From the NCBI GenBank assembly GCA_011049425.1, contig DSBM01000049.1, forward strand, positions 1-33,650: a stretch of 33,650 bases of DNA. Direction: 5' to 3'. Source of the DNA: Candidatus Aminicenantes bacterium. GTDB taxonomy: Bacteria > Acidobacteriota > Aminicenantia > UBA2199. Every line of letters begins with the position of its first letter. Positions within the stretch are counted from its first letter, which is position 1. Position numbers and translations under genes: made by a program. The notes beneath the pieces are model-generated. The model had not been told where the DNA came from. It saw only the letters and a program-made list of their open reading frames with translations, and did no database searches. This document shows positions 1 to 33,650 of the stretch, one piece after another.

Positions 1-228
1 CCGGCGCATGCGCCGGTGAAATCGTGCCAGTTGAGACAGGATCTCAAACACGCCCACGACCGCGTAATCGCGGTTGTGATGAATCAGCTCCACGCCCATT
101 TTGCGGAACCGGTCTCCGCCCACGCCGAACAAGCGGATTCCGGGAATGCGGCGGCGCAGGGCGTTTATCACTTCCACGCCGTACGTTTCCGCGGAGTTCT
201 CCGCGGCCAGAATGAGGACCTGTTTCAT
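1..228 (-). CDS. lpxB: Lipid-A-disaccharide synthase, N-terminal part (cut by window edge)
   Basis: LpxB is a peripheral inner-membrane GT-B glycosyltransferase that joins UDP-2,3-diacylglucosamine to lipid X, giving the disaccharide core of lipid A. Only the first 76 codons are visible. The N-terminal Rossmann strand (KQVLILAAEN), the block LFGVGGDRFRKMG and the following VVGVFEIL segment match the family pattern (FGVGG-R-M--G, then V-G--EVL). The usual G-E-x-S-G-D motif near residue 10 is replaced by A-E-N-S-A-E, which is unusual. The ATG at 226-228 overlaps the stop codon of the upstream pseudopilin gene (ATGA), so translation is probably coupled. The rest of the gene lies to the left of the window. 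Family assignment is fairly firm despite the short fragment. Confidence 0.8.
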   Translation of the reverse strand, partial: MKQVLILAAENSAETYGVEVINALRRRIPGIRLFGVGGDRFRKMGVELIHHNRDYAVVGVFEILSQLARFHRRMRR

Positions 229-737
229 GCGCCTCCCGCAAACTCAAGCGGCGGCATATCTTCCTCGGGGTCTTCTCCAAGGTAAAAGGCCCACTCATTG
301 TAGCGCTTACGGCCACGGTACTCCAGGAAACCCGATTCCGGTGAAGTGGAACAAACGCCGACAATACTGGCCTGGGTAAGATACCTTCCGGCTGCACTCA
401 GCGGCACAATCAGCAGTTTCTTGTTTCCGGAACCCGGTTTCATTACCAGATTCCACTCCCCGGTGAGCGAGAGTGGGTCGGTGTACAGCCGTCGGATGTG
501 CTTTTCCTTTTCCAGAATGCGCAAACTGGGGGGGGGCTGGTTGAGGTGTTCGCGCGCGTAACTTTCGATGGCCCGGACATACTGGCGACCGCGGAACATC
601 AATTCTGCCTCCAGGTCACGGCGGATCACGGTCTGCCAGCGGGCACGTCCCATTAACATAAAGACAGCGGCAATTTGAACGGCAAACAGCGCCGCCAGCA
701 AAACGTATCCCCGGGTGCGGCGATTACCAGTTTTCAT
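225..737 (-). CDS. Pseudopilin-like membrane protein (second of a pair)
   Basis: The protein has 170 residues from the chosen ATG at 735-737. After a short basic start (MKTGNRRTRG) comes a hydrophobic helix at about 10-30 (YVLLAALFAVQIAAVFMLMG), then a charged helix containing R-R-D-L-E-A-E-L-M-F-R-G-R-Q-Y. This is the layout of atypical type II secretion/type IV pilus minor pseudopilins, in which a Gly-Tyr replaces Gly-Phe and the Glu at +5 is absent. A late Y-N-E-W block recalls partner pseudopilins of acidobacterial-type genomes. An earlier in-frame ATG at 819-821 would overlap the upstream gene by almost 100 bases and has GGAGG directly against it, so I prefer the internal start, which overlaps by only 14 bases. 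The role as a pilus or secretion subunit is inferred; no secretion ATPase is in the window. Confidence 0.7.
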   Translation of the reverse strand: MKTGNRRTRGYVLLAALFAVQIAAVFMLMGRARWQTVIRRDLEAELMFRGRQYVRAIESYAREHLNQPPPSLRILEKEKHIRRLYTDPLSLTGEWNLVMKPGSGNKKLLIVPLSAAGRYLTQASIVGVCSTSPESGFLEYRGRKRYNEWAFYLGEDPEEDMPPLEFAGGA

Positions 738-1113
738 AGCGGCCGGGTTGTTCTTCTCCGGAAGGGATGCTGACGCGTATGTCCACGATGGCCTGGGCGA
801 GGTCGGGGTCGTAGTCTTCATCCTCCGCGGGCTCGTAGTATACGGGAATCCAGTCCGCCTTATTTGTGAATGGGTTTTCGGGTAAGCGTTTCAGGTATCG
901 ATGGCGAACCAGATCTTCCAGACTGGTCGGGTATTTGTGTTTATCGTAGGTGTATTTTTCAATGGCATCACGAATCTGAAAGAGGTTCTCTTTCAACACC
1001 GATTCTTTGGCCCGTTTGACCGATGCGGAGTAATTGGGAATCAGGATGGCGGCCAGGATCCCGATCAGGGCCATGACGATAAGGATCTCGGCCAGTGTAA
1101 AACCCCGTTGCAT
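724..1113 (-). CDS. Type II secretion GspG-like pseudopilin
   Basis: The protein has 129 residues and a very short prepilin leader, M-Q-R-G, before the canonical prepilin peptidase site: G4|F5 followed by T-L-A-E, with Glu at +5 and a hydrophobic helix (ILIVMALIGILAAILIP). The body (LFQIRDAIEKYTYDKHKYP, then a Y-L--LPENPFT segment) follows the GspG-like fold, in which short periplasmic domains bind calcium or pack as the main pseudopilin. It ends in G-R-Y-E-N-W, like a family of single GspG-type proteins I know from Acidobacteriota. The ATG at 1111-1113 is chosen because the leader would otherwise be far too long. A good promoter ends only six bases before it, so the mRNA may be leaderless. 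It is followed with overlap by the second pseudopilin and lpxB. Confidence 0.85.
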   Translation of the reverse strand: MQRGFTLAEILIVMALIGILAAILIPNYSASVKRAKESVLKENLFQIRDAIEKYTYDKHKYPTSLEDLVRHRYLKRLPENPFTNKADWIPVYYEPAEDEDYDPDLAQAIVDIRVSIPSGEEQPGRYENW

Positions 1114-1119
1114 AGTCGG

Positions 1120-1147
1120 AGTATACCATACACTCCGGGAGTGTAAA
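1120..1147 (-). promoter_or_regulatory. Sigma-70-type promoter of the pseudopilin-lpxB operon
   Basis: Reading the minus strand, TTTACA (1142-1147) and TATACT (1120-1125) are 16 bases apart. The expected transcription start falls on or next to the A of the ATG at 1113, so the message would be leaderless; no Shine-Dalgarno sequence is seen before that ATG. The spacer contains a small palindrome, CACTCC-CGGAGTG, which could be an operator. Prediction from sequence only. Confidence 0.45.
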
Positions 1148-1212
1148 ATATGGCCTGGCGGCTGGAGGCAAATGGCGAGAGGCGAGGGGAGACTGAGTCG
1201 AAAGTCTAAAGC

Positions 1213-1436
1213 TAAAAGTCGAAAGAAAACAGACAAAGCCTTGTGATGAGAACTCACGAGTGCTTGTGATGAGGCGCGAAGCGCCCTGGTGATGAGGACC
1301 CTTTCGGGTCTGTGATGAAAATCAAGAAATTCCGAATAATGAATAAGGAAGAACGAATAAAAAAACAGGAAAAGAGCGGAATCGCAAGGCATTTTTGGTG
1401 CCTTATTCGGCTTTTACTTTCAACTTTCGACTTTTA
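1213..1436. repeat. 13-bp perfect inverted repeat bounding a 224-bp segment
   Basis: TAAAAGTCGAAAG at 1213-1225 returns as its exact reverse complement at 1424-1436. Both arms sit in degenerate AAAGTC/AAAGTT runs, so simple-sequence slippage could explain part of the match. No flanking target-site duplication and no transposase are seen. The layout resembles a small non-autonomous element, but this is inference. Confidence 0.5.
1241..1320. repeat. Four-copy 23-bp array: constant tag plus variable palindrome
   Basis: The 10-base tag TTGTGATGAG, or a 1-2 base variant of it, begins at 1241, 1264, 1287 and 1310, an exact 23-base period. The 13-base segments between tags are unrelated in sequence, yet each is self-complementary: ACT-CACG-AGT in the first, GGCGC-GAA-GCGCC (1273-1285) in the second and GACCC-TTTC-GGGTC (1297-1310) in the third. 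Pairing is kept while the bases change, which suggests selection on a hairpin in RNA or single-stranded DNA. The unit is far too short for CRISPR. Function unknown. Confidence 0.85.
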
Positions 1437-1504
1437 CCTTTTCACTGATTTTTCTTGTCTCCTGATACCTGTTCCCTTTTTTCACTTCTTCCCTTTTCAA
1501 CTCT

Positions 1505-2698
1505 TCAACTCTTTTTGTTGTATTCCTCGACGCCTTCCAGCAGGACCTCGCAGGCGCGGCGCAGTCTGGAGGTTTCCAACACATAGGCCAGGCGAACTTC
1601 TTGCCTGCCTTTGCCGACGCTGGAGTAGAATCCGGCTCCCGGCGCCATCATAACAGTTTCATTTTCGTGGTTGAAAGATTCCAGCATCCAGCGGGCAAAG
1701 AGGTCGGAGTCATCTACCGGAAGTGTTGCCATGACATAAAAAGCACCTTCAGGCTTGTGCAGCAGGATATCCGGATTGGAAGTCAGGGTTTCCACCAGAA
1801 TGTCGCGGCGTTTCTGATATTCAGCGCGAATAGAATCAAAATAGTTTTTCGGCAGAGCGTACGCCGCCACCGCGCCGACCTGTTCCAGAGTGGGTGGGCA
1901 CAAGCGCGCCTGGGCGAATTTCATGATTGCGCCCATAATCTCCGGGTTGCGGCACATCACCGCTCCGATGCGGGCGCCGCACGCGGAATAACGCTTCGAT
2001 ATCGAGTCGAGAACGATTGCCCGGTCTTCAAGATCCTCCAATTCCAGGATACTGAAGTGACGTGTTCCCTCGTAAGTGAATTCCTTGTAGACTTCATCGG
2101 CGATGAGAAACAAATTGTGTCGCCTGGCCAGATCGCCCAGCGTACGGATTTCATTTTCCGTGAATACGGTTCCGGTGGGGTTGTTGGGGGAGCAGATCAG
2201 GATGGCCCTGGTTTTGGGCGTAATCAGGGATTCAATCTGTTCGGGATCCGGCAGGTGGAATCCGCATTCGGCAGCCGTGGTGACCGGGACGATGCGGATG
2301 CCCGATAGCGAACTGTAACCGTTGTAGTTGGTATAGAAAGGCTCGGGAACGATCACTTCATCCCCGGGGTCGGCGACGGCGTTGATGGCGAACGAAACCG
2401 CTTCCGATCCGCCGGTGGTGATAATAATCTGATCAGGGGTCAGCGCTATATCGAAGCGGGCAAAGTAGTTGACCATGGTGCGGCGTAATTCGGGCAGGCC
2501 GTCGGAGGGGCCATAAGCCAATACCGGCTCGGCATAATTGCGGATGCCCTCGAAGAATGCTTCGGGGGTGGGAATATCCGGTTGGCCGATATTGAGATGA
2601 TAAACCCGAATCCCGAGCGCTTTGGCGGCATTGGCTGGTGCGGACAGCTTGCGAATCGGGGATTCCTGGATATCCCTGGCTCGTTGTGACAGGTTCAT
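1505..2698 (-). CDS. Class I/II PLP-dependent aminotransferase (aspartate aminotransferase type)
   Basis: The 397-residue cytosolic enzyme is predicted to transfer an amino group between an amino acid, probably aspartate, and 2-oxoglutarate using pyridoxal phosphate. Visible family features are Y-G-P-S-D-G near 62-67, TTGGSEA near 94-100, PNNPTGT near 171-177 (the cofactor-contacting Asn), ADEVYKEF at 200-207, and S-I-S-K-R-Y-S with the PLP lysine K235 followed by G-A-R-I-G. The start ATG at 2696-2698 has a strong AGGGAGG ribosome site; a longer reading frame upstream runs through nadA and is not real. It diverges from nadA across a 114-bp promoter region. Substrate choice cannot be read reliably, so I give no gene symbol; an alanine- or aromatic-specific relative remains possible. 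The link with NAD synthesis through aspartate is inference. Confidence 0.9.
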   Translation of the reverse strand: MNLSQRARDIQESPIRKLSAPANAAKALGIRVYHLNIGQPDIPTPEAFFEGIRNYAEPVLAYGPSDGLPELRRTMVNYFARFDIALTPDQIIITTGGSEAVSFAINAVADPGDEVIVPEPFYTNYNGYSSLSGIRIVPVTTAAECGFHLPDPEQIESLITPKTRAILICSPNNPTGTVFTENEIRTLGDLARRHNLFLIADEVYKEFTYEGTRHFSILELEDLEDRAIVLDSISKRYSACGARIGAVMCRNPEIMGAIMKFAQARLCPPTLEQVGAVAAYALPKNYFDSIRAEYQKRRDILVETLTSNPDILLHKPEGAFYVMATLPVDDSDLFARWMLESFNHENETVMMAPGAGFYSSVGKGRQEVRLAYVLETSRLRRACEVLLEGVEEYNKKS

Positions 2699-2722
2699 GA
2701 TCGCCTCCCTGGGTATGAGGAC

Positions 2723-2751
2723 ATTATAATCCCGAAGAAACATGGGGTCAA
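2723..2751 (-). promoter_or_regulatory. Promoter of the aminotransferase gene
   Basis: On the minus strand TTGACC (2746-2751) and TATAAT (2723-2728) are 17 bases apart, a near-consensus sigma-70 promoter. The start would be near 2716, leaving an 18-base leader that contains the AGGGAGG ribosome site. Confidence 0.75.
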
Positions 2752-2759
2752 GGTGGAAT

Positions 2760-2788
2760 TTGACCGCGGGTGCGTGGTGCGGTAACAT
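2760..2788 (+). promoter_or_regulatory. Promoter of nadA
   Basis: TTGACC (2760-2765) and TAACAT (2783-2788) are 17 bases apart. The expected start near 2795 gives a leader of about 18 bases with the ribosome site AAGGGG before the ATG at 2813. The divergent aminotransferase promoter also uses a TTGACC -35 box, and the two -35 boxes lie back to back. Confidence 0.6.
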
Positions 2789-2812
2789 CAATAGAACAGA
2801 AAGGGGTAGAAA

Positions 2813-3721
2813 ATGACGGATTGGGCAGCAAAGATAGAAGAGTTGACGTTTCGCCGCAATGCCGTGATTCTGGTGCACAATTATCAGGTGGAATCCGTGC
2901 AACTGGCGGCCGGCCACCTGGGGGATTCCCTGGGCCTTTCCCGGGTCGCGGCTGAGGTTGAAGCGGATGTCATCGTGTTTTGTGGAGTCAAGTTCATGGC
3001 GGAGACCGCCAAGATTCTCTCTCCCCGAAAGACGGTTTTGTTGCCGCGTTTGGATGCGGGTTGTCCCATGGCCGATATGATCACTTTGGATGACCTGCGC
3101 CACCTCAAGGCGCGCTATCCCGACGCAACCGTGGTTACGTATGTCAATTCCAGCGCGGAGATTAAGGCGGAAAGCGATGTGTGCTGCACGTCGGCCAATG
3201 CCGTTGAGGTGGTGCGCAACGTGGAAGGGCGTCGCGTAATCTTTGTTCCGGATCGCAACCTGGGGGCTTGGGCCGCCCGGCAGGTTCCTGAAAAAGAAGT
3301 GATTCTTTTCGAAGGGTATTGCTATGTGCATGACCGAATCCGCCGTGAAGAAGTGGAGGCCGCCCGTAAAGCGTACCCCGGTGCGGAAGTGCTGGTGCAT
3401 CCCGAAGCTCCTATGGAAGTGCTGGAGCTCGCGGACGCCGTATGTTCAACCGGGGGAATGCTGCGCCATGTTGCGGCTTCCCCGGCCCGGGAATTTGTGG
3501 TGGCAACGGAAGAGGGCTTGCTGGAGCGTCTGCGGCGAGAGAATCCGCACCGATCGTTTTTTTCCGCGGGTCGACCCAAAATATGTTCCAATATGAAGCG
3601 GACAAGCCTTGGAGACGTAGTGGCGGCGCTGGAGTTGAATCGATACGAAATCGAAATCGATGTTGAAACAATTCGGGGCGCGCAAGTCGCACTGCGCCGC
3701 ATGCTGGATTACGCCGGTTGA
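2813..3721 (+). CDS. nadA: Quinolinate synthase
   Basis: NadA condenses iminoaspartate with dihydroxyacetone phosphate to quinolinate in de novo NAD synthesis, using an oxygen-sensitive 4Fe-4S cluster. The 302-residue length is normal for the short form. The three cluster cysteines are in place: C84 (DAGCPMADM), C170 (EGYCYVH) and C258 (KICSNMKRTSL). Also visible are VHNYQ near 21-25, the Y110-V-N-S-S-A-E-I-K-A segment, and HPEAP near 196-200. The start has AAGGGG at a good distance. No nadB or nadC is in the window, so the source of iminoaspartate is unknown here. A NifU-type Fe-S protein follows 89 bases downstream behind its own promoter, which may be more than coincidence. Confidence 0.96.
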   Translation: MTDWAAKIEELTFRRNAVILVHNYQVESVQLAAGHLGDSLGLSRVAAEVEADVIVFCGVKFMAETAKILSPRKTVLLPRLDAGCPMADMITLDDLRHLKARYPDATVVTYVNSSAEIKAESDVCCTSANAVEVVRNVEGRRVIFVPDRNLGAWAARQVPEKEVILFEGYCYVHDRIRREEVEAARKAYPGAEVLVHPEAPMEVLELADAVCSTGGMLRHVAASPAREFVVATEEGLLERLRRENPHRSFFSAGRPKICSNMKRTSLGDVVAALELNRYEIEIDVETIRGAQVALRRMLDYAG

Positions 3722-3729
3722 CTGCGGTG

Positions 3730-3758
3730 TTGACACCAACTGGACTCAACGCTACAAT
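3730..3758 (+). promoter_or_regulatory. Promoter of the NifU-like gene
   Basis: TTGACA (3730-3735) and TACAAT (3753-3758) are 17 bases apart, one mismatch from the sigma-70 consensus. It begins eight bases after the nadA stop codon. The predicted start near 3765 leaves a leader of about 46 bases with an AAGGAG ribosome site at 3799-3804. Confidence 0.8.
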
Positions 3759-3810
3759 ACATGGGAAATTCCGATTTTTCGCGGGCGGGATATCATGAAA
3801 GGAGCTTGAC

Positions 3811-4044
3811 ATGAATCTGAAAGAGAGAGTCGAAAACGCAATAGAAAAGGTTCGTCCGGCTTTGCAGCGGGACGGCGGCGACATCGAAGTTGTGAATATC
3901 CTTGAGGATGAGAAGGTCGTCCTGGTGCGTTTCTCTGGTGCCTGCGGCGGATGCCCCATGCGCAACCTCACCCTGAAGGGATTCGTGGAGCAGGCAATGG
4001 TGGAAGATGTGCCGGAGATCACTGAGGTCCGCCTGGCCGACTGA
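3811..4044 (+). CDS. NifU C-terminal-domain (Nfu-type) Fe-S scaffold/carrier
   Basis: This 77-residue protein is a single NifU C-terminal domain. Such proteins bind a 4Fe-4S cluster at a dimer interface and pass it to target enzymes in the cytosol. The sequence shows the expected helix (VENAIEKVRPALQRDGGDIE), a strand pair, and the C45-G-G-C48-P-M motif followed by a helix with T-L-K. The ATG at 3811 has AAGGAG upstream at suitable spacing. It has its own near-consensus promoter. NadA, just upstream, and the aldehyde oxidoreductase downstream on the other strand are both Fe-S enzymes and are possible clients, though this is inference. Its stop codon lies one base from the stop of the convergent aldolase-like gene. 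Confidence 0.93.
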   Translation: MNLKERVENAIEKVRPALQRDGGDIEVVNILEDEKVVLVRFSGACGGCPMRNLTLKGFVEQAMVEDVPEITEVRLAD

Positions 4045-4045
4045 C

Positions 4046-5218
4046 TCAATTCCTGAAAGAAGGATTTCGTGCGCGTTGCAGGAATTCCGCCCTGCAGGTG
4101 TTTTCCACTTCCAACAATCGTCTGAAAGAGACGTTGAAGTCCGTCCGTCCGGCGCAAAATACGCCATGTCCGTAGACAATCGTGGCTCCGGCGCGCGCCA
4201 CCGCCGGAGGCATGGTCCGATCCAGGCCGAAGGGTCCGGTACCCACCTCTCCACTCACTATGGGGACACCCGCAACGCTCCGTTCCCGCCTGCAGTGGGT
4301 GTGACAGCGATGAGCGTCCGGGCAATGCAGACGTTCCGGACAGTCCAGGGAGAGGATAACGGCGAAGCGGGGATGGCCGTGCAGAACGGTTCTCAGGTTT
4401 GTTTCCGTATAGATTCGGCGATGGGCGGAAAGCTCGCTGGATGCGGTAATGCCGGCACAGGATGACTGATCCATGGGGCAGGCGTCAATCGCACTTTCCA
4501 ATTCTTCCAGCGAACTGCCTGTCTGGCTGATGTAGATTGTGCCGTTGTGAAAGCACGACACATTGCCGAAATAGGAATCCACCAGCCCTGCAGCTACGGT
4601 TCGTTTGCCGGCTTCTACAACAGCCGCGATAACGGTTTCTTCGTCGGCAAAGGGTCCCCGGGCCAGGGGCGGTCCCAATGCCGGTGGTGGTGGCAGCCGT
4701 TCCATGATGAATTCGAATTCCTGTTCTTCTTTGCGGGAAAAGGCCTTCTTGCGGCGGCGATCCAGGTAGCCCAGACAATAAAGTACGAAGCATGAATGGA
4801 TCATGGAGCTGAATACGATAAAGGCCTGTTCCGGGGTAACCGTCCCCGTTGTCACCAATCGAGGGCCCGGCGCAATTACGCCTTTGCGTCGCCGCAAGAA
4901 CGGCAACAGGGTCTTTGAGTCCGCGCTTGAAGCAACAGGAATGTCGTGCAGAAAAGTGCGTGTTTCCGTATCCCGTGCTTGCAGGGGATGGTGCTGGGAG
5001 CGAACCAGGGAGTCCAACATGGTGCGGTACGGTTCGGCGGGACGGGCACTCAACAGTGTGGTGATGGACATGCCGGCAAAGATCTTTTCCAGTTCCCGTT
5101 CCGGATCGGGACGATTCCAGGTTACATCGGTTTCCAATGCGGCAAAAGAGATATCTTCCCGGCGGGCCAATCCCCTTTCTTCCAACTTGCGGCTGTAGGT
5201 ATCAAGTAGTGTTTTCAT
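4046..5218 (-). CDS. Class II aldolase/adducin-family protein with extra N-terminal domain
   Basis: The 390-residue protein has a class II aldolase-type C-terminal half. It shows G211-L-V-D-S-Y-F-G-N-V-S and I-S-Q-T-G-S-S-L (phosphate-site pattern), S-S-E at 260-262, H280-G-H282-P, and Y-G-H351-G, the expected metal ligands. Family members cleave or epimerise sugar phosphates or dehydrate methylthioribulose phosphate; the substrate here is unknown. About 190 residues precede this domain and form a helical region I cannot assign. Between the metal-binding blocks is a Cys/His-rich insert at 293-309 with C293, C299, C305 and C309 plus three histidines, possibly a metal site. The ATG at 5216-5218 lies inside the end of the upstream oxidoreductase gene (17-base overlap, with AGAGG nearby), so the two are coupled and probably act on related compounds. 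Confidence 0.8.
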   Translation of the reverse strand: MKTLLDTYSRKLEERGLARREDISFAALETDVTWNRPDPERELEKIFAGMSITTLLSARPAEPYRTMLDSLVRSQHHPLQARDTETRTFLHDIPVASSADSKTLLPFLRRRKGVIAPGPRLVTTGTVTPEQAFIVFSSMIHSCFVLYCLGYLDRRRKKAFSRKEEQEFEFIMERLPPPPALGPPLARGPFADEETVIAAVVEAGKRTVAAGLVDSYFGNVSCFHNGTIYISQTGSSLEELESAIDACPMDQSSCAGITASSELSAHRRIYTETNLRTVLHGHPRFAVILSLDCPERLHCPDAHRCHTHCRRERSVAGVPIVSGEVGTGPFGLDRTMPPAVARAGATIVYGHGVFCAGRTDFNVSFRRLLEVENTCRAEFLQRARNPSFRN

Positions 5219-6920
5219 CCCTCTTCCCCGGTGAGCGGTTTTCGCGGATGCGGTAGTAGGTTGCCCGAGCGGCAAGAAAAGCGTTGCGGTCCAGGGCCGG
5301 GATGCGTATCCCGCTGCCGGAACTTCCCGGTTCATGAAAAAAGCGCGGCGGCAAGTCATCGTCATTGTCACTGAACCCATTGGCCCGGTTCATTTCTCTT
5401 TCCCGGTTCATGATTTGCTCCCCGGCGGACTGCAGCTCATGTGCGTTGGTTTCCAGGCCGGTGACCGCGGCCAGGGCCCGGGAATACTCTTCCAGGGAGG
5501 CGGCAAAGAACATGAATTTACAAGCCGTCAGCGAGTCAACCACTGCATTCTGGTCCTCGGCGATCTTGATCATTCGCGCCTTACCAGCAAAGGAAAACCG
5601 ATTCGTGGCTACGGGCTTGCGCAAAATCTCGTGACTGATGGGGTAGGCCCTCAGGTGACATCCCCCGCGGGTTGAAACCGCGTAGGCAAGGGCCATACCG
5701 TAAGCACCGCGGGGATCGTAGGCCGGCAGGGACTGACCCTTGACCGTCATGGCTGTTTCGGGGCGTCCCGCCGCCGAGGCGAGTCGAAAAGCACCCTCGC
5801 CCAGGTCTGGGCGTGCACCGGTTGCCATTGCCTGCAGCAGGTCGAGGATTTCGCCTGCTTGCGGTTCTCTTCCCAGGATTTCAAAATGACAAGCCAGGGT
5901 GGCGCCGGCTTCGATGGTATCCATCCCCGTCGCTGAGCAGATCTGGTTAGCCGCCATAACGACTTCCAAATCGTGATTTTCAAGCAGGGCCGTGAAGTGT
6001 GAAAGGGTCTCGAATTCCGGCAGGCCGCGGCCCCGGGAATCCGATTTTTTGCAGCGGATATGACACCCGGCGCAACCCGAACTATGCGGCTGGTAGCGTT
6101 TTTGCGTGGCGGGGGCATTCAACTGTTCCGCGCCCGGGAAGCGGGTGCGGCGAAAATTGGCGGTGGGCATCATGCGTCGCTGGTGCATCAGGTCGTACAG
6201 AGCAGCGGTTCCAAATACCTGAAGACCCAGTTCACCCTGAAGTACCGGTGAAGCGGCACTGAGGCGCAGAATATCACGACGAGCCGCCTTTAATTCCCCG
6301 GAGTCGTAGACCGGCGTGGGCGATTCTCCCCGCACCCGGATGTATTTCAGGTTGCGGGACGCCATCAGGCGTCCCAGGCCGCCTCGTCCGGCAAAATAAT
6401 GTTCGTCCACGATGATTCCGGCGAAGCGGACGCCGTTTTCCGCGGCCCGCCCGACTGCGGCAATGGATCCTTCGACTCCGATGCGATCCCGGAGTTGCTT
6501 GGGCGACAATCCGGCCGCACTCTCAACTTCAGGGACCTGAACCTTGTCATTATGGATTTCAATCGCGCACAGCCTGGGCGACCACCCGGTAACCAGGATG
6601 CCGTCCCAGCCGGCCCGCTTGAGCTGGACGCCGAAACCGCCGCCTACTGAAGCGTCGCAAATGGTTCCGGTCAAAGGGGAGCGTGACATGACGGTCATGC
6701 GCCCCGGAGTCGGCGCCAGGGTGTCCACCAGGGGTCCGGTCATAAAGATCAGGGGTAGTTGCGGGTCGCGCCAGTGGCGGGTTACTTCCGGAAACAGGAG
6801 GGATCCCGCCAGGCCCCTGCCGCCGATTTGTTTCGCATAATCGCGTGCGGCGAGAGTCAATGCAGCGGTTTTTCCCGAGTCAAGGTCCACGGTTAGAATC
6901 CTGCCGCGCCATCCTTTCAT
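5202..6920 (-). CDS. Aldehyde:ferredoxin oxidoreductase family protein
   Basis: The 572-residue enzyme belongs to the AOR family, which oxidises aldehydes (or reduces acids) with a bis-pterin tungsten or molybdenum site, a 4Fe-4S cluster and ferredoxin. The N-terminal domain shows GGRGLAG (33-39), SPLTGTICDASVGGGFG (81-97) and W105-D-G-I-L-V-T-G. The cluster cysteines C283, C286 and C290 (CAGCHIRC) and the distant C467 (DSLTACKF) are all present. It is somewhat shorter than the roughly 600 residues usual for the family. The ATG at 6918-6920 has no strong ribosome site. The gene diverges from clpS, and its 3' end overlaps the class II aldolase-like gene. The aldehyde substrate and the metal cannot be read; coupling suggests the aldolase makes or uses it. 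Confidence 0.9.
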   Translation of the reverse strand: MKGWRGRILTVDLDSGKTAALTLAARDYAKQIGGRGLAGSLLFPEVTRHWRDPQLPLIFMTGPLVDTLAPTPGRMTVMSRSPLTGTICDASVGGGFGVQLKRAGWDGILVTGWSPRLCAIEIHNDKVQVPEVESAAGLSPKQLRDRIGVEGSIAAVGRAAENGVRFAGIIVDEHYFAGRGGLGRLMASRNLKYIRVRGESPTPVYDSGELKAARRDILRLSAASPVLQGELGLQVFGTAALYDLMHQRRMMPTANFRRTRFPGAEQLNAPATQKRYQPHSSGCAGCHIRCKKSDSRGRGLPEFETLSHFTALLENHDLEVVMAANQICSATGMDTIEAGATLACHFEILGREPQAGEILDLLQAMATGARPDLGEGAFRLASAAGRPETAMTVKGQSLPAYDPRGAYGMALAYAVSTRGGCHLRAYPISHEILRKPVATNRFSFAGKARMIKIAEDQNAVVDSLTACKFMFFAASLEEYSRALAAVTGLETNAHELQSAGEQIMNREREMNRANGFSDNDDDLPPRFFHEPGSSGSGIRIPALDRNAFLAARATYYRIRENRSPGKRDENTT

Positions 6921-6957
6921 GGGGATTCATGGTGTCAGAATCAAGGTGACAAGTCAA

Positions 6958-6991
6958 GGAGAGCTTTTTTGACAGGAGAGCTCTTTTGACA
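6958..6991. repeat. 17-bp tandem duplication spanning the clpS -35 box
   Basis: GGAGAGCTTTTTTGACA (6958-6974) is followed directly by GGAGAGCTCTTTTGACA (6975-6991), with one mismatch. Each copy ends in TTGACA; the second copy provides the -35 of the clpS promoter. Further TGAC/GTCA words occur at 6934, 6947 and 6953, between here and the divergent oxidoreductase start, so this could be an operator region. Confidence 0.85.
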
Positions 6992-7014
6992 CAGGAATCG
7001 CTCAGTGATATAAT
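6986..7014 (+). promoter_or_regulatory. Consensus sigma-70 promoter of clpS-clpA-aat
   Basis: TTGACA (6986-6991) and TATAAT (7009-7014) are exactly 17 bases apart, a full-consensus promoter. The predicted start near 7021 gives an untranslated leader of about 67 bases before the clpS ATG at 7088. The -35 box is part of a tandem 17-bp duplication. Confidence 0.88.
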
Positions 7015-7087
7015 TCACCCGGTGCAATATCGGCGGCATTTGCTCATAAAGGGCGTTGGATGCCGGCTGCACGAAAGAGAAATTTCC

Positions 7088-7411
7088 ATGTCTCAAGAGG
7101 GATCGATATCCGGTCCGGTGGTCGCTTCGCCGAAAACCCGAATCCTGCGAGATGTGCGTCCGCCGCGGATGTATCGGGTGTTGTTGCACAATGATGATTA
7201 CACCACCATGGATTTTGTGGTGGAAGTGTTGATTTCAGTATTTCACAAAGCGGCGGCGGAAGCCACGCGAGTCATGCTGGATGTGCATCGTCAGGGGCAT
7301 GGGGTTTGCGGAGTCTATACTTTGGATGTGGCCCGCACCAAGGCCGGCGAAGTCCGCCGCCGCGCCCGCAAACAACAGTTTCCCTTGAGGTGTACCTGTG
7401 AGCCGGTGTAG
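7088..7411 (+). CDS. clpS: ATP-dependent Clp protease adaptor ClpS
   Basis: ClpS binds proteins with N-terminal destabilising residues and delivers them to ClpA. The 107-residue protein has the usual disordered N-terminus, then the core P-R-M-Y-R-V-L-L-H-N-D-D-Y-T-T-M-D-F-V, which carries the substrate-pocket motif (H-N-D-D-Y-T with the following Met-Asp-Phe-Val), and a C-terminal region with V-H-R-Q-G-H-G-V-C-G-V-Y and A-R-T-K-A. The upstream in-frame extension to 6986 would begin inside the promoter, so the ATG at 7088 is chosen; GAAAGAG sits upstream as a modest ribosome site. clpA follows after 27 bases. The order clpS-clpA and the nearby aat make the function very secure. Confidence 0.95.
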   Translation: MSQEGSISGPVVASPKTRILRDVRPPRMYRVLLHNDDYTTMDFVVEVLISVFHKAAAEATRVMLDVHRQGHGVCGVYTLDVARTKAGEVRRRARKQQFPLRCTCEPV

Positions 7412-7438
7412 CCGTTTTTGATTTGCCATGGATCATCT

Positions 7439-9715
7439 ATGAAAATCAGTCAATCACTGACCGCAGTCCTCAGTGCTGCATTCAATGAAGCCCGCACGCG
7501 GAGGCATGAATACATGACTCCGGAGCATGTGCTTTACGCGGCCCTTTTTTTTGAGGAAGGCAAGGCCATTATTGAAAGTTCCGGCGGGGATGTGGACGGG
7601 TTGCAGCGATCCTTGCAGGATTTTCTGGATTCACCCGGCATACCGCACCTGCAGGAAGGCGACCCCGGTCAATCCGAAGGATTTCAGAACGTAATGGAAA
7701 ACGCTATCCTTCATGTGGCTTCCGCCCAGAAATCGGAGTTGGAGCTGGGCGACGTTTTCGCCGCGTTTTTTCTGGAAGAAGATTCCTACACCGTATTCTT
7801 TCTTCAACGTCAGGGGATCACCCGCCTGGCTGTGCTGACTTTTCTTGCCGGTGGAGAAAACGAGTCAGAACCCGAACCCCGAAGCGGTGAGGTGGAGAAC
7901 GAGGTTGGCCCGGACAGCCGCCCTGAAACGCCCGGAAAAAGAGAGCGGTTTCTGGAACAGTTCGCCGTGGATTTAACCCGGCACGCGGCTGACGGCAAGT
8001 TGGACCCTGTAATCGGGCGTGAAGACATCATTGAGCGCACCCTTCAGGTGTTGTGCCGCAGGCGCAAAAACAATCCCCTGCATGTGGGGGACAGCGGGGT
8101 GGGAAAAACAGCGGTTACCGAAGGACTGGCACTGCGCATTGCCGCGGGTGAAGTTCCCGGCCCGCTCAAAAACGCCCGGATATTTTCCCTTGATATGGGC
8201 GGAATGCTTGCGGGGACGCGCTACAGGGGAGATTTCGAGGATCGTTTCAAAAAATGCCTGGCGGAATTGGTGGAGATTGAGGGCGCCCTGCTCTTTATAG
8301 ATGAGGTTCATACCCTTGTGGGCGCCGGGGCTGTTTCCGGGGGATCCATGGATGCGGCCAACCTGCTGAAACCGGCCCTGATGACCGGACGCTTACGTTG
8401 CATCGGCTGCACCACACACGAGGAGTACCGCAAGTACTTTGACAGAGATCGGGCCCTTTCGCGGCGTTTCCAGAAGATTGAAGTGCCTGAGCCTTCAGCC
8501 GCGGAAACAGTGGATATTCTGATGGGATTAAAAGACCGCTACCAGAAGCATCACGGTGTAACCTACACCACGACTTCTCTGGAAGCGGCAGTGGAATTGT
8601 CCCAACAGTACATCAACGATCGCAGGCTGCCTGACAAGGCGATCGATGTCATGGACGAAGCCGGCGCCCGGGTGCGCATGCGCAATTTTCACCGCTCCCG
8701 TCCGCGTACCCGGATTTTTCGCAGAGATGTGGAGGCTGTGGTGGCCGCCATGGCCCGTATTCCTGAGCGTACCGTTTCCACGACCGAGACCCGTCGCCTT
8801 GAATTCCTGGAAGAGACGTTGCGCCGATCCGTGTTTGGTCAGGATCAGGCGGTGAATACGGTTGCGGAAGCGGTGAAACGAGCGCGTGCCGGTTTCCGTG
8901 AAGCGGAGAAGCCCGTTGCATCCATGTTGTTTGTGGGGCCCACGGGAGTCGGAAAAACCGAGCTGGCCCGGCGCTTGGCCGGTGCCCTGGGGGTCCCCCT
9001 GCTGCGTTTTGATATGAGCGAATACCAGGAAAAGCATACGGTGGCCCGCCTGATTGGCGCACCGCCGGGTTATGTGGGATACGAGGAGGGCGGGTTGCTG
9101 ACAGATGCCGTGCGCCGCTCACCCCACGCCGTGCTGTTGTTGGATGAAATTGAAAAGGCCCATGCCGATATCTACAACACCCTGCTGCAGATCATGGATC
9201 ATGCTACATTGACGGACAATGCGGGAAAGCCCGCGGATTTTCGCAATATCGTGCTGATCATGACATCCAATATCGGTGCCCGTAATCTGGATCGAACGCA
9301 AATAGGCTTTGGTGACCGCATGATGTCGGGGAAATCGGTGCAAAAGGCGGTTTCTTCTCATTTTTCTCCGGAGTTCCGTAACCGTCTGGACGCGACCGTT
9401 CTTTTTGAACGCTTGAGCCAGGAAGTGGTGGAGCGCATAGTTCTCAAAAACATTGATGAGTTTCGCAGCCAGCTCCGCCGCCGTCGCATCCACTTGGAAG
9501 TCAGCTGCGATTGTGTGCGCTGGCTGGCCCGGAATGGATATTCACAATTGTTCGGTGCCCGTGAAGTGGCACGTCTTATCGATCAAAAGCTGAAACCATT
9601 TTTTGTGAACGAAGCTCTGTTCGGACGACTGGCCCGGGGCGGGCACGCCCGGGCTGAACTGGATGGCGATGATGTGAAAGTCCGCATCATTCGGTTTCCC
9701 TCCAACAGGGAGTAA
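7439..9715 (+). CDS. clpA: ATP-dependent Clp protease ATP-binding subunit ClpA
   Basis: ClpA is the hexameric AAA+ unfoldase that feeds substrates to ClpP. From the ATG at 7439 the protein has 758 residues, typical for the family. It has the N-terminal Clp repeat domain (about 1-140), a first AAA+ module with Walker A GDSGVGKT (217-224) and Walker B ALLFIDEV (283-290), and a second with GPTGVGKT (500-507) and VLLLDE (565-570). The loop Q-I-G-F-G at 621-625 matches the ClpP-docking I-G-F/L tripeptide, so it should work with ClpP rather than as a ClpB-type disaggregase; no long middle domain is present. An in-frame start at 7418 is possible but adds only seven residues. No clpP is in the window. 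It lies between clpS and aat. Confidence 0.96.
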
Positions 9716-9723
9716 GATCGCGA

Positions 9724-10449
9724 ATGCCTGTATTCAGGCTGGACAGAGAGATTTCATTCCCCCCACCCCACCTGGCCTCTCCCGGTGGACTACTGGCTGT
9801 GGGAGGAGACCTCTCGGTTCAGCGCATTCTCGCCGCCTACTCTCAGGGGATTTTTCCCTGGTTTTCCCAGGGTGATCCCACGTTATGGTGGTCTCCCCAT
9901 CCCCGGATGGTACTGTTTCCCCGGGAACTGCACGTCTCCCGCCGCATGAGCCGGGTGCTGCGCAAGGCTCCCTTTGAGTTGACTATGGATCAAGCGTTTG
10001 AGCGGGTGATTGCCGGTTGCGCTCAACCACGGCTCGACGGTTTCGGGACCTGGATCACTCCCAAAGTTCAACAGGCTTTCGTCCGTCTGCACCAGGAGGG
10101 ATATGCCCACTCTATGGAAGTGTGGCAGGGGAAAAAGCTGGTTGCCGGAATTTACGGGCTTTCCCTGGGCAGTTGCTTTTTCGGAGAGTCCATGTTTTCG
10201 GATTATGCCTACGCTTCCCGTTTCGGGTTTATCCACTTGGTACGTTGGTTGGAAATCATGGGATTTCGCATGATCGATTGTCAGGTAAAGACCTCGCACT
10301 TACAGAGTTTCGGCGCCCGGACCATTGCGAGGCAAGAATTTCTCTTTCGCCTGGAAAGATGTGTCCGGGAGCGCTGCCTGAGGGGGAATTGGGGGCGGCT
10401 TTTCAGTGATCATCCGCCGGCAAAGTACCGCAAGCGCAATCTTCGCTGA
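9724..10449 (+). CDS. aat: Leucyl/phenylalanyl-tRNA--protein transferase
   Basis: Aat moves Leu or Phe from aminoacyl-tRNA to the N-terminus of proteins starting with Lys or Arg, creating N-degrons that ClpS recognises. The 241-residue protein shows the family blocks GGLLAVGGDL, Y-S-Q-G-I-F-P-W-F, W-W-S-P-H-P-R, a T-W-I-T segment, YAHSMEVW, the GNAT-like G-L-S-L-G-S-C-F-F-G-E-S-M-F-S, and I-D-C-Q followed by H-L-Q-S-F-G-A-R. The ATG at 9724 is eight bases beyond the clpA stop, with GGGAG upstream. With clpS and clpA it forms a three-gene unit covering substrate marking, recognition and unfolding. Confidence 0.96.
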   Translation: MPVFRLDREISFPPPHLASPGGLLAVGGDLSVQRILAAYSQGIFPWFSQGDPTLWWSPHPRMVLFPRELHVSRRMSRVLRKAPFELTMDQAFERVIAGCAQPRLDGFGTWITPKVQQAFVRLHQEGYAHSMEVWQGKKLVAGIYGLSLGSCFFGESMFSDYAYASRFGFIHLVRWLEIMGFRMIDCQVKTSHLQSFGARTIARQEFLFRLERCVRERCLRGNWGRLFSDHPPAKYRKRNLR

Positions 10450-10463
10450 TATCAAGCCATTCG

Positions 10464-10492
10464 TTGCCTTTTAATCCGGAGTTTGGTACTAT
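10464..10492 (+). promoter_or_regulatory. Possible promoter with leaderless start
   Basis: TTGCCT (10464-10469) and TACTAT (10487-10492) are 17 bases apart. The ATG at 10499 begins seven bases after the -10 box, so the transcript would begin at or beside the start codon. No ribosome site is visible. The same geometry occurs before the pseudopilin gene at 1113. Confidence 0.4.
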
Positions 10493-10498
10493 ACAAAA

Positions 10499-11656
10499 AT
10501 GAGGACCATACGCATCGGGTTTGTCGTTGCTGTGCTGGTACTGGCTGCCGGTGCTCTGTTGTGGCTCAACCAGACCGGGGAAACCAAAGCCGTTGATTTG
10601 CCCGGGTTTTCTCATTTTCAATTGACACGGATCGCCCCTCAGCGGGGGAAGGTTTATTTCGACAAGGAGATGACTCGGGAAGCCGATTTATCCACACTGG
10701 ACTGGCCGCAGAATTTCGAGTTGTTTGCCGACCCCCAGACCGCTTTTGAATTTCTTTGTTCCGGAGCCATGTTTGTGGCTCTTCCCGGATCCTCCATCCG
10801 AGTCGGTTTTCCTTACAACAGGCTGTTGCTGCGCAATGGAGATTTCAACTGGGCATTGTCTTCCGGTGACGATCGGGTGGAAGTCGGGGCAGGCGACAAA
10901 CCCTTGTCTCTGCTGTTGCCCCTGCGGGGCCGCCTCAAAGTTTCTCTGGATGAGATTGTGCTATGGGCATATTCGGGTGAAGGCAGCTTGAAAGTGGATG
11001 GCGAAACGATTTCTGTTCCTGAACACGCTCGCTTCACCCGCTTCCGCGGGACTCGTTCCCGCATGGACGATCTATTGCCGCCTCCGCAGAATTACAAGCC
11101 CAGAAGGGCAGTTATTCCGCTGCGGGAACCCAATGATTCGGTGGTGCGTTTCACCTGGCAACGTGTAGATGGCGCGGACGGCTATGTGTTTCGCATTTTC
11201 CCTTCCATGTTGCGAGAAGGGATCCTCATGGAACGTTTCATTCCAGGCAATCAGCTGAATGTGGAGTTAATGGTATTCCAGGAATATGATGATTTTTTCT
11301 GGGATGTTTCCGCAATTTCCCAGCAGAATAAAATGGAGGGCGTTCCAACTCCTACGGGGCATGTGCGATTGGAAGGGTCTCTGTTGGGCCGGAAAAGCGT
11401 TACCCGTCCCCCCCAACTTACCATTACTTCTTTGACTGTCGGCGGCAATATCGTGTTGATCAAGGGGGAGGCTGAAAGCAGTTCTCAACTGTTTATCAAT
11501 TCTGCACCGGTTAAAATCGACATGGACGGCAAATTCATCCATACCATGACATATCGGACCATTGGTTTGAAAACCATTGAGTTCCGCCTGGTTTCGCCCT
11601 CGGAAACCGAAACCGTGGTAACCCGGCAGGTAACGATATTTGAAGAGGGTATATAG
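10499..11656 (+). CDS. Membrane-anchored envelope protein with FecR-like and Ig-like regions
   Basis: I do not recognise this 385-residue protein as a named family. Residues 5-25 form a hydrophobic helix (uncleaved anchor or signal peptide), followed by an all-beta exported part. Around 105-180 the pattern (LLLRNGDFNWALSSGDDRVEV, then a VSLDEIVLW strand and V-D-G-E-T) resembles a FecR-type domain. Around 200-290 there is a possible fibronectin-III-like unit (R-F-T-W-Q-R-V-D-G-A-D-G-Y-V-F-R-I). The last 80 residues, with L-F-I-N-S-A-P-V and D-M-D-G-K-F, read as an Ig-like bacterial domain. It sits 54 bases before mreB, in the same direction, so it may be expressed with the elongasome and act in the periplasm. 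The start has no ribosome site. Domain calls are by eye only. Confidence 0.75.
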   Translation: MRTIRIGFVVAVLVLAAGALLWLNQTGETKAVDLPGFSHFQLTRIAPQRGKVYFDKEMTREADLSTLDWPQNFELFADPQTAFEFLCSGAMFVALPGSSIRVGFPYNRLLLRNGDFNWALSSGDDRVEVGAGDKPLSLLLPLRGRLKVSLDEIVLWAYSGEGSLKVDGETISVPEHARFTRFRGTRSRMDDLLPPPQNYKPRRAVIPLREPNDSVVRFTWQRVDGADGYVFRIFPSMLREGILMERFIPGNQLNVELMVFQEYDDFFWDVSAISQQNKMEGVPTPTGHVRLEGSLLGRKSVTRPPQLTITSLTVGGNIVLIKGEAESSSQLFINSAPVKIDMDGKFIHTMTYRTIGLKTIEFRLVSPSETETVVTRQVTIFEEGI

Positions 11657-11710
11657 TGTCAAAACCGTTGCTCATCATAACCGCTGTGACAAACCTCAGG
11701 AGTCATCCAC

Positions 11711-12742
11711 ATGGGAATCTTTGCCAACTTCTATAATTATTTCGGTTCGGACCTGGCCATCGATCTCGGGACCGCCAATACGCTTGTTTACGTGAAGGGC
11801 CGGGGGATTGTGTCTCGGGAACCCTCAATAGTGGCTGTTGATCGCAACACCGGCAAGATTCATGCCGTGGGAAGTATGGCCAAGGACATGATGGGGAAAA
11901 CCCCTCAACATATTGTGGCCATCCGTCCCATGAAGGACGGTGTGATCGCGGATTTTGAAATCGCCGAAAAAATGTTGGAACACTTCATTAAAAAAATCCG
12001 CACAGGCAGCCAGTTCCTGAAACCACGCATTGTTATCGGTATTCCCTCGGAAATCACCCAGGTGGAACGCCGTGCGGTGCGGGACGCAGCACTCAGGGCC
12101 CGCGCGAGTGAAGTTTTTCTGATCGAACAGGCCATGGCCTCGGCAATCGGTGCGGATCTGCCCGTAACGGAACCCGGGGGCAACATGATCGTGGATATCG
12201 GCGGCGGCACCACGGATGTGGCGGTTATTTCCCTGGCCGGAATCGTAATATCAAAATCGATCCGTACGGCAAGCAATGAGATGGATGAGGCCATCATCAA
12301 TTATATAAAAAAGAAATACAATCTGCTGCTGGGTGAGCGGACCGCGGAAAAGATCAAGATCCAGATCGGCTCAGCCTACCCCCTGGATGAAAGCCTGGAA
12401 ATGGAGATCAAGGGGCGCGATATTTCCCATGGTATACCCAAGACCATCACCATCAACGACAACGAAGTCCGCGAAGCCCTGGAAAGTGTGGTGCGTACCA
12501 TCGTGGAAGCCGTGCGCAATACCCTGGAAAAAACCCCGCCGGAGCTGTCTTCAGACATTGTCGACCGGGGGATCATTTTGTCTGGAGGCGGATCTTTGCT
12601 CCGCAACCTGGACAAACGCTTGAAAGAGGAAACGCAACTCCCGGTATTCATCGCGGATGATCCTCTCTCCGCGGTGGTGATGGGTGCCGGCAAGATCCTG
12701 GAGAATATCGGCCTGCTGAGCAAAGTCAGTCAAACGTTCTGA
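11711..12742 (+). CDS. mreB: Rod shape-determining protein MreB
   Basis: MreB is the bacterial actin homologue that forms membrane-bound filaments and steers the cell-wall elongation complex. The 343-residue protein is of normal length. It shows the phosphate-1 motif [14 protein letters not shown] (about 16-29), the family block E-P-S-I-V-A-V, V-I-G-I-P-S near 112-117, phosphate-2 [14 protein letters not shown] (about 159-172) and the adenosine loop [10 protein letters not shown] near 288-297. The N-terminus ([10 protein letters not shown]) includes an amphipathic membrane-binding segment. The ATG at 11711 has CAGGAG upstream. mreC, mreD, mrdA and rodA follow in order, an arrangement common in Gram-negative rods. 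Confidence 0.97.
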
Positions 12743-12779
12743 CGAGGCGGATCAGCCCTGACCGGGCAAAGGGAATCGC

Positions 12780-13592
12780 ATGCAACATGAAGAGGGTGAA
12801 AACCGGGCGGTGGTTTTTCTCGTGGCGGTCCTGTTTTTGAACCTGATGCTAATGTCCAGTCGGATTGTCATGAAAAACGACCGCTCTTTGTTGATGAGCG
12901 TAGTCGGCTTTGTGGTGACCCCTGTGGAAGTGGCTTTCATGGAGGTTTCCTCATTTGTTTCCCGCAACTTGCGTCATTATGTGTTCGTGACCAACACGTA
13001 TCAGCGTTTTTTGCAACTAAAGAAAGCACACTCCAAAGTGAAGTATGAGAATTACCGGCTGCGACAACGTCTGGATGTGCTTGGATTTCGTGATCAGGCC
13101 CGCCGGGAAACCCCGCGTTTTCTGGCGGCTCAACTGGTTTTGCTGGATCCAAATTTCCCCTTTAACACCATCCTGGTGGACCGGGGCACAATGCAGGGGG
13201 TTCGTTCCGGCATGATCGTCCTCAACGAAAACGGCGATCTGGTGGGCCGGGTGATCGCCCCGGTACACCTGTTGGCTTCCCATGTTCGCTTGATTACCAG
13301 TGCCCAAGGCGGTGTCGGGGCGTCTATTGAACGGGATCGCATGGAGGGACTGGTGACCGGTGACAACAGCCGATTGTGCAACTTCCAATACTTGATGCAG
13401 AGTCTCACTGTACATGTGGGAGACGAAGTCGTGACTTCGGGAACCGACGGCATCTATCCTTCCGGTCTTCCCCTGGGTGAGGTTGTTGAAGTGCGAAAAT
13501 CGCAATTGGTGCAGCATGTTCGGGTGCAACCGTATTTCGTGACCCGGCCGCTAAAAAAATTATTAATCATTCCCCATGCAACGCAAGATTAA
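12780..13592 (+). CDS. mreC: Rod shape-determining protein MreC
   Basis: MreC is a single-pass inner-membrane protein whose periplasmic part forms filaments and activates the RodA-PBP2 synthase. The 270 residues hold a membrane helix near 9-25 (VVFLVAVLFLNLMLMS), a coiled-coil stretch near 75-105 (KKAHSKVKYENYRLRQRL), and the double beta-barrel core with the family blocks N-T-I-L-V-D-R-G, G-V-R-S-G-M-I-V and G-D-L-V-G-R-V. A late G-D-E-V-V-T-S-G-T-D-G-I-Y-P-S-G-L-P-L-G block is diagnostic. The ATG at 12780 has only a weak AAGGG upstream. The last 17 bases overlap mreD. Confidence 0.95.
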   Translation: MQHEEGENRAVVFLVAVLFLNLMLMSSRIVMKNDRSLLMSVVGFVVTPVEVAFMEVSSFVSRNLRHYVFVTNTYQRFLQLKKAHSKVKYENYRLRQRLDVLGFRDQARRETPRFLAAQLVLLDPNFPFNTILVDRGTMQGVRSGMIVLNENGDLVGRVIAPVHLLASHVRLITSAQGGVGASIERDRMEGLVTGDNSRLCNFQYLMQSLTVHVGDEVVTSGTDGIYPSGLPLGEVVEVRKSQLVQHVRVQPYFVTRPLKKLLIIPHATQD

Positions 13593-14049
13593 AGCGGTTT
13601 TATTCGTCCTGCTTTTTCTGACCCAGATTACCCTGGATCGTTACCGTCATGTTTTGATTGCAACCCCGGACTTGCTGTATCTCATTCTGGTGTATGTGGC
13701 CGTCACCGCCGGACCCGTGCGCACGATTGTAACGGCCACCCTGCTGGGCTGGATGACGGATTTTTTTTCCGTGGGCATGGTGGGTTTGTTCGGCTTCTCA
13801 CGGGTACTCTCTGCTTACCTGGTGAATCGTGTGTCGCGGTTTCTGGATTTGACGCGCATGCACTTTGTGTTTTTTCTGATTTCATTTTCGCTTGCTATTT
13901 CGAACCTGGTGGCCGGCTTGCTCCTGCAATGGATTTACGCTTTTCCCGTGGAGCCCGGGTTGATTTTTTACCAGCCGCTGCTGACCGCATTGTTGGGGGT
14001 GCTGATCCTGAGCGTACCCATGGTAAAAAGGGAGTTGAATGTACATTGA
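13576..14049 (+). CDS. mreD: Rod shape-determining protein MreD
   Basis: MreD is a small integral membrane partner of the elongasome with an unclear biochemical role. The 157-residue protein is almost wholly hydrophobic, with about five membrane helices: roughly 5-20, 30-60 (two segments), 70-105 and 110-150. The segment G-W-M-T-D-F-F-S-V-G-M-V-G-L-F-G-F-S matches the conserved G--xD-------G----- pattern of the family. It overlaps mreC by 17 bases and mrdA by 11, supporting coupled translation. Position between mreC and a class B PBP makes the call secure despite weak sequence conservation in the family. Confidence 0.9.
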   Translation: MQRKIKAVLFVLLFLTQITLDRYRHVLIATPDLLYLILVYVAVTAGPVRTIVTATLLGWMTDFFSVGMVGLFGFSRVLSAYLVNRVSRFLDLTRMHFVFFLISFSLAISNLVAGLLLQWIYAFPVEPGLIFYQPLLTALLGVLILSVPMVKRELNVH

Positions 14050-15847
14050 CCAGCGTCAACTCAGCGGCCGGGACATGGAGCGCTTTTACCATATTGCCAC
14101 CGCCGGACTGGTGATTCTGTTTTCCGGACTCTTGTTTGTGTTCTGGAATATCCAGGTGATCCAACACGACCGTTATGGAGAACTTGCCCGCCAGAACATT
14201 TATCGCCAAATCCGCACTCCGGCACTCCGTGGCTTGATCCGTGATCGTCATAATCGCCTTCTGGCGGGGAACCGCCTGGATTTTAATCTGTTTCTGGTGC
14301 GTGAAAACAGCCACAACCTGGATGCCAGCATCCGCTTTGCTGCGCAAGTGACCGGTTTACCTCCGGCGGCGATTCAGAAACGCCTGGAGGCCCATCGTGG
14401 TTATCCCGCGGCTTTTCCAGTCCCCATCCGCCGCAACCTGAATCTTCGTCAAGTGGTGATTGTGCAAAGCCGTTCCGACACCCTGCCGGAATTTGAACTA
14501 TCCGTGGAACCCTGCCGGGATTATCCCCTGGGCAATACCGCCGCTCATGTGCTGGGATATGTATCCGGAATTACGGAAGCGGAATTAAAAGAAAAAACCC
14601 GTCAGGGCTATCACGCGGGTGATGTGATCGGCAAGAGTGGCTTGGAGAAGCAATATGAGCCTGTACTGAAAGGCACCAAAGGCGCGCGTCTGGTCATACG
14701 GGACAACCTGGGGATTGTGCGCAGGATTGCAGAGGAAGAGGAACCTGTTCCCGGCGATAATATTTCGTTGACCCTTGATCTTCCCTTGCAACAATTCGTG
14801 GAAAGCGAATTCCAAAATCATACGGGCGCTTTGGCCGTGGCGGACCTTGAGACAGGCGGAATTCTGGCCCTGGTGAGCCACCCCGACTTTGACCCCGGAA
14901 CATTCACGGGGATCCTGGAACCGGCCAACTGGGAATCACTTTTGAATGATCCGCTTCACCCTTTGCAGGACCGCTTTATTCGCGGTCGTTACTCTCCGGG
15001 ATCCGTGTTTAAGCTGGTCATGGCCCTGGCCGGGCTCGAGGAAGGACTAATTACACCGAGGACCACAGTCAATTGCAGCGGAACCGTGCGTATCTATGAT
15101 CGTGATTTCCGTTGCTGGCGTTCCTGGGGGCATGGACGAGTTGCACTTACCGAGGCGTTGCGGGGTTCATGCAACATCTATTTCTACGAACTCGGCAAAC
15201 GCATGGATATCGATGTTATTGCCGAGTATGCCAAAGCCATGGGGCTGGGCGATCAGACCGGAATCGATCTTCCCGGCGAAATCAGCGGTATCATGCCCAC
15301 GCGGTTTTGGAAAACCCGTCAACTGGGCAGCCCCTGGTATCCCGGAGAAACCATATCCGTTGCCATCGGCGGAGGGTGGGTTACGGTAACACCGGTGCAG
15401 GTGTTGCAGATGGTCAGCACAATCGCCCTGCGGGGGAGGTGTCCCCAGCTCCATTTGCTGGACCGGATTGAGCGTCGCGACCAGGAGTTGTACCGCTATG
15501 AACCCCGCTTCCGCAAACTTCCGATCCGGCCCGAATATTTTGAGAATGTAATCAGGGGGATGTTTTGCGCGGTGAATGAAGAGGGTACCGGCAGAGCCGC
15601 CCGAGTCCCGGGTCTCGACATTTGCGGAAAAACGGGAACTCAGCAGATAATCAGCAAAGACAATCCCCGCTACAATGAACTGGTCAAGCAGAAGCGGTTT
15701 CGACCCCATGCCTGGTTTGCTTCTTTCGCGCCCCGAACGGATCCGCGCTATGCAGTCATTGTCCTGGTGGAACATGGGGGAGAAGCCGGGGAAATCGCGG
15801 CGCCGCTGGCGGCGCGCGTTTATCGCAGGTTGTTGAAGCATGAGTGA
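14039..15847 (+). CDS. mrdA: Penicillin-binding protein 2 (elongasome transpeptidase)
   Basis: This class B PBP cross-links peptidoglycan during side-wall growth with RodA. The 602 residues comprise a short cytoplasmic start, one membrane helix near 18-40, a pedestal/dimerisation domain (with R-G-L-I-R-D-R-H near 64-71) and the transpeptidase domain. Active-site motifs are S322-V-F-K325, S377-C-N379 and K531-T-G533; the segment C-W-R-S-W-G-H-G-R-V near 359-368 is typical of PBP2. The start ATG at 14039 lies inside mreD with AAAAGGGAG upstream. Its 3' end overlaps rodA by eight bases. No motif residue is missing, so the enzyme should be active. Confidence 0.96.
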   Translation: MYIDQRQLSGRDMERFYHIATAGLVILFSGLLFVFWNIQVIQHDRYGELARQNIYRQIRTPALRGLIRDRHNRLLAGNRLDFNLFLVRENSHNLDASIRFAAQVTGLPPAAIQKRLEAHRGYPAAFPVPIRRNLNLRQVVIVQSRSDTLPEFELSVEPCRDYPLGNTAAHVLGYVSGITEAELKEKTRQGYHAGDVIGKSGLEKQYEPVLKGTKGARLVIRDNLGIVRRIAEEEEPVPGDNISLTLDLPLQQFVESEFQNHTGALAVADLETGGILALVSHPDFDPGTFTGILEPANWESLLNDPLHPLQDRFIRGRYSPGSVFKLVMALAGLEEGLITPRTTVNCSGTVRIYDRDFRCWRSWGHGRVALTEALRGSCNIYFYELGKRMDIDVIAEYAKAMGLGDQTGIDLPGEISGIMPTRFWKTRQLGSPWYPGETISVAIGGGWVTVTPVQVLQMVSTIALRGRCPQLHLLDRIERRDQELYRYEPRFRKLPIRPEYFENVIRGMFCAVNEEGTGRAARVPGLDICGKTGTQQIISKDNPRYNELVKQKRFRPHAWFASFAPRTDPRYAVIVLVEHGGEAGEIAAPLAARVYRRLLKHE

Positions 15848-16916
15848 TTTATTGCGTTTTTTCGATAAGACTACAGCGATTGTGTTGCTGCTGATCTGCC
15901 TGGTAGGGATTCTGCTGATTGCCAGTGCTTCCAGCTCGGCATCGACGGCATACCACCTGCGCCAGGCCGTTTTTCTCGTGGTGGCCCTGGCGGGGGGATT
16001 CATGGTGATGCGCACCAAAACGGATACGGTTTTCCGCCTGGCCCTGCCCGCCTACGTGGTTTTAATGGTTTTGCTGATCATTCAGCTCCTGGCTGGACGA
16101 GTGGTGGCGGGCACTCGGAGTTGGCTGCCCCTGGGCGTCATCTCGATCCAGGTTTCTGAATTCGTCAAGATCCCCCTCGCCCTGATCATGGCACGGTACC
16201 TGGCGCGGATTCAAGAGATCGGATATCGCGAGTTCCTGCGCTTGGGGGCCATGTTGGGTTTGCCGGTGGTCCTCATCGTGTTGCAACCGGACATGGGAGT
16301 GGCCTTTATGCTTTGCTCGCTTCTGCTCGGAGCCCTGATCCTCAAACGGGTACGCTTGCATGTGATTCTGACACTGATTCTCTTGATTTCCGTCGGATCC
16401 GTGATGGTGTGGCACACCGTTCTCAAACCCTACCAGAAAAGCCGGGTGATCTCTTTCCTGAACCCGGAAAAATTCAGCCAGTCCAGTGGATACCAGATCA
16501 TTCAGTCCCGCATTGCCGTGGGTTCCGGGGGATTGGCGGGCAAAGGTTTCATGCGCGGCTCCCAGTCCCAGTTTGAGTTCCTGCCCACGCGCCATACGGA
16601 TTTCATTGTGTCTGTATTGGGAGAGGAATTCGGTTTTCTCGGTATCAGCCTGCTGTTGCTCTTGTATTTTCTCTTCTTTACCCGGCAGTTGCGTTATCGC
16701 GGCACGGGAGATGCCCAGTTCTATTTCGTTTACCTGTTCACCGGGCTGATCCTGTTCCAATTCCTGGTGAACGTACTCATGGCCATCGGCTATTTTCCCG
16801 TTCTGGGAATCCCTTTGCCTTTTGTTTCTTATGGAGGTTCTTCACTGCTTTCGTTCATGATCGGAGAGGCCCTGATATTTCGTATGAAGATCAATCCCTA
16901 TCTCCATGAACGCTGA
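15840..16916 (+). CDS. rodA: Peptidoglycan glycosyltransferase RodA (SEDS family)
   Basis: RodA polymerises lipid II into glycan strands in partnership with PBP2. The 358-residue protein has about ten membrane helices, beginning near 13-32. Family blocks seen are G-T-R-S-W-L-P-L near 91-98, V-L-Q-P-D-M-G-V-A-F (the Q-P-D-L-G-T-like site), P-Y-Q-K-S-R-V-I-S-F-L-N-P, G-S-G-G-L-A-G-K-G, L-P-T-R-H-T-D-F-I-V-S-V-L-G-E-E-F-G-F and G-I-P-L-P-F-V-S-Y-G-G-S-S. The catalytic-region Asp in QPD is kept. Overlaps mrdA by eight bases upstream and the radical SAM gene by eleven downstream, so the elongasome transcript continues into RNA-related genes. Confidence 0.96.
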   Translation: MSDLLRFFDKTTAIVLLLICLVGILLIASASSSASTAYHLRQAVFLVVALAGGFMVMRTKTDTVFRLALPAYVVLMVLLIIQLLAGRVVAGTRSWLPLGVISIQVSEFVKIPLALIMARYLARIQEIGYREFLRLGAMLGLPVVLIVLQPDMGVAFMLCSLLLGALILKRVRLHVILTLILLISVGSVMVWHTVLKPYQKSRVISFLNPEKFSQSSGYQIIQSRIAVGSGGLAGKGFMRGSQSQFEFLPTRHTDFIVSVLGEEFGFLGISLLLLLYFLFFTRQLRYRGTGDAQFYFVYLFTGLILFQFLVNVLMAIGYFPVLGIPLPFVSYGGSSLLSFMIGEALIFRMKINPYLHER

Positions 16917-19329
16917 CCGCCGGCAACTGCTTCTGCGCCGGCTGCGCAACCCCCAGGCATGGATGGGACTCGAGATCAACGCGGTTTGCAAGCAGCCTGT
17001 TCCCGGCGATATCAACATATGTTTGGTGTTTCCGGATACGTATGAAATCGGCATGAGTCACCAGGGGATAAAAATTCTTTATCACTTGCTGAATGCCCGC
17101 AACGGTGTAGTGGCGGCCCGTTGCTTTCTGCCGGAACCCGAATCCGCCCATCTTTTTGGTGAGATGGACATTCCCCTGTTCTCAATTGAGCAACAACGCA
17201 ACCTGATGGACTTTGACGTGGTGGGGTTTTCTCTGTTGACGGAATTTTCTTTTTCCGGGGTGCTGCACGTGCTGGATCTCGCCCGTTTGCCGCTAAAGAG
17301 CCGTGATCGCGACAGCCACCATCCTTTGATCGTGGCAGGCGGGATTTCAGTGGTTAATCCCGAGCCCCTGAGGGAATTTGTAGACATTTTTGCGGTTGGT
17401 GACGGGGAAATCCTGTTCCCTGAAATCACGGATGTACTCCGGGAATCCCGCCGTCCGGGCGAAAAGAAAAGCGCGTTGTTGGCACGACTGAGCCGGATTC
17501 CGGGCGTATACGTGCCGTCCCGGACCGAAACCACGTTACAAGGACGGTTCATGCTTCCCGCTTCTTCAGATGGGGGAATCACCCGACGCTGTTTGAAAAA
17601 CCTGGATGAGGTGGTGGCGGAAGAAAAGATGATTGTTCCCCTGGGCCGCACCGTGTTTGACCGCCTGGAGGTGGAGATCGCCCGCGGATGTCCCCAGGCC
17701 TGCCGTTTCTGCCAGGCCCGATCCTATTACGCACCCTGGCGCCAGCGTGCGATTCCCACGCTGGCGAAATATTTGTCTTCCTCACTGCGTTGTACGGGCT
17801 TTGAGGCCTTTTCGCTCTCTTCTCTCAGTGCGGGGGATTATGCCGACCTGCAGAGCCTGTTGCGCAACATTGTTAATCATGTACCGGAAGGGGTTTTCAT
17901 GTCGGTCCCTTCCCTGCGCCCGGCCACCCTCTCCCGCGAATTGCTCCAGACCATTGCCTCTTATCGCCGGACCGGCATCACGATCGTTCCGGAAGCGGGA
18001 TCGGAGCGGCTGCGCGGGGTGATCAACAAGAGCGTTACGGATGCGGAAATCATGGCCGCGGTGGATTCGGCCCTGGACCTGGGATGGCGGAAACTCAAGC
18101 TCTACTTCATGATCGGTCTGCCCACCGAGACGGAAGCCGACATAGATGCCGCGGCCGACCTTGTGGAAGCGATCCTGCAGCGTTGCCGCGGTCGCCACGT
18201 GCGCCTGCACGTATCTTTTTCCGCCTTTGTTCCCAAACCCCATACCCCATTGCAATGGACGCGCCGGGAATCGGCCCATGTACTCCTGCAACGCATTCAA
18301 CGCCTGAAGCAACGCTTGAAGCGGTATCGAAACCTGGTGATGGACTTTTCCGATCCACGCCTGGGTGAGGTTGAAACCATTCTGTCTCGGGGGGATGCGC
18401 GGGTGGGCGAACTGCTGCTCAGAGTATACCGGGACGGTGAGCGCTATTCGGCCTGGGCGGGTCATTTCAATGCCGCAACCTGGGAGCGGCATATCCGGGA
18501 CCTCGGCCTGGAGATTTTCCTGGAGGATATCCCCGTATCGCAGCCGTTGCCATGGGAGCACATCCAGGTGGATTTCCGGCCGGAGCACCTGCTTGCCGAA
18601 TACCGGCGGGCCATGGTCGCTGAGCCTTCGCCTTCCTGCCGGGAACGGGATTGCGCGGACTGTCGAGGCTGTTACCATCCCATGCCCGCGTATCGGCAGG
18701 ATTCCTGCACCGCCGCCGTTCCTGAACCGGAGAGTTTGCCGCAGCCGGTGTTTCGCCCGGTGCGGCTGTTCTACGCCAAACAGGAGAAATACCGCTATCT
18801 GTCTCAGTTGACCCTGAACCAACTCATGGAGCGGTTGATCCGGCGCACGGGCATGCGTTTCCGCAGTACATCCGGGTTTCATCCGCGCATGAAGATGGTT
18901 GCCTTGCCCCCATTGCCGGTATTGGCCACCGGACTGGAAGAGGTGGTTGAAGTCTTTCTGGATGCGTGCTGGAGCGCTGAAACCATATTGGATAAATTGT
19001 TGTGGGACAGCCATTTTCCCTGGATACGGGCCCAGGTTCCGCCCGCGGCTAGCAGGGGGCTGAGCCGCAGCCTGGAAGCGATGGTGTACCGGATCTTTGT
19101 GGATGACCCGGGCAACGCGGTTGCCCTGGTTGAGCCCCTGCTTGAGGCCGGAGACCAGGTAACTTTAGGCGCCGATCTAGTCGAGGTCCAGGTTGGCTCC
19201 CGGGGTGATGGCGCCGCTCGTTTTGCCCGGATTTACCGCAGTCTGGATCCGCAAAAGCAACGCCTCGAAGACCTCGTGAGGGTCCGGGTGGTGCTGGCCG
19301 ATCCGGATGGTTCGGGAGATACGCCATGA
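16906..19329 (+). CDS. Radical SAM protein fused to a DUF2344-type domain (TIGR03960/TIGR03936 style)
   Basis: The 807-residue protein joins two units often found as neighbours or fusions. The N-terminal part (about 1-240) resembles the B12-binding-like domain of B12-type radical SAM enzymes (F-P-D-T-Y-E-I-G-M-S-H-Q-G). The radical SAM core follows with C262-x3-C266-x2-C269 (GCPQACRFCQ). Near 580-600 is a cysteine cluster, C-R-E-R-D-C-A-D-C-R-G-C. The last 200 residues carry the DUF2344 pattern (Y-R-Y-L-S-Q-L-T, then S-G-F-H-P-R-M-K). The biochemical function is not established; homologues often neighbour RNase G and ribosomal genes, suggesting RNA or ribosome modification. Here it overlaps rodA and, by four bases, an RNA methyltransferase gene. 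The start has no strong ribosome site and depends on coupling. Confidence 0.88.
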   Translation: MNADRRQLLLRRLRNPQAWMGLEINAVCKQPVPGDINICLVFPDTYEIGMSHQGIKILYHLLNARNGVVAARCFLPEPESAHLFGEMDIPLFSIEQQRNLMDFDVVGFSLLTEFSFSGVLHVLDLARLPLKSRDRDSHHPLIVAGGISVVNPEPLREFVDIFAVGDGEILFPEITDVLRESRRPGEKKSALLARLSRIPGVYVPSRTETTLQGRFMLPASSDGGITRRCLKNLDEVVAEEKMIVPLGRTVFDRLEVEIARGCPQACRFCQARSYYAPWRQRAIPTLAKYLSSSLRCTGFEAFSLSSLSAGDYADLQSLLRNIVNHVPEGVFMSVPSLRPATLSRELLQTIASYRRTGITIVPEAGSERLRGVINKSVTDAEIMAAVDSALDLGWRKLKLYFMIGLPTETEADIDAAADLVEAILQRCRGRHVRLHVSFSAFVPKPHTPLQWTRRESAHVLLQRIQRLKQRLKRYRNLVMDFSDPRLGEVETILSRGDARVGELLLRVYRDGERYSAWAGHFNAATWERHIRDLGLEIFLEDIPVSQPLPWEHIQVDFRPEHLLAEYRRAMVAEPSPSCRERDCADCRGCYHPMPAYRQDSCTAAVPEPESLPQPVFRPVRLFYAKQEKYRYLSQLTLNQLMERLIRRTGMRFRSTSGFHPRMKMVALPPLPVLATGLEEVVEVFLDACWSAETILDKLLWDSHFPWIRAQVPPAASRGLSRSLEAMVYRIFVDDPGNAVALVEPLLEAGDQVTLGADLVEVQVGSRGDGAARFARIYRSLDPQKQRLEDLVRVRVVLADPDGSGDTP

Positions 19330-20093
19330 TTCATGAGATTGCCTCAAGATCGAATCCCCGTGTACGCGCTCTGGCGGCTGAACTGGACGGACTGTACGTG
19401 TACGAAGGAGACAGGCTCGTGCGCGACCTGCTGGCAAGGAGGGAACCACTACGCCTGCTGGTGGCGCATCATCGCCACAGGCAATTGGCGCTCAACGCGG
19501 CGGCGGAAAATATTTGGCTGACAGACCGGCCGGTACTGGACCGACTTTCACGCCTGCGCGACGCCCCGGACCTGATCGCGGTGATACCGCCGCCAAAGCC
19601 CGGCTTGAACCTGGAGAGGGCGGAAGTGGTAGTGGTGCTTGACCGGGTTCAGGATCCGGCCAATGCCGGAACCGCGTTTCGTTGCGCCGCCGCTTTCGGT
19701 CTGGATGGCATGGTGTTGGCGGGTGACACGGTGCGTCCCTGGAACCCGCGCTTTATGCGTGCCGCCCAGACTTCTCTTCTGGACGTGCCATTCCAAATAC
19801 TTCCGGGTTTGGATGAGCTTTTCTCTTTGAAGCAAGCCAGCCATTTCAACGTGTACCTGACCGCGGCCGCGCCTCCGGCTGAAAGGGGACTATCGCCGGG
19901 GGAAATGCGCATTCCCTGCCTGGTGGTGGTGGGCCATGAAGGCCGCGGTATCGACCACCGCTGGTTCTTTCAGCACCCGGTTGTGCACATTCCCCAGTCC
20001 GGCCTTGTGGATTCGCTTAACGCCGGTGTGAGCGCCTGTATCCTCATGTACGAGCTGCAGCGGTCCGGAAAGATCGGGGTAGCGGAGCGCTGA
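19326..20093 (+). CDS. TrmH/SpoU-family RNA 2'-O-methyltransferase
   Basis: The 255-residue protein belongs to the SPOUT class, which uses S-adenosylmethionine to methylate ribose 2'-hydroxyls in tRNA or rRNA. A short N-terminal substrate domain (SRSNPRVRALAAEL, then Y-E-G-D-R-L-V) precedes the trefoil-knot domain with motif 1 D-P-A-N-A-G-T-A-F-R (about 111-120), motif 2 V-V-G-H-E-G-R-G-I and motif 3 I-P-Q-S-G-L-V-D-S-L-N-A-G-V-S-A. The Arg in motif 1 and Asn in motif 3, needed for catalysis, are present. Target RNA cannot be predicted. The ATG overlaps the previous stop (ATGA) and its own stop overlaps queH by one base, so the three genes are probably translated together. Confidence 0.92.
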   Translation: MIHEIASRSNPRVRALAAELDGLYVYEGDRLVRDLLARREPLRLLVAHHRHRQLALNAAAENIWLTDRPVLDRLSRLRDAPDLIAVIPPPKPGLNLERAEVVVVLDRVQDPANAGTAFRCAAAFGLDGMVLAGDTVRPWNPRFMRAAQTSLLDVPFQILPGLDELFSLKQASHFNVYLTAAAPPAERGLSPGEMRIPCLVVVGHEGRGIDHRWFFQHPVVHIPQSGLVDSLNAGVSACILMYELQRSGKIGVAER

Positions 20094-20674
20094 TGATCCG
20101 TCCGCGCCTGTTGCTGCATGTCTGTTGCGGTCCCTGCGCCGCCTGGGTGGTGCGAAAACTGCGGAACCAATACGATGTCACCGGGTTTTTCTTTAACCCC
20201 AACGTTCACCCTGAAAAGGAATACATTTTCCGCCTGGAAGAGGTTCGCCTCCTGGCGCGAAGCGAAGACTGGCCGCTGCTGGAGGGCGAGTGGGATATGA
20301 AAGCCTGGGTGAGAGAGATGTTTCCATTTCGCAATGAGCCTGAAAGGGGGAAACGTTGCGGCAGCTGCTTTCGCCAGCGCCTGAGGCGCACCTTCGAGAG
20401 GGCAAGGGAAAAAGAGTTTTCAATCGTGGCTTCCACCCTTTCCATCAGCCCCTACAAAGTGACCCGACAGATCAACACCGAGGGCGAGGCCCTCTCCAGG
20501 GAATTCGGCATTGCTTTCCTGCCGGAAAACTTCAAGAGCAAAGACGGTTGGAATCACGCCAACAGGCTGGCCCGAGAGCTTGGCATTCAACACCAGAACT
20601 ATTGTGGCTGCGTCTACTCCCAAAGGGACAGGTTGCTCCACACCCGCCGCCGTAATTGTCAAGATTCTTCCTGA
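20093..20674 (+). CDS. queH: Epoxyqueuosine reductase QueH
   Basis: QueH reduces epoxyqueuosine to queuosine in tRNA, the last step of queuosine synthesis, and replaces the unrelated cobalamin enzyme QueG in many anaerobes. The 193-residue protein (old name DUF208) has the N-terminal H-V-C11-C12-G-P-C15 motif, G-K-R-C89-G-S-C92-F near the middle, S-I-S-P-Y-K near 117-122, and Y-C171-G-C173-V-Y-S close to the C-terminus. These cysteines bind Fe-S cluster and iron in the family. ATG at 20093-20095 overlaps the methyltransferase stop. With the SpoU methyltransferase and radical SAM protein just upstream it makes a small RNA-modification group riding on the elongasome operon. Confidence 0.95.
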   Translation: MIRPRLLLHVCCGPCAAWVVRKLRNQYDVTGFFFNPNVHPEKEYIFRLEEVRLLARSEDWPLLEGEWDMKAWVREMFPFRNEPERGKRCGSCFRQRLRRTFERAREKEFSIVASTLSISPYKVTRQINTEGEALSREFGIAFLPENFKSKDGWNHANRLARELGIQHQNYCGCVYSQRDRLLHTRRRNCQDSS

Positions 20675-20751
20675 ATCGTGGCTGTCGGGCTGGAAGTGAT
20701 GGGCGGTTTGAGGTATAAACCCGGAGATCACGAATAAGGAGAAGAAGGTTG

Positions 20752-21408
20752 ATGTTTACGCCGATTGATCTTTATTGCGAGCGGTTGGGTCCCGGTTTCT
20801 GGGCGGAGCCGGTAAACGCGTTGACCAACGTCTTTTTTCTATTGGCCGCGTGGCTGGCCTGGTACCGCGCCAGGCAACTGCGTGCCGTATCGCCTGCGGC
20901 GGGGCTATTGGTGGGGTTGTTGTGTGCCATCGGTATCGGCAGCTTTCTGTTTCACACCTTCGCCACCCGCTGGGCGGAGCTGGCGGACGTTGTGCCCATC
21001 CTGCTCTTCCAATTGACTTTTGTCTGGCTGTACAGCCGCGAAGTGATCGGCCTTAATTTTTCCGCCACGACCGGTATTCTGCTGGCGTATTTCATGGCTT
21101 CGGTTTTTGTCGGCGGTTTCTCTTACACCCTGAACGGTTCCCTGGGTTACGTCCCATCTCTGCTGGTTCTTTTGGCATTGGGAATTTATCACGCCTTGAC
21201 CCGCAAAAAAAAGCGCTTTATGATGGCTGTTGCGGCGGGATTGTTCCTGGCCTCGCTGATTTTCCGCACGCTCGACAACGCCGTGTGTCCCCGTTGTCCC
21301 TTGGGCGTCCACTTTTTGTGGCATATATGCAATGCTGCGATGCTGTACCTGGTGTTATCGGCTTGGTTGGCCAACCGCGGAATGCGGCTCCACCACGCCA
21401 GCGATTGA
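20752..21408 (+). CDS. Ceramidase-like integral membrane protein (CREST superfamily)
   Basis: The 218-residue protein has about seven membrane helices. The N-terminus, D-L-Y-C-E-R-L-G-P-G-F-W-A-E-P-V-N-A-L-T-N, matches the alkaline ceramidase pattern (D-x-C-E ... E-P-x-N-x-x-S/T-N). Residues expected to hold zinc are visible: G-S-F-L-F-H with a following A-D-V-V-P in helix 3, and G-V-H-F-L-W-H near the end. Relatives are zinc-dependent amide hydrolases acting on ceramide, or related CREST proteins of unknown substrate; bacteria without sphingolipids also carry them. I prefer the ATG at 20752, nine bases after AAGGAG, over a TTG three bases earlier. It lies 77 bases after queH in the same direction and may be cotranscribed. 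Substrate is unknown. Confidence 0.8.
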   Translation: MFTPIDLYCERLGPGFWAEPVNALTNVFFLLAAWLAWYRARQLRAVSPAAGLLVGLLCAIGIGSFLFHTFATRWAELADVVPILLFQLTFVWLYSREVIGLNFSATTGILLAYFMASVFVGGFSYTLNGSLGYVPSLLVLLALGIYHALTRKKKRFMMAVAAGLFLASLIFRTLDNAVCPRCPLGVHFLWHICNAAMLYLVLSAWLANRGMRLHHASD

Positions 21409-21479
21409 AGCCGTTCCCGGCATGCATTTGGTTTCCCAACACGATTTCGCGCGTAGCCGGCAAGCTGAAAAATAAGGGC

Positions 21480-21508
21480 TTGCTTTTGGGTTTTGGTTGT
21501 CGTATTTT
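21480..21508 (+). promoter_or_regulatory. Possible promoter of the beta-helix protein gene
   Basis: TTGCTT (21480-21485) and TATTTT (21503-21508) are 17 bases apart. The expected start near 21515 leaves a 16-base leader with the ribosome site AGAGG before the ATG at 21531. The region is T-rich, so a chance match is possible. Confidence 0.5.
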
Positions 21509-21530
21509 CCTGGCTGATCAAGAGGTGAAA

Positions 21531-22823
21531 ATGAAAATCAAGCTGGTTACCGCTGTTTTGGCGATGTTTCTGATTATCTGCATGGGATCTCTTAATGCGG
21601 ATATCTATGTCTCAGTCTCAAGGGGAAGCAATCAGAATGACGGCAGCCGCGAAAACCCGGTCAAAGAGATCGACCGGGCTATCACGCTGGTCAAGCCCGG
21701 GGAAGCCATCCGCATATCCGGAGGACATTACCAGGGAACGTTCGGCATCGGTTACCTGGAAAGCGACAAGCCGCTCCAGTTGATCGGCAGTTACGATGAA
21801 GCGTTTGAGAAACGTTCCGTTATCGCGACGCCGACACTGTTTCAGCCCGACAACGCCGCCGGGGGCAAGGCCAGGAAAGCCATGCTCAAGTTCACTCGGA
21901 CCATTGACGGTACGCAAATCGACGGTATTGTTTTCAACATGGGAATGCGCAACGCCTACAGCGTGAATGAGGGCCTGGTGGAGGGCGTGGAAACCGGGCG
22001 CATGCTGCGTTCCACGGAACGTCCCAGAACCGGCAACAGTACGGTTGAGGAACCCATCATCCAGGTCGCCAGCTCAGCCCAGGGGGGTGACCTGATCATC
22101 CGGAACTGTGTTTTTGTGAACGGCGCCGGCTTTGCCATTCAGGGTGGAGTCCGCGGCGGAACGTTTCGCATCCTCAACAACGTGTTTGTCGGCAATCGCA
22201 TGGCGGCGGTAGAAATCTACGGCACGTGCGCCTCCAGAGGCGGTCCGGGAAAAAGCGTCAGCTGCGGTAATGTCGAAATCGCGTACAACACGATTTTGTT
22301 TACCTGGAGCCGGCTCAAGGACATGCGGGACATGGGCTATGGCATCCGCGTCATGACCAAATGCTCCTATGCCATTCATCACAACATCATCGGTGGCAGC
22401 ATCCTGGCCGGCATCGATCATACCCGGTTCAATCCCGGGGAATGGCTGCGTATCGAAGACAACATCTTTTTTGCCAACAAGAAGGCTGATATCGAGTACA
22501 GTCCGGCCAGCAACACCAGGCTCAACATCATGGTCGAGCAGTTCGGCGACCTGACTTTTGCCGCGGTGAAGGGCAACCGCCGTGCGATTCCAACCGCGCT
22601 TCCCCTCAATCTGAAATACCTGGAGGGTTTTCTCACTGCCGGCTACAGCGAACAGGAGGATTTCAATCCTGATTCGCAGGCCAACCTGTGGCGTGAGGCC
22701 TTGGGGCTCAACAAGCAGGGAAAGCTGCGTTCAAGTGTCAGCATGTTTATGAATCGATATCCCTGGAAAGACACGTTGAAACTCTTTGGCGCGGTCCGGG
22801 GGGCCGGCGCCCAAAGATTCTGA
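21531..22823 (+). CDS. Secreted right-handed beta-helix protein (DUF1565-like)
   Basis: The 430-residue protein starts with a signal peptide (MKIKLVTAVLAMFLIICMG, likely cut after L-N-A near residue 24). The mature start reads I-Y-V-S-V-S-R-G-S-N-Q-N-D-G-S-R-E-N-P, then I-D-R-A-I-T and I-R-I-S-G-G-H-Y. This is the DUF1565-type opening of parallel beta-helix proteins. Repeating rungs follow (I-I-R-N-C-V-F-V-N-G-A-G, then I-L-N-N-V-F-V-G-N-R-M-A-A-V and I-H-H-N-I-I-G-G), as in pectate-lyase-like and carbohydrate-binding folds. No catalytic residues can be named, so it may bind or cleave a polysaccharide or act structurally at the surface. The start has AGAGG; an earlier in-frame start at 21285 overlaps the ceramidase-like gene and is rejected. 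Confidence 0.85.
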   Translation: MKIKLVTAVLAMFLIICMGSLNADIYVSVSRGSNQNDGSRENPVKEIDRAITLVKPGEAIRISGGHYQGTFGIGYLESDKPLQLIGSYDEAFEKRSVIATPTLFQPDNAAGGKARKAMLKFTRTIDGTQIDGIVFNMGMRNAYSVNEGLVEGVETGRMLRSTERPRTGNSTVEEPIIQVASSAQGGDLIIRNCVFVNGAGFAIQGGVRGGTFRILNNVFVGNRMAAVEIYGTCASRGGPGKSVSCGNVEIAYNTILFTWSRLKDMRDMGYGIRVMTKCSYAIHHNIIGGSILAGIDHTRFNPGEWLRIEDNIFFANKKADIEYSPASNTRLNIMVEQFGDLTFAAVKGNRRAIPTALPLNLKYLEGFLTAGYSEQEDFNPDSQANLWREALGLNKQGKLRSSVSMFMNRYPWKDTLKLFGAVRGAGAQRF

Positions 22824-22897
22824 GCCGGGTTGACCGCGGTGATTGCCGATCCAGCGGAAGAGGTGTTTCTGGTTTGAAAAAGTAGGCACATGAGCGA

Positions 22898-25027
22898 TCA
22901 GGGCGTTTCCTCGATGCGGAAAAAGAGGAAAAAATGGCTGGATTTGCCCAAGGCCTTTATTTCAAGCGGATACAATTTGCGTTTGTTTAGATAGATGGGA
23001 ATCAGTTTTTCCGCATTGATTTGCTTTTTACTGGTGTGTTCCTTGCCCGAATGAAACAACAATTTTGTTTTGTTTCGAACCATCATGTCGGCATCAGCGT
23101 GGTTAATCACTTGAAACGTGAGCCGCGCAGAACGAACAAAAGAGAGGTACAAGTGATATCGGTTGCCGATTCTGGCTCTGTATACATCATGTTCCGGCAT
23201 GTAAGTCAAATCCCGGGAGTTATTGAAAAAAGCGATTCCCTTATCTTTATCCAGATAGTGTTTCCCCAGGTGGACGCGCGGCAACAGGCAAAACAAACCC
23301 ACCAGAAATAAAAACACAAAAAAGGAAGCTGCACGCTGCCTGTTTCGGGAAGGGTGCATTCTCGGCGGTGCCAGATAATAGATAAGAATGGGTAGGGTCA
23401 CCAAAATCAGCCAAGCGAAATTGGCTGGCCGTAGCGGTTTTTCGACGTTTAAATATGAAGGAAAGAGGCGGGAAAGATCCAGGGAATCACTGCCCAGGAA
23501 AGTCAGCAGAGAAGACGATGGCTGCGAGGAGTGGGCGTAAACCGGCTGATATACGAACTGGGGAAAGAGCAGCAGCCGGATCAGGACAAACAGTGAAAAG
23601 CCTGCCAGGAACCGGGCCATATAACCGCCTCCCTGTTCCCGCCGGTAAAACCATGTGTTCAAAACCAGGGCGATCAACACCCAGATGACGAATATCAGCG
23701 GCCGCCCCGCCGGCGCGTGGGCCCCGCGGACTGTGGTAAATGCATGGGCCAAAAGATAAGACAGGGCCACCCCCAGCAGAACCCCCTGATGGCGGATGCG
23801 TTTCCTGAAGCTGAAAAATGTCAGAAAGAACAGGGGGGCGTAAAAAAGCAAGCCATCCCGCTGATCAAAAAAATACCCCACCAATGCCCGCAGGCGAAAT
23901 TCGTGGGGTATGGCAAAATAATTTGCCGCAGGGAAAATTCCGCCGGGAGAAAATGTGCCGTAAAGGGTTTTAGAATATAGCAATAAAAGCAATAGCGAGG
24001 CGACTGGCAAAACGCAGAAGCGGAAAAGTCGTTTCAAATCCCGATTTCGCAAAAGACGGACCACTACAATCAGACCAAAGACCAACACGGCAGGGTAATA
24101 CTTGACATGCAGCCACAGAATCATGGCCAGGCACAATCCGGCTGCCAGATACCGCTTTCTGGGGCCAAAAACCAGGAGGTAAGCCCCGATTAACAAACCG
24201 GCCGCAGGGATCTCCGGATACAGGTGAACCGCATGAAACAGCAGTGGAAAGGTAATCACGAAAAACAGCCAATACGCGCCGATCTTTCGCTCGGGAAACT
24301 GCAGTTTCAGAAAATAAAAAAGGGCCAAAGCAGAGAATGCGCTCATTACGGCAGCTGTCAGGCGAAAAAAGAGTGGCGAAGGTACAAGTCCGCCCAGCAG
24401 GTCAAACAGCAGGTAGAACGGTACCAGAAGCAGGGACAGTCCCGGCATGTGAAAAGAGAGGTATCGGTCTTGCCGTTGCTTGAGGTGGGGCGGCATCTCC
24501 ACAGGCAGGAATTGAAAATATGTTTTCTGTTCTACATTGTTTTTCAGATCAAAATCCCGGTCTTTTACCAGACTCTGGGTGATCATCAGATAATGCGGTT
24601 CATCGCCCGACAAGTGCACTCCGTTTACATACAACAGGCAGGCGGCCAGAGCGAAAATCAGCAGGGCCACAAGGTAGATTTTCCCCGGACCGGCGCGGTC
24701 AAGGAAACCCGCGAATTTTCTGTTCCCCCCCTGGGCACTGTAGCCGACAATGTATGCCAACATGACAAAGGTGATGATCCGCAATCTGAAATCGGGAATG
24801 GACGCATATTGAATCAGCAGCAGGGGTGAAAACAAAAAAAACCAGTACAAAGTGATTTTTGCGGTGCATCTGAAACGGAACAGGTGTTCCATTGCTATCA
24901 AAACTGCAAAAATCAACAGGATCAGGGGCAAGCCGGCTTTGCCAAAGATCAGGGTCAGCAGTAGAACGGTCAAGCCGGCCAGGTTACAACAGGATTGCCA
25001 GGCGCCTCGGCCATTTTCACGTCGCAT
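22898..25027 (-). CDS. GT-C-type integral membrane glycosyltransferase or mannosyltransferase-like protein
   Basis: From the chosen ATG the protein has 709 residues with about a dozen membrane helices and a soluble C-terminal tail of about 120 residues. The first extracytoplasmic loop has G-V-H-L-S-G-D-E-P-H-Y-L, the acidic D-E motif expected for polyprenyl-phosphate-sugar-dependent GT-C enzymes (GT39/GT83-like). Such enzymes attach sugars to lipids, proteins or glycans on the outer face of the inner membrane. The ATG at 25025-25027 has CGGAG seven bases upstream and a TATAAT box at 25050-25055; ATGs at 25049-25051 and 25082-25084 would lengthen it by 8 or 19 residues but lack ribosome sites. 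It is convergent with the beta-helix gene and lies 131 bases downstream of the CARDB protein gene. The acceptor is unknown. Confidence 0.8.
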   Translation of the reverse strand: MRRENGRGAWQSCCNLAGLTVLLLTLIFGKAGLPLILLIFAVLIAMEHLFRFRCTAKITLYWFFLFSPLLLIQYASIPDFRLRIITFVMLAYIVGYSAQGGNRKFAGFLDRAGPGKIYLVALLIFALAACLLYVNGVHLSGDEPHYLMITQSLVKDRDFDLKNNVEQKTYFQFLPVEMPPHLKQRQDRYLSFHMPGLSLLLVPFYLLFDLLGGLVPSPLFFRLTAAVMSAFSALALFYFLKLQFPERKIGAYWLFFVITFPLLFHAVHLYPEIPAAGLLIGAYLLVFGPRKRYLAAGLCLAMILWLHVKYYPAVLVFGLIVVVRLLRNRDLKRLFRFCVLPVASLLLLLLYSKTLYGTFSPGGIFPAANYFAIPHEFRLRALVGYFFDQRDGLLFYAPLFFLTFFSFRKRIRHQGVLLGVALSYLLAHAFTTVRGAHAPAGRPLIFVIWVLIALVLNTWFYRREQGGGYMARFLAGFSLFVLIRLLLFPQFVYQPVYAHSSQPSSSLLTFLGSDSLDLSRLFPSYLNVEKPLRPANFAWLILVTLPILIYYLAPPRMHPSRNRQRAASFFVFLFLVGLFCLLPRVHLGKHYLDKDKGIAFFNNSRDLTYMPEHDVYRARIGNRYHLYLSFVRSARLTFQVINHADADMMVRNKTKLLFHSGKEHTSKKQINAEKLIPIYLNKRKLYPLEIKALGKSSHFFLFFRIEETP

Positions 25028-25158
25028 TCGATGGCTCCGAAAAATTGCCATTATAGCAGAAAAAAAAGACTGAAAGCGACGCATTCAGGGGTGAATCACT
25101 CGTGGGTGAGGGAATATAGCCCGCACCTCATGCTGCTGTTACCTATTTTCAGTCGGGG

Positions 25159-26313
25159 TTAAAAGCCGCTGAACTGGATGGGAAATTCCCAGTTTTTGGT
25201 TTTCCCAAGGTATTTTAGTTCGATTTTCAATTTGCCGCTCTGGTTGCCGCTGGCAGCTGATTTGGGTACCCAGATGGTGATGTCCTGTTTTTTGATTTCC
25301 CCGTTGACGGGCCCGTTTGAGAAACCAACAGGCATATAGGTTCTGAGTGTGGATGCGGGCACATAGCAAAACACCGTGATGACATAGGAGTTTACGTTTT
25401 CGCTTCCCAATCCCCGCAGTCTGACCTCGATATGCATCTTGCGGTTAACGGCGCTGGTTACCGGCCCGATGGTATCGGGAGTGATTAAAGCGGGATTGGT
25501 GTTCTGGTTGATAATGCGTTTACTGGATTGATAGCCCAGGCGGGCGTACTTCATCAGTTCGATTTCGGCGATTGAAGGATAGAGATAGACCAGCTTGGAG
25601 TTGTTGCTCTCGTTGGTTTCAGCGATCTGGTTGCCGGGGTCCACTTTGATCTGGATGCCGTTGCGACCGGGCTGGAGGGTGTAGGGAATGGCAAAGTCTT
25701 TGCTGTGTCCTGGCTGCAAGTTGGAAAGCGAGGTCATCCAAAAATGACCCGCGCCTTCATTAACGGACCAATTGATCTTCATCATGCCACTGAAAGGATT
25801 CTGGGAGTGAGCGTTTTTTACGGTGTACTTGACCTGGTCTGCACCTACTTTGTAAATGGAAGTCACTGCCAGGTCGGCAACCGCGGTGGCGGTGGGGTTG
25901 AAAATGAAAGTCTGGGTCTTGGTGTTGTTGTTCTCGTTGGTTTCCAGGACATTGTTGTGGTAATCGACCTTGACCTTAACCGAGACGTTTCCGCTCAGAT
26001 TGACTTGGTTGATAAATTCCGTGCTTTGAAAGAGCATGACGTCAAAGGCGTCATTGTCATTAAAATAGAGGTATTTGGTGCGGCTTGATGTCACCAGGGT
26101 GTTGTTTAACCAGATGCCGAAAGTTACGTTGCCTTCGTATTGAGCGCCGGGATTGTTGTTGCGAACACGGACGGTGAAAATATCACCGCCGGCATTGTAA
26201 ATAAAGGCCTCTATCGAAAAATCCGGTTTCACGTCGGCCGAGGCAACGCCCATAAGAGAACACAAACCAAGGCATAGAACCAGCATACGTAGTGAAAATT
26301 TTTGCAAAGTCAT
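25159..26313 (-). CDS. Secreted protein with CARDB-type repeats
   Basis: The 384-residue protein has a signal peptide (basic start, hydrophobic stretch LVLCLGLCSLMGVASA, likely cut before D27). Two beta-sandwich units with the CARDB signature follow: V-K-V-D-Y-H-N-N-V-L-E-T-N-E-N-N-N near 115-131 and I-K-V-D-P-G-N-Q-I-A-E-T-N-E-S-N-N near 222-238. CARDB domains are cell-adhesion-like modules on extracellular proteins. The C-terminal 130 residues look like another all-beta domain and have no signature I know. The start is secure: GGGAGGAG lies just before the ATG. No anchor or sorting signal is seen, so it is probably released or held by other envelope proteins. An AT-rich region upstream, with a 7-bp inverted repeat, may hold its control sites. 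Confidence 0.85.
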   Translation of the reverse strand: MTLQKFSLRMLVLCLGLCSLMGVASADVKPDFSIEAFIYNAGGDIFTVRVRNNNPGAQYEGNVTFGIWLNNTLVTSSRTKYLYFNDNDAFDVMLFQSTEFINQVNLSGNVSVKVKVDYHNNVLETNENNNTKTQTFIFNPTATAVADLAVTSIYKVGADQVKYTVKNAHSQNPFSGMMKINWSVNEGAGHFWMTSLSNLQPGHSKDFAIPYTLQPGRNGIQIKVDPGNQIAETNESNNSKLVYLYPSIAEIELMKYARLGYQSSKRIINQNTNPALITPDTIGPVTSAVNRKMHIEVRLRGLGSENVNSYVITVFCYVPASTLRTYMPVGFSNGPVNGEIKKQDITIWVPKSAASGNQSGKLKIELKYLGKTKNWEFPIQFSGF

Positions 26314-26582
26314 ATCTCCTCCCTTTGAATATTTTCAAGAATAAATATGATATACAAATCAAATATCTCAAAAATTCAGAAATTGCTGGATTACCTATAG
26401 AAGAGAGTGATATGCCAACGATTTAATCTTTGGTTCTCTTCCATTCAGAGTGGGTAAGTCCACATTTATGATTGCTGAGAGGGCGTGAGGGTAATTATCT
26501 CCACGGCCATATCCGCCATTGCAGCAGATCGTTGTGAGAAATACGGGCTAGCTTTGCAATTCACACAAAACCCAACAGACCC
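26314..26582. other. Gap between the RelA/SpoT gene and the CARDB gene
   Basis: No gene is seen. The part next to the CARDB start is very AT-rich and could hold its promoter, though I find no clear -35/-10 pair. A nested inverted repeat lies at 26400-26441: GAAGAGA pairs with TCTCTTC, and CCAA with TTGG inside it. No convincing terminator for the RelA/SpoT gene is visible. Confidence 0.5.
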
Positions 26583-28730
26583 CTATTTTTCTGCAGGTCG
26601 TTTGCGGGTTACGGAAAAGACGCCGCGGGTTTTTTGAAATTTTTTGGCAATCTTTCTCAATTGGTCAATGTCCCTGACTTCAAAAGTAATGCGGATACGA
26701 CTCAACCCCTGGCTTAATGTCTCTGACTCCAGGCGCCCGATGTTGCTGTTCGCCTGGGCGGTAATCTGGGAGATGGAGCTCAACAACCCAGGTTTGTTTT
26801 GTACCAGCAGGTCATATCTCACCGGGTACCAGTGTTCACGGTTTTCATTCCAGTCTACCTGCTTTAAACGCTCCGGGATTGTGTTCCTGAGATTGGGACA
26901 ATCACGGCGATGAACCACCAGCCCACGTTTCTGGGTCATGTACCCCAGAATGTCCTCACCCTTGATGGGCCGGCAGCAACGTGCGAAAGATATCTCGATA
27001 TTCTGGAAGCCTTCCACGTTGACAAGGCGATAGGCCGGCGAGGACTGTGGCACCTTTTTTTGTACGGCTGCTTCCGGCGGCTTGGTTCTGAGCTCCGGAA
27101 ATATTGCGCGCAGGGCTCTCTGGTCCAGTACGCGTCGCCCCGAGCCCAGGTCGCGGTACAGGCTCTCCGGATCGGGGTAGTTCAAGCGTGCGATTCTTTC
27201 CCGTATTTCGCTTTCGGATAGCTTCAACTTGTGTTTTCGCCGGTATTCGCGCAGGGATCGGGCCCAGATTTTGCGGCCCTTCTCTTCGAAAACGCCGAGT
27301 TCCCGTTTCTGTACAAAGGCGGCAATCTTGCGCCGGGCACGATTGCTGACCACGAATTTCAGCCAGTCCACACTGGGGGACGCGGCGTTGCCCGTGAGAA
27401 TCTCGACCACGTCTCCGGAGCGCAACTCCGTCCGCAACGGCACCAGGTGTTCGTTGACAATGGCGCCGCGGCAACGGTGGCCGATTTCCGTGTGGATGGC
27501 ATAGGCGAAGTCCACTGCGGTGGCGCCGGCGGGCAGGTTGATTACTTTGCCTTTGGGTGTAAATACGTAAATTTCATTGGGTTTCAAATCTTTTTTGATC
27601 AGGGTGATGAATTCGCGGGGATCGGGGTTGTGGCGGTGGTTTTCAATCATGTCCCTGAACCATTGCAAACGTTGATCGCTGTCCAGGAAGGCAATTCCCT
27701 GCTTGTATTTCCAATGGGCGGCAATGCCTTCATCCGCCACTTTATGCATTTCACGGGTGCGGATCTGGATTTCAAATTTGAAACCATCCGGAGTGAGGAC
27801 GGTGGTGTGGATCGATTGGTATCCGTTGGGTTTGGGGTTGGTGATGAAATCCCGCCAGCGGCCCGGGATGTGTTGCCATGCCTGATGAATCTCCCCCATG
27901 AGCGCGTAACAGTTTTCTACCGAAGCGGTAATCACCCGCAGGGCCACCAGGTCGTATACACGATCGATACTGATATCCTGGCGAACCAGTTTGCGATAGA
28001 TGGATACTTCGCGTTTGATGCGGTATTCGATATCTCCGTTGATTGCCAATCGTTTCAGCATGCGCTGAATGTCATCGCGCACGCTGCTCAGACGGGCAAT
28101 GGCAGCCACGCGTTTTTGTTCCACTTGCTCGTGAATGCGCTGGTAATCATCGGGGAAAGCATATCGAAACGAGACGTTTTCCAGTTCGTCCTTGATCTTT
28201 CCCATGCCCAGGCGATAGGCGATGGGGGCATAGATGTCCAGGGTTTCGCGGGCGATGCGCTGCTGTTTTTCCGGCGGCAGCACGTCCAGGGTACGGATAT
28301 TGTGCAGGCGATCAGCGAGTTTGATCAGGATGACCCGGACATCCTGGGTCATGGCCACGATCATTTTTTTCAGGGTCTCAGCCTGGGCGTCCTCTTTATC
28401 GATTTCCGATATTTTTGATATTTTGGTTACGCCCCAGACAATATCGCTGACCTCCTGGCCGAATTGGTGACGGATCTCTTCAATGTTGTATTCCGTGTCT
28501 TCCACGATGTCGTGCAACAGCCCGGCGGCTATGGAAATTTCGTCCAGGTGCATGTCCGCCAAAGTCGCAGCTACGGCCAGGGGATGGATGATATAGGGTT
28601 CGTTGGTGGCCCGCATCTGGTTCATGTGGGCGTTGGCTGCAAACGAATAGGCTTTTTTGAGCAATTCCAGATTGGCATCCTCGTAGTAGCCGAGGATTTT
28701 TTCCTGTAGCTCAAAGAATCGCTTGATCAT
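26583..28730 (-). CDS. RelA/SpoT-family (p)ppGpp synthetase/hydrolase
   Basis: The 715-residue protein has the full long RSH architecture. The HD hydrolase domain shows I-H49-P-L-A-V, L-L-H73-D-I-V-E-D-T and K-L-A-D-R-L-H-N-I-R-T, so hydrolysis should be intact. The synthetase domain (about 230-350) has N-P-K-P-N-G-Y-Q-S-I-H and E-I-Q-I-R-T-R-E-M-H-K-V-A-D-E-G. A TGS domain follows (V-F-T-P-K-G-K-V-I-N-L-P), then the zinc-finger/RIS region (A-R-C-C-R-P-I-K-G-E-D, later R-D-C-P-N) and a C-terminal ACT domain (NKPGLLSSISQITAQ). It is therefore probably a bifunctional Rel/SpoT-type enzyme of the stringent response. The ATG at 28728-28730 has no clear ribosome site; a longer frame to 28898 would overlap the divergent PASTA gene and is unlikely. 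A good promoter lies just upstream. Confidence 0.95.
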   Translation of the reverse strand: MIKRFFELQEKILGYYEDANLELLKKAYSFAANAHMNQMRATNEPYIIHPLAVAATLADMHLDEISIAAGLLHDIVEDTEYNIEEIRHQFGQEVSDIVWGVTKISKISEIDKEDAQAETLKKMIVAMTQDVRVILIKLADRLHNIRTLDVLPPEKQQRIARETLDIYAPIAYRLGMGKIKDELENVSFRYAFPDDYQRIHEQVEQKRVAAIARLSSVRDDIQRMLKRLAINGDIEYRIKREVSIYRKLVRQDISIDRVYDLVALRVITASVENCYALMGEIHQAWQHIPGRWRDFITNPKPNGYQSIHTTVLTPDGFKFEIQIRTREMHKVADEGIAAHWKYKQGIAFLDSDQRLQWFRDMIENHRHNPDPREFITLIKKDLKPNEIYVFTPKGKVINLPAGATAVDFAYAIHTEIGHRCRGAIVNEHLVPLRTELRSGDVVEILTGNAASPSVDWLKFVVSNRARRKIAAFVQKRELGVFEEKGRKIWARSLREYRRKHKLKLSESEIRERIARLNYPDPESLYRDLGSGRRVLDQRALRAIFPELRTKPPEAAVQKKVPQSSPAYRLVNVEGFQNIEISFARCCRPIKGEDILGYMTQKRGLVVHRRDCPNLRNTIPERLKQVDWNENREHWYPVRYDLLVQNKPGLLSSISQITAQANSNIGRLESETLSQGLSRIRITFEVRDIDQLRKIAKKFQKTRGVFSVTRKRPAEK

Positions 28731-28771
28731 GGGAATCACCGGTGGCGGAACGGTCCGCACCTGTATTTGGC

Positions 28772-28800
28772 AATATACTCTAAAACGCTTCTCGTGACAA
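28772..28800 (-). promoter_or_regulatory. Promoter of the RelA/SpoT gene
   Basis: On the minus strand TTGTCA (28795-28800) and TATATT (28772-28777) are 17 bases apart. The expected start near 28765 gives a leader of about 35 bases before the ATG at 28730, which supports that start over the longer reading frame. Confidence 0.65.
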
Positions 28801-28869
28801 CCGGCGGGTGCCGATAGTACTGGCGATCCGGTTGCATTCCCACCGGGGGTATGATAGAGTGATAATGGG

Positions 28870-29592
28870 ATGAAAAGCAAGTTGTTGGCGGTTCTCAAAG
28901 TGGCGGCGTATGCCGTTTCCTACCTTTTGATATTCGCCGCCGCGGTTTTTTTGACCATGAGTATGCTGATCAAGGGAGAAGAGGTTCAGGCCCCGGATTT
29001 CAAAGGAAACACTTTGACCCAGGCACGCGCGAAGGCAAAACAGAGCGGCGTGAAACTAAAGTGCATTGCCGGAAATTTTGATCGTCACTATGCGCCTGAA
29101 ACCGTGATTGATCAATTCCCGTCTCCCGGAGTGAAAGTAAAAGAAGGCTCTTTTGTCAAGGTATTCGTGACCTCTGAACTGGTGGAAGTACTCGTACCCG
29201 ATCTGACGGGCCATGACCTGAAAACCGTGGACGACTTGCTCGAGAAGTCGGATTTGAAACGCCGCCTGATCTCATATATCGACTCGCCCACCGCACCGGT
29301 GGATCTGGTGATCAGCCAGTCCGTACCCGCGGGGGCGAAAGTGCCCGCTGGCACCTCAGTGGACCTGTTGGTCAGCAAGGGCGCGGCGGATATCGCCTTT
29401 ATCATGCCGGACTTGATTGGAAAAAATGCCCCCCGGGTGCTGGCTTTTTTTGAGAACAACGGCCTCAAGATCAACAACATAACGGAAGTTCCCTATCCAG
29501 GTTTGCGTCCCGGCGTGGTGATCAAACAGTTCCCCGCTCCGGGATACCGCATCAGTCGGCGTAACTTGATCGGTATCCAGGTGAGTCAATGA
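28870..29592 (+). CDS. Membrane-anchored PASTA-domain protein
   Basis: The 240-residue protein has one membrane helix near 10-34 and then three consecutive PASTA domains (about 36-105, 106-173 and 174-240). Each begins with a P-D-(F/L)-x-G-x-x-(L/A) block and ends with the typical I-x-Q-(F/S)-P-x-(P/A)-G motif. PASTA domains bind peptidoglycan fragments or beta-lactams and usually hang on Ser/Thr kinases or PBPs. Here there is neither kinase nor transpeptidase, so it is a stand-alone PASTA protein, perhaps a wall sensor or a partner for an enzyme elsewhere. Its last four bases overlap rpe (ATGA). The ATG at 28870 has only GGG before it; an out-of-frame ATG lies at 28865. Confidence 0.88.
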   Translation: MKSKLLAVLKVAAYAVSYLLIFAAAVFLTMSMLIKGEEVQAPDFKGNTLTQARAKAKQSGVKLKCIAGNFDRHYAPETVIDQFPSPGVKVKEGSFVKVFVTSELVEVLVPDLTGHDLKTVDDLLEKSDLKRRLISYIDSPTAPVDLVISQSVPAGAKVPAGTSVDLLVSKGAADIAFIMPDLIGKNAPRVLAFFENNGLKINNITEVPYPGLRPGVVIKQFPAPGYRISRRNLIGIQVSQ

Positions 29593-30251
29593 ACCCGTTA
29601 TTCCCATCGATCCTTTCCACCCGCTATTTTGAGCTCGCCGAGCGCCTGGATGTTTTCTCGAAAGCCGGGATCGACTGGATTCACCTGGATGTCATGGACG
29701 GCCATTTCGTGGACAACATCTCTTTCGGTCCCGCCACCATCGCTGCCATCCGCAGCCGCTTTGATTTCCGTTTTGATTCCCATCTGATGGTGTCCAATCC
29801 CCAGCGCTGGGTTCCACGCTTTTTGGAAGCGGGCAGTGACTGGATATCCATCCACCTGGAAGTTGTTCCGGATCCCTCTGGATTGTTAAGAGAAATCCGC
29901 GCCGCCGGTGCCGGGCCGGGGCTGGTGATCAATCCGGATACACCGGTAGAGAAAGTTTTTCCCTGGTTGCCCTTACTCGATTACGTACTGGTCATGAGCG
30001 TGTTTCCTGGATATGGCGGCCAGTCGTTTATTCCTGAAAGCCTGGGCCGAATTCGAGATCTCAAATCCGAGATCCGCAAAAGACGGTTGACATGCTGTAT
30101 TCAGGTCGACGGCGGAATCAACCCGTCCATGGCTGCTCAACTCCGTGCCGCCGGTGCGGATATACTGGTGATGGGGACCGCCTTGTACAACGCCGGGGAT
30201 ATTCATGCCGTGGTTAAGCAAGTATGCAGTGTTTTTAATGGAGATGCCTGA
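29589..30251 (+). CDS. rpe: Ribulose-phosphate 3-epimerase
   Basis: Rpe interconverts ribulose 5-phosphate and xylulose 5-phosphate in the pentose phosphate pathway. The 220-residue TIM-barrel protein shows P-S-I-L-S near the start, H-L-D-V-M-D-G-H-F-V-D-N-I-S-F-G-P (metal and catalytic Asp/His), D-S-H-L-M-V, M-S-V-F-P-G-Y-G-G-Q-S-F and Q-V-D-G-G-I-N with the second catalytic Asp. All catalytic residues are present. It overlaps the PASTA gene upstream by four bases and the BamD-like gene downstream by one, so it sits inside an otherwise envelope- and repair-related transcript. Confidence 0.97.
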   Translation: MNPLFPSILSTRYFELAERLDVFSKAGIDWIHLDVMDGHFVDNISFGPATIAAIRSRFDFRFDSHLMVSNPQRWVPRFLEAGSDWISIHLEVVPDPSGLLREIRAAGAGPGLVINPDTPVEKVFPWLPLLDYVLVMSVFPGYGGQSFIPESLGRIRDLKSEIRKRRLTCCIQVDGGINPSMAAQLRAAGADILVMGTALYNAGDIHAVVKQVCSVFNGDA

Positions 30252-31072
30252 TGAAACGAATTGCCTGGATCCTGCCCATAATTCTGATGTTTGGTATGAG
30301 CGCCTGCAAATCATCCCAGTCCAAGCTGGAATTGACTCCCTCGGAAAGAGGGTCCGCCAAGGTGATCTACGAAAAAGCGCGCGAACTGATCCGCAAGAAT
30401 CCGGAACGAGCCCGCATGTTGTTTAAGGAAGTGATGCAATTGCATCCGGACAGTATCTATGCGCGTCGGGCCAAGGTCGGCGTCGCGGATGCTTATTTCA
30501 AGCAGGGGGACGCCGCATCTCTGGTGGTGGCGGCCAGTGAGTATCAGGAGTATGTCAACCTCTATCCCAATTCCCCGGATGCCGCCTATGCCAAGTTTCA
30601 GGTGGGTGAGTGCTATTTCGAACGCATGCGCAAACCGGAGCGGGATCAGACCAATACCAAGGCGGCCATCAAGGCCTTCCAGGAGTTGCTGGAACTCTAT
30701 CCCGGCACGCGTGAAGCCCGGGATGCGGAAAAGCGCATTGCCGAATGTCGCGACAACCTGGCAATGCACAACTACCGCATCGGCTACTACAATTACAAGT
30801 ACGGTGCCTACAGGGGCGCCGTCCAGCGTTTCAAATACGTCATTGACGAATTTCCCGATTTCAGTCTGAATGACCGGCTATTTTTTTATACGGGCAAGGC
30901 CTACATGGCCACGCGGGATTGGAAGAACGCCCTGTCTTTCTTTCAGAAGGTAACCAACAGTTATCCCAAGTCCAAGTGTGCCCGAAAAGCGGTCAAACTG
31001 ATGAAAGCGATAGACGGAAAGTTAAAAGCAGCTGAAGGTGCTGAAGAAAAGCGACCTGAACCCGCCGGCTGA
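30251..31072 (+). CDS. BamD-like outer membrane assembly lipoprotein
   Basis: BamD is a lipoprotein with tetratricopeptide-like repeats that helps the BAM complex insert beta-barrel proteins in the outer membrane. The 273 residues begin with a lipoprotein signal (LPIILMFGMSAC, lipidated Cys19). TPR-like helices follow: Y-E-K-A-R-E-L-I-R-K-N-P-E-R-A-R-M-L-F near 40-58, then units around L-Y-P-N-S-P-D-A-A-Y-A, L-Y-P-G-T-R-E-A, and E-F-P-D-F near the end. Length and order fit the YfiO/BamD family, though other TPR lipoproteins such as CpoB-type proteins are possible. The start ATG shares one base with the rpe stop. Its 3' end overlaps uvrC by 35 bases. Confidence 0.82.
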   Translation: MKRIAWILPIILMFGMSACKSSQSKLELTPSERGSAKVIYEKARELIRKNPERARMLFKEVMQLHPDSIYARRAKVGVADAYFKQGDAASLVVAASEYQEYVNLYPNSPDAAYAKFQVGECYFERMRKPERDQTNTKAAIKAFQELLELYPGTREARDAEKRIAECRDNLAMHNYRIGYYNYKYGAYRGAVQRFKYVIDEFPDFSLNDRLFFYTGKAYMATRDWKNALSFFQKVTNSYPKSKCARKAVKLMKAIDGKLKAAEGAEEKRPEPAG

Positions 31073-32606
31073 ACCGGGCATTTACCTGTTTCGCACCGCC
31101 TCCGGCAAAATCCTTTATATCGGCAAAGCCGCCAACCTGAAACAGCGCCTGTTCCAGTACTTTCTGTCTTCGCCTTCGCCCGTAGTCCGTCGCTTGCTGG
31201 AACGCAGCCAGGCGGTGGACTTCGTTTTGACGGACAATCCCGCTGAAGCCCTGCAACTGGAATACAATTTCATCCATCATTATCGTCCTCCCTTCAATGT
31301 TCGCCTTAAGGATGACAAATCGTATCCGGTGGTTGAAATCACCATGGGGGAAGAGTTCCCCGGGGTATATTTTTCCCGCAATCCCCGGGAGCGGAGTTTC
31401 GCGACACCCCATCTGGCGGATGCCGGCAAGGCGCGGGCCATGATCGACCTGATCATGCGTGTGTTCCTTCTGCGCAATTGCAAAGACGCGGTGTTTCGGC
31501 GTAAAGTTCCCTGTCTCTATTACCATATCCAGCGCTGTTCCGCTCCATGCGTTTTTCCCGAACAACGGGACGACTATCTTCGCCGGGCAAATGCAGCGGT
31601 GGCATTCCTTCGTGGAGAGAGGGCGGGAGTGGAAAAACGCCTGGAAGCGGCCATGCGGGAACACGCCGGCAACCTCGGTTTTGAGCAGGCGCAGCATCTG
31701 AAAGAGAGCCTGCGGGTATTGCGTGATTTTCCCTCGCGTTCCGTGGTGGCGGCCCGATCCAGGCATGCGTATGACGTGGTGGCGCTTCACCTGTCGGGAG
31801 AGGAAGCGGCGGTGATGCGTTTCGCGGTGGAAGCCGGCCACGCTGTTTCACGGGATTTTTTTACTTTTACTTCGCTGGCGGGCAACCCCGCCGCTGCAAT
31901 GGAAGAATTCCTGGTGACTTTCTACCGCAAGGCCAACCTGCCCTCAGCCTTGGAAGTGGATCCGCTGCCGGCGCATGTGCAGGATCTGGAAGGGATATTT
32001 GCCCGGTTGGCGGGACATAAAATTCGCATTCATCTCCCCCGGCGCGGACCCCGTCGCCACATGATGGACCTGGCGCGTCGCAATCTGGGGCTCTATGTCA
32101 ATCGTGAAGGTTTTGAGCGGGTGGCCGCGGAATTGCGGGAGCAACTCGGGCTGAATCATCTGCCGTTGCGCATCGAAGGCGTGGATATCTCCCATTTCTC
32201 CGGCAGAGAGCGGGTGGGATCTGTTGTCGTGTTCGAGAACGGCCGTCCGATTACTTCTGAGTACCGCAATTATCTGATCCGCAGCGCCCCGGCCGGCGAC
32301 ACCCATGCCATCCGCGAGGTCATGGAGCGGCGTTTCGGCCGCAAAGATCCCCCGGATCCCGATCTTTTGCTGATCGACGGCGGGAGCGACCAGCTGCGGG
32401 CGGCCATGGATGTCAAAGCCCGCCTGGGGTTCCGGGCGGACCTGATCAGCCTGGCCAAATCCGAGGAGCGGGTGTTTTGTGAAAACGGGGTCACTACCGT
32501 TTTCCCCGAGGGGTCGCCGGTGCGCTTCCTGTTGCAGAACGTGCGCGACGAGGCCCACCGCCGCGCCGTCACCCACCACCGCAAACGCCGCATGAAGAAA
32601 TCCTGA
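31038..32606 (+). CDS. uvrC: Excinuclease ABC subunit UvrC, lacking the C-terminal HhH region
   Basis: UvrC makes the dual incisions of nucleotide excision repair. The 522-residue protein has the GIY-YIG nuclease domain (P-G-I-Y-L-F, later I-L-Y-I-G-K-A), four cysteines of the Fe-S type (L-R-N-C, V-P-C, R-C-S-A-P-C), the UvrB-binding UVR motif (G-F-E-Q-A-Q-H-L-K-E) and the RNase H-like domain (G-V-D-I-S-H-F-S-G, L-L-L-I-D-G-G and R-D-E-A-H-R-R-A-V). Both catalytic modules look intact. It ends right after the H-R-K-R-R segment, so the tandem helix-hairpin-helix tail of about 70-90 residues common in the family is missing. No convincing HhH continues in any frame. The start is GTG at 31038, inside the BamD-like gene with a 35-base overlap; translation is probably coupled. 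Confidence 0.93.
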   Translation: MLKKSDLNPPAEPGIYLFRTASGKILYIGKAANLKQRLFQYFLSSPSPVVRRLLERSQAVDFVLTDNPAEALQLEYNFIHHYRPPFNVRLKDDKSYPVVEITMGEEFPGVYFSRNPRERSFATPHLADAGKARAMIDLIMRVFLLRNCKDAVFRRKVPCLYYHIQRCSAPCVFPEQRDDYLRRANAAVAFLRGERAGVEKRLEAAMREHAGNLGFEQAQHLKESLRVLRDFPSRSVVAARSRHAYDVVALHLSGEEAAVMRFAVEAGHAVSRDFFTFTSLAGNPAAAMEEFLVTFYRKANLPSALEVDPLPAHVQDLEGIFARLAGHKIRIHLPRRGPRRHMMDLARRNLGLYVNREGFERVAAELREQLGLNHLPLRIEGVDISHFSGRERVGSVVVFENGRPITSEYRNYLIRSAPAGDTHAIREVMERRFGRKDPPDPDLLLIDGGSDQLRAAMDVKARLGFRADLISLAKSEERVFCENGVTTVFPEGSPVRFLLQNVRDEAHRRAVTHHRKRRMKKS

Positions 32607-32714
32607 TTCCACCCTGCGTGAAAACGGCGCTTCTCCGGGGTATTCTCTATGCAGGAACGGCCATGGGAAATTTTCTTTTCGACGCCATCCTGAGCATTAA
32701 AGAGAAAATGGAAA

Positions 32715-32912
32715 ATGGGTGACAAACCGGTAAGGGACCCCCGCTTCGACGGACACCGGGATTTCGACCTGAAATCCCTTTCAACGAAGGACAAATTGCT
32801 CTACATGTCCCTGCAGATCGAGCTGCGCCACTACATCCGTACCCATGTCTGGCGGGTGGACGAACCCCGCCCCGATTCCCGGGATCCCGCCAATCCCGAC
32901 CCGACTACCTGA
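32715..32912 (+). CDS. Possible small hypothetical protein
   Basis: I do not recognise this 65-residue frame. It is charged, with a helical middle (STKDKLLYMSLQIELRHYI) and a proline/aspartate-rich end. The ATG at 32715 overlaps the stop of a 19-codon frame (32662-32721) that has AGGAAC before its own ATG, so the two could be coupled. It follows uvrC by 108 bases in the same direction. Amino acid balance is plausible for a real protein, but no family or strong ribosome site supports it. Confidence 0.4.
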   Translation: MGDKPVRDPRFDGHRDFDLKSLSTKDKLLYMSLQIELRHYIRTHVWRVDEPRPDSRDPANPDPTT

Positions 32913-33384
32913 ATTCTTCTCCAGGCCCAAAGGAAAAAAATCGCCGGCTCTTTGCCGATCTCCTCGCCAAACGTCAAGCTTGTTCGAATAAGCATCCAGT
33001 AGCCGGGTGTTCCCAGGTAGTGGTCTGCGCGGAATTGCATGAAAGACCCCGATTCTGCTTGTTTTCCGAACAAACTGCCTGGTCAGAAACTAAGCGCCTG
33101 CTGGATAAGAAGACCGTTTAATAAAGACGCGAGCGCAGCGAGTTAATGACAAGTATCTCGAATGACAGGCTATCTGAATGACTCGGGCGTTTTTTTTGTT
33201 TGGGACATTTGGATTTGAGTTATTTAAATTTGTTTGGGATTTCGGATTTCGTGCTTCGGATTTATGTCTCTATCAGTTTTAGCAACTGGGAACTGTGTTT
33301 ACTCCCTCAACTTCTTCTTTCCTGTTGAAATAATGGCAAGCATAGAGGGGCTACTAGTGGCAGGAGGAAACGAGTTGAATTCTA
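32913..33384. other. Non-coding stretch with tag repeats and AT-rich simple sequence
   Basis: No credible gene is seen. From about 33115 onward the G+C content drops sharply. The stretch holds a three-copy 16-bp repeat (33145-33188), a run of eight T (33190-33197) and repeated words: TTTGTTTGGGA at 33195-33205 and 33229-33239, and TTCGGATTT at 33241-33249 and 33255-33263. Such words look like decayed or dispersed intergenic repeats; origin unknown. Confidence 0.6.
33139..33197 (+). repeat. 16-bp tandem tag repeat with pairing ends and a T run
   Basis: AATGAC recurs at 33145, 33161 and 33177, an exact 16-base period; the first two units share most of the remaining ten bases (AAGTATCTCG and AGGCTATCTG). 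CGAGT (33139-33143) can pair with ACTCG (33181-33185), and eight T follow, so the transcript could also end here as a weak terminator of the uvrC operon. Layout is like the array at 1241-1320: fixed tag plus variable filler. Confidence 0.6.
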
Positions 33385-33650
33385 TCAGTACGGTCGAAAT
33401 TTTACAATATCAAGTAAAGCTGGGAAGTGATTCTTGGAAACACTCCGTATCTTCTTTTGCCATCCTTTCGGCAGTTCATTAAACAAGGTTTGCATAAATA
33501 CTCTCCTATCAATTCTTTTTAGGAGAAATTCGCCCAGAGTTCGAGCTGTGTAAGCGTCTTTCATGCGCTTTGCATTATCTTTTCTGCGCGGTAGTATCAA
33601 TAACTTTAAAAGAACGAAGACTTCCGGCTCAGGCACCCTGATATTGTATC
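33385..33650 (-). CDS. C-terminal part of a nucleotidyltransferase-like protein (cut by window edge)
   Basis: An open frame of 88 visible codons enters from the right edge and ends at the TGA complementary to 33385-33387. It reads ...Y-N-I-R-V-P-E-P-E-V-F-V-L-L-K-L-L-I-L-P-R-R-K-D-N-A-K-R-M-K-D and continues as a helical, basic tail. The pattern of a Pro-Glu-x-Phe helix followed by K-L-x-x-x-x-R-R-K-D-x-x-K-R-x-K-D recalls the C-terminal half of uncharacterised nucleotidyltransferase-like proteins. The catalytic N-terminal half lies outside. The region is much more AT-rich than the operons to the left, which would fit an acquired gene. Family call is tentative. Confidence 0.5.
   Translation of the reverse strand, partial: YNIRVPEPEVFVLLKLLILPRRKDNAKRMKDAYTARTLGEFLLKRIDRRVFMQTLFNELPKGWQKKIRSVSKNHFPALLDIVKFRPY

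Follow-up and report, generated by a model that had tools for sequence, protein, structure and literature searches.

A GTGATGA-tagged array of short hairpins in Candidatus Aminicenantes is probably one copy of a genus-limited, REP/BIME-like intergenic repeat

A 33,650-nt stretch of DNA from a Candidatus Aminicenantes bacterium (hereafter the window; GCA_011049425.1, contig DSBM01000049.1, positions 1 to 33,650) contains, in the spacer between an aminotransferase gene and a pilin-like gene that are both encoded on the minus strand, an array of short palindromes joined by a constant tag. We consider it probable (roughly 0.6) that this array is a copy of an intergenic repeat, dispersed, non-autonomous and specific to the genus, that works like REP/BIME elements. 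The copy number of the repeat, its intergenic sites, the constancy of its tag, the palindrome bias of its inserts and the differences by whole units between its copies were observed directly, and they are set out below together with the features of the window copy (Table 1).

Table 1. Features of the window array and its surroundings (window coordinates).
Feature	Position	Strand	Remarks
Neighbour: type IV pilin-like protein, N-methylation motif	724..1113	-	PF07963
Left flank, AAAGTCGAAAGAAAACAGACAAAGCCTTGTGATG at right end	1170..1250	+	matches type-2 left ends
Intergenic island, approximate	1176..1472	.	100% identical to G001 counterpart L243
Left arm, imperfect 38-bp inverted repeat around array	1203..1240	+	76% complementary
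Repeat body common to other loci (array + right flank AAATCAAGAAATTCCGAATAATGAATAAGGAAGAACGAATAAAA)	1240..1365	+	
Tag 1, GTGATGA	1243..1249	+	
Insert 1, GAACTCACGAGTGCTT	1250..1265	+	weak 3-bp dyad
Tag 2, GTGATGA	1266..1272	+	
Insert 2, GGCGCGAAGCGCCCTG	1273..1288	+	5-bp stem, GAA loop
Tag 3, GTGATGA	1289..1295	+	
Insert 3, GGACCCTTTCGGGTCT	1296..1311	+	6-bp stem, TTTC loop
Tag 4, GTGATGA	1312..1318	+	
Right arm, imperfect 38-bp inverted repeat	1409..1446	-	matches type-2 left ends in reverse
Neighbour: class I/II aminotransferase	1505..2698	-	PF00155

The four tags (in order, GTGATGAG, GTGATGAG, GTGATGAG and GTGATGAA) follow one another at a step of exactly 23 bp, as the original prediction had stated. 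What is special about the array is this 23-bp phase: lone tags occur in the window at chance frequency (7 observed, 6.6 expected), and a pattern of two tags separated by 14 unspecified bases, with up to three mismatches allowed, was matched 46 times in the whole 2.62-Mb genome, versus 0 matches for the reversed control pattern. All three inserts between the tags had been expected to fold, and two of them are predicted to do so, insert 2 (GGCGC-GAA-GCGCC) at -7.9 kcal/mol and insert 3 (GACCC-TTTC-GGGTC) at -8.6 kcal/mol. Insert 1 (ACT-CACG-AGT, 3 bp) gave no fold in isolation; in the predicted fold of the whole array, CTTGTGA pairs with TCACGAG, drawing in tag 1, instead of forming the insert 1 stem. 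The sense strand of the 90-nt array is predicted to be more stable than shuffled versions of it (z -4.1, 0/200).

Further copies, which the original prediction had proposed to look for in the genome and its relatives, were found both in the genome under study (G000) and in a second genome of the genus, the only other one examined (G001). We parsed ~30 loci from the two genomes, all arrays included, with gene neighbours assigned from open reading frames only, and found two forms of the repeat. Type 1, the form present in the window, has 3 to 5 tags and inserts of 14-18 nt, and type 2 is composed of a tag, ~15 nt, a tag, a large hairpin of 38-47 nt (CGGCC...GGCCG), a tag, 16 nt and a final tag. 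At 6 loci (L016, L017, L020, L023, L245 and L246) elements of both types are set face to face across a gap of a few bp or one extra small module, and two of these composites fold better than expected (L017, z -4.2; L246, z -5.7). Units are mostly 22-25 bp long, with a constant part of ~9 bp, and are intergenic at most loci with readable neighbours. Tags are 23 bp apart in 66 of 100 short steps, with spacings of 21, 22, 24, 25 and 42-54 bp also present. The full GTGATGA is found in 113 of 164 tags and GTGATG in 144, and columns of the aligned arrays that belong to tags are 98.6% identical, compared with 69.2% for the remaining columns. Insert types recur by position across loci (GAACTCACGAGTGCTT, then GGCGCGAAGCGCCCTG, then GGAnnCTTTCGGGTCT), the first of them also at contigs C116, C154 and C34 and in G001. 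The claim that the inserts differ completely therefore holds within the window array but not beyond it, where the same types stand in the same order; the inserts are not unrelated sequences, but diverged modules of one element. Several copies in sense orientation lie 23-70 bp 3' of a stop codon (L010, L014, L018, L019, L023, L024 and L027), and others (the window copy, L009, L016, L020 and L021) are antisense to the nearest gene or point away from it.

Profile models of the two forms gave 25 type-1 and 13 type-2 matches in G000 (~38 arrays in a 2.6-Mb genome) and 14 type-1 and 10 type-2 matches in G001, with a few weak matches overlapping between the type-1 (R1) and type-2 (R2) models. Contigs C116, C29 and C90 of G000 and C131, C49 and C91 of G001 have an array no more than a few hundred bp from their ends, and because many contigs break near arrays the true copy number is probably above this count. 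Neither model matched any of 32 other genomes of the family. The exact three-tag pattern was present in only G000 and G001 among 142 genomes of the class, and a looser three-tag pattern yielded just isolated single matches outside G000 and G001 among 396 genomes of the phylum; one phylum match, in G261, was discarded as a near-identical tandem repeat. An exact match in Candidatus Aminicenantes contig JAFGNX010000040.1 (L043) has the same position as the match in G001. When genomes and viral contigs were scanned widely for the exact pattern, the matches listed were mostly coding sequences or simple tandem repeats, and a search for carriage by phages and plasmids gave no match to the repeat. In Clostridia-type genomes (L070, minus strand, ~585-830; L110, 4240-4430; L071, 2990-3280; L152, 6700-6822), a near-constant (G)TGATGA(T) linker connects differing hairpins, and in the chains at L070 and L110 forward blocks are followed by inverted ones. 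Compared with Rfam 15, the array matched no family above the gathering cut-off, and Rfam matches at 14 related loci were to tRNA and RNase P only. We found no description of a GTGATGA tag in the literature searched, which excluded preprints and most subscription journals. With many intergenic copies, confinement to one genus and no Rfam match, the sequence data support the original suggestion of a dispersed repeat that had not previously been described.

Selection on insert pairing is statistically supported, although the rule is a loose one. Distinct inserts are predicted to fold more stably than chimeras in which their right halves were swapped (mean -2.16 versus -1.21 kcal/mol, z -5.3), and the difference persists when similar inserts are collapsed to 42, 31 or 16 representatives (z -4.7, -4.9 and -4.3, respectively); none of 1000 chimera sets reached so low a value. 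Insert palindromes are kept across copies only in part, 58% of distinct inserts folding alone and ~42% failing to do so. The type-2 alignment contains two-sided changes in 3 of 23 pairs, with a covariation term of ~0 and little variation among the sequences. Selection for structure, which the original prediction read from bases changing together on both sides of each stem, is thus borne out by the chimera comparison, but column covariation is thin and the claim as worded was too strong. Hairpins that hold the tag in their loop, with stems spanning it, were considered and rejected, as they show no excess over chimeras (z +0.3).

Recombination near tag 1 seems to have produced the window copy, since its left flank groups with type 2, being common to type-2 left ends at L246, L009, L250, L025, L016 and L026, and its body and right flank group with type 1 (the body is 93% identical to L009, 90% to L011 and 85% to L010). 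A promoter-like site is located near the pilin-like gene, at 1147-1120 on the minus strand.

Loss, gain or wholesale replacement of arrays between the two sister species was observed directly. G001 is ~78% complete, and presence or absence was judged by flank-anchored comparison. The array is missing from G001 at 7 of 10 comparable loci (L010, L012, L015, L020, L022, L023 and L026, the absence at L010 being read from two overlapping contig ends) and present in both species at the other 3 (the window, L018 and L014). The spacer at L020 is 474 bp in G000 versus 34 bp in G001, and that at L023 is 407 bp versus 88 bp. The empty sites in G001 are not clean; the flanking spacer has also been replaced, and no target duplication is readable. 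At L014/L248 the tags are retained and the inserts replaced, and at L024/L244, beside one common gene, the two arrays differ by a single unit, with a differing spacer between. Over ~300 bp the window spacer shows no difference from its G001 counterpart (100% identity), and the adjoining genes are 84-95% identical (80-bp steps). The comparison fits a scenario in which whole intergenic islands are exchanged and turn over, modules being gained and lost inside them, but the identity of the window spacer could instead be caused by strong selection. The intergenic spacers at L009-L027 and L243-L271 are patchworks in which low-complexity blocks with a period of ~7-8 bp (AAAGTCGAAAGTTGAAAG, GACAGGTGACAGGAGACAGG, GTAGAAGGTAGAA and GGCGAGTGGCGA) recur, and these blocks are exchanged between the sister species.

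Our preferred reading, a REP/BIME-like repeat, builds on a layout in which short imperfect palindromes follow a constant, presumably unpaired GTGATGA tag, with 3-5 tags arranged head-to-tail every 21-25 bp, mostly 23. A nuclease or transposase supplied in trans, most obviously one of the Y1/HUH class, would recognize the tag and its hairpin in single-stranded form. Copies may also spread and be reshuffled when whole intergenic islands recombine or when recombination takes place between tags. The repeat probably has no dedicated cellular function, and its hairpins, if transcribed, would affect mRNA ends incidentally. In E. coli, a Y1 transposase reads the REP tag on folded single-stranded DNA (PMC8266576), and not every type of REP has a dedicated transposase (PMC3733652). 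G000 and G001 combined have five Y1 transposase genes, three of them in G000, and GTGATGA arrays flank none of the five. No inverted repeats were detected around three of them. The Y1 gene at L258 has a 35-bp inverted repeat, AGGAAGAGGGACGGTTCTTGACAATTTGACAATTT, at 237-271 and 1194-1228, and in this it resembles published transposases that bear terminal repeats instead of REPs.

REP families likewise combine a constant unpaired tag with stems that vary between families, so the contrast with REP elements drawn in the original prediction was overstated, and other REP/BIME features, namely extragenic location, short differing stems, facing dimers, clusters and sites that are often between convergent or same-direction genes, are also present here (PMC3733652). 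Like REPs, which are extragenic, multicopy palindromic units of 20-40 bp, the repeat is extragenic and multicopy, with units of mostly 22-25 bp and imperfect palindromy. It differs in that the tag is GTGATGA and not GTAG or CGTC at one end, tags lie on both sides of each hairpin, the prevailing layout is a head-to-tail chain of several hairpins with an almost constant 23-bp step, and the element is genus-limited and low in copy number, with no RAYT gene flanked by repeat copies among the five Y1 genes. Because the repeat lacks two defining features of REPs, the GTAG or CGTC tag and the flanked RAYT gene, we have not filed the element as a REP. The copy number of ~40 is low for a REP and counts against our preferred explanation. 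In our reading, the novelty lies in the GTGATGA tag plus the head-to-tail layout. Palindromes with a GTAG tag and varying inner arms, built as GTAGGGGCG-variable-CGCCC, are also present in both genomes (L010, 2311+; L024, 2601+; L026, 21+; L247, 3115+; L262, 1044+; L266, 86-; L268, 937+) and look like classical GTAG REPs. Degenerate TTGTAG-like chains, head-to-tail with steps of ~22-25 bp, were noted by eye at L015 (~2385-2475) and L259 (~2100-2250), and their layout parallels that of the GTGATGA arrays; a search of the class for three-tag TTGTAG arrays returned nothing convincing.

Other small repeats show partial similarity. MITEs are small, non-coding, dispersed and structured, and an imperfect inverted repeat surrounds the window island, but across copies we found no consistent terminal inverted repeats or target duplications. 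Neisserial intergenic mosaic elements, 70-200 bp long, resemble the repeat in being composite and intergenic, with short repeat units in exchangeable intergenic blocks. Compared by description, however, they have conserved inverted repeats around larger blocks and are without a GTGATGA tag. Those elements are named in PMC3049150, as is the Streptococcus BOX element, a dispersed repeat built from modules, with predicted stem-loops and inner units that stand in tandem in varying numbers. By description, the inner units of BOX are copies of one sequence, whereas here the inserts differ and the short tag is constant.

Alternatively, the array could act as RNA, transcribed from an upstream gene or on its own. 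Its hairpin chain would then either stabilize mRNA 3' ends or hold GUGAUGA tags single-stranded for binding by a small RNA or an RNA-binding protein. The stable predicted fold of the sense strand, UUCG-type loops on the tag strand of several inserts and the sense copies shortly downstream of stop codons agree with such a role, yet the orientation of copies is inconsistent, Rfam has no match, 42% of inserts fail to fold alone and 7 of 10 copies are missing from the sister species, and we regard an RNA element as a real but minor possibility. The much better conservation of tags than inserts and the dominant 23-bp phase would also suit a double-stranded, iteron-like array in which a DNA-binding protein contacts GTGATGA at each 23-bp step, or about two helical turns. 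Because the variant spacings, including those of 42-54 bp, break helical phasing and the palindrome bias of the inserts would be left unexplained, such an array is quite unlikely, and its scattered sites and fast turnover also speak against it.

A guide-RNA array like those of CRISPR or TIGR systems, in which the tags would be the repeats and the inserts the spacers, is very improbable. The repeat is constant and the insert variable, as in TIGR arrays, and GUGAUGA resembles box C (snoRNA C/D-box scores were weak and sub-threshold), but the inserts are self-complementary and recur across loci, and the ~40 short arrays are dispersed. TIGR-Tas proteins have a Nop domain (PMC12045711), and the Nop domain PF01798 had no match in G000 or G001, where positive controls were detected. 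As the original prediction held, the array is unlike CRISPR: it has no 24-48 bp direct repeats separated by unrelated spacers, and the constant part measures only ~9 bp. Chance or simple tandem slippage, which the chance-level frequency of lone tags in the window might suggest, can be given practically no weight in light of the excess over the control pattern and the dispersed homologous copies with conserved insert order.

REP-like repeats have so far been sorted mainly by two tags, GTAG and CGTC, and a third tag together with hairpins placed head-to-tail at a fixed step would broaden the class. A speculative and rather doubtful extension, prompted by the chains in unrelated Clostridia (L070 and L110), is that GTGATG-linked hairpin chains form their own class of single-stranded-DNA mobile repeats across phyla, served by an enzyme of their own. 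A near-constant tag with rewritten stems would offer a clean test of the role of the tag, and spacers that are swapped almost wholesale between the sister species, next to genes that are still recognizable, make the spread and loss of such a repeat directly measurable.
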